Assembly (NCBI GenBank): GCA_947460245.1
Contig: CANHGL010000006.1
Location: forward strand, 1-64,000
DNA from: Sphingobacteriales bacterium
GTDB taxonomy: Bacteria > Bacteroidota > Bacteroidia > Chitinophagales > JADIYW01
Reading direction: 5' to 3'
DNA length: 64,000 bases
The position numbers and the translations under genes are program-made. Below the pieces are notes generated by a model, which saw only the letters and a program-made list of their open reading frames with translations, searched no databases and was not told the origin of the DNA. Positions 1-64,000 of the stretch are shown here, in pieces. Positions within the stretch are counted from its first letter, which is position 1. Every line of letters starts with the position of its first letter.

Positions 1-2773
1 CTGCTGCAATGGTAGTTATATTAATGGAGGTTGTAGTATAGTTACAAGATCCTCCACCCAAGGTGCTCACTAATACAGCTCTAAAAAAATTAGCTGTACT
101 CGCTGTTAATGGACCTGTTATATAGGTAGAAGAGGTTGCTCCTGAAATATTTGTATAAGTTCCACCAGATGTGGAAGCAGACTGCCATTGTATGGTCATT
201 CCATTAAGGTCTCCCATAGATAAAGTAGCAGATTCACCGCTACAGATTGTCAGAGGGCTACCGGTTGGAACAGGGGCATTACCGCTGGCTTTAGTATCAT
301 AAATTTTGATAGTATAATTATAGGTACATGCGCCATAAATAATCAGCCTTAAATATTGTGGTCCTGAATATCCTCCGTTGGAATAACCACTTACAGTAAC
401 ATTGGCGGAGTCCTTCGGAGAAGTTCTAATATATGGAGTAAAGGTTGCTCCTGAAGGACTTACCGTAGAGGTAAAGATGGTATAGGCCCCCGTATCCGTT
501 GTGGCATATGCCCACTTCATAGAGTCTACAGCTTGTGTAAGTTTTACAGGCAACACGAAGGAGTTAACTGCCTGTCCGCAGAAAGTATAGGAGTTAAAGG
601 TATATGAATCCCCAACACTATTAGCTAAATCAACTGGGTTGATACTAATATTTACGTTAGTAGTGGCAATACCTTTACAACCGCCCGCAGTAGTTCCTTC
701 TACATAATAGGTAGTACTGGCAGTAGGGGATGCATATACCGTTGCTAAGGATGTTCCTGTATATGGTATTGTACCGGCCGCATTGGTGTATAATCCTGTC
801 GTAGGATACCAGATATAGGTAGATGCTCCGGCAGCCGTTAATGTTTTAATAGATCCTTTACAGATACTACTCCCAGTAGCAGTTACGGTTATGGTTGGTG
901 TCGTTACGGTGACAGTAACAGTGCCTACAGATTGACATCCTGTTATATTTGCAGAAGTAACCGTGTAAGTGGTGGTAATTGTTGGTGCCGCTACAACTAC
1001 ATCACCCGTAGTGGCAGAAAGCCCTGTAGCAGGACTCCAGGAATAGGTATTTCCTCCGCTTGCAGTTAATATCGTAGCATTTCCGCTACAAATACTAGGT
1101 GCTGCTGGTGTAATAGTTAATGATGGTCCTGCTGTAACACTAACAGCAACAGTAGCAGTAGCGGAACATCCATTTGCGGTAGTTCCGGTAACGGTATAAG
1201 TAGTATTGCTATTGACAGTTGGGCTGTATGTTGATCCTGTGCCCAATACAGTTGCAGATGGACTGATAGTCCATGAGTACGAAGACAAGCCTGATGGTGA
1301 AGCTGAAAGCACAACGGTAGAGCCTGCACAGACACTTGTGCTTGCGGCACTTGCTCCCATGTTCGGCAATGCCGCCACGGTTACAGTAAATGGAATGCTT
1401 ACAGATGAACAGGTAGTTGTACTGTTACTCACGCTTAAATTAAAATCATATACACCAACAGCAATATTTGCAGGTATAGTGATAGACATTGGAGAACTGT
1501 TTAGGGTAGCGTTGGTAATAGTGCTGAACCCCGGCATGGCTCTTACTCCTGGTGAAAGCGTGTATTTATTCGGACTTCCGGTAGAAGTATAAGTAAGGAT
1601 AAAACTACTGCCGCCATAACAAATGGTGGCATTGCTCGGCGTTATAGTTGGACTGGCATTAATAGTTGCAGTTATATTTCCAGTAGGGCCACTATTACTA
1701 CAATAAGCATCATATACGCTACTAATAGTATAGGTGGTAGATACCGTGGGACTTACAGAGAAGTAATATGGGCTTGTGGTAATATTGGAAACTGTTGTGC
1801 TTGTAGTTGAACCACCTGAAGGTGTAGTGGAATAGGTGATGCTCCATGGTGCTGTGCCGGTTAAGCTAACTGCCATACTGCGTGTTCCTGTTCCACAAAA
1901 AGAGGTGGTAGAGAATACTGCTGTAGGCTTAGGCTTGGCTACCAATAGGGCAGCAACACTATAAGACGTAGAGCAGCCGGTCTTACCGATGGCTGCCAAA
2001 CGGAATTGATAGCCATCATAACTGCCTGCATTGGCTACAGTTAATGTTGTACTTGTTGCACCGCTGAAGTTTCCTCCATTGGAAATATTCGTCCAGGTTG
2101 TTCCTCCGTTGCTACTCATCTGCCACTGTAGACTAGCCGCTCCAATGGCGGAGGATGAAAATGTTGCACTACCTGATCCGCACAAACTTACGTTGGCTGG
2201 TTGTGCAGAAATAGTTGGAGAACAATCAATAATTGGTGGATCGGTAGTATTATTATTTTGTAGGTCGTAGGTACAGGTAGACACAGGCAGGCCCGTTTGT
2301 GGATCTGTAAACTCTAATGTTATCTTTCCGGCAGGAGGAATATTCTGTACATAGAAACAGTAGTTTACGTAATAGTTCTGCCCAATCACTACTGGTGGAG
2401 GTGGCGGTCCAAACTCAACAGGGGTTAGCGTACCACTGTTGGAGCCACTTACTGTAATCCATACGCGTGTAATTACAGGGATATTTGTAATAGGAGTAGA
2501 AGAAGGCCAGTAGAAATTGATGTTTCCGGTCTTTATAGAGGGATCCAAAGATACTGTATCATAAGGAGTACCCACCACATTGTTAGCAGACGGGTTATGC
2601 TGTCCATTATTAGGAAAATAGCCTGCAGCAGAACTAAATTGTCCGTTTCCGTTATTTCTTTTGTCAATAATTGGACAAGAGGTTGGAAGTCCAGATTGGG
2701 CTAAAACTGATGCTCCATAGAGGAACATAAATGCAGCGATAGCTAGTTGTGATATGGATTTAGGGCTTATCAT
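1..2773 (-). CDS. Large secreted Ig-like/PKD-type repeat protein (probable T9SS-exported adhesin), 3' end outside window
   Basis: Missing from the ORF track because it is open at the left edge. Reverse strand is open from ATG at 2773 (MISPKSISQLAIAAFMFLYGASVLAQSGL..., signal-peptide-like) to position 1. Recurrent Ser/Thr/Gly-rich modules such as 'SICSGNATILTASGGNTYSWSPATGLSATTG' and 'TTTYTVTGTTANGCSATATVAV', typical of Bacteroidota repeat proteins. Confidence 0.85.
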   Translation of the reverse strand, partial: MISPKSISQLAIAAFMFLYGASVLAQSGLPTSCPIIDKRNNGNGQFSSAAGYFPNNGQHNPSANNVVGTPYDTVSLDPSIKTGNINFYWPSSTPITNIPVITRVWITVSGSNSGTLTPVEFGPPPPPVVIGQNYYVNYCFYVQNIPPAGKITLEFTDPQTGLPVSTCTYDLQNNNTTDPPIIDCSPTISAQPANVSLCGSGSATFSSSAIGAASLQWQMSSNGGTTWTNISNGGNFSGATSTTLTVANAGSYDGYQFRLAAIGKTGCSTSYSVAALLVAKPKPTAVFSTTSFCGTGTRSMAVSLTGTAPWSITYSTTPSGGSTTSTTVSNITTSPYYFSVSPTVSTTYTISSVYDAYCSNSGPTGNITATINASPTITPSNATICYGGSSFILTYTSTGSPNKYTLSPGVRAMPGFSTITNATLNSSPMSITIPANIAVGVYDFNLSVSNSTTTCSSVSIPFTVTVAALPNMGASAASTSVCAGSTVVLSASPSGLSSYSWTISPSATVLGTGSTYSPTVNSNTTYTVTGTTANGCSATATVAVSVTAGPSLTITPAAPSICSGNATILTASGGNTYSWSPATGLSATTGDVVVAAPTITTTYTVTSANITGCQSVGTVTVTVTTPTITVTATGSSICKGSIKTLTAAGASTYIWYPTTGLYTNAAGTIPYTGTSLATVYASPTASTTYYVEGTTAGGCKGIATTNVNISINPVDLANSVGDSYTFNSYTFCGQAVNSFVLPVKLTQAVDSMKWAYATTDTGAYTIFTSTVSPSGATFTPYIRTSPKDSANVTVSGYSNGGYSGPQYLRLIIYGACTYNYTIKIYDTKASGNAPVPTGSPLTICSGESATLSMGDLNGMTIQWQSASTSGGTYTNISGATSSTYITGPLTASTANFFRAVLVSTLGGGSCNYTTTSINITTIAA

Positions 2774-3125
2774 TTTATTTATAGTTGGGGTAAATAAAAT
2801 TCTTTGTTCTCAAGTTCTAAAGGTAATTTACGGAAATTCTAAAAGAATTAAGCGTAATACGACTAAAAAAAATGAAGACATCGAAAAGGATAAAGGGTTT
2901 TATGCTTTTTTAAATGTTTCTAAAAGTAAATTTAGGCTAAAGATTCCAATAAAACAAGGGTTTTTACAGGAATTTTATGGTCAGGAAGCAATTTTAAATT
3001 CGCAGAGACTCGTTAGTCGTATTTCTATTAAATAACTTATTGATAAACAAATTATTATACTTATTAACGCATCGTTAGAAGATTAATTTGTGCTTCCCAT
3101 TCAGAAGTAGGAATTTAGCAACCGC

Positions 3126-4595
3126 ATGAGTTTAATCCGCAAATTAGCCTCTGATACGGCTGCCTATGGCATCAGTAGTATCTTAGCCAGATTGATTAAT
3201 TTCTTTTTTGGCTTTTTGATTATCCGGTACATTTCCCCTGTAGAGTATGGAGTTTATGGGAAATTCTATGCGTTCGCCGGATTCTTTCTGGTCTTACTCA
3301 CCCATGGAATGGAAACGGCATATTTCAGGCATTATAGCCAAGAAAAATTCAAACAAAAAGCGTTTGCAACAGCGTTTGCTTCCATCTTTTCTGTAACGCT
3401 GTTTTATATATTGTTTTCTTATGTTTTTATGGCAGACATTGCAACTTGGGTAGAAGAATCCAAAGGATTTGTAGTGCTCTTTACCTGGATGATGGCTTTT
3501 GATGTATTAGCGGCATTGCCATTTGCCAGCTTAAGGGCGACCGGCAGGCCTATGCGTTTTGCTGTGCTCAAAATAATTAATATTCTATTGTTTATTGGGT
3601 TCAATATCTTCTTCTTTATTCTTTTGCCATACCTTCCCGTAAGTGCATCCTGGAATTTAAATTTCGGATTACCAAAGGTGGTATTTGTATTTACTGCCAA
3701 TCTTCTGGCAAGTGCATTTACGTTAGTGTTCCTGATGCCGCAGTTTCGTCTTATAAGATCGGGGCTTGATGTTGGCCTTTACAAACGTATGTTGCAATAT
3801 GCTTTACCTATTATGATAGTTGGGTTTGCAGGTATGATTAATGAGATGCTTGATCGCGCCCTAATGACGAAATTGCTCCCCGGAACCCAGCAGGAGAATA
3901 ATATTCAACTTGGTATTTACAGTTTCAATTATAAGTTTTCCATGCTGATGACATTGTTCTTGCAAGCTTACAGATATGCTGCGGAGCCCTTCTTTTTTGC
4001 GCAGGCTCAACATGAAGACAGTAAAAAAATATATGCTGACACGATGAAATATTTTATCATCTGCGGCTGTGTCATATTTCTGCTGATTACGCTTAATATT
4101 CCAATGCTTCAGGGGATATTAAGCATTTATTCTCCTGCTGCCAAACACTACTTTGTTGGTAAGGGGGTCATCCCCATTTTGCTCCTCGCAAATCTATGTC
4201 TAGGGATTTATTTCAATATTTCCACCTGGTATAAGATCATAGATAAGACACATATTGGTGCTTTGGTTTCTGTTTTCGGAGCGCTCCTTACATTAGTGCT
4301 TAATTATCTCTGGATACCTACAATGGGATATATGGGATCAGCATGGGCAACCCTTATTTGTTATCTTTCAATGGTACTCCTAGGATACCTTCTGGAGATG
4401 AAATATTACCCTATTCGTTATGATCTGTCCGGGATATTTTCCTATATCGCACTCGCTCTATTCTTCTTTTCCGGGGCGCATTATCTTTCTACCTCTTATG
4501 CTTTATCCGCAGGTATGCAGACGCTGTGTGCCATTCTACTCATTAGTCTATTTATTGCTTTTGCCTATTTCAGAGAGCGCAGCAAAAAAATATAA
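3126..4595 (+). CDS. Oligosaccharide flippase family protein (Wzx/MATE-like)
   Basis: 489 aa polytopic membrane protein; N-terminus 'LASDTAAYGISSILARLINFFFGFLIIRYISPVEYGVYG' is typical of polysaccharide biosynthesis flippases. Confidence 0.85.
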   Translation: MSLIRKLASDTAAYGISSILARLINFFFGFLIIRYISPVEYGVYGKFYAFAGFFLVLLTHGMETAYFRHYSQEKFKQKAFATAFASIFSVTLFYILFSYVFMADIATWVEESKGFVVLFTWMMAFDVLAALPFASLRATGRPMRFAVLKIINILLFIGFNIFFFILLPYLPVSASWNLNFGLPKVVFVFTANLLASAFTLVFLMPQFRLIRSGLDVGLYKRMLQYALPIMIVGFAGMINEMLDRALMTKLLPGTQQENNIQLGIYSFNYKFSMLMTLFLQAYRYAAEPFFFAQAQHEDSKKIYADTMKYFIICGCVIFLLITLNIPMLQGILSIYSPAAKHYFVGKGVIPILLLANLCLGIYFNISTWYKIIDKTHIGALVSVFGALLTLVLNYLWIPTMGYMGSAWATLICYLSMVLLGYLLEMKYYPIRYDLSGIFSYIALALFFFSGAHYLSTSYALSAGMQTLCAILLISLFIAFAYFRERSKKI

Positions 4596-4624
4596 CTTAT
4601 TCGCCGTACATAAACTCGAATACT

Positions 4625-4632
4625 TATATTTG
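4625..4632 (+). promoter_or_regulatory. Bacteroidota -7 box TATATTTG upstream of dut
   Basis: Exact match to TAnnTTTG, 50 nt before the dut ATG. Confidence 0.45.
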
Positions 4633-4682
4633 CAAAAAGGAATACTCTTTTGAGTAGTGTGTAATGCAATAAAAATTGATTT

Positions 4683-5117
4683 ATGAAATTAAAGATTGTA
4701 AATACGTCTGATAATCCGTTACCGGAATATGAAACATCAGGCTCCGCCGGAATGGATTTGAGAGCTCAGCTTCAAGAGCCTGTGATGTTAAAGCCACTGC
4801 AACGTGCACTCATCCCCACGGGATTGTATATAGAACTTCCGGATGGCTGTGAGGCGCAAATACGACCAAGAAGCGGATTGGCGCTAAAGAAAGGAGTTAC
4901 AGTGCTGAATACACCAGGTACCATCGATTCAGATTATCGAGGGGAGATAAAGATTATTTTAATTAACCTTTCCAATGAAACTACCGTAATTAATACCGGC
5001 GAACGTATAGCGCAAATGATTATTGCGAAGTACGAAAAGGCAACACTTAAAGAGGTAGATACACTCAACGAAACAGAGCGGGGAGAAGGGGGTTTTGGCC
5101 ATACGGGCGTAAAATAG
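4683..5117 (+). CDS. dut: dUTP diphosphatase
   Basis: 144 aa with motifs 'GSAGMDLRA', '[27 protein letters not shown]', 'GERIAQMII', '[10 protein letters not shown]'. Confidence 0.97.
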
Positions 5118-5273
5118 CAGATTCGTCATGGCATGACGGCAAACTTAACCGCTATAATTAATGTTAATTGTATACCATCTGCATGTCTTCTTATGCATGA
5201 AAATGGTATTTTAGTTCACAAGGATAATGGGGAATATGTGCCATGTCTAATAATCATAAAAACCTGAAGGCAG

Positions 5274-7031
5274 ATGCTGAATGTGATTCGATATTTTTTC
5301 TTAGGACTCGTGTTCTGCAGTATGTGTGGAGTTTCTATTGCGCGCGATAGGAATAAGATGCTACATTCATCTTCGGCAGATTTGCCAATTACAAAGAAAG
5401 TGGTTGAGGAACAAGCAGTCTTTATTGAGGGCATGCAGGCCTATATTTTAGGAAACAATATTGATGCTATAGCGCGTTTTAATGAAGTACTGAAAAGAGA
5501 TCCCAGAAACGATGCGGCCATGTACGTTCTGGCAAAGATTGCGTATGTATCTGGCAATATGGATAAAGTGATAGAATACGCAGAGGCGGCTATCAAGATT
5601 AATCCGGATAATGAGTATTATTACCAGTACCTCGCTGAAGCAAAAGGAGAGAAGAAAGATTTTTTAGGAGCCTCAAATACTTATGAGCGACTTATTAAAT
5701 TAAGGCCCAAGGATTACGATTATTATTATGATTGGGCCTATATGCTCACAAAAGCAGATCGGCTCAAAGAGGCAATAGAAGCGTACAATTTACTTGAAGT
5801 AAAAACAGGGGTACAAGAAGAAATTATCTTTCAGAAACAACCCTTGTGGATTAAACTGGGTAGGATAGAGGAATCGATAAAAGATATAGAGAAACTAGTT
5901 AAGCTTTACCCGTCAGAGACAAGGTATGTTGGGCTTATTGGTGAAATATATCAGGCAAATAAGATGTATGAGAAGGCTATCCAGACATATGAGCGTATGC
6001 TTGCTGCAGATGCCAATAACTCAGATGCTTTGCTCGCTATGGCGGAGACTTATCGTAAGAAAGGGGATCAGGCGAAACACGATGAAATTATACAAAAGCT
6101 ATTTAATAGCAAGGATGTGGGGATAGATGCAAAGATACTCACCTTCATTCCTTATATCGAGAAACTGGCAAGAGATTCGTCCATAAAAGAGGAGGTGTTA
6201 AAGATGGCAGATATGATTGTGGCAGCGCATCCCAATAATGTTAAGGCGACTACAGCACGTGCTGATGTACTGTATAATATCGGCAGAAAGAAAGAAGCGC
6301 AGTCTGAGTACAGCAAGGTAATCCGCATGAGCGATGTGCCGGCCACAGTATGGATGCAGTTATATATCCTTAATTTTGAATTAGAAGAATTTGATACGTT
6401 GATTGCCTGTACACAGCAGGGTATGGATAAATATCCGAGAGATGCTTTTGGATATTTTTATAACGCACTTGCCCATCAGCAATTGAAGCAATTCAGCTCG
6501 GCTAGCAAGGTATTACTTCGTGTTCTATCTCTGGAAAAAGCAGATAAAGAAAAGGCAGTATCCTTACCGCCACAGCTCAAATTACAAATGTTGATTTCCC
6601 TGGGTGACGTCTCTTATGAGATTAAAAATTATGAACGTTCAGATAGTGCATATGAGGCTGCCTTAGAAATAGATCCCAATAATGCTACGGTGCTGAATAA
6701 CTATGCTTATTATCTTTCGGAACGGGCTGATATGTTGGAAAAGGCAGAGCGAATGAGCAAAAAGGCCAACTTGCTGGTAGATAATAATTCAGCCTATATG
6801 GATACCTATGCATGGATTATGTATAAGATGAAGAATTATACAGAAGCCTTGGAATGGATGGAGCAGGTGATGCAATTATCAGATGCCCAGGAACGTCCGG
6901 AGTTGCTCATACATTATGGAGATATTCTTTTCCAGGCAGGCCAGAAGGATAGAGCAAGGGAGCAGTGGCAGAAAGCCATCAACAAGGGTGGAGATAAGTT
7001 AATTTTGGAGGAAAAAATACAACATCAATAG
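5274..7031 (+). CDS. Tetratricopeptide repeat protein
   Basis: 585 aa; multiple TPR motifs (e.g. 'AMYVLAKIAYVSGNMDKVIEYAEAAIKINPDN', 'ATVLNNYAYYLSERADMLEKAERMSKKA'). Confidence 0.9.
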   Translation: MLNVIRYFFLGLVFCSMCGVSIARDRNKMLHSSSADLPITKKVVEEQAVFIEGMQAYILGNNIDAIARFNEVLKRDPRNDAAMYVLAKIAYVSGNMDKVIEYAEAAIKINPDNEYYYQYLAEAKGEKKDFLGASNTYERLIKLRPKDYDYYYDWAYMLTKADRLKEAIEAYNLLEVKTGVQEEIIFQKQPLWIKLGRIEESIKDIEKLVKLYPSETRYVGLIGEIYQANKMYEKAIQTYERMLAADANNSDALLAMAETYRKKGDQAKHDEIIQKLFNSKDVGIDAKILTFIPYIEKLARDSSIKEEVLKMADMIVAAHPNNVKATTARADVLYNIGRKKEAQSEYSKVIRMSDVPATVWMQLYILNFELEEFDTLIACTQQGMDKYPRDAFGYFYNALAHQQLKQFSSASKVLLRVLSLEKADKEKAVSLPPQLKLQMLISLGDVSYEIKNYERSDSAYEAALEIDPNNATVLNNYAYYLSERADMLEKAERMSKKANLLVDNNSAYMDTYAWIMYKMKNYTEALEWMEQVMQLSDAQERPELLIHYGDILFQAGQKDRAREQWQKAINKGGDKLILEEKIQHQ

Positions 7032-7060
7032 TTGTTTGTACTTCAGCAAAGAAATTCAAT

Positions 7061-7870
7061 ATGAAGTTAGAGGATCTGCATATAAAGTTATTTGGTTATT
7101 GCCTAGCCGTAATATTGCTGTCTGGTTGTCATCACTCCACTAATATCCGCCCCACTCAGCTCAAGGATACTACAATCTCATCCAATTTAGGAAAGCCGCT
7201 TGATACAATTGCTCAGGTATTGCTCAGCCACTTGAAAGCTAATGAGCCTGTCTTTAATGAAATAGCTGCTCGCATGAAGACCAAACTTTCTACCTCTTCT
7301 ATCAATCAGAATTTCATAACTAACATTCGTTGGAAAAAGGGAGAAAAAATATGGATGTCTATGTCTATTATTGGGATTGAAGGAGCTCGTGTAGTGATTA
7401 CCCGAGACAGTATTAAAATCATGGACAAGCTCAACGAACGCTATATTCTGAAACCGATATCTTATATAAAGGAGAAAACATTTATAGATCTTTCTTTTAC
7501 GGATATTGAGCAGCTATTATTGGGACAGTTGATTTTTACTGATCTTACCGCAGCAAGATATTTGGAATCTGCTGCTACCACTACTATTCATGCAGATGGA
7601 CTTCGCTTTCTCACAACGATGATATTTGATAAGTCTACAAAAGGATTGGATACGATGATGGTGACGGATAAGTTTAATGCACAGAAGGTAATTTCTACAT
7701 ATTCTAATTATCAACCACAGCTCGGCTGTTCTTTTCCTATGAACAGAAGTCTAAGCATTACCAGTGGTCCTCAGATTTTTGATATGGAAATGGAAATGCA
7801 GTCTATGGAGATAAAGGATCGGCTCGACTATCCTTTCAGTATAAACCCAAATTATAAGATTGAGAATTAG
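7061..7870 (+). CDS. DUF4292 family lipoprotein
   Basis: Lipobox-like 'AVILLSGCHH'; 'ISTSSINQNFITNIRWKKGEKIWMSMSIIGIEGARVVITRDSI'-type core as in DUF4292; sits between TPR and EnvC-like genes. Confidence 0.75.
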   Translation: MKLEDLHIKLFGYCLAVILLSGCHHSTNIRPTQLKDTTISSNLGKPLDTIAQVLLSHLKANEPVFNEIAARMKTKLSTSSINQNFITNIRWKKGEKIWMSMSIIGIEGARVVITRDSIKIMDKLNERYILKPISYIKEKTFIDLSFTDIEQLLLGQLIFTDLTAARYLESAATTTIHADGLRFLTTMIFDKSTKGLDTMMVTDKFNAQKVISTYSNYQPQLGCSFPMNRSLSITSGPQIFDMEMEMQSMEIKDRLDYPFSINPNYKIEN

Positions 7871-9269
7871 ACCGTCTATAGAATTAGTTGTGGATTATTT
7901 CCGCAAAGATTGTTGCTTGTCCTTTGCATGCTTGAGGATGTCATTGCTTATAGTCTTTATGGGGATAAGTGCTCTTGCTTTTACGCAGGATAAGAAGGCT
8001 GCATTGGAAGCAAAGAAGAAAATACTTTTAGAAGAAATAGAGTTCACACAAAAGTTACTGACCAAGACTAAGGCGTCTAAGGCTTCTACTATGGCAGACC
8101 TCACAGCGTTATCTAAACAGATAGAGTTACGCAAAAAGCTTATCCGTGAGGTGGAGGGAGAGATTGATTTATTTGAGGATAAGATCGATCAGAATATGGA
8201 CTCCTTGAGGCTAAAAGAGGAACAGTTGGAGCGACTTAAAAAAGAATATGCAGATGCGGTAGTTCGCATCTATAAAAATCAAAGATTTGCGGATAAGCTA
8301 TTATTTGTTGTAAATGCAAGTTCTTTTTCAGAAGCATTACGACGCGTAAATTATTTGCGCAAGTATGCTACTTTTCGGGAACAGCAGGCCGTACAAATTA
8401 TAGAAAAGAAATCGGAGATCAGCCAGGAGATTGCATCTATCGATGAGAAGAAAAAAACCAAGGAAGAACTGCTCAGCGGACAGGTAAAAGAAAAAATGCA
8501 GCTTAATAAATCTGTTACACAAAAGAATGTGGTGGTCCAGTCGCTGAAGAAACAAGAAAAGGAGCTGCAGTCTAATATATCTAAAAAACAAGCAGAGGCT
8601 GCCAAGCTTAATAGTCAGATAGAGGCGATTATCAGGAAAGAGATAGAAACTGCCCGACTTGAAGAAGAGAGGAAACAACGGGAAGCAGCAGGAAAGGCTA
8701 CTGCTGCAGAGGCAGCTAAGAAAAAAGCAGCACAAGAAGCCATCGCAAAAGCAAAAGCAGAAGGCAAGAAGGTGACAAAGGAAATGGAAGATGCTGCCAA
8801 CAAGAAGGTAGAGATTCCGGTAAAGCTGGGTAATACTCCAGAATATGATCTTCTTACTTCCAACTTTTATGGCAACAAGGGTAAGCTTCCATGGCCGGTG
8901 GAGAAGGGCTTTATAAGCAAAGCATTTGGAAGGTATAATCACCCAGAACTGGATAATGTATCATTAGAAAATAATGGTATCGATATCCGTACGGATGGAG
9001 GTGCAAATGTTCGCTGTGTTTTTGAAGGAAAAGTAGTGGGTATTTTAAATAACCCCACCTTTAAGAATGCAGTTATCATTAGCCATGGAGAATACTTCAC
9101 CGTATATTCTAAATTAGCCTCAATTAATGTTTCTAAAGGTCAGAAAATATCTACCAAGCAAGGGATAGGCACTGCTTACACAGATGAAGAAAATATCACA
9201 GAAATTCATCTTGAAGTTTGGAAGGGCTCTGCTAAATTGAATCCTTCCGATTGGCTGTATAGGAAATAG
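7860..9269 (+). CDS. Murein hydrolase activator EnvC-like, M23 peptidase domain
   Basis: Signal peptide, long coiled coil, C-terminal LytM-like domain 'GKLPWPVEKGFISKAFGRYNHPEL...GIDIRTDGGANVRCVFEGKVVGI'. Likely start is ATG 7938 (MSLLIVFMGISALAFTQ). Confidence 0.9.
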   Translation: MRIRPSIELVVDYFRKDCCLSFACLRMSLLIVFMGISALAFTQDKKAALEAKKKILLEEIEFTQKLLTKTKASKASTMADLTALSKQIELRKKLIREVEGEIDLFEDKIDQNMDSLRLKEEQLERLKKEYADAVVRIYKNQRFADKLLFVVNASSFSEALRRVNYLRKYATFREQQAVQIIEKKSEISQEIASIDEKKKTKEELLSGQVKEKMQLNKSVTQKNVVVQSLKKQEKELQSNISKKQAEAAKLNSQIEAIIRKEIETARLEEERKQREAAGKATAAEAAKKKAAQEAIAKAKAEGKKVTKEMEDAANKKVEIPVKLGNTPEYDLLTSNFYGNKGKLPWPVEKGFISKAFGRYNHPELDNVSLENNGIDIRTDGGANVRCVFEGKVVGILNNPTFKNAVIISHGEYFTVYSKLASINVSKGQKISTKQGIGTAYTDEENITEIHLEVWKGSAKLNPSDWLYRK

Positions 9270-9486
9270 CAGTTGCTTTTCTTAACTATTTTATCAGATT
9301 AGTTTATTGAGATTCTACGATGATTTTAATCATTAGTAGACACCAACAGAACTTTTACTATTGTAAAGAGACGGGCATATACTACTCTTTTGATGAGTTC
9401 AAAAAGGGTGCCACCCTTTACGAGTTTTAGAGTTTGTCCCTTTGTACGGATGACTGTAAAACTATTATTCTTTATATCTTTGAGGT

Positions 9487-10038
9487 ATGCGTTTGGTTGC
9501 TGTTATTATACTTTCCGTGCTTTTTCTTTCCTCCTGTAAGGAGAATGATATGAAAAAAGTAAAGGCTATGTTTAATGAAAAGGAGATGGATATGGAGGTC
9601 GCAGATAGCGTCCGTTTTATATACAAGGAAGGAGCCTATAAACGCGCAATTGTGACTGGCGAGACAATAAGGCGATATACAAAATCACAGAATAAGATTG
9701 AATTTCCGGATGGTTTACTGGTGCGCTTTTTTGATCAGCTGCGCTTGATATCCATTTTAAAGGCCCATTATGCAGAGAACAATGAAAGTGACCAATTAAT
9801 GCGCGTGTCGGGAGAGGTATACATGGAGAATGAGCGGAACGAAAAACTGGAAACAGAAGAGTTAATGTGGAATGTCAGGACAAAAAAGATTTATACAGAC
9901 AAACCAATTAAGATAAAAACACCTGATCATATAATCTACGGCATAGGCTTCGATTCCGATGAGAATTTTTCTAATTATACTATTCGGAAAGTAACAGGAA
10001 TCGTCTCTGTGGATGATAGCAAAGGGTTTAAGGAATAA
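9487..10038 (+). CDS. lptC: LPS export ABC transporter periplasmic protein LptC-like lipoprotein
   Basis: 183 aa; lipobox 'LFLSSCKE'; LptC-like pattern 'SGEVYMENERNEKLETEELMWNVRTKKIYTDKPIKIKTPDHIIYGIGFDSDENFSNYTI'. Confidence 0.8.
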   Translation: MRLVAVIILSVLFLSSCKENDMKKVKAMFNEKEMDMEVADSVRFIYKEGAYKRAIVTGETIRRYTKSQNKIEFPDGLLVRFFDQLRLISILKAHYAENNESDQLMRVSGEVYMENERNEKLETEELMWNVRTKKIYTDKPIKIKTPDHIIYGIGFDSDENFSNYTIRKVTGIVSVDDSKGFKE

Positions 10039-10068
10039 GATTTAATTTTTCTATATCTTTACAACGCA

Positions 10069-11331
10069 ATGGCAACTACCATTTTTTTAATTGTTTTGAT
10101 GCTGGTCTTGTCGGCAATGTTCTCAGGTATAGAGATTGCCTTTTTGTCTGCCAACAAACTAAAAATAGAATTAAGTTTCCAGCGTGGAACTTTATCAGGA
10201 AGGATTTTGAATGACTATATCAAAAATCCGTCAAAATTTATTGTCACTACCCTGTTGGGAAATAATATAGCGTTAATCTCTTTCGGTATTTTGTGTGCGG
10301 GTATAACAGAGCCTCTATTTAGAGATTCAGGACTCTCTAAATTTTTAGTTTTGTCTATTCAGACGCTCATTTCTACAACGATAGTATTGCTCTTAGGAGA
10401 ATTTGTGCCGAAGGTTTTGTTCAAAGTTTTTGCTGATAGCATACTCCCTGTTCTGGCTTTGCCATTTCGGGTGCTACACTGGTTGCTTACACCCGGAGTA
10501 TTAATTATAACAGGATTATCCTCTCTATTATTTAAGATGGTGGGGGTAAAAGTTTCCGAGCGCGATATAGAGTTTTCTTCGGTAGATCTGGAGAAGTTTA
10601 TCAAAGAACACCATCAAACAGATGGCGAAGAAGAAGAAGAGGTAGATACCGAATTGTTTGAGAATGCTTTATTTCTTAAGAAACTTAGGGTGCGCGATTG
10701 CATGGTGCCACGTAGGGAAATCACAGCTATAGATATTAATGATACGGTTGAGGACTTAAAAAAGTTAATTATTGAAACCTATCATTCCCGTATTTTGGTA
10801 TATGAGGATACGATAGATAAGATGGCAGGATATATTCACCATTTTGATCTGCACAAGAAACCTACCTCCATCTCCTCTATACTGATATCCATCAAAGTAG
10901 TTCCGGAGACAATGCATATTCAGAAGCTGTTAAACGAGTTTATCAAGGAAAATAAAAGTATCGCCTGGGTCGTGAATGAGTACGGTGGTACTGCAGGTAT
11001 TATTACCCTGGAAGATATATTGGAGGAGATATTTGGAGAGATAGAAGATGAGTACGATAAAGATGAATTGGTGGGCAATCAGCTCTCTAGAAATGAATTC
11101 ATCTTATCAGGCAGGATGGAAATTGACCGCATCAACCAGGAATATGACCTGGATTTGCCGGTAGGAGATTATGAGACCCTTTCGGGATTAATCACTGAGC
11201 ATCACGAAACTATACCCGAACGCGACGAAGTCATTAATATTGGAAAATATACCTTTAAAATATTAGATGTATCAGATATCAAGATCGAGACGGTAAAACT
11301 GATTATTAATGATGGTATTGAAAATCAGTAA
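10069..11331 (+). CDS. Hemolysin/CNNM-CorC family protein with CBS domains (HlyC/GldE-like)
   Basis: 420 aa; N-terminal DUF21 TM region, CBS pair and transporter-associated domain ('VRDCMVPRREITAIDIND', 'VNEYGGTAGIITLEDILEEIFGEIEDEYD'). Confidence 0.9.
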   Translation: MATTIFLIVLMLVLSAMFSGIEIAFLSANKLKIELSFQRGTLSGRILNDYIKNPSKFIVTTLLGNNIALISFGILCAGITEPLFRDSGLSKFLVLSIQTLISTTIVLLLGEFVPKVLFKVFADSILPVLALPFRVLHWLLTPGVLIITGLSSLLFKMVGVKVSERDIEFSSVDLEKFIKEHHQTDGEEEEEVDTELFENALFLKKLRVRDCMVPRREITAIDINDTVEDLKKLIIETYHSRILVYEDTIDKMAGYIHHFDLHKKPTSISSILISIKVVPETMHIQKLLNEFIKENKSIAWVVNEYGGTAGIITLEDILEEIFGEIEDEYDKDELVGNQLSRNEFILSGRMEIDRINQEYDLDLPVGDYETLSGLITEHHETIPERDEVINIGKYTFKILDVSDIKIETVKLIINDGIENQ

Positions 11332-11348
11332 GTTGTAAATACACTCCA

Positions 11349-11371
11349 ACTTATTGTATCATACGATAAGT
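11349..11371. repeat. 23-nt palindrome flanked by CTCCAA direct repeats, upstream of the ppiD-like gene
   Basis: ACTTATTGTAT-C-ATACGATAAGT, arms matching at 10 of 11 positions. Confidence 0.75.
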
Positions 11372-11441
11372 GCTCCAATTTAAATTTGAGGCAGGCAGCC
11401 CCACATTAGCCCTTACTGCCTAAATTTTATCAATTTTCCTT

Positions 11442-11449
11442 GTATCTTT
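11442..11449 (+). promoter_or_regulatory. -7 box TATCTTTG upstream of the ppiD-like gene
   Basis: Matches TAnnTTTG; overlaps the track's TTG start at 11440, supporting ATG 11473 as the true start. Confidence 0.5.
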
Positions 11450-11472
11450 GCAGTCCAAAATTAAGACAGAAC

Positions 11473-13644
11473 ATGGCAATTATTGGCAAAATCAGACAGC
11501 GCTCTTGGATCTTGGTGGGATTTATTGCGGTAGCATTACTCATCTTTATTATAGAGGCAGCATTAGAAAGAAATTCTCTGTTCGGCGGAGGTGGTAAAAG
11601 TAATGCCGTAGGCAAGATCAACGGAACAACGATTTCTGCAAAACAATACGGAGAGCAGGTTACCGGATATGAAGAAGGTTTGAAGTTCATCAATCCTACT
11701 TTGCAATTAAATGATCAATTACGCTCGCAGATTCAGGAAGAAGTGTGGAATACCATCGCGGCTAATGAGTTATTGAATGATGCCTATGCTTCTTTAGGAT
11801 TGAATGTTTCAGAAGGCGAGATGGGAGAGTTAATGTGGGGACAGCAACCACATCCTTTGGCACAACGCTTTTTAATGAAAGTGCGGGAAGTAAAACAGGA
11901 TATTATTAATCCGCAAACAGGACAATTGGATCAGGCTAAAGTTCGCGAGTTTATCGGAAGTATAGATCAATATGATAAACAGAATAAGACTAATTTCCGT
12001 CAGATGCTTAGTCATGTAGAGCGTCTTATACAGGATGATCAGGTAAAACAAAAATATGCTACGCTCGTTGGACAATCATTATATGTTCCTACATTCCTCG
12101 CAGATGAATTTGCAAATTCCGGCAGAAGTGCAACCGTGGCATCAGTAAGTATTCCCTATACTGCTCTCTCGGATGATAAATACAAAGTTTCAGATGCCGA
12201 CATAACTTCTTATATAAAGGCTCATCAGGCAAAATACCAGCAACAAGCCTCTAGGGTGGTAGATATCGTTTCGTTTAATGTAGTTCCATCTGCTGATGAT
12301 ACTGCACAAACACTTTCGAAGATTTCTAAAATGCGCGAAGAATATTTGGCATCTATGCCAAACGACTCTGCTTACATTGCTCGCAACTCTCAACAGGGAG
12401 CCGATATAACCTATTACTCTAAGAATGACGTTTTACAGACACAGCGTAACCCGGATAGCTTATTCTCTCTTCCTGTTGGTACTCTGACACAAGTATATAA
12501 GGAAGGTTCATTTTATGTATTTACCAAAATCATAGGAAAGAAAACAGCACCGGATACAGTTCGTGCTGCACATATATTATTATCTGAAGGTAATGGTACA
12601 GATGAAGACAAGAAGGCAGCTAATGTATTAGCAGATAGCTTAATTCGCCTGGTGCAATCTAAGACAAAAGAGTTTGGACAGCTTGCGGTAGATAACTCCA
12701 GAGATGAGGGTTCTAAAAATAAAGGTGGAGACCTCGGGTATTTTACGCGAGGACAGATGGTTAAGGCATTTAATGATAAAGTATTCTATGAAGGTATGCA
12801 GCCGGGACAGATAGCCAAGGTGGAATCTCCTTATGGATTACATATTATCTTGCTAATAGATACCAAGGGCTTACAACAGGTAACTAAGTTCGCGGATTTT
12901 GCGGTAGAACTTATTCCAAGTAACGAGACAGAGAAACTGGCATACAGCATGGCGGTAGATTTTCAGCAAAAGAACCCTACTGCTGAATCCTTTGATAAGG
13001 CTGCAAAAGAGCAGAATACGTACAAGAACATTGTGCTTACACAAGCCATGGTAGATGTACCACAAATTGGCGCTGCACGCAAAATGGTACAGTGGGCATT
13101 TCAGCAAGAAAAAGCCAATGTTATCGATTTCTTTGACACCGATAATAAGTACATGATTGTAAAGCTGAATAAAGTAATGCAGAAAGGCTTAGCAAATGCG
13201 GAAGATGTAAAAGAAGAAGTATCCTTATTGGTACGAAATGAGAAGAAGGGGAAAGACCTGGTTGATCAGTTGAATAAAGCTGCTGCAGGAGCTTCGGATG
13301 TGAATAGCATAGCTGCAAAGGTTAGCGGTGCAACGACATCTGATACTATGCTTGTTCGTTTCTCTTCAGCATATGTACCTGGCTTAGGCAATGAACCAAA
13401 GTTTGTTGGAACAGCATTTGGAGCGCAGGTTGGTAAGCTATCAAAAGCAGTAGCCGGCGAAAGGGCGGCATTTATTTTGATGCCAAAAGTAGTGGAAGCG
13501 CAATCAGCAGAGGCTATACCAGACAAGAATATGTACAAGCAACAAATACAGCGCATGCTAAGCAGTAGAATAAATTTCCAAACGATACTGGAAGCTATTG
13601 TTAAAAAAGCAGACGTGGAGGATACTCGTTATAAATTTTATTAA
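11473..13644 (+). CDS. Peptidylprolyl isomerase / SurA N-terminal domain protein (PpiD-like)
   Basis: N-terminal TM anchor 'WILVGFIAVALLIFIIEAAL', SurA_N-like segment, parvulin domain 'VRAAHILLSEGNGTDEDKKAANVLADSLIRLV...GGDLGYFTRGQMVKAFNDKVF'. Confidence 0.92.
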   Translation: MAIIGKIRQRSWILVGFIAVALLIFIIEAALERNSLFGGGGKSNAVGKINGTTISAKQYGEQVTGYEEGLKFINPTLQLNDQLRSQIQEEVWNTIAANELLNDAYASLGLNVSEGEMGELMWGQQPHPLAQRFLMKVREVKQDIINPQTGQLDQAKVREFIGSIDQYDKQNKTNFRQMLSHVERLIQDDQVKQKYATLVGQSLYVPTFLADEFANSGRSATVASVSIPYTALSDDKYKVSDADITSYIKAHQAKYQQQASRVVDIVSFNVVPSADDTAQTLSKISKMREEYLASMPNDSAYIARNSQQGADITYYSKNDVLQTQRNPDSLFSLPVGTLTQVYKEGSFYVFTKIIGKKTAPDTVRAAHILLSEGNGTDEDKKAANVLADSLIRLVQSKTKEFGQLAVDNSRDEGSKNKGGDLGYFTRGQMVKAFNDKVFYEGMQPGQIAKVESPYGLHIILLIDTKGLQQVTKFADFAVELIPSNETEKLAYSMAVDFQQKNPTAESFDKAAKEQNTYKNIVLTQAMVDVPQIGAARKMVQWAFQQEKANVIDFFDTDNKYMIVKLNKVMQKGLANAEDVKEEVSLLVRNEKKGKDLVDQLNKAAAGASDVNSIAAKVSGATTSDTMLVRFSSAYVPGLGNEPKFVGTAFGAQVGKLSKAVAGERAAFILMPKVVEAQSAEAIPDKNMYKQQIQRMLSSRINFQTILEAIVKKADVEDTRYKFY

Positions 13645-13674
13645 TTCTAAAGAATACGGTAATTATATTTTAGC

Positions 13675-13703
13675 AAAAAGCGGAACTCTGGTTTCGCTTT
13701 TTT
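13675..13703 (+). terminator. Rho-independent terminator after the ppiD-like gene
   Basis: AAAAAGCGGAAC-TCTG-GTTTCGCTTTTTT: stem with one wobble, 4-nt loop, U tract. Confidence 0.85.
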
Positions 13704-13761
13704 GTTTTATATTGGTGATAATCTATTCTATCAATTATAATTCATCTTGTATATTTCTATC

Positions 13762-14268
13762 ATGGCAGACACCCTAATAAATAAAGTGGCACAAAGCGGT
13801 ATAGTTACCCTTGATCTGGAGGATTTTTTTCCTAAGGAAGAAGTTCAGGTAGTTGATCTGAAAGATTTTTTATTCAAAGGTCTGATATTAAAAGAGAAGG
13901 AGTTTCGTTTAGCATTAAAAGAATATGAGTGGTTGTCCTATAAAGATAAGACGGTGGCTATCGGTTGTTCAACAGATGCCATACTCCCGCAATGGTCGTA
14001 TATGTTATTGACATCTTATTTATCTCCGTACACTACAACAATATATTATGGAAGTAAAGAAGAAGTAGAATATGCACTTTGTTTGGAGGCCATAAAAAAC
14101 ATGGATACTTCAAAATTTATTAATACGAAGGTGGTTATCAAAGGTTGTGGTAAACATACGGTAACAGGTTCGGTTTATGTAGAGTTAACTAAAAAGCTTC
14201 AACCGGTAGTTCAGTCACTCATGTTTGGCGAGCCTTGTTCAACTGTTCCAATTTATAAAAAGAAGTAG
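13762..14268 (+). CDS. DUF2480 family protein
   Basis: 'INKVAQSGIVTLDLEDFFP...FRLALKEYEWLSYKDKTVAIGCSTDAILPQWSYMLL' matches DUF2480. The track start at 13747 lies before the -7-like box; ATG 13762 preferred. Confidence 0.8.
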   Translation: MADTLINKVAQSGIVTLDLEDFFPKEEVQVVDLKDFLFKGLILKEKEFRLALKEYEWLSYKDKTVAIGCSTDAILPQWSYMLLTSYLSPYTTTIYYGSKEEVEYALCLEAIKNMDTSKFINTKVVIKGCGKHTVTGSVYVELTKKLQPVVQSLMFGEPCSTVPIYKKK

Positions 14269-15207
14269 TTGAAATACGTGAAACATAAACTATTATTTTT
14301 TACCCTCGCAGCTACAGCATCATTGGCAGGTGGATTATTTATATACGCTACCATAGATACCTCAAGGGTCTATTTTGCTTTTGATAAACTGAACAGTAAG
14401 GCAGAGCAAGTAGCCCTTGGAAAAGAAGCGGCATACGCAGTAAGAATTCCAGAACGTATCAGCTTCGCGGAGGAAGCAGTTTTGCTGGAAGATCCTGAGG
14501 TGCGCGAGCGTCTTGATAGAGAACTTACTGTAAACACGTATTGGCATTCATCTACTATACTTTTGATGAAGCGCGCTAATCGTTTCTTTCCTGTTATAGA
14601 AAAAATTCTTAGGGAAGAGGGATTGCCTGATGATTTCAAATATCTTGCAGCCATAGAAAGTAATCTGGAAAATGTGGTCTCTCCTTCTGGGGCTGCAGGA
14701 TTTTGGCAGTTAATGAAACCCGTGTCTGCACAATATGGATTGGTGGTTAACGCAGAAGTAGATGAACGCTATCATTTGGAAAAAGCGACACGAACTGCAT
14801 GCAAGTATCTTATCGACGCGAAACTAAAAACTGGATCTTGGACCGCAGCAGCGGCAGCTTACAATATGGGTATTGGAGGCATAACAAGAGCACAGCAGCA
14901 ACAGCAGGAAACAGCCTACTATCATCTTCTGGTAAATTCAGAAACCAGTCGTTATATACAACGTATCATTGCATTTAAGACAATCTATGAGCATCCCGAA
15001 GATTTTGGTTTTTATTTAGATCCATCAGACTTGTATCCTGAATTGAAATTCACCTTAAAAGAGGTAGACACTTCTGTAAATTGGGTAGCGTTTGCCAAGC
15101 AGCATAATACGAGTTATAAAATGATTAGAATTTATAATCCCTGGATAAGAGACATCTCGCTGATAAATAAAGAGCATCGTATATATGCCGTAAAAATTCC
15201 TGATTAG
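14269..15207 (+). CDS. Lytic transglycosylase domain-containing protein (SLT fold)
   Basis: 'EKILREEGLPDDFKYLAAIESNLENVVSPSGAAGFWQLMKPVSAQYGL' and 'AAAAAYNMGIGGI'. Start is TTG 14269 or GTG 14278. Confidence 0.9.
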   Translation: MKYVKHKLLFFTLAATASLAGGLFIYATIDTSRVYFAFDKLNSKAEQVALGKEAAYAVRIPERISFAEEAVLLEDPEVRERLDRELTVNTYWHSSTILLMKRANRFFPVIEKILREEGLPDDFKYLAAIESNLENVVSPSGAAGFWQLMKPVSAQYGLVVNAEVDERYHLEKATRTACKYLIDAKLKTGSWTAAAAAYNMGIGGITRAQQQQQETAYYHLLVNSETSRYIQRIIAFKTIYEHPEDFGFYLDPSDLYPELKFTLKEVDTSVNWVAFAKQHNTSYKMIRIYNPWIRDISLINKEHRIYAVKIPD

Positions 15208-15209
15208 GA

Positions 15210-17084
15210 TTAGCGGATTAGCATTACCATTCCTGTTTGCGTATATTCCTTATTATTCTTTCCGGTAAATTTTATAATGTATATATATCCATCTGCAGGA
15301 GCCCGCTTGCCGTCAAAATTACCATCCCAGCGTTCGTCTACATTTTGTGTCGAAAATACTAACTGATACCACCGGTCGTAAATCCTGAAGTCATAATTGT
15401 CGCGCTTGGAATACAATAAGAATGGCTTGAAGGTATTATTCACACCATCCGGCAAAAATGCCTGAGGAACGAAGGCAATAGGCTCTGGTTCAACGCAGAT
15501 AATATTGGAATGGCTTTCCAGTATCTCCCGAGGAGCAGGATCATTATTATTGGTAAAGACTGCAGTGATGCGATAGCATACTCCCTGAACACTGTCTGCT
15601 GTGAAATCAAAAAGCGTATTTTCTAAATAAGAATTTTCATTTCTGTTAAAAGTGCCGACAGTAATGGTATCTGTTCCTGTAATTTTTTCTAGCCGAAAAT
15701 AATTAAAGGTGATGTCTGCTATCTCAAATCCACTCCACAGAATATCTGCTTTATTATTGTTTTTCTTTTTTATTCCTATACGCAATGTAGCGGCAGTATC
15801 GGAGATATGTTCGTTAAAACATAAATCGCGTAAGTTCAGTCGGTAGAAGTAAACATTATCATTCACTGCTAAATTTTCATCGGAAAAGATATACTTATAC
15901 CTGTCCTGAACATCTGGATTTTTTATTAATGGCCGGAATACAATCCCATCCAAACTTCTGTTTAAAATACGCAGCGTGTCAGGGCTTGCCAATGTATCTT
16001 TACGATATTCTATATAGATAGTCCCATTCTCAACTGTGATGTTTCGGATATAATCATTTACAGGCGTTTGGATAGCGTTCGCGCTGAATCTTCGTTCATT
16101 GGAATAAGTAATAGTGCCATTGGGTAATAGCGCTGCAACCCGAACGGCAACGGTATCTCTATAAGGAATATTTTGTAGAGTATACAGAAATGGCGGAGCA
16201 GATCCCGGAGGTGGGATACTGGCATCTGTTGTAAAAACCCCTCCATTTACACTCCTTTGAATTTCGTAAGTAATTACCTGTGCACTTCCGGCATCATAAG
16301 GATCCCAGCGTATACTTACCGTCCTATTACAGGAATCAATATCTACGTAAGGGCTGATATTTCTTAAAAATATAGTAGTATGGTCTGCTGTATCCGGAGT
16401 TGCGGTACCTTGTAATCCCAAGGGGCTCTCACAATATTCAAGCGCACGAATTTTATAGCGTATGGGTGTAAAGCTGGGATCGCCAACCGTATCAATATAG
16501 GTAGTGTTGAAGCGTCCATAGACAGTATCAAAAGTATTGAATCCATCTTTACTGCTCAGTATCAGATAGGCTACTACTTCCGGACTAGGTGATGGATACC
16601 AGGTAAGATGCACTTGATTATTGATGACGCTGGCACTGCTAATAATTATATAGGGTTGTGGCTTTACATTATCCAGTGTATCTGAAGTTGGATTAAGCGG
16701 AGGTATAGGATTATTACAGCTTCCTCTGTTTATCATATAAAAATAGGTAACGGATGCTGCTATACCAGAGTAGAGGGGCACCGTTGGAGGATTTATTTGA
16801 ATAGAGGTCTGTAATGGATTGTTAACCGTGGCTACTAAACTGAAAGGTCCATTACTATTCCCTGTTGAGGCGTAGATTTCGTATCCAGTAAAACATGGAT
16901 TAACGGCAACGGGGAGCGACCAATTCAACTCCGTTCCTGAAGGAGCAGTGGAAATATTGCGCACACAATTTAGAGTAGGAGCTTCAAATGCGGTTTGCGC
17001 AAATAGCATAGAGTGCAGCAGTAATATGTAAATCACCAACATAGTAGTTAGCCATTTGTATGCTCTATTTTTTATACTGATCAT
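15210..17084 (-). CDS. Secreted protein with FN3-like modules and T9SS type B sorting (gliding CTERM) domain
   Basis: Signal peptide; C-terminus 'FLPDGVNNTFKPFLLYSKRDNYDFRIYDRWYQLVFSTQNVDERWDGNFDGKRAPADGYIYIIKFTGKNNKEYTQTGMVMLIR'. Confidence 0.88.
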   Translation of the reverse strand: MISIKNRAYKWLTTMLVIYILLLHSMLFAQTAFEAPTLNCVRNISTAPSGTELNWSLPVAVNPCFTGYEIYASTGNSNGPFSLVATVNNPLQTSIQINPPTVPLYSGIAASVTYFYMINRGSCNNPIPPLNPTSDTLDNVKPQPYIIISSASVINNQVHLTWYPSPSPEVVAYLILSSKDGFNTFDTVYGRFNTTYIDTVGDPSFTPIRYKIRALEYCESPLGLQGTATPDTADHTTIFLRNISPYVDIDSCNRTVSIRWDPYDAGSAQVITYEIQRSVNGGVFTTDASIPPPGSAPPFLYTLQNIPYRDTVAVRVAALLPNGTITYSNERRFSANAIQTPVNDYIRNITVENGTIYIEYRKDTLASPDTLRILNRSLDGIVFRPLIKNPDVQDRYKYIFSDENLAVNDNVYFYRLNLRDLCFNEHISDTAATLRIGIKKKNNNKADILWSGFEIADITFNYFRLEKITGTDTITVGTFNRNENSYLENTLFDFTADSVQGVCYRITAVFTNNNDPAPREILESHSNIICVEPEPIAFVPQAFLPDGVNNTFKPFLLYSKRDNYDFRIYDRWYQLVFSTQNVDERWDGNFDGKRAPADGYIYIIKFTGKNNKEYTQTGMVMLIR

Positions 17085-18346
17085 TATCCTACAATGGTTT
17101 CAAACATACTTTCTCTTTGTAAGTAGGTTTGCGCCATTTGCTGTAAAGTTACAGCATCTGTCTGTTTTATGGTTTCCTCAATTTCCTCAAACTTGTGGAT
17201 ATTCACGCCTTCTATGAAATATCCTTTAAACACCTCTACCTGATTAAATGGCCCATCTGTTCTGCTTAGAAATTTACCCAACAAATAGTTCCTTGCCAGT
17301 GTAATTTCCTTTTCAGGAATCAATGTCTGATGTAAACGGTCTATCTCTTTATATATTTCCTCCAGACACAAATCCAGCGTATCCAGATTGGTATCTGTCT
17401 GAATAGAAAAAATACCACCATGTTTAAGTGTAGCTAATCCGGAATAGATTCCATACGTAAGACCTTTTTCTTCCCGTATATTACCCATTAGTCGGGAGCC
17501 AAAATATCCACCGAAGATGGTATTGAGCAACAGGAAGGGGGCAAAATCCTGGTGGTGTTTATTAAAGAGTTGCTTCCCAATGATAATAGAAGCTTGAACT
17601 GATTTATCTTTTACGATTCTTATTTTTTTTTCTCCGGGGGTTACCAAAAAATCTTTTGATGTTATAGTTTCTATATCCGTACTATGCTTCCACTTACCAA
17701 GATACTGTTCAATAAGACTAAGTTCGTGATCCGCATATTTTCCGGCAATAAAGAGGGTGCAATTTTTGGGATGTATATCGGTCTGGTAAAATTTTTGTAA
17801 GAGGTCTTGTCGGATATTTTTTATGGCCTCTTCTGTTGTTTCATATCCATAAGGATGATCTTTTCCATACACTGCATTTTTGAATGCCACATCTGCGAGG
17901 TAATCATTTTTTTCCTGACTTACTCTTAGTTTGGAGATAGCATTTTTTTGAATCAAACTAATTTCTTTTTCCGGAAAAATAATTTCCGTCAGGCACTTCA
18001 TCAGCAGCTCCAATGAAGGCTCCAGAAATCGGTTCATACAATACATAGAAACAGTGAACGTATTATATCCTGCACTTGCCTTAATGGTAGATCCATAGAA
18101 ATCAATTTGCTCACTCAGCGTAAAAGCATCCATTTCTGCAGTCCCACTTTTTATTAACCTCGCCGCAAAATCTGCAGTTAGTTTTGCTGGCTCAGTCCAC
18201 CTGCCTGAATTGAACACAAGTTCGATGCGCAAAATATCATTCTTGGTTCCATTAAATCCAAATACCGGAATAGCGTTACCTAAGCGTATCTCTTCAGGAT
18301 CCGGAAAAACTATTTTATCAATGGCGTGTATTGTAGGTAAGTGCAT
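17084..18346 (-). CDS. M16 peptidase-like protein, probable non-catalytic partner
   Basis: M16 fold features ('GGYFGSRLMGNIREEKGLTYGIYSG') but no HxxEH motif in the N-terminal domain. Confidence 0.88.
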   Translation of the reverse strand: MHLPTIHAIDKIVFPDPEEIRLGNAIPVFGFNGTKNDILRIELVFNSGRWTEPAKLTADFAARLIKSGTAEMDAFTLSEQIDFYGSTIKASAGYNTFTVSMYCMNRFLEPSLELLMKCLTEIIFPEKEISLIQKNAISKLRVSQEKNDYLADVAFKNAVYGKDHPYGYETTEEAIKNIRQDLLQKFYQTDIHPKNCTLFIAGKYADHELSLIEQYLGKWKHSTDIETITSKDFLVTPGEKKIRIVKDKSVQASIIIGKQLFNKHHQDFAPFLLLNTIFGGYFGSRLMGNIREEKGLTYGIYSGLATLKHGGIFSIQTDTNLDTLDLCLEEIYKEIDRLHQTLIPEKEITLARNYLLGKFLSRTDGPFNQVEVFKGYFIEGVNIHKFEEIEETIKQTDAVTLQQMAQTYLQRESMFETIVG

Positions 18347-18382
18347 GTATTATTTTTAAATGCTTCCCGCACGGGATAGCGA

Positions 18383-19627
18383 TTAATGTGCTTTGTCTTT
18401 TTTAAGATAGAAGAGGGTATTGCTTTTTTCTTTCAGTAGTAATTGATTAACTAAGTCATGAATGCCTTTTGCACTTACTTCCTCGTAATTTTTTTCTTCT
18501 TCATTGATGTGGTTAGCATCACCCAGAGATTCATAATATGCCAGACTAATAGATCGATTTAATAAGCTGGCTTCTGAGAAACTCATGTAGGTGAGCATTT
18601 TATTTTTGCACTTTCGTACTTCTGTTTCACTCACACCCCCTTCCCTTAATTTTTCAAGCTCTCGCCAAATAAGTGCATTAGCCTTGGCAACATCATATCC
18701 TTCAGAAACTTTTCCTTCAATCACCAGCATGCCTATATCATCGCTTGCAGTAATGTAAGCATCAATCTCTACAAAAGCTTTCTCTTCCTTCACCAGTTGT
18801 TGATAGAGCCTTGAAGAAGAACCAGTAGACAAAATATCCGTTACCACATCTGTACTGTAATAAGAAGGGTCTAGTCGGTCGCACATTTTAAAGGCGATAT
18901 AAATAGCATTCAGCGGAACATCTTCATAGACCTTTTTTTCCTTAGCATGAAGTTGTTCTGGTTCTGTAAATTTTTTCTCAGGAATCTGCACGGCAGGAAT
19001 AGCTCCAAAATATTTTTCTGTGAGTTGTATTGCAATTTCTTTTTCTATATGCCCGGAGATAACCATGATAGCATCATTGGGCGCATAGTATTGTTGGTAG
19101 AAATTTTTTACTTCTTCTAACGTAGCTTCTTCAATATGTTTTAAATCTTTTCCTATAGTTGGCCACTGATAAGGATGTTCTTCGTAAACCATCTCTCTGA
19201 TTAGATGCCATACATTTCCATAGGGGAGGTTAATGTAGTTTTCTTTAAACTCTTCGCATACTACTTTTCTTTGTACCTCGAGGCATTTTTTATTAATGTT
19301 GAGATTTGTCATTCTGTCTGCTTCCAAACACAGAGGGATTTCTATATTGATGGCAGGAACGATATCGTAGTAGTTGGTATAGTCATTATTGGTAAATGCA
19401 TTATTTTCTCCGCCTGCTTCCTGCAGGGGTTTGTCGAAATCCGGGAAGTTCTTGCTTCCGGAGAACATAAGATGTTCAAATAGGTGTGCAAATCCTGTTC
19501 TGTGTTTTTCTTCATGCTTAGCTCCAACTTTGTACAGGGTATTCACCACCACAAATGGGGTTGTGTCGTCATAATGATGTAGCAGCGTCAGGCCATTTTT
19601 CAATACTACTTTCGAATATTCAATCAT
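18383..19627 (-). CDS. M16 family zinc metallopeptidase
   Basis: HxxEH zinc motif in 'GFAHLFEHLMFSGSKNFPDFD'; 414 aa single M16B unit. Confidence 0.93.
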   Translation of the reverse strand: MIEYSKVVLKNGLTLLHHYDDTTPFVVVNTLYKVGAKHEEKHRTGFAHLFEHLMFSGSKNFPDFDKPLQEAGGENNAFTNNDYTNYYDIVPAINIEIPLCLEADRMTNLNINKKCLEVQRKVVCEEFKENYINLPYGNVWHLIREMVYEEHPYQWPTIGKDLKHIEEATLEEVKNFYQQYYAPNDAIMVISGHIEKEIAIQLTEKYFGAIPAVQIPEKKFTEPEQLHAKEKKVYEDVPLNAIYIAFKMCDRLDPSYYSTDVVTDILSTGSSSRLYQQLVKEEKAFVEIDAYITASDDIGMLVIEGKVSEGYDVAKANALIWRELEKLREGGVSETEVRKCKNKMLTYMSFSEASLLNRSISLAYYESLGDANHINEEEKNYEEVSAKGIHDLVNQLLLKEKSNTLFYLKKDKAH

Positions 19628-19736
19628 TTGGTGAAAATACGATTAACGATTTACAATTAACAATCAAAAAACAATTGCAAATAACTAAAGTTCTGATTAA
19701 CCTTTTACCTTTAGCGTTGTTTATCAAACATATTCC

Positions 19737-20861
19737 GTGACGTTAGCAGACATCTATAAAAAGGCCTTACAACTAGAATTTCTCTCGATAGAGGAAGGAG
19801 TATATTTATTTGAGCAGGCACCCACTGCAGAGTTGATGGCTGTAGGACACCAGCTGAGGCTGTTACATAAACCGGATAATATCGTCACCTGGCAGATAGA
19901 TAGAAATGTAAACACCACGAATGTTTGTGTAGCCAATTGCAAGTTTTGTAATTTTTATCGCAAACCGGGTCATGAGGAGGCTTATATTACAACTATAGAA
20001 ACGTATAAGCAGAAAATTGAGGAAACCATACGTTATGGAGGAGATCAATTGCTGTTGCAGGGGGGGCATCACCCAGAGTTAGGGCTGAAGTTTTATACCG
20101 ATACGTTTACTTCTTTAAAACGCTTGTACCCTCAGATTAAATTGCATGCGCTGGGTCCGCCCGAAATTGCACATATTGCTAAGTTGGAAGGATTATCGCA
20201 TTCAGCGGTGCTCTCAGCCTTAAAGGAGTCTGGTTTGGACTCCTTGCCTGGTGCAGGTGCCGAGATTCTGAATGATCGGGTGCGTCGTTTGTTGGCCAAG
20301 GGAAAATGTAGCGGTCAGGAATGGCTGGAGGTGATGAGAGCCGCCCATAAATTGAACATAACTACCTCAGCAACAATGATGTTTGGCCATATAGAAACCA
20401 TAGAAGAGCGTATGGAGCATCTGGTTTGGTTGAGACAGGTGCAAAGTGAAAAGCCGGCTGGTGCTAAAGGGTTTCTGGCTTTCATACCATGGCCATATCA
20501 GGATGAAGGAACATTATTGAAGAAAATGCGTAACATTAGGAATCAGGTAACTGGTGATGAATATCTGCGGATGCTCGCCATTTGCAGAATGATGTTGCCG
20601 AATATCAAAAATATACAGGCTTCCTGGCTAACGGTAGGAAAACAAGTGGCGGAACTTTGTCTGCACGCTGGAGCTAATGATTTTGGTTCCATTATGATTG
20701 AGGAAAATGTAGTTTCTGCTGCCGGTGCACCCCACCGTTTTACCTCCAGATCCATCCAAATGGCTATCAAAGAAGCCGGATTTGAGCCTAAGTTGCGCAA
20801 TCAACAGTATGAATTCCGCGAAATACCCGAGGGTATGGAGGAGCAAGTGGTTGATTACTAG
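19737..20861 (+). CDS. mqnC: Cyclic dehypoxanthinyl futalosine synthase (radical SAM, menaquinone biosynthesis)
   Basis: CxxxCxxC 'CVANCKFCNFYRKPGHEEAYI', 'LLQGGHHPELGLKFY', 'TSATMMFGHIET', 'EENVVSAAGAPHR'. GTG start. Confidence 0.93.
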   Translation: MTLADIYKKALQLEFLSIEEGVYLFEQAPTAELMAVGHQLRLLHKPDNIVTWQIDRNVNTTNVCVANCKFCNFYRKPGHEEAYITTIETYKQKIEETIRYGGDQLLLQGGHHPELGLKFYTDTFTSLKRLYPQIKLHALGPPEIAHIAKLEGLSHSAVLSALKESGLDSLPGAGAEILNDRVRRLLAKGKCSGQEWLEVMRAAHKLNITTSATMMFGHIETIEERMEHLVWLRQVQSEKPAGAKGFLAFIPWPYQDEGTLLKKMRNIRNQVTGDEYLRMLAICRMMLPNIKNIQASWLTVGKQVAELCLHAGANDFGSIMIEENVVSAAGAPHRFTSRSIQMAIKEAGFEPKLRNQQYEFREIPEGMEEQVVDY

Positions 20862-21000
20862 ATCTGGGATGCCTGGCATTACAAATTAGGAAAATGAAAA
20901 ATATTCCTTTAATATTCTTGTTTCTGAAAAAAATATATTAATATTGCAGATTAACATACATTAACTTCTTAAGAATTATTAACAAAACCAGTTAGTCTTT

Positions 21001-24000
21001 ATGAAAAAAACGTTATTATTATGGTTATTTGGGTTGCTAATTACAACTCAGGTATTTGCGCAGAACCGTTCATTAAGCGGTACTGTTAAAGATGCTGCCA
21101 ATGGCGAAGCGCTGATAGGTGTGAACGTTACGGGAAAGGGTACCACAATTGGTACAGTTACGGACATTGATGGTAAATACACATTGGATTTGCCAAAAGA
21201 TGTTACAGCATTGGTGTTCACTTATGTTGGTTACACCACATTAGAAAAACCTATCTTATCTCTTAAAATTGATGCAGCATTATCTGTAGATGGACAAACT
21301 TTAGATGAGTTAGTCGTTACTGGTATGCAAATCAAAAGAGAAGCGAGAAGTACATCATTCGCAAATAATACAGTAAAGAGCGATGATTTCAACAAGACAG
21401 CTACCAACCCATTCAGTGCGTTGCAGTCTAAGTCTCCGGGTGTTAGAATCAGTAATGCTTCTGGTGCTGTGGGTTCTTCTACACGTATCGTTTTACAAGG
21501 TGAGGCATCTTTTTCTAATGGCAACAACCCACTAATTGTAGTGGATGGTAACCCGATCAATAACAACACGAGTAGTAACTTAGAAAACTCTTCTGGTAGT
21601 TTCGTTGACTTTGGAAACAGAGGAAATGACATCAACCCAGATGATATTGAGTCTATCACTGTACTTAAGGGTGCATCTGCTGTGGCAATCTACGGTTCTC
21701 GTGGTACCAGTGGTGTTATCTTAATTACAACCAAGAGTGGTAAGGGTTTTGCTAAACAAGACAAGAAATTCAGCGTATCTATCAATACAGGTTTAACTTT
21801 TGATAAGGCTTACTTGCAAATAAAGAGACAAAACAAATACGGTCAGGGTTACGATTTTGCACCAGATCCAATTGAAAACTTCTCTTGGGGTCCTGCATTT
21901 GACGGCGTGGTTAGACCATGGACGCCTGCTATTGAGACTCCAAACGGAACTTCTCAGTTAATCAGACCTTACAGCGCAGTAAAGAATCAACTCGAAGCAG
22001 GATTCAATGTGGGTATCACTAGCAAGAGTGGTATTGCAATTGAAGGTGGAGATGATAAATACTCTTACTATTTCGCTTATGGAAACCTAACAAACAAAGG
22101 GATTTTCCAAAACACATTCTATAAGAGACACAATTTTACTGGAAATGCATCTGTTAAGTTCAGCGACAACCTGAGCAGTAGATTTAGCATCCAATACTCT
22201 AAGATCTATCAAAGAGCATTGGAAGGTGCAGGTTCTTCTAATTTTGGTGGTCCATTCCAGGCATTGCTACAGCAAGCTGTTAATATTCCAATTAACGAGT
22301 TAAGAGACTACAATAGTCCTTATCAGGATTTCGGTGGCTATTATGGTGGTTATACTGCAAATCCATTCTATTTAATGGATAATATCAATAACGACAATAA
22401 AGTAGATAACTTAATTGCTTCTGCTGAAATTGAATACAAACCAGTTAGCTATCTTTCTATGACAGCTAGAATTGGGGATAACATGACAATGGGTAATACC
22501 TATTTACAAAGTCCTAAATTCCAGTATGTTAGAAGTGGTGCAACGCCAGGAAGCTATGCTGAAGTTTTTGAAAAGAGAAATCAATTAAACTTTGATGGTT
22601 TCATTACTTTCAATAAGGAGATCGTTAAAAAGTTAAACTTATCTGTGATGGGTGGATTTAACTACACTCAAAATAAAGGTGGTTCTTTAGTTGGACAAAC
22701 TCAAGGAGGGTTGGTAATTCCAGCATTCTATGATTTGAGTAACTCAGCTTCTACCGTATTAACTTCAAGTGATGCATTCCAAAGAAGACTTATGGGTCTT
22801 TATGGACAGTTAACATTAGGATACAGAAATATGATCTTTGCAGAGTATACTGCAAGAAATGACTGGTCTTCTACGCTTCCAGAAGGTAATAGAGGATTCT
22901 TCTTCCAAGGTGGAGGGGTTTCATTTGTTCCTACAGAATTATTTAAGACTCAAAATGATTGGTTGAGTTATGCTAAGATTCGTGCTAACGCAGGTACACA
23001 GGGGAAAGACCCAGGCTTGTATTTATTGAAGTCTACCTATTCAGCGAATCCATTATATGATGATTATTCAGAAAGTAACTATCCTATCCGTTTCCCGGTT
23101 GTAACATCTAGCGGAGCTCAGATAAGTGGTTTTACTGCAGATAATACCATTGGAAATCCAGCATTGAAGCCAGAATTGACTTTTGAATGGAGTGTGGGTG
23201 CAGATGTAGATCTACTTAAGGATTATTTACATGTAGAATATACCTACTATGACAAAACATCTAAGGATTTAGTGGTAAACGTACAGTTACCTGCATCTAG
23301 TGGTTTCACAAGAGCAGCTAAGAACGTTGGTAAAATCAGTAACAAAGGACATGAGTTATTGGCTCGTGTAACAGCATTGAAAAACGTTAAAGGAATTAAT
23401 TGGGATTTCAGATTACAGTTTGCTAAGAACATAAGTAAGGTGCTCAAGGTTTCTGACGAGAATGATGAAGTGAGTTTAAATTCAGGTGGTATTCAAGTGG
23501 TAGTTAAAGAAGGCTTACCATTTGGAACATACAAAGCATTTGACTTTGAAAAAACTCCGGAAGGCAATGTCGTTGTTAATGCTGCAGGTGTTCCTGTTGT
23601 ATCTACTACATATTCTTACTATGGTTCGTTCCAACCAAAATACACAATGGGTGTTGGATCAACACTTTCTTGGAAGGGATTGTCTTTGGATATTCAGTTT
23701 GACATCAAACAAGGTGGTTTGTTCTATTCAGGAACTAAAGACGCTACCGACTTTAACGGAACCTCTTTATCTTCTTTAGTGAACGACAGACAGCCTTATG
23801 TTATACCTGGAAGTGTTCAGTTACAGGATGATGGCTCTTATACAGAGAATACTACTCCGATTACTAACTTATTTAGCTTGATAGGTGCTTTACCAGAGTC
23901 TCAACATTTAATAGACGCAAGTTATATTAAACTTAGAGAAGCTAGTATTTCTTATACTTTGGATAAAAAATATTTAGGTAAGTCAAAGATTTCCGGTATC

Positions 24001-24168
24001 ACGTTCTCCGTTGTTGGAAGAAACTTGAAGTTCTGGTTACCTAAAGAAAACGTATTCGCTGATCCGGAGTCTAACTCCTTTGGTCAAGCAGGAGATATTC
24101 AAGGTCTTGAATTTAGTTCAGTTCCTTCTGCAAGAAGCATAGGATTTGATGTAAGAGTAAAATTCTAA
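21001..24168 (+). CDS. SusC/RagA family TonB-linked outer membrane protein
   Basis: 1055 aa; carboxypeptidase-regulatory-like N-terminus 'LSGTVKDAANGEALIGVNVTGKGTTIGTVTDIDGKYTLDLP', plug 'NNPLIVVDGNPINN', 'DDIESITVLKGASAVAIYGSRGTSGVILITTK'. Confidence 0.97.
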   Translation: MKKTLLLWLFGLLITTQVFAQNRSLSGTVKDAANGEALIGVNVTGKGTTIGTVTDIDGKYTLDLPKDVTALVFTYVGYTTLEKPILSLKIDAALSVDGQTLDELVVTGMQIKREARSTSFANNTVKSDDFNKTATNPFSALQSKSPGVRISNASGAVGSSTRIVLQGEASFSNGNNPLIVVDGNPINNNTSSNLENSSGSFVDFGNRGNDINPDDIESITVLKGASAVAIYGSRGTSGVILITTKSGKGFAKQDKKFSVSINTGLTFDKAYLQIKRQNKYGQGYDFAPDPIENFSWGPAFDGVVRPWTPAIETPNGTSQLIRPYSAVKNQLEAGFNVGITSKSGIAIEGGDDKYSYYFAYGNLTNKGIFQNTFYKRHNFTGNASVKFSDNLSSRFSIQYSKIYQRALEGAGSSNFGGPFQALLQQAVNIPINELRDYNSPYQDFGGYYGGYTANPFYLMDNINNDNKVDNLIASAEIEYKPVSYLSMTARIGDNMTMGNTYLQSPKFQYVRSGATPGSYAEVFEKRNQLNFDGFITFNKEIVKKLNLSVMGGFNYTQNKGGSLVGQTQGGLVIPAFYDLSNSASTVLTSSDAFQRRLMGLYGQLTLGYRNMIFAEYTARNDWSSTLPEGNRGFFFQGGGVSFVPTELFKTQNDWLSYAKIRANAGTQGKDPGLYLLKSTYSANPLYDDYSESNYPIRFPVVTSSGAQISGFTADNTIGNPALKPELTFEWSVGADVDLLKDYLHVEYTYYDKTSKDLVVNVQLPASSGFTRAAKNVGKISNKGHELLARVTALKNVKGINWDFRLQFAKNISKVLKVSDENDEVSLNSGGIQVVVKEGLPFGTYKAFDFEKTPEGNVVVNAAGVPVVSTTYSYYGSFQPKYTMGVGSTLSWKGLSLDIQFDIKQGGLFYSGTKDATDFNGTSLSSLVNDRQPYVIPGSVQLQDDGSYTENTTPITNLFSLIGALPESQHLIDASYIKLREASISYTLDKKYLGKSKISGITFSVVGRNLKFWLPKENVFADPESNSFGQAGDIQGLEFSSVPSARSIGFDVRVKF

Positions 24169-24187
24169 AAAATAAAATATTAATATC

Positions 24188-25639
24188 ATGAAGTATACTA
24201 AATTATTCTTTATTACAGCTTTCGTGGCGCTCTTGGGTCTAACAGGATGCAAGAAGGTGCTGGATATAAATACAGATCCAAACAAAGCGAGCACTGCTAC
24301 CCCTGAGTTATTATTGCCTACTGCTCAAACAGAGTTAGGTCAAACGATAGGGTATACATGGAATTATATTGGCTCTATGTGGGCTCAATATTGGACAGGC
24401 GGTTATGGTGTGTCAACATCAGGACTTGAATTTTACAATATGACCTCTGGTAGTACAGAAGGATCTTGGACTAGAGCATATGCTAGAACGTTGCAAGATC
24501 TTACTGCAATTACAAAGAGCGGTCAGCCTATCTATTCAGGGATGTCTAAGATTATGAAAGCCTATTTATTCCAGATGTTAACGGATTTGCATGGTGCAAT
24601 TCCTTTCAGTCAGGCAAATAAAGGCTCCATCGAAGATGGATCTGTTCTGACTCCATCTTATGATTCAGAAGAAGATGTTTATGCTGCATTAATCCCATTA
24701 ATTGATGAAGGCTTGGCGGAGATAGCTGCTACAGGTGGTACAGTTGTTGAGCCTGGGGAAGAGGATTTAATCTATGGCGGAGACTTAGAAAAATGGGAAA
24801 AGTTTGCAAATACATTAAAGCTTAAAATTCTGGTTAGAAAAGGTGACTATGCTGGTGCATTGGCCTTAATTAACAGTGGAGCTAACCTAATTGGTGCAGG
24901 AGATGCTGCTGCCATGAACTATTATGAATCTTCTCAGAATACAAATCCATTGTATGCTCAGTTTGAATCTAGAACTTCAGTAGGAATGTATTATGTTGCT
25001 GCTTGGTCTAGTGTAAATGAGATGGTGAATTTGAGCGATCCAAGAGTAAAATTGATTTACGATGAAGGAACTGCTGGAGACTCTGGCGTATATTCAGGTG
25101 AAATCAACGAGCTTACAGATGCATATCCACCTCCAGGAACAGATCCAAACAAGAAGTTTAGCAGGCCAAGTACATTTACATTTGATGCAAATGTGCCGGT
25201 ATTCTTTATAAGTGAGTGGGAAAGTTATTTCCTTCAGGCAGAAACTTTGGTTAGAAACAATCAGAATGCAGATTCAAAATTTGCAGATGCGGTTACAGCT
25301 TCTTTCGATTACTATGGCGATGCAAGTTCTGCACCGGGTTACATTGCTGGCTTAGGTTTCTCTACGGCATCTCCAGACGATCAATTGAACATTCTTGGTA
25401 TTCAAAAATGGATTTCTATGAATGGTTTACAAATGATTGAAGGTTGGTTAGAAACTTTGAGATTTGACAGACCAGGTAATAGAATATTTACAGAGGGTAT
25501 TTTCCGTAGTCCTTCACAAAATGTTATAAGCGGAGGAAAGTTCCCAAGTTCATTCTTATATCCAACTCAGGAATTGACTTTAAATCCAAATTCACCAAAG
25601 GATAGAACAACAACATCTAAGAGATTCTGGGATAATTAA
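24188..25639 (+). CDS. SusD/RagB family outer membrane lipoprotein (SusD-like_2 type)
   Basis: Lipobox 'LLGLTGCKKVLDINTDPNKAS', located directly after susC; helical SusD-like sequence. Confidence 0.92.
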   Translation: MKYTKLFFITAFVALLGLTGCKKVLDINTDPNKASTATPELLLPTAQTELGQTIGYTWNYIGSMWAQYWTGGYGVSTSGLEFYNMTSGSTEGSWTRAYARTLQDLTAITKSGQPIYSGMSKIMKAYLFQMLTDLHGAIPFSQANKGSIEDGSVLTPSYDSEEDVYAALIPLIDEGLAEIAATGGTVVEPGEEDLIYGGDLEKWEKFANTLKLKILVRKGDYAGALALINSGANLIGAGDAAAMNYYESSQNTNPLYAQFESRTSVGMYYVAAWSSVNEMVNLSDPRVKLIYDEGTAGDSGVYSGEINELTDAYPPPGTDPNKKFSRPSTFTFDANVPVFFISEWESYFLQAETLVRNNQNADSKFADAVTASFDYYGDASSAPGYIAGLGFSTASPDDQLNILGIQKWISMNGLQMIEGWLETLRFDRPGNRIFTEGIFRSPSQNVISGGKFPSSFLYPTQELTLNPNSPKDRTTTSKRFWDN

Positions 25640-25661
25640 TAAAAATTAAACAATAGTAATT

Positions 25662-26354
25662 ATGAAAACTAAATATTTCAAACAAACTGCTTTAATCTTT
25701 TTTGCATCCCTACTTCTATTTGGTTGTAAGAAGGAGTATGTAGACTCTAAGCCTACATTCTGGCCGGTTATTAAGATAAATGGTGATGAGGTCACTGTTA
25801 TTAATCAGGGTGATACCTATACAGAGCAGGGTGCTACTGTAACAGAGAATGGTGCTCCTATTGATTATCTAACAGAAGGAACAGTAGATAATACTGAATA
25901 CGGTGCATACCTTGTTTCCTATTCTGCAGTAAATGTAGATGGCATTGCAGCAACTAAAACAAGAATTGTTTTGGTAGTTGATCCTGCTGCGTTAAATGAT
26001 GACATCAGTGGTGATTATTACAGATCCACCACGGCATGTGTAAGTACATGGGCTAAGGCACCTCAAAGCAGTCCTTACACATATACCTTAAACAATCCGG
26101 GAGGAGTTGGTGCTGCGGGTGTTCCAAATGCTGCTTTCAATGTAATTGCAACAGCATACTATGTAGCTCCTGGTGTAGTGGTACTTCCTTTACAACAAGC
26201 GGGTGGTTTATCGCCTTTCTTCGCTTCAACTAGCATAGGAGGTTCTTTACAGATTCCTTTTAACCCTGCTGCTGCAAGTGGAAGTACGGCTTATGTATGG
26301 GCCATGAATGGACCTAATTTTGGACCAAGTGCAAGAACATTTAAAAAACAATAA
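25662..26354 (+). CDS. Lipoprotein with DUF5011/BT_2262-like Ig domain
   Basis: Lipobox 'LLFGCKKEY'; 'VINQGDTYTEQGATVTENGAPIDYLTEGTVDNTEYGAYLVSYSAVNVDGIAATKTRIVLVVD' is a bacterial Ig-like DUF5011-type domain. Confidence 0.78.
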   Translation: MKTKYFKQTALIFFASLLLFGCKKEYVDSKPTFWPVIKINGDEVTVINQGDTYTEQGATVTENGAPIDYLTEGTVDNTEYGAYLVSYSAVNVDGIAATKTRIVLVVDPAALNDDISGDYYRSTTACVSTWAKAPQSSPYTYTLNNPGGVGAAGVPNAAFNVIATAYYVAPGVVVLPLQQAGGLSPFFASTSIGGSLQIPFNPAAASGSTAYVWAMNGPNFGPSARTFKKQ

Positions 26355-26365
26355 ATAGAGCGTAT

Positions 26366-26911
26366 ATGAAAAAGCATTTAAACATATTAGTTATAGCTAT
26401 AGTACTTCTTATTTCTTCTTGTAAGAAAGAAGAATATAAGGCGGCACAATCAGGTGTTGTGGGTATGAGCGGCACTTGGTGGACAGAAGTATATTATGAT
26501 GGTAACCAGGATGGCAGAATTGATGGATTAGACAACCCTGATTCTTTGGATGCCCTTATCATTAGCTATAGTGATTTCGGTGAACCTGCTTTGTTAACCT
26601 CTAACACTGCTTCTAACACTGGAGATAGTATTCTAATGGATGACATTTTGGATGTATGGCCATTTAAAGCAAAATTCGGTGTGGATTATGCCTCATTAAC
26701 AATGAAACCGTCTTCAGGCAATGCTAATCTTAAAATAGATGGTGAGTCAATATCAATAATCAGTGGTAAAGTGCTCAAGGGTGCTGCTACTACATTATCT
26801 GGTGGAAAGACAGACAGTATCTTTGTAGAGTTTGAGTTCTCTGATGATCCGGGAAGCTATTACGTTTTCTCTGGACATAAGAATACAGGATTCCCTGAGG
26901 ATGTGCACTAA
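26366..26911 (+). CDS. Hypothetical SusCD-associated lipoprotein
   Basis: Lipobox 'LLISSCKKEE'; last gene of the SusCD unit, followed by a terminator. Confidence 0.7.
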   Translation: MKKHLNILVIAIVLLISSCKKEEYKAAQSGVVGMSGTWWTEVYYDGNQDGRIDGLDNPDSLDALIISYSDFGEPALLTSNTASNTGDSILMDDILDVWPFKAKFGVDYASLTMKPSSGNANLKIDGESISIISGKVLKGAATTLSGGKTDSIFVEFEFSDDPGSYYVFSGHKNTGFPEDVH

Positions 26912-26932
26912 GAAATTATAACGTATATACAT

Positions 26933-26963
26933 AAAAAGCCATCTGTTTTCAGGTGGCTTTTTT
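26933..26963 (+). terminator. Rho-independent terminator ending the SusCD operon
   Basis: AAAAAGCCATCTG-TTTT-CAGGTGGCTTTTTT stem-loop with U tract. Confidence 0.9.
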
Positions 26964-27021
26964 AATGTACTTAACACACATTTAATTTGAGTGTTAGCCC
27001 AAAAGTTTCTTTAAGAATAAG

Positions 27022-27029
27022 TATATTTG
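27022..27029 (+). promoter_or_regulatory. -7 box TATATTTG of the atpBEFHAG cluster
   Basis: Exact TAnnTTTG, 21 nt before atpB ATG 27051, just after a terminator. Confidence 0.55.
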
Positions 27030-27050
27030 CATCGCATTTTATCAAAAGCA

Positions 27051-28407
<1,357 letters not shown>

Positions 28408-28419
28408 AGTAAAATATTT

Positions 28420-28455
28420 TCGCTTTAAAGCGAGTAACATTACCGCGTAGGTAAT
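28420..28455 (+). promoter_or_regulatory. Two tandem hairpins in the atpE-atpF intergenic region
   Basis: TCGCTTTAAAGCGA (28420-28433, perfect palindrome) and ATTACC-GCGTA-GGTAAT (28439-28455). Confidence 0.6.
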
Positions 28456-28469
28456 TTAAACTGAATCGT

Positions 28470-28988
28470 ATGCATATTTTAGCATTTGATCCAATGAGTT
28501 TAATCTTGCCCGATTTGGGTTTGCTGTTTTGGACAACCATTATATTTCTATTGTTTTGGTTCTTGATGGGCAAGTTTGCATTTAAGCCTATCGTGAAGGC
28601 CATCAAAGACAGAGAGCAGTTCATTAATGAATCGCTGTCTGCGGCAGATAAAGCAAAACATGAAATGCAACAGTTGCAATCGGATAATGCTGCTTTGTTA
28701 AAAGAGGCAAGAGACGAAGGCGCTAAAATTCTCAAGGAAGCAAAAGAAGTGAAAGAGTCCATGATTGCAGATGCGCAAAATAGAGCCAAGGAAGAAGCTG
28801 CAAAAATTATAGCAGATGCCAAACTGGAGATTGACGCACAAAAGAAATCCGCGTTGGCAGAAGTTAAAAATGAAGTAAGCAGAATTTCTATAGATATTGC
28901 TCAGAAAGTGTTGGCCCGTGAATTGGATTCCAGCAAAGATCAGCAGACATATATTAACTCATTGGTAGAAAAAATCAAAGCAAATTAA
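28470..28988 (+). CDS. atpF: F0F1 ATP synthase subunit b
   Basis: N-terminal TM then long charged helix; between atpE and atpH. Start 28470 or 28494 (MSLILPDLG). Confidence 0.94.
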   Translation: MHILAFDPMSLILPDLGLLFWTTIIFLLFWFLMGKFAFKPIVKAIKDREQFINESLSAADKAKHEMQQLQSDNAALLKEARDEGAKILKEAKEVKESMIADAQNRAKEEAAKIIADAKLEIDAQKKSALAEVKNEVSRISIDIAQKVLARELDSSKDQQTYINSLVEKIKAN

Positions 28989-29530
28989 TGTCAACAGAGA
29001 AACTATCCAGACGTTACGCAAAGGCACTGTTTGATGAAGCTGTAAGTAAGGCTTCATTGGATGCTGTTTATGCAGATTTGGATTTCATAAAGAAGACATT
29101 GGCATCTAGCAGAGAGTTGAAAGCAGTGTTAAAAAGCCCTGTTATACAGAGCTACAAGAAACAAGCTATTATTACGCAGACCTTATCTGTACATATCGGA
29201 GTATTAACACAAGATCTTTTAAAACTGCTCATTACTCAAAGTAGAACAGGTTATTTGCCAGACATCATTGTGTCTTTCTTCAGAATGTACAATGAGAGTA
29301 AAGGTATCTCAGAAGTGAAAGTAACTACAGCAACAGAACTGGATTCGGCTAATGAACAAAAGATAGTAGAGTATATCAAATCCAAATCAGGATATCCAAA
29401 TGTTAAAATCAATAAAAAAATTGATGTATCTATATTAGGTGGATTTATTATTGATTTTGGAGGTAGAATGCTCGACAATTCCGTTCGATATAAATTAAAT
29501 AAGATAGAAAAAGAATTATCCTCAAACTAA
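28988..29530 (+). CDS. atpH: F0F1 ATP synthase subunit delta
   Basis: 'LSRRYAKALFDEAV', C-terminal 'ILGGFIIDFGGRMLDNSVRYKLNKIEKEL'. Confidence 0.95.
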   Translation: MSTEKLSRRYAKALFDEAVSKASLDAVYADLDFIKKTLASSRELKAVLKSPVIQSYKKQAIITQTLSVHIGVLTQDLLKLLITQSRTGYLPDIIVSFFRMYNESKGISEVKVTTATELDSANEQKIVEYIKSKSGYPNVKINKKIDVSILGGFIIDFGGRMLDNSVRYKLNKIEKELSSN

Positions 29531-29545
29531 GATAAATACAACAAA

Positions 29546-31123
29546 ATGGTAGAAGTAAGACCGGATGAAATATCAGCGATACTGCGTAAACAGTTGGGAA
29601 ATGTTTCCACTGAAGCAGAACTGGAAGAAATTGGTAGCGTATTGCAAGTGGGTGATGGTATTGCCCGCATCTACGGATTATCTCAGGTGAAAGCCGGAGA
29701 GTTGGTAGAATTCTCCAATGGTATGAAGGCTATCGCACTAAATCTTGAAGAAGATAACGTGGGTGTTGTATTGATGGGCTCTTCAGAAGAAATCAAAGAA
29801 GGCGATAGTGTTAAACGTACAGGACAGATTGCATCTATCAATGTAGGTGAAGGGATGTTAGGGCGTGTGGTGAATACACTCGGAGAAGCTATTGATGGAA
29901 AAGGGCCTATAACAGGAGAATTATTTGCTATGCCTTTGGAAAGAAAAGCACCGGGCGTAATTTTCCGTCAACCAGTAAATGAGCCATTACAGACCGGTAT
30001 CAAATCTATTGATGCAATGATTCCTGTTGGCCGCGGACAGCGCGAGTTAATCATCGGTGACCGTCAAACAGGTAAGACTGCCATTGCTATAGATGCAATT
30101 ATTAATCAGAGAGAATTTTATGATAAAGGGGAGCCTGTATTCTGTATTTATGTAGCATGCGGACAGAAAGCATCCACAGTAGCTAATATTGCAAAAACAT
30201 TAGAAGAGCGTGGTGCGATGCCGTATACAGTAATCGTTTCTGCAAGTGCTGCTGATCCCGCACCTATTCAGTTCTACGCGCCATTCGCAGGAGCTGCAAT
30301 TGGAGAGTTCTTCCGCGATACAGGTCGTCCGGCTTTGATAGTATATGATGATTTATCCAAGCAAGCAGTTGCTTATCGCGAGGTTTCCTTGCTGCTAAAA
30401 AGGCCTCCGGGTCGCGAGGCTTATCCTGGTGATGTATTCTATTTACACTCTCGTTTATTAGAACGTGCAGCTAAGGTGATTAACAAAGATGAGATAGCTC
30501 AGAAGATGAATGATCTTCCTGAATCCTTAAAAGGAAGAGTAAGAGGTGGTGGATCATTAACAGCATTACCTATTATTGAAACACAGGCAGGAGACGTCTC
30601 TGCATATATTCCAACTAACGTTATCTCTATTACAGACGGACAGATATTCTTGGAAGCTAACCTCTTCAATGCAGGTATTCGTCCTGCGATTAACGTAGGT
30701 ATATCTGTATCGCGTGTGGGTGGAAATGCACAGATCAAATCCATGAAAAAAGTAGCGGGTACCTTAAAGCTGGATCAGGCTCAGTATCGAGAATTAGAGG
30801 CATTCTCTAAATTCGGATCAGACCTTGATGCTGCTACTAAATCCGTTCTTGATAAAGGAAAGAGAAACGTGGAAATTTTAAAGCAACCACAATACTCTCC
30901 AGTTACTGTAGAGAAACAAGTAGCAATTATCTATTTAGGATCTAAAGGATTATTAAAAAATATTGCTGTAGATAAAGTAAGTGCCTTTGAAGAAGACTTT
31001 TTAAGCGCATTGGAAGCAAAGCACCCTGAGGTGTTGACTGAATTCAGAAAAGGTGGATTAAGTGATGAGGCTACAGGTAAGGTAGAGGCATTGGCAAAAT
31101 CATTGGAAGGTGCTTACGCATAA
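29546..31123 (+). CDS. atpA: F0F1 ATP synthase subunit alpha
   Basis: Walker A-like '[15 protein letters not shown]' and '[32 protein letters not shown]'. Confidence 0.98.
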
Positions 31124-31149
31124 TTTGTAGAGTAAAAAATTAAGTTACA

Positions 31150-32031
31150 GTGGCAGGAAATTTAAAAGAAGTACGATTCAGAATGGTTTCTGTGAAGTCT
31201 ACGACACAGATTACTAAGGCTATGAAGATGGTGTCTGCTGCCAAACTGAGAAGGGCTACAGAAAGAATTATTCAGATACGTCCTTATGCAAATCAGCTGA
31301 ATAAGATTTTACAGAACCTTGCCGGTGGAGATGCAAATATTTCTCTGGCACAGCAAAGATCTGTTCAGAAAGCACTTATTGTTATAATTACTTCTGATAA
31401 AGGATTAGCGGGAGGCTTTAACTCTAATTCCATTAAACTGGTGAAAGAGTTACTAAATGGCAGATATGCTACAGCTGCAGCAAATGGCAAAGTAGATATT
31501 TTATCTATTGGAAAGAAAGGTCATGATGCTTTTCGTTCCAGTAAACTTAAGGTGAATAATGATTTTATAGATTTGTTTAAGCAGCTTACTTTCGAGAATG
31601 CTTCTACAGCTGCAGAGTTTATCATGAATGCCTTTGAACAAAAGGAGTATGACGTTGTGGAGGTGGTTTATGGCCAGTTTAAGAATGCAGGAACGCAATT
31701 GCCCACAGTTGAGCAGTTCTTGCCTATCAATACAGCTAAGGTAGAAAAAGGCGCATCTAAAGCCAACGCGGATTATATCTACGAACCTAGACAGGAAGTG
31801 ATATTGAAAGACTTGGTGCCCAAAATATTAAAGACACAATTCTTCAGATATCTGTTAGATTCCAATGCTTCTGAGCATGGAGCCCGTATGACAGCTATGG
31901 ATAAGGCTACTGAGAATGCAAATGAGTTGCTTAAGTCCTTGAATATTATGTATAATCGAGCTCGTCAGGCGGCTATTACAACAGAGCTATCAGAAATTGT
32001 ATCTGGTGCAGCATCATTGAGTAACGGATAA
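31150..32031 (+). CDS. atpG: F0F1 ATP synthase subunit gamma
   Basis: 'KEVRFRMVSVKSTTQITKAMKMVSAAKLRRA' and C-terminal 'YNRARQAAITTELSEIVSGAASL'. GTG start. Confidence 0.97.
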   Translation: MAGNLKEVRFRMVSVKSTTQITKAMKMVSAAKLRRATERIIQIRPYANQLNKILQNLAGGDANISLAQQRSVQKALIVIITSDKGLAGGFNSNSIKLVKELLNGRYATAAANGKVDILSIGKKGHDAFRSSKLKVNNDFIDLFKQLTFENASTAAEFIMNAFEQKEYDVVEVVYGQFKNAGTQLPTVEQFLPINTAKVEKGASKANADYIYEPRQEVILKDLVPKILKTQFFRYLLDSNASEHGARMTAMDKATENANELLKSLNIMYNRARQAAITTELSEIVSGAASLSNG

Positions 32032-32055
32032 TATAGAAATATCAATACCATGTAT

Positions 32056-32084
32056 AAAGTCCGGATTTTGTATCCGGATTTTTT
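32056..32084 (+). terminator. Rho-independent terminator after atpG
   Basis: AAAGTCCGGA-TTTTGTA-TCCGGATTTTTT stem-loop with U tract. Confidence 0.9.
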
Positions 32085-32159
32085 ATTTCAGGCTGTAAGT
32101 AGCATTGTAAATTATAGTATTACTTATCCTTTTTCTTAAGCATTTTGTATATTTACATA

Positions 32160-32756
32160 GTGGAAGAAGTACAAAAAAATATAGAGGCAATCATTTTTGC
32201 GGCAGAAAGCCCCATCAAAATAGATGAGTTGATGGCTTACCTGAATAAGACTGCAGAGACCCCATTTACAGCAGAGGAAATAGAGGGGATTATCCATGTT
32301 ATTTCTGATAAGTATGCAAATGACCTTTTCCCTTTTGAATTGGGAGAAGTAGGTGGAGGGTATCAGTTTCTTACCAAGCCGCATTACCATAATAGTGTGT
32401 CTGCATTTTTAAACAGGAACACGGTTAAACGCTTAACAACAGCAGCGTTGGAATCTCTGGCTATTATTGCATACAAGCAACCGGTTACCAGAAACATTAT
32501 TGAAACGATAAGAGGGGTAAATGCAGACTACACGATTCAGAAATTAATGGAGAAAGAATTGGTAGAGATTGCAGGCAGAAGTACTGAGCCTGGCAAACCC
32601 TTACTATACAGAACAACACAACAATTTTTAGATTATTTTGGCATCAATTCGTTGGAGGAGTTACCGAAATTAAAAGAATTTGAAGAACTTCAAAATCAGA
32701 TAGGTGAGAAAGAGAATATCGAAAACACAGACATCGACGTCGTCCAACAAAACTAA
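32160..32756 (+). CDS. scpB: SMC-Scp complex subunit ScpB
   Basis: 'VQKNIEAIIFAAESPIKIDEL', 'LTTAALESLAIIAYKQPVTRNIIETIRGVNADYTIQKLMEKELVEIAGRSTEPGKPLLYRTT'. GTG start at 32160 preferred over TTG 32145. Confidence 0.95.
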   Translation: MEEVQKNIEAIIFAAESPIKIDELMAYLNKTAETPFTAEEIEGIIHVISDKYANDLFPFELGEVGGGYQFLTKPHYHNSVSAFLNRNTVKRLTTAALESLAIIAYKQPVTRNIIETIRGVNADYTIQKLMEKELVEIAGRSTEPGKPLLYRTTQQFLDYFGINSLEELPKLKEFEELQNQIGEKENIENTDIDVVQQN

Positions 32757-33597
32757 TTTCCAAAAGAATAATAAGTTTGCTTCGAAGAGCGATCCCTTTG
32801 CTCTAAAGATAGAGCAAACGGTAAATAAATTTACACCTCCCAAAGAGACTTTTGCTCAGGATGAAACCCGATTGAATAAGTTCATATCCAATGCGGGGGT
32901 TTGCTCCAGACGTCAGGCAGATGAATATATTAAAGCGGGATACGTTACGGTAAATGATGCTGTAGTTTTAGAGATGGGCTATAAGGTAAAGCCTAAGGAC
33001 ATCGTTAAATTCAAGAAAAAGAAAGTACAGAATGAGAAGAAGGTATATGTCCTGTTAAATAAACCTAAAGGATATCTTACTACTACCTCTGATGATAGAG
33101 AACGTAAAACGGTGATGGATTTAGTGAGCACAGTAAAGGATGTGCGCCTGTATCCTGTCGGACGTTTAGATAGGAATTCAACAGGGATTATCCTGCTTAC
33201 TAATGACGGAGAGTTAGCACAAAAATTATCGCATCCCAGCGGTGAGGTTACAAAAGTATATCAGGTAGAGCTAGACAAAAAACTAGAGATGAAGGATCTG
33301 CATGCTATCAGAGAAGGGGTATTATTGGAAGATGGAAAAGCAAATGTAGATCAGGCAGACTATACGCTACCAAGAGGGGATGATCGTGTTGTTGGCGTGG
33401 AACTACACAGTGGTAAGAATCGTATTGTGCGTCGTATATTTGAGCATCTGGGATATGAGGTTGTAAAGCTCGACCGAGTATTATATGCAGGATTAACCAA
33501 GAAGAATTTACCGAGAGGAAAGTGGCGCTTTCTAACAGAAAAAGAGATTGTCTTTCTCAAGTATTTTATTTCCAATAAGAAAGAAAAGAAAGCTTAA
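32704..33597 (+). CDS. rRNA pseudouridine synthase (RsuA/RluB family)
   Basis: S4 domain 'RLNKFISNAGVCSRRQADEYIKAGYVTVND', catalytic 'YPVGRLDRNSTGIILLTNDGELAQKLSHPS'. Start GTG overlaps scpB by 53 nt. Confidence 0.95.
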   Translation: MRKRISKTQTSTSSNKTNFQKNNKFASKSDPFALKIEQTVNKFTPPKETFAQDETRLNKFISNAGVCSRRQADEYIKAGYVTVNDAVVLEMGYKVKPKDIVKFKKKKVQNEKKVYVLLNKPKGYLTTTSDDRERKTVMDLVSTVKDVRLYPVGRLDRNSTGIILLTNDGELAQKLSHPSGEVTKVYQVELDKKLEMKDLHAIREGVLLEDGKANVDQADYTLPRGDDRVVGVELHSGKNRIVRRIFEHLGYEVVKLDRVLYAGLTKKNLPRGKWRFLTEKEIVFLKYFISNKKEKKA

Positions 33598-33623
33598 TTT
33601 ACCTAACCACTATCTGATTATAC

Positions 33624-35054
33624 TTACCAGAATTTTATTTTTCCGGCAGCAAACCAGCACATCCTTAAGAGCATAAAGCCATTCTGGAAACGGGATATAT
33701 TGGTGTCACCATAAGTCCGTTCTCTGTATCTAATTGGTAAATCAATAATCTTCAGATTGAGTTTATAGGCGCCAAATAATAAATCAAAGTCGCCGAATGG
33801 ATCAAAGTCGCCAAAGAATTTTCTATTTTGGATAAGCTTTAAGTAGTCCTCCCTGAACATCACCTTGGTTCCACATAAGCTGTCTTTTATGGGCTGCTCG
33901 AGTAACCAGGAGAAAACCTTGCTGAAGAATTTATTGCCTAAGGTATTTAAGAATCTCATAGCATCTTTATCCATAGGATATACCAATCGAGATCCATTGA
34001 TAAACTCTCCTTTGCCGGTAGCAATAGCATTAAAAAATTTTGGTAATTCCTCCGGAGGCATTGTAAGGTCTGCATCTAAAATCATTAGTATGTCTTGAGT
34101 GGCTATGGAATAACCCTTTCGAACAGCATCTCCTTTGCCTTTCCCTCCTTGTTGTGCAATTTTAATATCATGGGTGTGCTGATACTTTTGTTGTATCTCC
34201 TTAATCTTTTGCCAGGTATCATCTGTAGAATTTCCTTCTATAAATATAATTTCCTGATGTTTGCCAAACTTTGGTAGGCGCAGAATTGCATTTTCAATAT
34301 TGCCACTTTCATTGCGTGCTGGAATACAGATGCTCACAGAATATTTTTCAGCAACCTCTTCTTCTTTTAAATTTAGTAATGGACGCGCAAATAAAAACTG
34401 GTTAAGAGATAAGGAGCGGAAGATGGGCAGCTTGGCAATATATTTATTAACAAGCCATGAAAGTATAGGTATGTATACCGGAATCAAAAGTCGCCTGTTG
34501 GTTCTGTATGTTTCGAAGCCAGATAGGTATAAAAGATTAGAGATATCTTTTTCATCCAGCCAGTTCTGTTGCGGCGATTTCTTCTTATAACCTGTTGTCT
34601 CCCCTAAATTCAACAAAGGTTCCCAATAGTGATTGTAGTAAGAGATGATAATTCGAGTATGTTCATGGCAATTTTTTTTCACAGAATAGAAGACATCCTG
34701 AATGTTATCTAAATAGCCAATAATATTATTAAAAATAATGACATCGAATTTCTTATCTAGTGTGATATGCGCTGCATCCATCACATAGAAATTCACGTCC
34801 CTATAATTTGTTTTTGCTGCATCAATCATCTTAGGACTGAAATCAATCCCGGTTTTATCATTGCCTTTTAATTGATGAATAGTTTCTCCAGAGCCACAGC
34901 CTACTTCTAATATAGAATCTGATTCACTGATGTAGAAATTAAGATAATTTTCGATGTCTTTATTATAGTAAGAGAAACGCCTTCGATATTGCTGATAATT
35001 ATCGGCAACTGATTCGAAGTGTTTGAATATGGTTTCTTTTCGTACAGAAGACAT
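33624..35054 (-). CDS. Bifunctional class I SAM-dependent methyltransferase / family 2 glycosyltransferase
   Basis: N-terminal 'ILEVGCGSGETIHQLKGNDKTGIDFSPKMID' (SAM motif) followed by GT2 'VSICIPARNESGNIENAI...ILDADLTMPPEELPKF'. Confidence 0.9.
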   Translation of the reverse strand: MSSVRKETIFKHFESVADNYQQYRRRFSYYNKDIENYLNFYISESDSILEVGCGSGETIHQLKGNDKTGIDFSPKMIDAAKTNYRDVNFYVMDAAHITLDKKFDVIIFNNIIGYLDNIQDVFYSVKKNCHEHTRIIISYYNHYWEPLLNLGETTGYKKKSPQQNWLDEKDISNLLYLSGFETYRTNRRLLIPVYIPILSWLVNKYIAKLPIFRSLSLNQFLFARPLLNLKEEEVAEKYSVSICIPARNESGNIENAILRLPKFGKHQEIIFIEGNSTDDTWQKIKEIQQKYQHTHDIKIAQQGGKGKGDAVRKGYSIATQDILMILDADLTMPPEELPKFFNAIATGKGEFINGSRLVYPMDKDAMRFLNTLGNKFFSKVFSWLLEQPIKDSLCGTKVMFREDYLKLIQNRKFFGDFDPFGDFDLLFGAYKLNLKIIDLPIRYRERTYGDTNISRFQNGFMLLRMCWFAAGKIKFW

Positions 35055-35061
35055 AGTAGAT

Positions 35062-35811
35062 TTATTTTTTTCTTACATTGATAGTTTGAAAAAGTGCTGT
35101 CTTTGAAGAAAGAGAAGAAAACATTTTTTCTATTAAAGAGATAAAGCCAAATAACTTATATGGGACTAGATTTGGTTTTGATAGTCCTCCGGATAACAGA
35201 TATTTGAATGGTGTATGATGCTCAAACGAAATTAGCTCCAGTTCTGGAAACAGCTTTTGGAATTTTGAATAATCTCGCTGGAATACTATCCATGGTATAG
35301 CACCATTAGCATCGCTTAACGGACCTTTGCTGTTAAACTTCCAATCTCTAACATTTTCATCAAAAGGTTCATGATGGAAGTTTTTATAAATAAATTTTGA
35401 AAACCAGGTTGTGGCAGGCTCTATCATATAAATTACACCACCTTTCTTTAACGTGCGTTGTGCCTCGTGGAAGAAGGCTTCAGTATCTGGTATGTGATGC
35501 AATACATTCAGCATAAAGATGGCTTTTAGTGTATCATTTTCAAATGGCATCTCCTGTGCAGAAAATTGCATATCACATACAGAGAGTGGCATTATGTCGG
35601 ACGTAATTACCTCTGGATAAATATCTTTTAGAAACCCTCCGCCAGATCCAATCTCCACTACATCTCCGGATAGCTGCAGCGATTCGCTATAGCTCTTAAA
35701 CTGCAAATACCAATCCACATAAATACGCTTAAGGAATGGCTTTGACAGAATTATATTTCTGTGCTCCAGACTGGTTTCTGGTAAATCTAGATAAGATAGC
35801 GGCTCGTTCAT
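35062..35811 (-). CDS. Class I SAM-dependent methyltransferase
   Basis: 'GDVVEIGSGGGFLKDIYPEVITSDIMPL' and 'LKAIFMLNVLHHIPDTEAFFHEAQRTLKKGG'. Confidence 0.9.
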   Translation of the reverse strand: MNEPLSYLDLPETSLEHRNIILSKPFLKRIYVDWYLQFKSYSESLQLSGDVVEIGSGGGFLKDIYPEVITSDIMPLSVCDMQFSAQEMPFENDTLKAIFMLNVLHHIPDTEAFFHEAQRTLKKGGVIYMIEPATTWFSKFIYKNFHHEPFDENVRDWKFNSKGPLSDANGAIPWIVFQRDYSKFQKLFPELELISFEHHTPFKYLLSGGLSKPNLVPYKLFGFISLIEKMFSSLSSKTALFQTINVRKK

Positions 35812-35880
35812 GAAATTGTTGCAGTAAAAATACGAAACATATGCTTAGCTTCTATGTGCTTATTCCAGCATATCACCTGA

Positions 35881-37653
35881 TTACTTAGGTTTAGTAGCTC
35901 TAACAGAATCTATATAAGCATAATTAATTTTATACAGTAAGGACTTTTCTAGTTCTCCCTCCCGATGAATGAAAGCAAATGCACGGTCTCCATATTGCCG
36001 CGCAATATAACCTGCATATCGGTGCATAGTGCCAATGAATTGGTTCTCCAAATATCTGCTAGGGTCTAGTCGTAATTCGGGTAACATGATATAGTTTACC
36101 TTATTAGCCCTCAGTGGCATCAGCAGCGAGTCTGCATTCTCCGTAGGGGTACTATAGATAGGATAGAATTCTTTCCCATTGGAGAATATGAAAGACATCG
36201 GCGCTTTACGAACTGCAATAGTTTCATTAGAAAGATTTTCGGCACACCACTGCGTCATCTTTATATAATTTTGCCAATCAGGTGTGTAACCATATGTTGG
36301 ATCTCCTGTAATGTTCTCTATAAATACCGGTAATCGGTTCTTGGCTTCTCGTAGCGTTACAGAAATACTGGTAAAAAAAAGAAAAAAGAATAAAAATGGA
36401 TAGGCTACTTGTAGAAAGGTAAACTGATTTCCATAATGGAAGAAGATATAAAATACCGAGAACAAGATAAACGGAAGAAAAATCATGATGAGACGTGTTT
36501 GTCCCCAAGAAGTATGCAGTGTGATGAAGGTAGTTCCCAATAAAACACAAAAGAATAAGGTAGTAAACAACAGGTAATACTGTTTCTTCCTGTGCATCAG
36601 TACTATCGACCATATAATGAGTCCAATAGAGAACAAGGTTAGTGAGAGATTATTGGGGGTCATCTCTTCCCGCATGCCTAAAACATAATATAATCTGGAA
36701 GAAATATAAATCTGACAATTATCCCAGAAGCGAATTACAAAACCCCATAAGGTCTCGTTACCAAGTTGTGGCTGATAGGCATCCTTTTGCAACATCAACT
36801 TCCCCTGAGATGCAAATTGAGAGCCATCAATCTTCCATATAAATTTTAGTGCAAGCTTATAAACGATATAGAAAAAGCCAAAGCTTAGAGAGGATGTTGT
36901 CGCAGCTAAGTATTTTTTTCTATAAATGAGGAAGATTACTACCACACCAATAGCAGCTAACGCAACATTTCGTGTAATCATCATCAGGAAAACAAGAAAT
37001 CCGAGTAGAATCGTAGCACCTACATTCTGTTTAAATGTTTTTTCTATATCTTCTAATTGGTCGAGGATAGGGAAAATGAACATAAAACAAATACCGAATA
37101 CCATAAGAGAAAAGGTCTCTGTATAGGTAAGACTAGCATACATCAGGTAAGGGAAATTAATACTAGTAAGCAATAAAGAGGGAACCAATAAGATATAGGG
37201 AATTCTTTTTTCAAATGCCTTGAAGATAAAAATAATAGCCAGACAGAAACAGATGACGGAAAATACCTTTAGTAAGAATAATCGAACGCCCACTATCTTA
37301 ATTAATAATCCGAGCACCATAGGATAAAGCGGTGCATTTGCAAGATAGAAGTAACTGAAGAAATGCTTGGCATAACTAGCCCCGGACTCGATGTATAAGG
37401 CATCATCATTTGCTGTTGAAATCTTATTGTCAAAACAAGCAAATGATAGTGCTCCGGTCAGCAGTACGAGAAAGGTTAGGTAGCCATTCCTTTTCAAGGC
37501 AAAATGGTCTTCCAGAAATTCATAGAGACTCTTGCTGGAAGTATGATTACTGTTTGCAGCTTTTCTGACATTTTGCGCTGAAACAGTTTCTTTTATTAAA
37601 GATGGGCTACCTTTTTTAGTAGATTTCTTATTCATGGGTATGATTTTTTTCAA
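35881..37653 (-). CDS. ArnT/PMT-like (GT39-type) membrane glycosyltransferase
   Basis: 590 aa, many TM segments, N-terminal periplasmic loop 'NDDALYIESGASYAKHFFSYFYLANAPLYPMVLGLLIK'. Start may be ATG 37635. Confidence 0.7.
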   Translation of the reverse strand: MKKIIPMNKKSTKKGSPSLIKETVSAQNVRKAANSNHTSSKSLYEFLEDHFALKRNGYLTFLVLLTGALSFACFDNKISTANDDALYIESGASYAKHFFSYFYLANAPLYPMVLGLLIKIVGVRLFLLKVFSVICFCLAIIFIFKAFEKRIPYILLVPSLLLTSINFPYLMYASLTYTETFSLMVFGICFMFIFPILDQLEDIEKTFKQNVGATILLGFLVFLMMITRNVALAAIGVVVIFLIYRKKYLAATTSSLSFGFFYIVYKLALKFIWKIDGSQFASQGKLMLQKDAYQPQLGNETLWGFVIRFWDNCQIYISSRLYYVLGMREEMTPNNLSLTLFSIGLIIWSIVLMHRKKQYYLLFTTLFFCVLLGTTFITLHTSWGQTRLIMIFLPFILFSVFYIFFHYGNQFTFLQVAYPFLFFFLFFTSISVTLREAKNRLPVFIENITGDPTYGYTPDWQNYIKMTQWCAENLSNETIAVRKAPMSFIFSNGKEFYPIYSTPTENADSLLMPLRANKVNYIMLPELRLDPSRYLENQFIGTMHRYAGYIARQYGDRAFAFIHREGELEKSLLYKINYAYIDSVRATKPK

Positions 37654-38383
37654 TAAATAGATCTACAAAAGTAAATTCATCTTTGACCTTTGTGTAGCGA
37701 TCAATATCATTGATAGTGAATATAGTAGCTTGTCCGTTTTCAGTTTTAAATACAGAAAAATTATTTTGCCAAAGCAGATTAAAGAATGATGTATAGTCTA
37801 CTTTTGCATTTTGCATACCTAGTGGATAGAACTCTGTGATAATTTTAAGATTTGGGTTTTTATCAAAGATGGCCTGCATGCCCTTAAAAGCAAAATATTC
37901 AAAACCTTGAATGTCTATTTTAATAAAATCTACTTTTTGGTTGGGTATAATATCATCTATTGCAATCCCATCGATAGCTGTTTTGGAAGTGTAATGTTCA
38001 GTGGGATATGTCTTGTGATCTACATTAAGTAGATCTGAATGATAAAGTGTGATTGTTCCGGTATGTTCGCTTGCTGCTTTATTATGGAATACTACATTGG
38101 TTAAATGAGCAGCATTAGACAGTAGATGTTTGTAATTGGTTTTGTCGGGTTCAAAAGCATATACCCTTCCTGTGTTTCCTACTAAATCGGATAATATTTT
38201 TGTATAGAAGCCAATATTTGCTCCGATATCTAATACAATATCTCCTTTTTTAATATGCTTTTCCATCAAGGCAATATCTATCTTATCTTGTCTGCGTTTA
38301 AAAAACGGATAGATGATATTATAGATAGGAAACGCATTTTTATACAAGAAATCCCCCAATTTTATAGAAAATGAAGATGGCAT
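37628..38383 (-). CDS. FkbM family methyltransferase
   Basis: 'DIVLDIGANIGFYTKILSDLVGNTGRVYAFEPDKTNYKHL' and 'VDFIKIDIQGFEYFAFKGM'. Confidence 0.92.
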   Translation of the reverse strand: MPSSFSIKLGDFLYKNAFPIYNIIYPFFKRRQDKIDIALMEKHIKKGDIVLDIGANIGFYTKILSDLVGNTGRVYAFEPDKTNYKHLLSNAAHLTNVVFHNKAASEHTGTITLYHSDLLNVDHKTYPTEHYTSKTAIDGIAIDDIIPNQKVDFIKIDIQGFEYFAFKGMQAIFDKNPNLKIITEFYPLGMQNAKVDYTSFFNLLWQNNFSVFKTENGQATIFTINDIDRYTKVKDEFTFVDLFIEKNHTHE

Positions 38384-38422
38384 AGTTTTGTTTTTATGGC
38401 ATAGCGGATAAAAAAGAAGACC

Positions 38423-39373
38423 TTATTTCTTTAGTCCAATCTGCCTTAAGCGTTCATCCAGATATTCACCTGCCGTAATCGGTTCGTAAGCAATAGGATG
38501 TTCAGCAGTTATACAACTTTCCAGACAGTCTAGTTTAACCTCACTTCGAGGATGTAAGAAGAAAGGAATAGAATAGCGGTGCGTGTGCCATCTTTCTTTC
38601 GGTGGATTTATAACTCGATGTGTAGTTGATTTTAGTTTATTATTACACAAGCGCTGCAACATATCTCCTACGTTTACCATTATTTGATGCGGTTCTGCTT
38701 TGGCATCGTGCCAGTTTCCTTCCACATCCTGAACTTGTAAGCCGTCTGCACTAGCTCCTACCAGTAAGGTAATTAAGTTGATATCCTCATGTGCCTCTGC
38801 GCGGATGGCTGACTTTGGTTCTTGTGAGATAGGAGGATAATGAATAGCGCGCAATATGCTATTTCCATTATGGATTTTAGAATCAAAATAGTTGATTTCA
38901 AGTCCAAGATACTCTGCAACGGCACGCAAGAGATGCCTTCCGGACGTTTCAAAACTTTTATATAATTGTCTGCCTGTTTCATTGAATTCCGTAAGTTCTG
39001 CAACTTCTATATTGTCTGGGTAGTCGTCTGCCGGCATTATTTCTCCGTCTTCAATATACTGGCCTACCTGCCAGAATTCCTTAAGGTCTGCAACCTCGCT
39101 TTGTTTCGCCTTCTCTCTTCCAAAGGAAGTATATCCCCGCTGTCCGGCATATTCTACTTTTTCGTATCCTAGTTTTGCTTCCAGCGGTAGGGCATAGAAC
39201 TGCTCTACAAGGCTATAATATTTATTAATAACATCTTGAGAAATGCCGTGATTATCGATGGCAGCAAATCCAATCTCTGAATAGGCTTTACCAAATCCCT
39301 GAATAAATTTTTGCCTTCTTGCCTCATCATCTGATAAGTAATCAGCCAGGTCAAGTACAGGAATATAACTCAT
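38423..39373 (-). CDS. Isopenicillin N synthase family 2OG-Fe(II)-type oxygenase
   Basis: DIOX_N-like N-terminus; 'AHEDINLITLL', 'STTHRVINPPKERWHTHRYSIPFFLHP' (HxD-type...H...RxS). Confidence 0.92.
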   Translation of the reverse strand: MSYIPVLDLADYLSDDEARRQKFIQGFGKAYSEIGFAAIDNHGISQDVINKYYSLVEQFYALPLEAKLGYEKVEYAGQRGYTSFGREKAKQSEVADLKEFWQVGQYIEDGEIMPADDYPDNIEVAELTEFNETGRQLYKSFETSGRHLLRAVAEYLGLEINYFDSKIHNGNSILRAIHYPPISQEPKSAIRAEAHEDINLITLLVGASADGLQVQDVEGNWHDAKAEPHQIMVNVGDMLQRLCNNKLKSTTHRVINPPKERWHTHRYSIPFFLHPRSEVKLDCLESCITAEHPIAYEPITAGEYLDERLRQIGLKK

Positions 39374-39475
39374 ATAGGTAATTTTACAGTAAAGATAAGG
39401 ATTTGTCTAAACTATGTTATCTAAAGCGATGCACATTTATTGAAAACCTTAAACTTATAAAAATATAGAAAAATG

Positions 39476-39483
39476 TATTTTTG
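39476..39483 (+). promoter_or_regulatory. -7-like box TATTTTTG upstream of asnS
   Basis: Exact TAnnTTTG, 2 nt before ATG 39486 (uORF) and 22 nt before the asnS ATG. Confidence 0.5.
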
Positions 39484-39505
39484 AGATGGAATATCAGACA
39501 CATAT

Positions 39506-40933
39506 ATGAGCAAACAGTACATTAAACAGATCTTAGCAGATGCAGCTATCGATACAGCAGTGGTGGTTAGGGGTTGGGTGCGCACCAAACGTCAGAGTAA
39601 GAATGTAACGTTTATTAATTTGAATGACGGCACTACAATCAATAATATTCAGGCGGTAGTTGAAGCAGATACGATAACGGAAGAGGTGCTGGCAAAAATT
39701 AATACGGGCGCTTGCTTAGAGATTTATGGTAAATTAATTGCTTCACAAGGCGGTAATCAGAAGGTAGAAGTGCAAGTAGAAAATATTAAGATATTAGGTG
39801 AGGCAGATCCTGATACATATCCTATACAACCCAAGAAGCATTCTTTCGAATTTCTGAGAGAGAAGGCGCATCTTCGTCCTCGGACAAATACATTTGGTGC
39901 AATATTCCGTATTAGACATGCCCTGTCTTTCGCAATACATAATTATTTTAATGATCATGGTTTTTTCTACCTACATACGCCTATCATTACGGGCTCTGAT
40001 GCAGAAGGAGCAGGAGAAATGTTTAGGGTTACGACATTAGATTTGAAGAATCCGCCCAAGACAGAAGAGGGTAATATTGATTACAGGGAAGACTTCTTTG
40101 GAAAAGAAACTAACTTAACGGTATCCGGTCAGCTAGAAGGTGAATTGGGGGCATTGGCATTATCTAAGGTATATACCTTTGGGCCCACTTTCAGGGCAGA
40201 GAACTCCAATACTTCAAGGCATCTTGCAGAGTTCTGGATGATAGAACCTGAGGTGGCATTTAATGATTTAACTGACAATATGGATCTTGCAGAAGATTTT
40301 CTGCAATACCTTGTGCGGTATGCCTTGCAACATTGTGAAGATGATCTTGCATTCCTGGATGCCCGTTTTGCCGAAGAGGAAAAACAGAAACCGCAACAGG
40401 AGCGAAGTGAGCTTGGATTACTGGGCAAGCTGAAATTTGTAACAGAAAATAGTTTTGAAAGACTTACCTATACAGAGGCTGTATCCATATTGAAAAATGC
40501 AAAAAAGAAATTCCAGTTCCCTGTAGATTGGGGTACTGATCTGCAAAGTGAACATGAGCGCTATCTAGTAGAGAAGCATTTTAAGAAACCCGTTATACTA
40601 ACACACTACCCAAAAGATATTAAGGCATTCTACATGAAGATGGATGAGGATGGCAAAACAGTAAAAGCTATGGATGTTTTGTTTCCGGGAATTGGAGAAA
40701 TCATTGGCGGGTCGCAGCGAGAAGATGACTATCAGAAGTTGAAAGATAGGGCAGCCCAGGTCGGTATTGAGGAAGAAAGTATATGGTGGTATTTGGAAAC
40801 CCGTAAGTTTGGTTCATGCCCACATGCTGGCTTCGGACTGGGCTTTGAACGGCTGGTACTTTTTGTTACAGGGATGGGTAATATCCGCGACGTAATTCCT
40901 TTTCCTCGAACACCCAAAAATGCGGATTTCTAA
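39506..40933 (+). CDS. asnS: Asparaginyl-tRNA synthetase
   Basis: '[24 protein letters not shown]', '[19 protein letters not shown]', C-terminal '[34 protein letters not shown]'. Confidence 0.98.
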
Positions 40934-40985
40934 TAAATGATAATCACGAAGTGCTTTATTGCAAAGCTATTCTTAATTTTAGTAA

Positions 40986-42452
40986 ATGCTTAACCAACGC
41001 CTGTCACAGAAATTACTTCAGAAGCTATCGCCTCAGCAGATACAGCTTATGAAATTACTACAGGTGCCCACGGCTAACCTGGAACAGCGCATAAAGGAAG
41101 AATTAGAGATTAACCCGGCATTGGAAGAGAGCGCTTTGGAGTTTGCTTCAGAGAAAGAAGATCTTACGGAGCCTGAACAAATTAGAGATGAGGAAGAGGA
41201 TGGGTTTAATGAAGATGAAAACCATATAGATACTCTTGATGTGGATGATTATACGAAAGGAGAATACGAGTATAATGATGGAGATGACTTTAGAGGCAAC
41301 GAAGAGAAAAAACAACTGCCTTATGCAGTTGGAAAAACATTTCACGATTTTCTTGACGAGCAATTACATTTATTAGATCTGGACGAACAGGAATGGCAAA
41401 TTGCAGATCAGCTGATTGGTAGTATTGATGATGATGGTTATCTGCGCCGGGAACTACCGGCTATTGCAGATGATCTCGCTTTTCAGAAGAATATTGTTAC
41501 TACCGAAGCAGAGGTCTTGGAGGTGCTTAGAATCATTCAGCGTTTTGATCCCTCGGGAGTGGGAGCAAGGAATTTACAAGAATGCCTTCAAATTCAGTTA
41601 GAGCGTAAGGAGCAGAATAAAAACGTTAAGCTTGCACTGAAGATTATTACAAATCATTTCGAGGCATTTACTAAGAAACATTATGATAAGTTAGCACGGT
41701 CTCTGAGCGTAGATGAGCCAACACTGAAAGCTGCTGTCGATGTTATCTTACACCTAAATCCAAAGCCGGGGGGTGATACAGGTACTTCTTCTGTGAACCA
41801 CCAAACAATAATTCCGGATTTTACAATAGAGAATAATAATGGTGAATTAGAAGTCTTACTGAATGGGAAGAATGCCCCTGATTTAAGAATCAGTGATTCG
41901 TTTAAGGAAATGCTTACTTCCTACTCCAAGGGCAATGTAAAGGACAAGAAACAGAAAGAGGCAGTAGTATTTATTAAACAGAAAATAGACTCAGCAAAGT
42001 GGTTTATTGATGCCATAAAGCAACGTCAGCACACGCTATTTGTAACGATGCAGGCAATATTGAGTTTTCAAAAAGAATACTTTCTATCAGGTGATGAAAT
42101 GAAATTACGACCAATGATATTGAAAGATATAGCTGAAATTACAGGATTGGATATTTCTACAGTTTCGCGAGTAGCTAACAGTAAATATTGCCAAACCGAG
42201 TTTGGTATTTTTTCACTAAAACATTTTTTTTCTGAAGGATTACAAATGGAAGGAGGAGAGGAAGTGTCGACCCGCGAAGTTAAGATGATCCTGGAAGAGT
42301 TTATTAATGCGGAAGATAAATCCAAACCATTAGGAGATGAGGTTTTAATGGAGATGCTTAAACAGAAAGGGTATAATATTGCAAGACGTACGGTTGCAAA
42401 ATACAGAGAGACATTAAATATTCCTGTGGCACGACTAAGAAAAGAATTATAA
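40986..42452 (+). CDS. rpoN: RNA polymerase sigma-54 factor
   Basis: 'QRLSQKLLQKLSPQQIQLMKLLQVPTANLEQRIKEELEINPALEE', RpoN box 'ARRTVAKYRETLNIP'. Confidence 0.98.
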   Translation: MLNQRLSQKLLQKLSPQQIQLMKLLQVPTANLEQRIKEELEINPALEESALEFASEKEDLTEPEQIRDEEEDGFNEDENHIDTLDVDDYTKGEYEYNDGDDFRGNEEKKQLPYAVGKTFHDFLDEQLHLLDLDEQEWQIADQLIGSIDDDGYLRRELPAIADDLAFQKNIVTTEAEVLEVLRIIQRFDPSGVGARNLQECLQIQLERKEQNKNVKLALKIITNHFEAFTKKHYDKLARSLSVDEPTLKAAVDVILHLNPKPGGDTGTSSVNHQTIIPDFTIENNNGELEVLLNGKNAPDLRISDSFKEMLTSYSKGNVKDKKQKEAVVFIKQKIDSAKWFIDAIKQRQHTLFVTMQAILSFQKEYFLSGDEMKLRPMILKDIAEITGLDISTVSRVANSKYCQTEFGIFSLKHFFSEGLQMEGGEEVSTREVKMILEEFINAEDKSKPLGDEVLMEMLKQKGYNIARRTVAKYRETLNIPVARLRKEL

Positions 42453-42459
42453 TACTGAC

Positions 42460-43062
42460 ATGAAAATTTTTTCCAAGATATTATCTTATTGTTTTCATCC
42501 GCTTACCATACCTACGTGGATGGTCTTGCTGTTATTATATTCTAATCCATTTCTGTTCGCAGGTATGCCATCAGGGCTTGCTATTGCTATTGTTTGGGTG
42601 AACACATTTATGTTCCCCGCAATATCTATCCTTATGATGCGTAAGCTAGGTTTGGTAGACAGCATAGAAGTGCCTGATCATAAGCAGCGCATAATACCTT
42701 TAGTCGCAACTATTATATTTTATGTATGGGCATACCTTGCACTAAGAAAGACAAACTTCCCCTACTTGATGGGTGTCTTCATGATGGGAACTTTAGTCTC
42801 TATTTTTATTTCTTTCTTCATCAATGTTTTTTATAAACTTAGCCTTCATATGGTAGGTATGGGCGGGGCATTGACGGCGGTATTATTTATAATTTTATTT
42901 TCCCAGACCGATATCAGTTATATTTTCCTTGCCTTGGTGGTGCTTACAGGCGCTGTTGCCTCAGCAAGATTATATTTGGATGCACATACCTTACAGGAGG
43001 TCTATGCGGGATTTATGGTTGGAATGTTTGGGCAGGTATTGGGCTTGTTTCTCTATCAATAG
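42460..43062 (+). CDS. PAP2-like integral membrane protein
   Basis: 200 aa polytopic; 'ASARLYLDAHTLQEVYAGFMVGMFG' resembles the PAP2 C-terminal SR-x-H motif region. Confidence 0.6.
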   Translation: MKIFSKILSYCFHPLTIPTWMVLLLLYSNPFLFAGMPSGLAIAIVWVNTFMFPAISILMMRKLGLVDSIEVPDHKQRIIPLVATIIFYVWAYLALRKTNFPYLMGVFMMGTLVSIFISFFINVFYKLSLHMVGMGGALTAVLFIILFSQTDISYIFLALVVLTGAVASARLYLDAHTLQEVYAGFMVGMFGQVLGLFLYQ

Positions 43063-43143
43063 AAAGGATATTCTTGCCATTTCAAGAATCATTATACAAA
43101 TAATTAGCAGATTTATTGCAGTACCTTTGTTTTAACAGTTTAG

Positions 43144-44568
43144 GTGAGAAAGTACCTCCTACATATCTTAGTTTTAGCGAGCTCTTATGCATTAGCACAA
43201 GATTCCACAGGGTATATTAAAATCAGAAATCTTTTTATTGAAGGAAATAAAAAAACAAAAGTATTTGTTATCAGGAGAGAAATGACATTGCATGAGAATG
43301 ACTCCTTTCCCTCTAAAGATATGTTCTCTGTACTTCAGCAGAATAAACAAAACATCTTTAACCTCAATTTATTTAATGATGTAAGTGTAAATATTAAAAA
43401 TTGGGAGAATGATAGTTTAGATTTAATTACAACAGTACATGAACGATGGGTGATTGTGCCTGTACCTATTATAAAATTTGCAGACCGAAATGTTGCAGAG
43501 TGGTGGAGACAGTATCGACATGATTTTAAAAGGCTTCAGTATGGTGCTCAGTTAAACTGGGATAATTTTACCGGTAGAAATGATCGATTTTTGTTTGGAA
43601 TGAGTTTTGGTTTTGCACAAAGAATGGATATTGGGTATGTATTGCCACAATTCAATAAAGGTAAACAACAGATAGGATTCTCTGTTTTTTTGACATTATT
43701 ACGTACAAAGTATGTCGCCTATAATACCATCAATGATCAGTTGGCATTCCTCGACCTTAGTAAAAGCTGGCTGCTTAAAAAAATTGAGATTACGCCACAG
43801 ATATCTTACCGAAAAAGAATTTATAATACACATTTTATTAGTATTGGTTATGGTTATACCGCTATCAATGATTCAGTAGCAAAAGCTAATCCAGGGTATT
43901 TCTTAAATGGTGATCGTACTCAACAATACTTTAAAGTAGGGTATATATTTGAGTCAGATCACAGAGACTTTAGAACCTATGCGACCAGCGGTTGGCTCTT
44001 CTCCTTTAATTTCACCAACTATGGGCTGGGCTTCCTTAAAACGAGAATGTCTGCTACAGGAATAAAGTTTAATAAGTATTTTCAATGGAAGAAACATCCA
44101 ATATTTTCGATGGCAGGAATGTTTAAATGGCAGTTTTCTTGGCCATTTAATCAGCCTTATAACCTACAGTATACAAAGTCTTTGGGGTATGAAGAAAATG
44201 CAATCAGGGGGTATGAAGTAAATGTGTTGGACGGGCGCCATTTTTTATTGGCAAAGAACGAGTATCGTCTCCGGGTTTTCGATTTCCAAATTAAGAATAT
44301 GAAAAGGTTACAGGCCAAGAATTCAGCCATACTAAATTCTTCATTGGCTTATCTGCCATTGAAGCTTTACCTCACAGCATATTTTGATGCGGGGTATGTT
44401 TGGGATAATTACTTCATCGCCAATAATCAACTTAAGAATAAGTGGCAGTTTGGTTATGGTGTCGGTCTGAATCTGGTAACTGCTGGAGAAAAGGTCTTGC
44501 GTATTGAGTACAGCTTGAACAGATATCTGCAGAAAGGTTTATATTTACACTTCGAGCAGCCTTTGTAG
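43144..44568 (+). CDS. BamA/TamA-like (Omp85) outer membrane protein with one POTRA-like domain
   Basis: Signal peptide, 'YIKIRNLFIEGNKKTKVFVIRREMTLHENDSF' POTRA; C-terminal beta-barrel with 'EYSLNRYLQKGLYLHFEQPL'. GTG start. Confidence 0.82.
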   Translation: MRKYLLHILVLASSYALAQDSTGYIKIRNLFIEGNKKTKVFVIRREMTLHENDSFPSKDMFSVLQQNKQNIFNLNLFNDVSVNIKNWENDSLDLITTVHERWVIVPVPIIKFADRNVAEWWRQYRHDFKRLQYGAQLNWDNFTGRNDRFLFGMSFGFAQRMDIGYVLPQFNKGKQQIGFSVFLTLLRTKYVAYNTINDQLAFLDLSKSWLLKKIEITPQISYRKRIYNTHFISIGYGYTAINDSVAKANPGYFLNGDRTQQYFKVGYIFESDHRDFRTYATSGWLFSFNFTNYGLGFLKTRMSATGIKFNKYFQWKKHPIFSMAGMFKWQFSWPFNQPYNLQYTKSLGYEENAIRGYEVNVLDGRHFLLAKNEYRLRVFDFQIKNMKRLQAKNSAILNSSLAYLPLKLYLTAYFDAGYVWDNYFIANNQLKNKWQFGYGVGLNLVTAGEKVLRIEYSLNRYLQKGLYLHFEQPL

Positions 44569-44632
44569 AGATATTTTTTTGTCATAGCAGATACTAGGCA
44601 GACATAGACCATCATTAGAAAAAAGTATAGAT

Positions 44633-45511
44633 ATGACTATCGGAATATATAGCAGACTCTTTAAGGAGGAACAGCTTCCTTGTATCCTTGAGTTATTGAC
44701 TCAATTTGATAGAAAAAATATACAGGTCATGCTGTTTGAGGATTATTATAAATCCATAAAGAAATACCTGCCTAATCAAAAGATGCGCACTTTTAAGCAT
44801 GCAGAGGATGTTAAAAACTATCTTAGTTTATTGATTACATTGGGAGGAGATGGAACGCTTTTGGATACTTTGAAGCTGATAGGAGATAGTGAAATTCCCG
44901 TAGCAGGAATTAATATGGGTCGCTTGGGATTCCTGGCAGATATACATAAACAAGAGATAAAAGAGTTGACAGATGCTATAGATCAAGGTTCTTATACTAT
45001 AGAAGATAGAACCCTACTATCTGTAACATCTAATAAGCCTATTTTTGGAGATGTCAATTTCGGTTTGAATGATTTGACAATACACAAAACGGATTCTTCC
45101 TCTATGATTACGGTACATGTGTATCTAAATGGAGAATTCTTAAATTCATTTTGGGCGGATGGTCTTATTGTTGCAACCCCTACAGGATCTACGGCCTACT
45201 CTTTGAGCTGTGGCGGGCCTATTGTATTTCCATCTTCGGGGACTTTTGTTCTTACGCCGGTGGCACCACATAATCTCAACGCCAGACCTATCATCATAGC
45301 AGATGATACGGTGCTGTCTTTTGAAGTAGAATGCCGTTCCAATAACTTCCTCTGTTCCATTGATTCAAGATCTTTCAATGTTGACAATTCCTTTCAGTTG
45401 GCAGTGAGAAAGGCAAATTTTACTTTGAAATTATTGCGCCTTCCGGAGAGTTCTTACCTCAAGACATTAAGAGAAAAGTTATCCTGGGGTGAGGACACCA
45501 GAAATTCCTAA
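44633..45511 (+). CDS. nadK: NAD kinase
   Basis: 'LLITLGGDGTLLDTLKLIGDSEIPVAGINMGRLGFLADI', 'NDLTIHKTDSSSMITVHVYLNGEFLNSFWADGLIVATPTGSTAYSLSCGGPIV'. Confidence 0.97.
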   Translation: MTIGIYSRLFKEEQLPCILELLTQFDRKNIQVMLFEDYYKSIKKYLPNQKMRTFKHAEDVKNYLSLLITLGGDGTLLDTLKLIGDSEIPVAGINMGRLGFLADIHKQEIKELTDAIDQGSYTIEDRTLLSVTSNKPIFGDVNFGLNDLTIHKTDSSSMITVHVYLNGEFLNSFWADGLIVATPTGSTAYSLSCGGPIVFPSSGTFVLTPVAPHNLNARPIIIADDTVLSFEVECRSNNFLCSIDSRSFNVDNSFQLAVRKANFTLKLLRLPESSYLKTLREKLSWGEDTRNS

Positions 45512-45532
45512 TACGTAAACTAGTATTGATAT

Positions 45533-47428
45533 ATGTGCGGTATAGCAGGGGCTTATTCTTTTAAAAATAAAATTGTAGAAAAAGAATGGCTGCAGCAAGT
45601 TGCGCATGCTATGAACAGACGTGGCCCGGACAATCAAAACGCCGTTACTATTGGTAAATCATCACTTGTACACGCCCGGTTGTCTATTATTGATACTTCA
45701 GAAAGTGCAAACCATCCTATTTATGATGAAAGCGGACGGTATGCGATTATTTTGAATGGAGAGATATTTAATTATCTATCTATTCGAAAGGAGTTGGAGC
45801 AAAGGGGGGTTATGTTTAAGACCCATTCTGATACAGAGGTTTTATTATACGCATTTATACATTTTGGCAAAGACTGTCTGCAAAAACTTAATGGCTTCTT
45901 TGCTTTTGCTATTCACGATCAACAGAAAGATCAGCTCTTTATAGCCTGTGATCGTTTCGGCATAAAGCCACTCTATTACTACCAAGAGGATGATTTCTTA
46001 TTTTTTGCCTCTGAGCTAAAGGCCTTAATGAAATTTCCCGTACCCAGAGCAATAGACTGGAGTGCTGTAGCATTATATTTCCAGCTTAATTATATTCCTG
46101 GCAAGAATGCAATCTTTAAAAATGTGCGCAGGCTGGAGCCTGGTAGTTTCATGATAGTAGGTGATACACCTATGCAGCTACATAAATGGTATGAAATACC
46201 CTATCAATCTGTTACTGCGGAAAATAATTCATTGACCTATTCCGAACAAAAGAAGAAACTCGTGGAGTTGATGGATGATGCTGTTCGCTTACGCCTGATT
46301 GCAGATGTACCTGTTGGTGCATTTCTAAGCGGAGGGATTGATTCTTCTGTTGTTACCGCAATGGCTGCCCGCCATACTGAGCATCTCAATACTTTTTCTA
46401 TTGGGTTCAAAGACGATGCTTTCTTTGATGAGACTCCTTATGCTAACTTGGTGGCCAAACATTTTAAAACGAATCATACGGTTTTTAAATTAAGTAATGA
46501 TGATTTATTAGAAAGTTTGCAGGAGCTTCTGGAATATAGTGATGAGCCCTTCGCAGATTCCTCTGCATTGTTGGTGAATACACTCTCCAGGTTGACTAGG
46601 CAACATGTAACTGTAGCGCTTTCCGGAGATGGAGGAGACGAACTCTTCGCAGGCTATAACAAACATTACGGTGAGTTTCAAATGCGAAATAAGAATTGGA
46701 AGGCTAATTTAATTCATCGTCTTCAGCCGTTATGGGGGGTATTGCCCAAGTCCAGGAGTGGCAAGTTCAGTAACAGGATTCGCCAGTTAGAAAGGTTTAG
46801 TGCTGGAATGGATTTATCTCCTGCCGAACGATGGTGGCAGTGGTGTTGTATCAACAATCTTTCTTATGTAGATACATTATTAAATGGAAAGACAGCGGAT
46901 GTGATGGTAGATATTATTGCGGCAAGACAGCATTTTTCATCGGCGGTTCATTTTGATGGAACTTTAAATGATTGTCTGCTGGCAGATGTTGGTATGGTAT
47001 TGCCCTATGATATGTTGGTAAAGGTAGATAGGATGAGTATGCGCAATTCTCTGGAGGTGCGGGTGCCTTTTCTGGATTATCGCATTGTGGAATTTGCATT
47101 CTCACTTCCGGTATCGAGTAAAATTGATGGCCACCTAAAAAAGAAGATAGTTCAGGATGCGTTTAGAGACATATTACCTAAAGCGCTTTATAACAGGCCG
47201 AAGAAGGGTTTTGAAGTACCTTTGTTGCAATGGTTTAGGGGAGATTTAAGAGATAAGATAATGAAGGATTGGTTAGCAGATGAGTATATTATTGAGCAAG
47301 GAATCTTTAATTTGCAACACATTCAACAATTAAAAAAGCAATTATTCTCTAATGATCCGGGTGATGTGCAAGCACAGATTTGGGCATTGATTGTATTCCA
47401 GAATTTTTGGAGAAAATATATGGACTAG
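45533..47428 (+). CDS. asnB: Asparagine synthase (glutamine-hydrolyzing)
   Basis: N-terminal Cys2 'MCGIAGAYSF', 'RLSIIDTSESANHPI', 'VGAFLSGGIDSSVVTAMA'. Confidence 0.96.
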   Translation: MCGIAGAYSFKNKIVEKEWLQQVAHAMNRRGPDNQNAVTIGKSSLVHARLSIIDTSESANHPIYDESGRYAIILNGEIFNYLSIRKELEQRGVMFKTHSDTEVLLYAFIHFGKDCLQKLNGFFAFAIHDQQKDQLFIACDRFGIKPLYYYQEDDFLFFASELKALMKFPVPRAIDWSAVALYFQLNYIPGKNAIFKNVRRLEPGSFMIVGDTPMQLHKWYEIPYQSVTAENNSLTYSEQKKKLVELMDDAVRLRLIADVPVGAFLSGGIDSSVVTAMAARHTEHLNTFSIGFKDDAFFDETPYANLVAKHFKTNHTVFKLSNDDLLESLQELLEYSDEPFADSSALLVNTLSRLTRQHVTVALSGDGGDELFAGYNKHYGEFQMRNKNWKANLIHRLQPLWGVLPKSRSGKFSNRIRQLERFSAGMDLSPAERWWQWCCINNLSYVDTLLNGKTADVMVDIIAARQHFSSAVHFDGTLNDCLLADVGMVLPYDMLVKVDRMSMRNSLEVRVPFLDYRIVEFAFSLPVSSKIDGHLKKKIVQDAFRDILPKALYNRPKKGFEVPLLQWFRGDLRDKIMKDWLADEYIIEQGIFNLQHIQQLKKQLFSNDPGDVQAQIWALIVFQNFWRKYMD

Positions 47429-47441
47429 TAAATATTAAGCA

Positions 47442-48569
47442 TTGAACAAGCGTCTACATATAGCTATTGTTGCCAATACAGCCTTTAACTTGTATAACTT
47501 CCGTCTTGGTTTACTCAAGATGTTAATAGAGGAGGGCCACCACGTATTTGCTATAGCTCCTGCAGACGGATATGAACAGCTATTATTGAAAGAGGGTATT
47601 CAGTTTATACCCTTACAACATTTATCTCGTAAAGGCACTAATCCCTTTGAAGATATCCAATTGATAAACGAATTGCGAAAGCTATATAAGACACATCAGC
47701 TAGATGTTGTTTTGCAGTATACCATAAAACCAAATATCTATGGTGCTCTGGCTACTTGGTTTACAAAAACTAAAGCAATTTGTACAGTTACCGGATTAGG
47801 CTATACCTTTTTAAATAAAAGTTTAGCCTCTTCTGTTGCGCGCTATTTATATCGCTTAGCATTCACATCTGCACATAAGATTTTATTTCAGAACGAAGAC
47901 GATCTGAAAGTTTTTGTAGAAAATGGATTAGTCAAAAAATCAAAGACGCTCATTGTCCCTGGGTCCGGCATTGATATTAAGCAATTTAATCCTGACTTTT
48001 GTAAGGAAGATAAAAGCAATCAGATTACTCGTTTCTTGATGATAGGTAGATTATTAAAAGATAAGGGAGTTTATGAGTATATAAATGCCGCAAAGATTAT
48101 TCTTAGTCGTTATAATTCTGTAGAGTTCCATTTGTTAGGAGATATCGATGATGAAAATCCTGCGGCAATAAAACAGGAAGAATTACAACAGTGGATCAAA
48201 GCGGGAATAATTCATTATCACCCACATGCATTGGATATTCGACTACATATTTGTTTAGCAGATTGTATTGTACTACCATCCTATAGGGAAGGTCTTCCAC
48301 GCGTAATACTGGAAGGTATGGCTATGGGTAAGCCTTGTATTACTTCAGATGTTCCTGGATGTAGAGATGCTGTTGTGGATGGGCAGCAAGGCTTTCTATG
48401 CAAATCTAAGGATAGTGAAGCTTTGGTTTCGGCATGCACGAGGTTCTTAGAGGCAGATGAGATATATATAAACAAACTATGTGTAAGTGCAAGAAAACGT
48501 GTAGAAGAAAAATTCTCAAAAGAGACCATAAATGCTATCTATAGTCAGCTTCTAAAAAAGCTAAATTGA
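47442..48569 (+). CDS. Family 4 glycosyltransferase
   Basis: 'FLMIGRLLKDKGVYEYINAAKII', 'CIVLPSYREGLPRVILEGMAMGKPCITSDVPGCRDAV'. Confidence 0.93.
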   Translation: MNKRLHIAIVANTAFNLYNFRLGLLKMLIEEGHHVFAIAPADGYEQLLLKEGIQFIPLQHLSRKGTNPFEDIQLINELRKLYKTHQLDVVLQYTIKPNIYGALATWFTKTKAICTVTGLGYTFLNKSLASSVARYLYRLAFTSAHKILFQNEDDLKVFVENGLVKKSKTLIVPGSGIDIKQFNPDFCKEDKSNQITRFLMIGRLLKDKGVYEYINAAKIILSRYNSVEFHLLGDIDDENPAAIKQEELQQWIKAGIIHYHPHALDIRLHICLADCIVLPSYREGLPRVILEGMAMGKPCITSDVPGCRDAVVDGQQGFLCKSKDSEALVSACTRFLEADEIYINKLCVSARKRVEEKFSKETINAIYSQLLKKLN

Positions 48570-48580
48570 ATTGTTAATAG

Positions 48581-48612
48581 TTTGAAAAATATTTTTTATC
48601 TTGTTATATCTG
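48581..48612 (+). promoter_or_regulatory. Bacteroidota promoter TTTG-N20-TATATCTG before the MraY/WecA-like gene
   Basis: TTTG at 48581-48584, 20-nt spacer, TATATCTG at 48605-48612 (7/8 to TAnnTTTG), ATG at 48620. Confidence 0.5.
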
Positions 48613-48619
48613 AAAGGGT

Positions 48620-49762
48620 ATGAATAATAATTATATACTATTAGTTTCCGCTTTTTTCTCCTCGCTAATACTTACATACGCGTTTATTCCTTCTATTATT
48701 AAAGTTGCAAAAATTAAGCAGCTCTTTGATGAAGAAGATCTAAGGACGTCGCATGAAGGTGTTGTTCCAACACTAGGAGGTGTAGCAATATTTGCGGGGT
48801 TTATTATTGGATTCTGTCTTTTTGCAACATTCGCGCATACTCAATCTAATTTAACTGGGGTATATGAAATAAAATATATCCTTGCTGCAATGTGTTTTAT
48901 GTTTATGCTGGGAGCTAAGGATGATATTGTAGAATTGGTGCATACGAAGAAGTTTATTGGTCAGATTTTTGCAGCATGTATGATAGTGTTATTAGGCGAT
49001 ATCAGGATTACCAGTTTGTACGGGTTATTTGGAATCTCACAAATTAGTTATCTGTTTAGTGTACTACTCACTATTACAACTATAATATTTATTATGAATG
49101 CTTTTAATATCATTGATGGTATTAATACGCTCGCTGCTAGTGTTGGGATATTATCATTAATAGCATTTGGCTCCTGGTTTTATTATTATGGCTTCTTGGA
49201 CTATGCCATCATGGCTATGGCTATGACAGGAGCCTTATTTGCCTTTTTCAGATTTAACTACACCCCTGCCCGAATATTTATGGGCGATTCAGGGAGTTTA
49301 ACTATCGGGTTATTGATGTCAGTATTGGCTATTCAATTTATAGAGAAGAATGAAGTAGAATTACTAAGAGGCGCGACAGCAAGAATACATATTATAGCTG
49401 CTCCGGCAATGGCAGTAGCCGTTTTGATTATTCCATTATTTGATACTTTACGAGTTTTTGCGCTTAGGACGCAGAAAAAAAAATCCCCTTTTCTCGCAGA
49501 CAGAAATCATATACATCATCGAATCATTGATCTCGGATTTTCTCATATTCAGGCCACAGCATTACTAATCTTAGTAAATGTGCTGATCGTCATCCTTAGC
49601 TATTTGCTCCAATCTTTGGGTAATTTTTATTTGATGCTCTTACAGCTATTTGTATGTATGCTTCTTACATATTTGCTTTTCTCTATCCGATTGAAGAAGT
49701 TTATCACGGCGCGCAAGGATGAGAATACAACTCAGCTTTCTTTGGAAATGGAGATAGAATAA
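48620..49762 (+). CDS. MraY/WecA-like undecaprenyl-phosphate glycosyl-1-phosphate transferase
   Basis: 'VPTLGGVAIFAGFIIG', 'GAKDDIVELVHTKKFIGQI', 'FNIIDGINTLAASVG', 'RIFMGDSGSLTIGLLMSVLAI', 'DRNHIHHRIIDLG'. Confidence 0.95.
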   Translation: MNNNYILLVSAFFSSLILTYAFIPSIIKVAKIKQLFDEEDLRTSHEGVVPTLGGVAIFAGFIIGFCLFATFAHTQSNLTGVYEIKYILAAMCFMFMLGAKDDIVELVHTKKFIGQIFAACMIVLLGDIRITSLYGLFGISQISYLFSVLLTITTIIFIMNAFNIIDGINTLAASVGILSLIAFGSWFYYYGFLDYAIMAMAMTGALFAFFRFNYTPARIFMGDSGSLTIGLLMSVLAIQFIEKNEVELLRGATARIHIIAAPAMAVAVLIIPLFDTLRVFALRTQKKKSPFLADRNHIHHRIIDLGFSHIQATALLILVNVLIVILSYLLQSLGNFYLMLLQLFVCMLLTYLLFSIRLKKFITARKDENTTQLSLEMEIE

Positions 49763-49769
49763 AATGCTT

Positions 49770-50411
49770 CTAAATTTCAATTTTGTGCTGTGTAATAATG
49801 GTACAAAGTTCACTCACCATCATTGCAGTTGCGCCCCATAATACTTTTCCATTAAGATCATAGTATGGAGCATTTAGTGTGAGTCCTAAAGCACTCTGAA
49901 TGGGTTTCTCTTTAAGGATATATGGATCGAAAAAAGTATGCACAGGTATCTCTAAGATACCGGCAACCTCTTTCTCTTCCCGAATAATCTTAGGCGCTTC
50001 ATTTATTATCCCTACATAGGGGAAGACAAGAAAGTTGCTTGCAAAAACAAATACTTCTGTGAGTGAGCCGGCCACTTTGATTACTTCATGACCTATGCCG
50101 ACTTCTTCCTTTGTTTCCCGTAAAGCCGCGGATAAACTGTTCGCATCTGTTGCATCTATCTTTCCACCTGGAAATGCAAGTTGTCCGCTATGCACACCTT
50201 CATAAACAGGTCGTTCAATTAATAATAAGTGTGGGATGTTTTCTATGGGATAAATTAGTGCCATTACCGCACCTTTTCGGGTGCTCAACAATTGTGGAGG
50301 TTGAATATGTTTATTGATCTTTAAATAAGGCATCAGCTGCTTATGAGCAGATTTACCCGGTAAAGGGTGCTTAAAGGCCTCTAGTAACTCTTCAGAAAAT
50401 TTCTCAAACAT
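49770..50411 (-). CDS. NUDIX hydrolase (CoA pyrophosphatase-like)
   Basis: Nudix box 'GGKIDATDANSLSAALRETKEEVGIG', upstream 'HSGQLAFPGGK'. Confidence 0.93.
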   Translation of the reverse strand: MFEKFSEELLEAFKHPLPGKSAHKQLMPYLKINKHIQPPQLLSTRKGAVMALIYPIENIPHLLLIERPVYEGVHSGQLAFPGGKIDATDANSLSAALRETKEEVGIGHEVIKVAGSLTEVFVFASNFLVFPYVGIINEAPKIIREEKEVAGILEIPVHTFFDPYILKEKPIQSALGLTLNAPYYDLNGKVLWGATAMMVSELCTIITQHKIEI

Positions 50412-50559
50412 TCCTTAAATTTAAGAATTAATGCTTCTTTTGTTTTTATAACGTTCTGATTTGAACATTAAGTGAATAATATGATTAATATCAGTGAATC
50501 ATTAAATAGTAATTTCACATAAATTCCATAAATTTAGTCATCTCTATCAGATACGTATC

Positions 50560-51621
50560 ATGAAAAAACTCGTTTCAATTTTTACAATCAGTATTTTGCT
50601 GTTTGGTTGCAAGAAATCAACCGAAAATTCTCAGGAACCACTGTCAAGAATTGCCTTTGGCTCTTGCTGTGAGCAGTTCATTGCCGATAAGTCCATATAC
50701 AGTAGGATATTGGAAAAGAATCCGCAACTATACATTGCCGGTGGTGATAATATTTATGGCGACTTTTTTGCTTTAGCTCCAGGTACACCAGACTATATTC
50801 AGGGTGCTTATAACCAGTTAGCCGGGGATGCTTATTGGAAAACATTTAGAGCAAGTGTTCCTATTATAGCAACATGGGATGATCACGATACAGGCGATAA
50901 TGACGGTACCTCCACAGGTCCGGTAATTGGAGTAGCTAAGGATTTATTCTTTAAATTCTGGGATATACCTGCAGATGCTCCAAGGCATAATAGACCTGAT
51001 GGCGGTATATATGATGCTTGTTATTATGGGGATGATGCCCACAGGGTACAGATTATATTGCTAGATCTTCGTTGGAATCACACACCGTATAAAGAAACGC
51101 AGCGTCCTGCCTTAAATCATGATACATTGATGAGCCCGGATGCAACGATGTTGGGTGCAGCACAATGGGCATGGTTGGAAGCAGAGTTGAAAAAGCCTGC
51201 AAAGGTTAGAATTATAATGTCTTCTTTGCAATTTAATTGTTTCTATAATGGAGGAGAGAATTGGGCAGTACTTCCATTGGAGAAACAGAAAATGCTCGAC
51301 CTAATTAAGAGTACTGGGGCTAATGGGTTATTTTTTATCAGTGGTGATGTACATTTCGCAGAGTTTACGAAAACTCAACCAGCAGGGATGTATCCAATTT
51401 ATGAATTTACTTCAAGTGGCATTTCACATCATGAGGATAGGGTGCCTAATACTAATGATGCTATCAGAATTGGTGATGGATGGCAATATGTTAACTTTGG
51501 ATTATTAACAATAGACTGGAATGTCTCGCCTGTTACTATAAAAGCAGAGATATTCGGAAATACGACGCCATTGGATGCCAAGGTATCACACACCGTTACG
51601 TTAGATGAATTAAAATTCTAA
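50560..51621 (+). CDS. PhoD-like alkaline phosphatase family lipoprotein
   Basis: Lipobox 'LLFGCKKS'; 'RIAFGSCCEQ', 'YIAGGDNIYGD', 'IATWDDHDTGDNDG', 'FFISGDVHFAEFT'. Confidence 0.88.
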   Translation: MKKLVSIFTISILLFGCKKSTENSQEPLSRIAFGSCCEQFIADKSIYSRILEKNPQLYIAGGDNIYGDFFALAPGTPDYIQGAYNQLAGDAYWKTFRASVPIIATWDDHDTGDNDGTSTGPVIGVAKDLFFKFWDIPADAPRHNRPDGGIYDACYYGDDAHRVQIILLDLRWNHTPYKETQRPALNHDTLMSPDATMLGAAQWAWLEAELKKPAKVRIIMSSLQFNCFYNGGENWAVLPLEKQKMLDLIKSTGANGLFFISGDVHFAEFTKTQPAGMYPIYEFTSSGISHHEDRVPNTNDAIRIGDGWQYVNFGLLTIDWNVSPVTIKAEIFGNTTPLDAKVSHTVTLDELKF

Positions 51622-51644
51622 CTTATTTATCATCTTATAAACTT

Positions 51645-51674
51645 AAAAGAGGCAGTTTTGTGCCTCTTTTTTTT
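51645..51674 (+). terminator. Rho-independent terminator after the PhoD-like gene
   Basis: AAAAGAGGCA-GTTTTG-TGCCTCTTTTTTTT: perfect 10-bp stem plus U tract. Confidence 0.93.
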
Positions 51675-51681
51675 ATTTTTG
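51674..51681 (+). promoter_or_regulatory. -7-like box TATTTTTG immediately before pheS
   Basis: Exact TAnnTTTG ending 4 nt before the pheS ATG (51686). Confidence 0.45.
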
Positions 51682-51685
51682 AGCT

Positions 51686-52714
51686 ATGGATATTTTTCAT
51701 AAAACTGAAGCATTATTAAAAGAGATAGGAGAGGCTGTAATTCCCAGTTCAGAAGTACTGGAATTATTTCGTATTCGTTTTTTGGGAACTAAGAATGTGC
51801 TAAAGGATGTTTTTGCAGAGATGAAAAATATTCCCAGCGATCGTAAAAAAGAATTCGGACAACTCATAAATAGCGTTAAACTTGCTGCAGAAGAGCGATA
51901 TGCTTCCGAAAAAGATAAATTTGAAAGTACAGTTTCTTCCAGCACAGAGCAGTTGGATCTTACATTGCCCGGAGACGTGATTACAGTGGGTGCCAGGCAT
52001 CCTATTCAGCTGGTAAGGAATAGAATCATAGAGATTTTTAAAAGGCTTGGCTTTGCCGTAGAAGAGAACCGTGAGATTGAGGATGACTGGCATAATTTTA
52101 CTGCTTTGAACATGCCTGAAGATCATCCCGCAAGAGACATGCAGGATACCTTCTTTGTAAACTTTAATCCTGATATTGTTTTGCGTACCCATACTTCTTC
52201 CGTTCAGGTTAGAGTGATGGAAAATCAAAAGCCCCCAATCCGAATTTTATCACCGGGTAGAGTGTACAGAAACGAAACTATTTCTGCACGTTCGCATTGT
52301 TTCTTTCATCAGATAGAAGGATTATATATTGATGAAAAGGTATCCTTTGCAGATTTATTGCAGACGTTGGATTTTTTTGCTAAGGAATTCTTTGGAAAGG
52401 ATATTAAGATCAAAGTCAGACCTTCTTACTTTCCATTTACAGAGCCTTCAGCAGAAGTAGATGTTACCTGTTTTATCTGTGCGGGTAAAGGTTGTAACGT
52501 TTGTAAGTATTCCGGATGGGTAGAAATTCTTGGTTGTGGTATGGTGGATCCAAAAGTATTAGAAAATTGTAATATTGATTCAAAGAAATATTCAGGCTTT
52601 GCCTTCGGTATGGGAGTAGAGCGTATTACCATGTTGAAATATCAGATAAAAGACATACGCCTATTGTCTGAAAATGACACACGTTTTCTGGAGCAGTTTA
52701 AATCAGCAATGTAA
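51686..52714 (+). CDS. pheS: Phenylalanyl-tRNA synthetase subunit alpha
   Basis: 'HPARDMQDTFFV', 'LRTHTSSVQVRVMENQKPPIRILSPGRVYRNE', 'FGMGVERITMLKYQIKDIRLLSENDTRFLEQF'. Confidence 0.98.
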   Translation: MDIFHKTEALLKEIGEAVIPSSEVLELFRIRFLGTKNVLKDVFAEMKNIPSDRKKEFGQLINSVKLAAEERYASEKDKFESTVSSSTEQLDLTLPGDVITVGARHPIQLVRNRIIEIFKRLGFAVEENREIEDDWHNFTALNMPEDHPARDMQDTFFVNFNPDIVLRTHTSSVQVRVMENQKPPIRILSPGRVYRNETISARSHCFFHQIEGLYIDEKVSFADLLQTLDFFAKEFFGKDIKIKVRPSYFPFTEPSAEVDVTCFICAGKGCNVCKYSGWVEILGCGMVDPKVLENCNIDSKKYSGFAFGMGVERITMLKYQIKDIRLLSENDTRFLEQFKSAM

Positions 52715-52726
52715 TATTTTGTGAGC

Positions 52727-53053
52727 TTATAGGCTGAAACTCTCGCCACAGCTGCATGTACGGGCAGCATTAGGATTGTTGAAATAGAATCCCTTGCCTT
52801 CCAGTCCTTCTGAGAAGTCTAATGTAGTTCCAAGCAGGTATAAAATACTTTTAGGATCTACAACGAGCTTTATCCCTTTGTCTTCGAACACTTCATCTGA
52901 GGGCAGTTGTTCATTATCAAATTTCATGTTATAGCTCAGTCCGCTGCAGCCACCGCTGGTTACGGCCACACGCACAAAATGAGCATCTGAAAGTTGTTCC
53001 TCTTTCCAGGTTTTCAAAACACGTTCTTTGGCAATATCTGAGATGTATATCAT
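52727..53053 (-). CDS. HesB/IscA family iron-sulfur cluster assembly protein
   Basis: 'VTSGGCSGLSYNMKFDNE' and C-terminal 'NPNAARTCSCGESF'. Confidence 0.95.
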   Translation of the reverse strand: MIYISDIAKERVLKTWKEEQLSDAHFVRVAVTSGGCSGLSYNMKFDNEQLPSDEVFEDKGIKLVVDPKSILYLLGTTLDFSEGLEGKGFYFNNPNAARTCSCGESFSL

Positions 53054-53071
53054 ACTATGTAAACGATATTT

Positions 53072-54343
53072 TTAGTGGATTAGTTCAAACCGGGTATAAG
53101 GCACTAATGCTTTTGGAATCTTTATACCTTCTGAAGTCTGATGATTCTCTAATAAAGAAGCCACTATGCGTGCCAGGGCGAGTGCGCTGCCATTTAAGGT
53201 ATGCGCCAATACTTTCTTATGCTCAGCATCTTTAATACGAAGCTTTAAACGATTAGCCTGGAAAGTTTCAAAATTAGATACAGAACTAACTTCCAGCCAT
53301 CTTTGTTGCGCAGCAGAATAGACTTCAAAATCGTAGGTTAGAGAAGAAGCAAATGTCATATCTCCTCCACATAATCGCAATATTCTGTAAGGTAATTCGA
53401 GGGCCTGTAATAAGCTTTCTACATGTTTCAGCATCTCCTCCAGTGCAGCGTAAGAATTTTCTGGCTTTTCTATTCTTACAATTTCAACCTTGTCAAACTG
53501 ATGTAATCTGTTTAGTCCACGCACATCCTTTCCATAACTTCCTGCCTCCCTTCTAAAGCACGGCGTATAACCAACATTTTTTATAGGCAAAGTCCTTTCG
53601 TCTATGATTTCTTCCCTGTACATATTGGTGATTGGAACCTCAGCAGTAGGGATTAGATAGAAATCATCGGCATTAACATAATACATTTGCCCTTCCTTGT
53701 CTGGTAACTGCCCGGTTGCAAATGCGGATTCCTTATTGACCATATGAGGCACCTGTACTTCATTATAACCGGCGTCAGTTGCTCTATCTAAAAAGAAAGC
53801 AATAAGTGCTCGTTGTAGGGCGGCTCCCTTTCCTTTGTAGACTGGAAATCCTGCCCCCGTTAACTTGTTACCCAGCTCAAAATCTATGATATCATATTTC
53901 TTAGCAAGTTCCCAATGCGGTAATGCTCCAACTGGTAGCTGGGGTAGCGCCGTAACAGAAAATATAATCTCATTTTCTTCAGGGGTTCTTCCTTTCGGAA
54001 CGAGTTGATCTGGTAGGTTGGGTAACTTAACAAGTTGATTGAATATCTTTTCTTCAAGTGTTAGATATTCTTGTTCTAATTTATCTGCATTTTCTTTAAT
54101 TCCGGTGATGGTATCCTTTAATTGTTCAGACTCTGTTTTCTTGCCCTCCTTCATTAAAGCACCAATTTCTTTTGATATAGAGTTTCTCTGTGCTAGCAGG
54201 ATATCTAAATCTGTCTTAATAGCCTTTCTGCTGTCATCTAATGTTATAATCTCATCTACCAGATGGGTTTCGGAAAAGCCTTTGTGTGCCAGGCGTTCCT
54301 TTACAAATAGGGTATCTTTTCGTAATTGGTCTAGGGTAAGCAT
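53072..54343 (-). CDS. serS: Seryl-tRNA synthetase
   Basis: Start revised from 54379 to 54343 (MLTLDQLRKDTLFVKERLA). Motifs 'LIPTAEVPITNMYREEI', 'TPCFRREAGSYGKDVRGLNRLHQFDKVEIV', 'NGSALALARIVASLLENHQ'. Confidence 0.97.
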   Translation of the reverse strand: MLTLDQLRKDTLFVKERLAHKGFSETHLVDEIITLDDSRKAIKTDLDILLAQRNSISKEIGALMKEGKKTESEQLKDTITGIKENADKLEQEYLTLEEKIFNQLVKLPNLPDQLVPKGRTPEENEIIFSVTALPQLPVGALPHWELAKKYDIIDFELGNKLTGAGFPVYKGKGAALQRALIAFFLDRATDAGYNEVQVPHMVNKESAFATGQLPDKEGQMYYVNADDFYLIPTAEVPITNMYREEIIDERTLPIKNVGYTPCFRREAGSYGKDVRGLNRLHQFDKVEIVRIEKPENSYAALEEMLKHVESLLQALELPYRILRLCGGDMTFASSLTYDFEVYSAAQQRWLEVSSVSNFETFQANRLKLRIKDAEHKKVLAHTLNGSALALARIVASLLENHQTSEGIKIPKALVPYTRFELIH

Positions 54344-54699
54344 GATGTTGATTTGTTTGGTAAAGATAAGTTTTAACAAATAAGGAATGGAGATTAGGCC
54401 TTATAAATCACGGTTTTAAAAAAAAAGTAACATAAAACGAGCATTTTTCATAAAAAACCTTTTACTTTGTGCCATCAATAAAAATATTTCCGCACGGTTT
54501 ATTGAATTATCAATCGGCAAGTTCAGAATCCAAAAGTTTAATGTTTTCAACTTCTCAAACTTAACCAGTTAGACGTGTGTATGATATTTCAAAGCTTTAA
54601 GTAGTGTTAGCCCTAACTAATAGCTTTACCCAAAAGATTATTTCCCACATACCCATATTTCAATCATTTCAACTATAATTTATTCTCAAAAAACAAGAT

Positions 54700-56181
54700 A
54701 TGTTAGACAGCAACGAAGAAGAAATAATTAATGGCGAGTCCAATGATGATGATGGCAAGAAAGCTAAGAGGGAGCGCGCCCGAATACCTCGTAAGGCAGC
54801 TGAAAAGTCGAGTGCACCAAAAAAAGCGAAAGAAAATCCATTTTCCGATAGAAATGCTATGAACGCTGAGTTCGAGCGTGAAGAGATGGTTTCCAACATT
54901 GAACCTCCCGTTTATCAGCCTAAGAAAGAGAAGGCGCCAGAGAAGAAGGTGGTAGAAGATACTCATGAAGTACCAGCGCCTTCAGCATCAGTTTCCATGT
55001 CACAATCGGATGATGTAGTCACAGAATCCGGTCCTGAAGAGAAGAAGGTAGATTTCAATATCGATTTAGATGGAGTTATATTGGGAGAAGGGGTATTGGA
55101 AATCATCCCGGAAGGATATGGCTTCCTGCGCTCATCAGATTATAATTATCTCTCCTCTCCAGATGATGTTTATGTATCTCCATCACAGATTAAATTAATA
55201 GGATTAAAAACAGGGGATACCATAGTGGGTGCAATGCGTCCACCAAAAGAAGGAGAAAAATATTTTGCTTTATTGCGCGTAGAAAGCATCAACGGGAAGT
55301 CGCCACAGGAAATTCGTGATAGGGTACCGTTTGATTACCTTACACCGTTATTCCCTGAAGAGAAATTAGATCTTTTTCAGGATGCAACCAATTATTCTAC
55401 CCGTATTGTAGATCTCTTTACGCCAATTGGTAAAGGTCAGCGTGGTATGATTGTGGCACAACCAAAGACAGGTAAAACAATGTTGTTGAAAGACATTGCC
55501 AACTCTATTGCTAAAAACCATCCTGAAGTTTACCTCATCATCTTATTGATTGATGAGCGTCCTGAGGAGGTAACCGATATGCAACGCAGTGTAAATGCAG
55601 AGGTAGTTGCATCTACCTTTGATGAGCCTGCAGACCGACATGTGAAGGTGTCTAACATTGTATTACAGAAAGCTAAACGCTTAGTGGAATGCGGCCATGA
55701 TGTAGTTATCCTTTTGGACTCTATTACCCGTTTGGCCAGAGCACATAACACGGTAGCGCCTTCTTCCGGTAAGGTATTGTCAGGTGGTGTGGAGGCAAAT
55801 GCCCTGCATAAACCTAAGCAGTTCTTTGGAGCAGCAAGAAATATAGAAAATGGAGGATCCCTAACCATAATTGCTACGGCGTTAACGGATACAGGCTCAA
55901 AGATGGATGAGGTTATCTTTGAAGAGTTTAAGGGTACCGGTAACATGGAGTTACAGTTGGAGCGTAAACTGTCTAACAAGCGTATCTTCCCTGCTATTGA
56001 CGTAATTTCCTCTTCTACTCGTAGGGATGACCTATTATTAGATAAGGAGGCTTTACAGAAAATGTGGGTGTTGCGTAACCATTTAGCGGATATGAATTCA
56101 GAGGAATCTATGAAATTCTTGCTCCAACAAATGAAGGGAACACGCAGTAATGAGGAGTTTTTATTGACAATGAACCGTTAA
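54700..56181 (+). CDS. rho: Transcription termination factor Rho with low-complexity charged N-terminus
   Basis: '[45 protein letters not shown]', '[24 protein letters not shown]', '[13 protein letters not shown]'. Confidence 0.98.
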
Positions 56182-56307
56182 AATCAGTCTGTAAACTGAA
56201 ACTTAAGCAGTTGAAAAGGTTTTTTTAATGTTAATTGAGTCTAAAAGCGTTAAATTTTAAAGTAAATCACTATCTTCGCAATCCGAAAATTTGGGAAATG
56301 GCCTTAA

Positions 56308-56331
56308 ATTTTCAGATTTTCAAATTTTCAA
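56308..56331. repeat. Three tandem octamers ATTTTCAG/ATTTTCAA/ATTTTCAA in the rpmH leader
   Basis: Direct reading; array ends 10 nt before the rpmH ATG. Confidence 0.8.
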
Positions 56332-56341
56332 ATAGAGTCAA

Positions 56342-56497
56342 ATGAAAAGAACGTTTCAACCATCGGTAAGAAAAAGAAAGAACAAGCATGGCTTTCGTGA
56401 ACGTATGAAAACCAAGGGCGGTAGAGCGGTTTTGAACGCCAGAAGAGCTAAGGGTAGAAAGAAATTATCTATTTCGGACGAAATCAAAGGCAAATAA
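56342..56497 (+). CDS. rpmH: 50S ribosomal protein L34 (absent from supplied ORF track)
   Basis: Translates to [51 protein letters not shown], classic L34. Confidence 0.98.
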
Positions 56498-56895
56498 TAG
56501 CTGAATCAGATAAGCAGACTGGGTTTACCTTCACCAAAGATGAACGACTGAAAAGTAAGAAGAGTATCGACGAACTTTTCAGATTAAAGTTATTTATACA
56601 ACATCCTTCCTTAAGAATTTATTATGCTCCTACTGAAATGGATACCGGCTTCCCAGCCAGGTTCGCATTTGTAGTGACTAAAAAACATTTCCCGTTCGCA
56701 AAAGATCGTAATCGTATTAAACGTTTGATGCGGGAGAGTGTGCGTCTGTACAAGCCTGTTTTTTATGATAATCTGCAACAGAAGGGAAAACAATTGAGTA
56801 TAATGCTGAGTTATCAGGGTAAGCTTCCGGAATCATTCAAAGACGTGGATAGTATTGTAAAAACATTATTACATAGGCTGTCAGAATTATTATGA
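56494..56895 (+). CDS. rnpA: Ribonuclease P protein component; start codon unresolved
   Basis: Frame of track ORF 56638-56895 continues upstream as '[41 protein letters not shown]', a typical RnpA N-terminus, before '[17 protein letters not shown]'. No ATG/GTG/TTG between the in-frame stop at 56455 and 56638. The 56494 ATA given here is only one candidate. Confidence 0.8.
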
Positions 56896-56943
56896 ATTCA
56901 GAATGGAAGATTTAGAAACACTAGCTATACAATTAAAGAGTAA

Positions 56944-57177
56944 ATGGAGTTACTGAAAAAATTATTGATTCTGCCCTTTATACTGTTTATAAAAGCGTAC
57001 AAGTACACCCTGTCTCCAATGTTGGGTGCCAACAAGTGCAGGTATCAGCCTTCTTGTTCTACTTATGCCATCGAATGTCTGCAGAAGTATGGACTATTTA
57101 AAGGAGGATATCTTGCTTTGCGTCGCATTCTGTCTTGCCATCCTTGGGGTGGGAGTGGCTATGATCCTGTTCCGTAA
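56944..57177 (+). CDS. yidD: Membrane protein insertion efficiency factor YidD
   Basis: 'AYKYTLSPMLGANKCRYQPSCSTYAIECLQKYGLFKGGYLALRRILSCHPWGGSGYDPVP'. Confidence 0.97.
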   Translation: MELLKKLLILPFILFIKAYKYTLSPMLGANKCRYQPSCSTYAIECLQKYGLFKGGYLALRRILSCHPWGGSGYDPVP

Positions 57178-57292
57178 TATTTATATTTTTTAACCATTGG
57201 TAGTTTCTATTTTTAGTAGATTTAGGTTCAATCTGTTATTTTTAGAAAGGGTTGTTTTGTAATTCAATCTGTAGATAAATAAATAATAAAAA

Positions 57293-58936
57293 ATGAAAAG
57301 ATTCTTCACCATCCTCTGTTTATGCTTGCTGTTGAATGTAAGTGCTGCAGGGCCTGATCGTTACTTTGAGATAGCGAAGAATATGGAGCTATTCACTCAA
57401 CTATACAAGGAGCTTAATACGTATTATGTAGATGACATCGATCCCAATAAATTAATGACAGATGGAATCACAAAAATGCTCGATGGCTTAGATCCATTTA
57501 CGAATTATATAACAGGTGCTGATTTGGATGAGTATCAACTGCAAACCACAGGTAAGTATGGAGGCATAGGAGCGAGGATAGGCAAGCTGGGAGAGGGCGT
57601 TGTAATTACAGACCCTTATGAAGGCTATCCAGCACAAAAAGCAGGATTACAGGCGGGAGATGCTATTTTGGAAATCGATGGCAAGGTGGCAACGAAATAT
57701 AATTCAGATGAAGTTAGCCAATTGTTGAAAGGAGAACCCGGAACTAAGATTACAGTTAAAGTGCGCAAGGCAGTAACCAATGAAGAAAGGGTAATAACTT
57801 TTAACAGAGAGGAAATAAAAATAGATAATGTTCCTTATTCCGGAATGGTAAATGATAAGATTGGTTATATCAAACTTACCATGTTTACTGATAATGCTGC
57901 TCAGGAAGTACAATCGGCATTGAAGACCTTAAAAAAGAATCCAAGCCTTAAAGGAGTAATCTTAGATTTAAGGGGAAATGGTGGTGGATTATTAAACGAG
58001 GCTGTAAGTATTTGTAACACCTTTATTGATAAAGGTACAACGATTGTTAGCACTAAAGGGAAAATTGCGGAATCTAATATGCAGTATTCTACTACAGAGA
58101 AACCCTTAGATACAGATATACCCTTAGCAATTCTTACAGATGGAGGATCTGCCTCTGCTTCTGAAATTGTATCCGGTTCTATACAAGACTTAGATAGAGG
58201 GATTGTAATTGGTCAGAATACTTACGGAAAAGGGTTGGTGCAAATAACCCGACCTGTAGCCTACAAATCCAAACTAAAGGTTACTATCTCTAAATATTAT
58301 ATTCCCAGTGGAAGATGTATTCAGCGAATTGATTATTCGCACAGGAGTACTGACGGAGTTGCCAGTGCATTACCGGATTCTTTGCGTAAAGAATTTAAAA
58401 CACGTTCAGGGCGAATAGTAAAAGATGGAGCAGGTATTGAGCCTGATGTTAAAACAGAAGAACAGCGCATCTCCCCCATAGCTGTATCGTTATATACCAA
58501 TAATCATATTTTTTATTTTTCCAACCAATATAGAAATGAGCATTCTGAGCTTCGCGATGGTAACCTCTTCTCTCTCTCTGATGATGAATATGGTCAGTTT
58601 ATAGATTTTCTTAAAGGCAAAGAGTACGACTATACAACCCCTACGGAATTAAAATTAAATGAGCTGAAGAAGTCAATTAAAGAAGATAATTTCTCACAAG
58701 AAGTCCAGAAGGTAATTGCAGATCTCGATTTCCAGATTAAACATGATAAATCCAAGGATTTAATTAAGTTCAAGCCAGAGATTAAGAGATTGCTAGAACA
58801 GGAAATTACAAGTAGGTACACTTATGAAAAGGGGAGAATTGCCAATGGGCTGAAAGATGATACTGATATCCTAAAGGCTATTCAGATACTCAGTGATGAT
58901 GCCTTATACAAATCAATGCTTACTTCAAAAAAATAA
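57293..58936 (+). CDS. S41 family C-terminal processing peptidase with PDZ domain
   Basis: PDZ 'YEGYPAQKAGLQAGDAILEIDGK', catalytic 'LTDGGSASASEIVSGSIQDLDRGIVIGQNTYGKGLVQ'. Confidence 0.96.
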   Translation: MKRFFTILCLCLLLNVSAAGPDRYFEIAKNMELFTQLYKELNTYYVDDIDPNKLMTDGITKMLDGLDPFTNYITGADLDEYQLQTTGKYGGIGARIGKLGEGVVITDPYEGYPAQKAGLQAGDAILEIDGKVATKYNSDEVSQLLKGEPGTKITVKVRKAVTNEERVITFNREEIKIDNVPYSGMVNDKIGYIKLTMFTDNAAQEVQSALKTLKKNPSLKGVILDLRGNGGGLLNEAVSICNTFIDKGTTIVSTKGKIAESNMQYSTTEKPLDTDIPLAILTDGGSASASEIVSGSIQDLDRGIVIGQNTYGKGLVQITRPVAYKSKLKVTISKYYIPSGRCIQRIDYSHRSTDGVASALPDSLRKEFKTRSGRIVKDGAGIEPDVKTEEQRISPIAVSLYTNNHIFYFSNQYRNEHSELRDGNLFSLSDDEYGQFIDFLKGKEYDYTTPTELKLNELKKSIKEDNFSQEVQKVIADLDFQIKHDKSKDLIKFKPEIKRLLEQEITSRYTYEKGRIANGLKDDTDILKAIQILSDDALYKSMLTSKK

Positions 58937-58938
58937 TT

Positions 58939-59637
58939 GTGAGTACTTTGGCGTATATCCTTTGTATCGAAACAGCTAATGGAGTAACTTCTGTTGCTAT
59001 TTCTAAAGAGGGTACTTATCTCGCAAAGCAAGAGATTCAGCAGCAAAATAAGACAGCAGATAGTTTTCATCTGCTTGTTCAATCGCTTTTAGAGGAAACT
59101 AAGTTAGAATTTTCAGATATAGCGGCTATAGCCATCAGCTCCGGCCCAGGGTCTTATACCGGACTTCGTATTGCAGTTGCTGCAGCAAAGGGCTACTGCT
59201 TTGCTTTGGATATTCCTTTGATTGCTGTTCCCACCTTACAAGCCATGGCCTTTGGATTAAAAAAACGATACAACATGGGAGACATAGACACCTATGTTCC
59301 TATGATAGATGCACGCAGGATGGAGGTATACCTTTCGTTCTATAATGATAAATTGGAGCTAAGCAGGCAGTATAATAGCTATATTATAGATGAAAACTTT
59401 AACCTGTTGTTCAATTCGAGGGATAGGTATATATTATTTGGTAATGGTGCAGATAAATCCAGAAAGTATATAGAAAATAATCGAGTAACTATTTTTGACA
59501 ATTTTGTTCCATCTGCTGAGGATATGTGCTTATTGGCTTATGAGTGTTTACAAAGAAAGGATTTTAAGGATATCGCCTACTTTGAACCAGATTATGCTAA
59601 ACCTTACTATACTACCAGCCCCAAAGCAGAATTATAG
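58939..59637 (+). CDS. tsaB: tRNA threonylcarbamoyladenosine biosynthesis protein TsaB
   Basis: 'ILCIETANGVTSVAIS', 'IAISSGPGSYTGLRIAVAAAKGYCFALDIPLIAVPTLQAMA'. GTG start. Confidence 0.93.
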   Translation: MSTLAYILCIETANGVTSVAISKEGTYLAKQEIQQQNKTADSFHLLVQSLLEETKLEFSDIAAIAISSGPGSYTGLRIAVAAAKGYCFALDIPLIAVPTLQAMAFGLKKRYNMGDIDTYVPMIDARRMEVYLSFYNDKLELSRQYNSYIIDENFNLLFNSRDRYILFGNGADKSRKYIENNRVTIFDNFVPSAEDMCLLAYECLQRKDFKDIAYFEPDYAKPYYTTSPKAEL

Positions 59638-59752
59638 ATATTTTGAAATATTTTTGTTGTTTTTCACAACTTTTTCAGGATTAAAGCATTTACATTATAC
59701 TTTAATAGTATAGGAGAAATCCTATTTTTTTAACTACTTAAATTAGAAGCGT

Positions 59753-60076
59753 ATGTCAGTCAATAGTAAAAGTATTATGAAGCCGGAGTTGAAGATAGAC
59801 TTTCAGGCATTGCGCAAGTCTGTGTTGGTGTTACGTGCTATTAATCATAAGTTGCGTCAGGAAATCATACGTTTATTGGATCAGGAGGGCAAAATGACGG
59901 TAACCGAGTTATATGTCAAGTTGCGTTTAGAGCAATCTGTAGCGTCGCAACATCTTGCCTTATTGCGTCGTGCAGGTGTGGTGCAAACGTCTAGAGTTGG
60001 CAAGTTTATCTATTATTCGGTAGATCATGATAGATTAGAGGAGATTTCTAAACTTTTGCAAGAGTTAGTAAAGTAA
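59753..60076 (+). CDS. ArsR-type winged-helix regulator (cysteine-free)
   Basis: 'INHKLRQEIIRLLDQEGKMTVTELYVKLRLEQSVASQHLALLRRAGVVQTSRVGKFIYYSVD' HTH_5-like. Confidence 0.88.
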   Translation: MSVNSKSIMKPELKIDFQALRKSVLVLRAINHKLRQEIIRLLDQEGKMTVTELYVKLRLEQSVASQHLALLRRAGVVQTSRVGKFIYYSVDHDRLEEISKLLQELVK

Positions 60077-60200
60077 TCTTTGGATTTAATCCTTTTCTTA
60101 GATTAATTCATTAGTTTTTTGATTTAAAGCAATTTGTACCAGTAGAAAATACGTATTTATTTATATATTTTTATACTGAACTAAATTGTAAAAAATCTTC

Positions 60201-60533
60201 ATGGAAAGTTTTGAGTTTAATAATGATAAACTCGAGAAAGCAGCAGAGCTTTTAAGAGCAGTCGCACATCATCTTCGTTTAAAAATTATAAAGCTGATTC
60301 ACGAGCAAAAAGAGGTAAATGTAAACGTCATTTACAATACCCTTAAAATAGAGCAGTCTATTACCTCGCAGCACCTTAAAATTCTCAGAGCAGTAGATGT
60401 TGTCCGCACCCGAAGAGACGGGAAGAAAATTTTCTATTCATTAAACTACGAAAGGTTGGATGCTATGCATAAGGGCATTGACCTTTTCGAAGAATGGACA
60501 CAGGCGCGCAAGGTCGTTAAGAAGAAAAAATAA
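60201..60533 (+). CDS. ArsR-type winged-helix regulator, second paralogue (cysteine-free)
   Basis: 'VAHHLRLKIIKLIHEQKEVNVNVIYNTLKIEQSITSQHLKILRAVDVVRTRRDGKKIFYSLN', alignable by eye with the upstream paralogue. Confidence 0.88.
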   Translation: MESFEFNNDKLEKAAELLRAVAHHLRLKIIKLIHEQKEVNVNVIYNTLKIEQSITSQHLKILRAVDVVRTRRDGKKIFYSLNYERLDAMHKGIDLFEEWTQARKVVKKKK

Positions 60534-60560
60534 CATACTTACTTCTTTAAATCAAATCTT

Positions 60561-60604
60561 AAAAGTATTATTTGTCGTATTTTGGTACGATAAATAATAC
60601 TTTT
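60561..60604. repeat. 44-nt inverted repeat (19-nt arms, 6-nt loop) abutting the AhpD-like start codon
   Basis: AAAAGTATTATTTGTCGTA-TTTTGG-TACGATAAATAATACTTTT; arms match at 18 of 19 positions, the remaining pair being G-T. Confidence 0.93.
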
Positions 60605-60949
60605 ATGTCAGATGTAATTCAAGAGTTTAATGACTATCGTTCTAAGATGAATGAGGTCATTCTTGCACAAAAAAATCTTACACTTAATCGCTTTTTCAAT
60701 CTTGATATGCATGCCTATGCGGATGGTGCATTAGATGTTCGCACTAAAGAGATGTTGGGCTTAGTAGCCTCCATGGTTTTAAGGTGTGATGATTGTATAA
60801 AGTATCACCTTGGCAAGTGTAAGGAGCAGCAAGTAAGCACCGAGCAGGTATATGAAGTATTCGCTATTGCTAATCTTGTTGGTGGCAGTATCTGTATCCC
60901 TCATACTCGCAGAGCAGCCGAATACTGGGAAGCGCTCCAAAATATATAA
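60605..60949 (+). CDS. Carboxymuconolactone decarboxylase / AhpD-like protein
   Basis: 'DVRTKEMLGLVASMVLRCDDCIKYHLGKCKEQQVSTEQVYEVFAIANLVGG' with CxxCxxxH. Start ATG 60605; the track's 60572 lies inside the inverted repeat. Confidence 0.9.
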   Translation: MSDVIQEFNDYRSKMNEVILAQKNLTLNRFFNLDMHAYADGALDVRTKEMLGLVASMVLRCDDCIKYHLGKCKEQQVSTEQVYEVFAIANLVGGSICIPHTRRAAEYWEALQNI

Positions 60950-60977
60950 TAACCGATCATTGTACGGCTCTCTGTCT

Positions 60978-63785
60978 ATGAAAAAACTATACCTCTTCGA
61001 TTCCTTTGCGCTTATCTTTCGTGCATACTTTGCTATGCAAAAAAATCCATTGATTAATTCAAAGGGTTTTAATGTATCTGCTATAAACGGATTTATAAAT
61101 ACGCTTTGGGAAATACGAACAAAATATGATCCTACGCACTTCGCGGTAGTATTTGATGCTGCAGCACAAACAGACAGACAGGCAGCACATGAATTTTATA
61201 AGGCAAACCGTCAAGAGACTCCGGATGATATTGTAGCTTCTATACCATACATTAAGGATATTGTTCGGGCAATGAATATGCCCGTGGTTGAAATAAATGG
61301 ATATGAGGCGGATGATCTTATCGGAACGCTTGCAGAGAAAGCAGCAGCAGAGGGGGTTACTTGTTACATCGTTTCTCCTGATAAGGATTTGGGTCAAGTA
61401 GTGTCAGAAAATATTTTTATTCATAAGCCTCCATTTATGAAAAATCCCGCAGAAGTATTAGGTATAAAAGAAATGCAGGAGCGTTGGGAGATAGAACATC
61501 CAAAACAAATTATAGATATTCTGGCACTTTGGGGGGATGCAGTAGATAATATACCCGGAGTTAAGGGTATTGGTGAAAAGGGTGCTAAAGAGTTGATAAA
61601 ACAGTTCGGTTCTTTAGAGGGTATCTATGAGAATATAGAGGATGTGAGAGGTAAGTTAAAGGATAAGCTGATCGAACATAAGGAGATGGCATTTATCTCT
61701 AAACAACTGGCAACGGTTGTTGTGGATGCGCCTATCGACTGGGATGAAGATGCTTTTAAAATAAAAGAGTTTAACAAAGAAAAGCTATCAGCAATCTTTG
61801 CGGAGTTAGAATTTAGAACCTTAGGTAAAAGAATTATAGGCGAAGACTACTCGATGAAGGAGGCGCCTGCTAAGAAACAGATTTTACCAAAAGATACGGC
61901 ACAGATTTCACTCTTCGGTACTACTGCTAATACTGTCGAGCAGGAGGTAGTAGAGGAAAAGCAGTCATTTGATAAGAATATTTCTAATACTCCTCATCAT
62001 TATATCCTGGCAGATACAGACGAGTTGATGGAGGAGCTTCTGGCCCAATTAAATGCAGTAGATAGATTCTGCTTCGATACGGAAACAACCTCACTGGATG
62101 CCAATAATTGTGAGTTGGTTGGATTATCTTTTAGTATGAAAGCATTTGAGGCCTATTATGTGCCGATACCTTCAGAGGCAAATTCCGCAAATCGTATTGT
62201 TGCTAAATTCAAACCTATATTAGAGAATGAAGGCATTATAAAGATTGGACAAAATATAAAGTTTGATCAACTTGTTTTGAAATGGAATGGTGTGGAGGTG
62301 AAGGGCGTATTATTTGATACTATGCTGGCACATTATCTTATAGATGCCGATACTAAACACAATATGAATGTTTTGTCTGAGAACTATCTCGGATATGCTC
62401 CCATCTCCATTACAGAGCTGATAGGGAAAAAAGGAGCAGGACAGATTACCATGAGGGATGTGCCTGTACAAATTGCAAAAGATTACGCAGCAGAAGATGC
62501 AGATGTAACCTTGCAGTTGCACGATGTATTCAGAAAGGAGATTGATCATACGCATCTTCATCATCTTTTTTACGATGTGGAAACTCCGCTGGTGTCAGTG
62601 TTGACAGATATGGAGTATGAAGGGGTAAGTATTGACACACATTTCCTTAAGCAATATTCTGAAGAGATTGGTAGAGATATTATTGCTCTACAGAAAGAAA
62701 TCTTTACAATGAGCGAATCAACGTTTAACATAGATTCCCCAAAACAACTTGGCGAGATATTATTTGATAAAATGGGAATTGATTATCCAGGTAAGCGCAC
62801 TAAAACAGGACAATACTCTACCGATGAGGATACCTTGCAGAAACTGGTTCATGAACATCCTATTGCAGAGAAGTTACTCGATTATCGGGAATTTACTAAG
62901 TTGAAGAGTACCTATGTAGACGCCTTGCCGAATCTGATTAATCCAAAGACAAATAGACTGCATACTACCTTTAACCAGGCTATAGCTGCAACGGGGAGAT
63001 TAAGTTCTACAAATCCCAATCTACAAAATATTCCTATTCGAACAGAGCGAGGCAAGAGAATCAGAAGGGCCTTTATTCCAAGAGACGCGGAGCATCGAAT
63101 CTTCTCCGCAGATTATTCGCAAATAGAATTACGCATAGTAGCTTCCATAAGTGGAGATGTAAATATGATAGATGCTTTTGAGAAGAATCTTGATATTCAC
63201 GCGGCTACAGCAGCTAATGTATTTGAGGTTTCATTGGATGCCGTAACACAAGAGATGCGCAGACAGGCTAAGATGGTCAACTTCGGAATTATTTATGGTA
63301 TATCTGCATTCGGTCTTGCACAACGCCTGGGTATACCAAGATCAGATGCTGGAAAATTAATTGAGCAGTATTTTGAAAAATATAGTGGTATCAAGCAATA
63401 CATGGAGGATACCATAAAGTTTGCGCGTGCCAATGGATATGTGGAGACACTACTAAATAGAAGAAGATACCTCAGAGATATTAATGCGGGCAACTGGACG
63501 ATAAGAGGTTTTGCCGAAAGAAATGCTATTAATGCACCCATTCAGGGTAGTGCTGCAGATATGATTAAGGTGGCAATGATTAGAATACAACATCAGTTAC
63601 AGCAACGCGGACTTCGTTCTAAAATGTTATTACAAGTGCATGATGAGTTATTATTTGATGCCTATCTTCCAGAGCAGGAAATATTGCAGGAGATAGTATC
63701 TCATGAAATGAAAAATGCGCTACCCCTTAGGGTGCCGGTAGAGGTTTCTACTGGCTTTGGTGCAAACTGGCTAGAGGCACATTAA
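60978..63785 (+). CDS. polA: DNA polymerase I
   Basis: 5' nuclease 'MKKLYLFDSFALIFRAYFAM', 3'-5' exonuclease 'FCFDTETTSLDANNCELVGLSF', polymerase 'SADYSQIELRIVASIS', 'RRQAKMVNFGIIYGISAFGLAQRL', 'LQVHDELLF'. Confidence 0.98.
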   Translation: MKKLYLFDSFALIFRAYFAMQKNPLINSKGFNVSAINGFINTLWEIRTKYDPTHFAVVFDAAAQTDRQAAHEFYKANRQETPDDIVASIPYIKDIVRAMNMPVVEINGYEADDLIGTLAEKAAAEGVTCYIVSPDKDLGQVVSENIFIHKPPFMKNPAEVLGIKEMQERWEIEHPKQIIDILALWGDAVDNIPGVKGIGEKGAKELIKQFGSLEGIYENIEDVRGKLKDKLIEHKEMAFISKQLATVVVDAPIDWDEDAFKIKEFNKEKLSAIFAELEFRTLGKRIIGEDYSMKEAPAKKQILPKDTAQISLFGTTANTVEQEVVEEKQSFDKNISNTPHHYILADTDELMEELLAQLNAVDRFCFDTETTSLDANNCELVGLSFSMKAFEAYYVPIPSEANSANRIVAKFKPILENEGIIKIGQNIKFDQLVLKWNGVEVKGVLFDTMLAHYLIDADTKHNMNVLSENYLGYAPISITELIGKKGAGQITMRDVPVQIAKDYAAEDADVTLQLHDVFRKEIDHTHLHHLFYDVETPLVSVLTDMEYEGVSIDTHFLKQYSEEIGRDIIALQKEIFTMSESTFNIDSPKQLGEILFDKMGIDYPGKRTKTGQYSTDEDTLQKLVHEHPIAEKLLDYREFTKLKSTYVDALPNLINPKTNRLHTTFNQAIAATGRLSSTNPNLQNIPIRTERGKRIRRAFIPRDAEHRIFSADYSQIELRIVASISGDVNMIDAFEKNLDIHAATAANVFEVSLDAVTQEMRRQAKMVNFGIIYGISAFGLAQRLGIPRSDAGKLIEQYFEKYSGIKQYMEDTIKFARANGYVETLLNRRRYLRDINAGNWTIRGFAERNAINAPIQGSAADMIKVAMIRIQHQLQQRGLRSKMLLQVHDELLFDAYLPEQEILQEIVSHEMKNALPLRVPVEVSTGFGANWLEAH

Positions 63786-63878
63786 TCGATTGAATTATTC
63801 AACAATTTTTATAATTTTACATCTACAGTTTGCCATCGCAAGCTGTTTTTTTTTCAAAGAATACAACAACGTGCAGAG

Positions 63879-64000
63879 ATGAATACACGATTAGTTTTAT
63901 GGGGGGAGTTAGGTGCCGAAAATAAGGTTCTGTTGGCTATTTATCTTGAGGAGGCAGTCGCAAAGATTCATATTTATGCGATTCCGAAGGAGTTTGTTAC
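63879..64000 (+). CDS. Uncharacterised protein, 3' end outside window
   Basis: Open from ATG 63879: MNTRLVLWGELGAENKVLLAIYLEEAVAKIHIYAIPKEFV...; about 40 codons visible. Confidence 0.55.
   Translation, partial: MNTRLVLWGELGAENKVLLAIYLEEAVAKIHIYAIPKEFV

Follow-up and report, generated by a model that had tools for sequence, protein, structure and literature searches.

The inverted repeat between arsR2 and ahpD

The locus lies in a 64-kb window (the whole stretch of DNA that was analysed), in a run of genes that all read on the forward strand, in the order tsaB, arsR1, arsR2, an ahpD-like gene and polA. Both arsR1 (59753-60076, + strand; Pfam HTH_5, 4.6e-9; NCBIfam HTH_metalloreg, above cut-off) and arsR2 (60201-60533, + strand; HTH_5, 1.5e-6; HTH_metalloreg, 1.5e-21, above cut-off) encode HTH regulators of the ArsR/SmtB family. 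The ahpD-like gene (60605-60949, + strand; Pfam CMD, 6e-16) belongs to the carboxymuconolactone decarboxylase family and carries a CxxC motif, and polA (60978-63785, + strand; Pfam DNA_pol_A, 1.1e-162), identified also by synteny, is its conserved downstream neighbor. ArsR proteins proved near-universal at the order level in a search with arsR2, which therefore did not narrow the question. In the window species a canonical terminator follows polA (63825-63846); the relatives for which this could be examined have none there, and their next gene begins immediately. Upstream of arsR1, a conserved ATGCAACC element is found in G002 and G004-G008 (L112-L117) and is missing from the window species; in G004 it forms a full palindrome, GTTGCATGCATGCAAC. 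The string ATGCAACCWTTTT occurs only 0-3 times per genome, and the element may be a regulator site.

Between arsR2 and ahpD, beginning 27 nt downstream of the arsR2 stop codon, lies an inverted repeat (60561-60604) whose 19-nt arms form 18 Watson-Crick pairs and one G·T pair around a 6-nt loop, TTTTGG. The left arm (60561-60579, + strand) comprises an A-tract and stem, and the loop (60580-60585, + strand) is followed by the right arm (60586-60604, + strand), with a T-tract at its end (60601-60604). A preliminary description had reported a near-perfect repeat of 44 nt with these arms at exactly this place, reaching the ahpD start codon, and both points were confirmed; the repeat search even lengthened the repeat by a further pair (60560/60605), which takes in the A of the ahpD ATG. 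The same description singled it out as the most striking unexplained structure of the window. It is the top inverted repeat among those with arms at most 60 nt apart, and it surpassed all 60 shuffled windows (approximately dinucleotide-preserving, n=60), in which the best 19-nt inverted repeat matched at 14-16 of 19 positions, as against 18 in the real window. A likeness to AAATACGTATTT (60147-60158, upstream of arsR2) that had also been pointed out is not meaningful, because the relatives do not have this string ahead of their arsR2.

Folding of the hairpin region as RNA gave z = -5.3, and the sole match to the hairpin in an Rfam search was a chance, miRNA-like one far under threshold. The sequence of the repeat is present in one copy in the 2.2-Mb genome, which rules out a dispersed operator or repeat, and single arms (with up to three mismatches) are no commoner in the genome than a reversed control. 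A mobile or repeat-derived element of the REP or MITE kind, present here by chance, would likewise yield a near-perfect inverted repeat, but the repeat is single-copy in each genome and occupies one orthologous position throughout the species, making such an origin extremely improbable.

Conservation across the genus

A protein match to ahpD was detected in 11 of 13 family members, seven of which belong to the same genus when the window's own genome is counted. A homologous hairpin stands just upstream of the ahpD ATG in every same-genus genome with arsR2-ahpD (7/7), and none was found at this place in G001 and G011, members of other genera that have a close ahpD orthologue beside arsR2. The consensus over the seven genomes reads AAACTATTATTTGTC-GTAnnTTw-GACAAATAATAGTTT, followed by a T-rich tract and the ATG, and five positions of the loop (T, A, T, T and G) do not vary among the aligned hairpins. 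Mean identity is 86% in the hairpin as opposed to 61% between the arsR2 stop codon and the hairpin, and conservation of the left arm reaches 98%. Three control terminators in the genus also keep their structure, with a sequence conservation of 79% (ppiD), 64% (ompH) and 64% (hppA) compared with the 86% seen here; this difference suggests a sequence-level function beyond termination, which we consider likely.

The most informative case is the sister species G003, whose genome is 100% complete and yielded no ahpD match. A diverged hairpin, AAAAAACTATTGATT...ATTGATAGTTTTTT, nevertheless follows directly after its arsR2. Its stem contains G·U pairs and its T-tract is longer (T8), so that the arm sequence has changed and the stem and T-tract have been kept. 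Since G003 keeps the stem without ahpD, the stem is to be assigned to the end of arsR2 and not to ahpD, as a terminator predicts. In G012, which is without an intact ahpD orthologue at this place, arsR2 and polA are separated by a short open frame (L122, 1892-2137) whose start resembles the AhpD N-terminus (MKTIVDLLNKFCSKLNE...) and which is possibly a decaying ahpD.

RNA structure or DNA site

The preliminary description had offered two roles for the repeat, a DNA operator for the ArsR-type proteins or an RNA hairpin that controls translation. Alignment of the arms over orthologous arsR-ahpD loci, a check set beforehand, revealed conserved arms and two stem pairs altered on both sides with pairing retained. 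All 105 stem cells of the genus alignment are paired (105/105), and pairing falls to 35-68% when the partner strand is slid by 1-3 columns. Each of the seven one-sided stem changes leaves a U·G or G·U pair in the sense RNA; an antisense RNA would show these as A·C mismatches. In addition, folding favors the sense over the antisense strand in each of the eight species, for instance with -14.3 versus -5.9 kcal/mol in G003. As the species in the alignment are related, the independent changes number roughly 4 to 6, and the case that the G·U and compensated changes and the folding asymmetry make for a sense-strand RNA is good but not overwhelming.

These observations bear directly on the possibility that dimers of ArsR1 or ArsR2 bind the palindrome as a DNA operator, centered on the ahpD -7 box, and repress ahpD. 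Two ArsR-family genes lie directly upstream, a candidate -7 box occupies the center of the palindrome, and the arm sequence is strongly conserved, above all in the left arm. However, in each genus member a search with the arm pattern had its sole match at ahpD and nothing at arsR1, arsR2 or elsewhere, and no such palindrome was found upstream of arsR1 or arsR2, where a regulator's own promoter would carry it. One-sided changes that are all sense-strand G·U, together with an antisense strand that folds worse in every species, are unexpected for a double-stranded site, and G003, which has no ahpD, holds the stem and T-tract with an altered arm sequence. We therefore consider an operator unlikely. 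Of the two roles first offered, that of an RNA hairpin is supported by the sense-strand G·U pairs, the compensated pairs and the sense-strand folding, whereas the operator is disfavored by the missing copy at the arsR promoters and by the strand asymmetry. The repeat thus exists as described, is conserved within the genus, and fits an RNA hairpin best; the specific role that fits best, that of an intrinsic terminator of arsR2, had not been named in the earlier reading.

A terminator-like hairpin at the 3' end of arsR2

The hairpin is built of an A-tract, a stem and a T-tract, as are the intrinsic terminators at many 3' ends in the genus. In a survey of 380 predicted genes from the window and 400 kb of G008, which also underlies the promoter statistics given below, 34-61 of the 379 gene 3' ends, depending on the score threshold (20-30), proved to have a hairpin with T-tract, compared with 0-2 of the 380 controls placed in the middle of genes. 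The arsR2-ahpD hairpin ranks among the strong terminator-like hairpins of this survey; the simple stem finder used for it misses the G003 hairpin, which has a bulge and is detected by ViennaRNA. The distance from hairpin to ahpD ATG is 0-9 nt, and among all terminator-like hairpins at the codirectional junctions sampled this one comes nearest to the downstream ATG (8 nt in G008, the next being 15). Its GC content of ~20% is the lowest among the strong terminators listed, the others having 24-44%, and it is without the GC-rich core that is usual for terminators. The length of the stem, which has 15-21 pairs across species, may compensate for this AT-richness. A T-rich tract follows the stem in the relatives. 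The window species has four T only, all within the stem and followed by the ATG, and termination may therefore be weak in this species.

The position next to a start codon also invites the explanation that the hairpin serves purely for translational control on a polycistronic arsR-ahpD mRNA, with no termination. The closeness of the stem end to the ATG (0-9 nt), whose A is paired in the window, agrees with this, as does the finding that structure at the start codon reduces translation in Flavobacterium johnsoniae (PMC6847099). The T-tract behind the stem in the relatives speaks against it, however, as does the persistence of the hairpin in G003, which has no ahpD that could be controlled, and we regard purely translational control as quite improbable.

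Candidate promoter elements

The Bacteroidota -7 box, TAnnTTTG, shows a 7-fold enrichment between -38 and -14 relative to start codons in the window and 400 kb of G008, in accordance with the enrichment expected from Flavobacterium, where this box spans -12 to -5 relative to the start site (PMC9723704). For arsR2, the top match to the -7 PWM is TATTTTTA (60166-60173, + strand). The top match falls at -33 to -37 from the arsR2 start in all eight members of the genus, and the box of the same-genus relatives reads TATATTTG in six of seven and TAAATTTG in the seventh. Because this candidate box is conserved in all eight, arsR2 is probably its own transcription unit. Between the box and the arsR2 start (window 60166-60192 and relatives), TTTGTAgtGAACTAA-TTG is conserved in the genus, a degree of sequence conservation that exceeds what a promoter alone would need.

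For ahpD, the gap of 0-9 nt between hairpin and ATG has no room for a promoter, so that its -7 element would most likely lie inside the hairpin loop. The candidate box, TATTTTGG (60578-60585, + strand), is a PWM match at the aligned place, and a box of the form TAnnTT[TAG]G is present at -27 to -31 from the ATG in all seven species with ahpD, among the three best PWM matches in each. It is the perfect TAATTTTG in G005 and G002 and a one-off match in five species, namely TAnnTTAG in four and, in the window species, TATTTTGG, a variant of TAnnTTTG that is not enriched in the sample. The PWM scan found no loop -7 box in G003, which is without ahpD, and no -33 element was detected. Two other placements of the box were rejected: for the left arm (TATTATTTG), the TA-N3-TTTG spacing is not enriched, and for the right arm with the T-tract, TAnnTTTT is barely enriched and the spacing to the upstream TTTG varies between species. 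A scan for promoters of the E. coli sigma-70 type was uninformative on this sequence.

Proposed mechanism

Taken as sense RNA, the repeat with its T-tract is in our judgment probably an intrinsic (Rho-independent) terminator of arsR2 that overlaps a putative ahpD promoter. The sequence supports this through the conserved hairpin, its strand specificity and terminator-like anatomy, its persistence in a species that has no ahpD, and the box conserved in the loop, and we infer from it actual termination, the ahpD start site and the translational effect. The arsR2 RNA, made from arsR2's own promoter, would be terminated at the hairpin and T-tract. This terminator is possibly leaky, and RNA reading through it would fold over the ahpD start and be poorly translated. 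Transcription from the ahpD promoter itself would start near 60590, within the right arm, and the resulting RNA, with a leader of ~15 nt and no left arm, would be translated. The predicted mean pairing of the ahpD start region is 0.77 in the read-through RNA versus 0.42 in an RNA starting after the loop box, the latter value presupposing a start site where the loop box predicts it, and translational occlusion of ahpD on read-through RNA is thus plausible as a second effect. More tentatively, and with some doubt, we suggest that the loop of a terminator kept across the genus doubles as the -7 element for the gene that follows, such that one palindrome would end the arsR2 RNA, silence read-through ahpD and start the ahpD RNA, and that in one species ahpD was lost, the box decayed and the stem stayed.

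Relation to known systems

The arsR2-ahpD junction combines known kinds of element in compact form; what is new is its place and, possibly, the position of a -7 box within the loop. With intrinsic terminators it shares the A-tract, stem, short loop and T-tract past a stop codon, but its stem is unusually AT-rich, its ATG is the closest at the sampled codirectional junctions and its arms are more conserved than those of the three controls. It resembles the operator palindromes of ArsR/SmtB proteins as an inverted repeat beside ArsR-family genes, and differs in lying after the arsR genes, not before them, in the lack of a copy at the arsR promoters and in changes that obey RNA pairing rules. A further analogue taken into consideration was the classical ampC/frd attenuator.

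Overlaps of terminator and promoter between neighboring operons, such as tufB-secE, have been described in Salmonella (PMC7055797). They share with this junction a terminator that extends into the promoter of the codirectional unit behind it; in the present case the -7 element would sit within the terminator loop, the promoter activity is one we infer, and the genes are unrelated. The hairpins of the phage T4 genes I-TevI, soc and e form only on transcripts from upstream promoters and block the start region (PMC2988022). As there, the gene's own promoter would give an RNA without the 5' arm, but the T4 hairpins sequester the Shine-Dalgarno sequence and time late expression, whereas here no Shine-Dalgarno sequence is expected and the T-tract suggests termination too.

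The biological stakes are modest. The junction illustrates the close packing that two transcription units can reach in a small genome of the Bacteroidota, and the sister species that is without the downstream gene, retaining the stem and lacking the loop box, provides a natural experiment. It also advises caution, since a striking palindrome beside a regulator gene need not be that regulator's operator.

Two further terminators of the window deserve mention. The one after the ppiD-like gene (13644-13710 and orthologues) is itself unusually conserved across the genus, with the sequence AAGCGGAAAA...TTTTCCGCTT. At 51645-51688, the T-tract of another terminator, AAAAGAGGCAGTTTTGTGCCTCTTTT, continues into a perfect -7 box, TATTTTTG (51674-51681), whose end lies 4 nt before the pheS-like ATG at 51686, and the arrangement is possibly a second terminator-promoter overlap, with a leaderless transcript.
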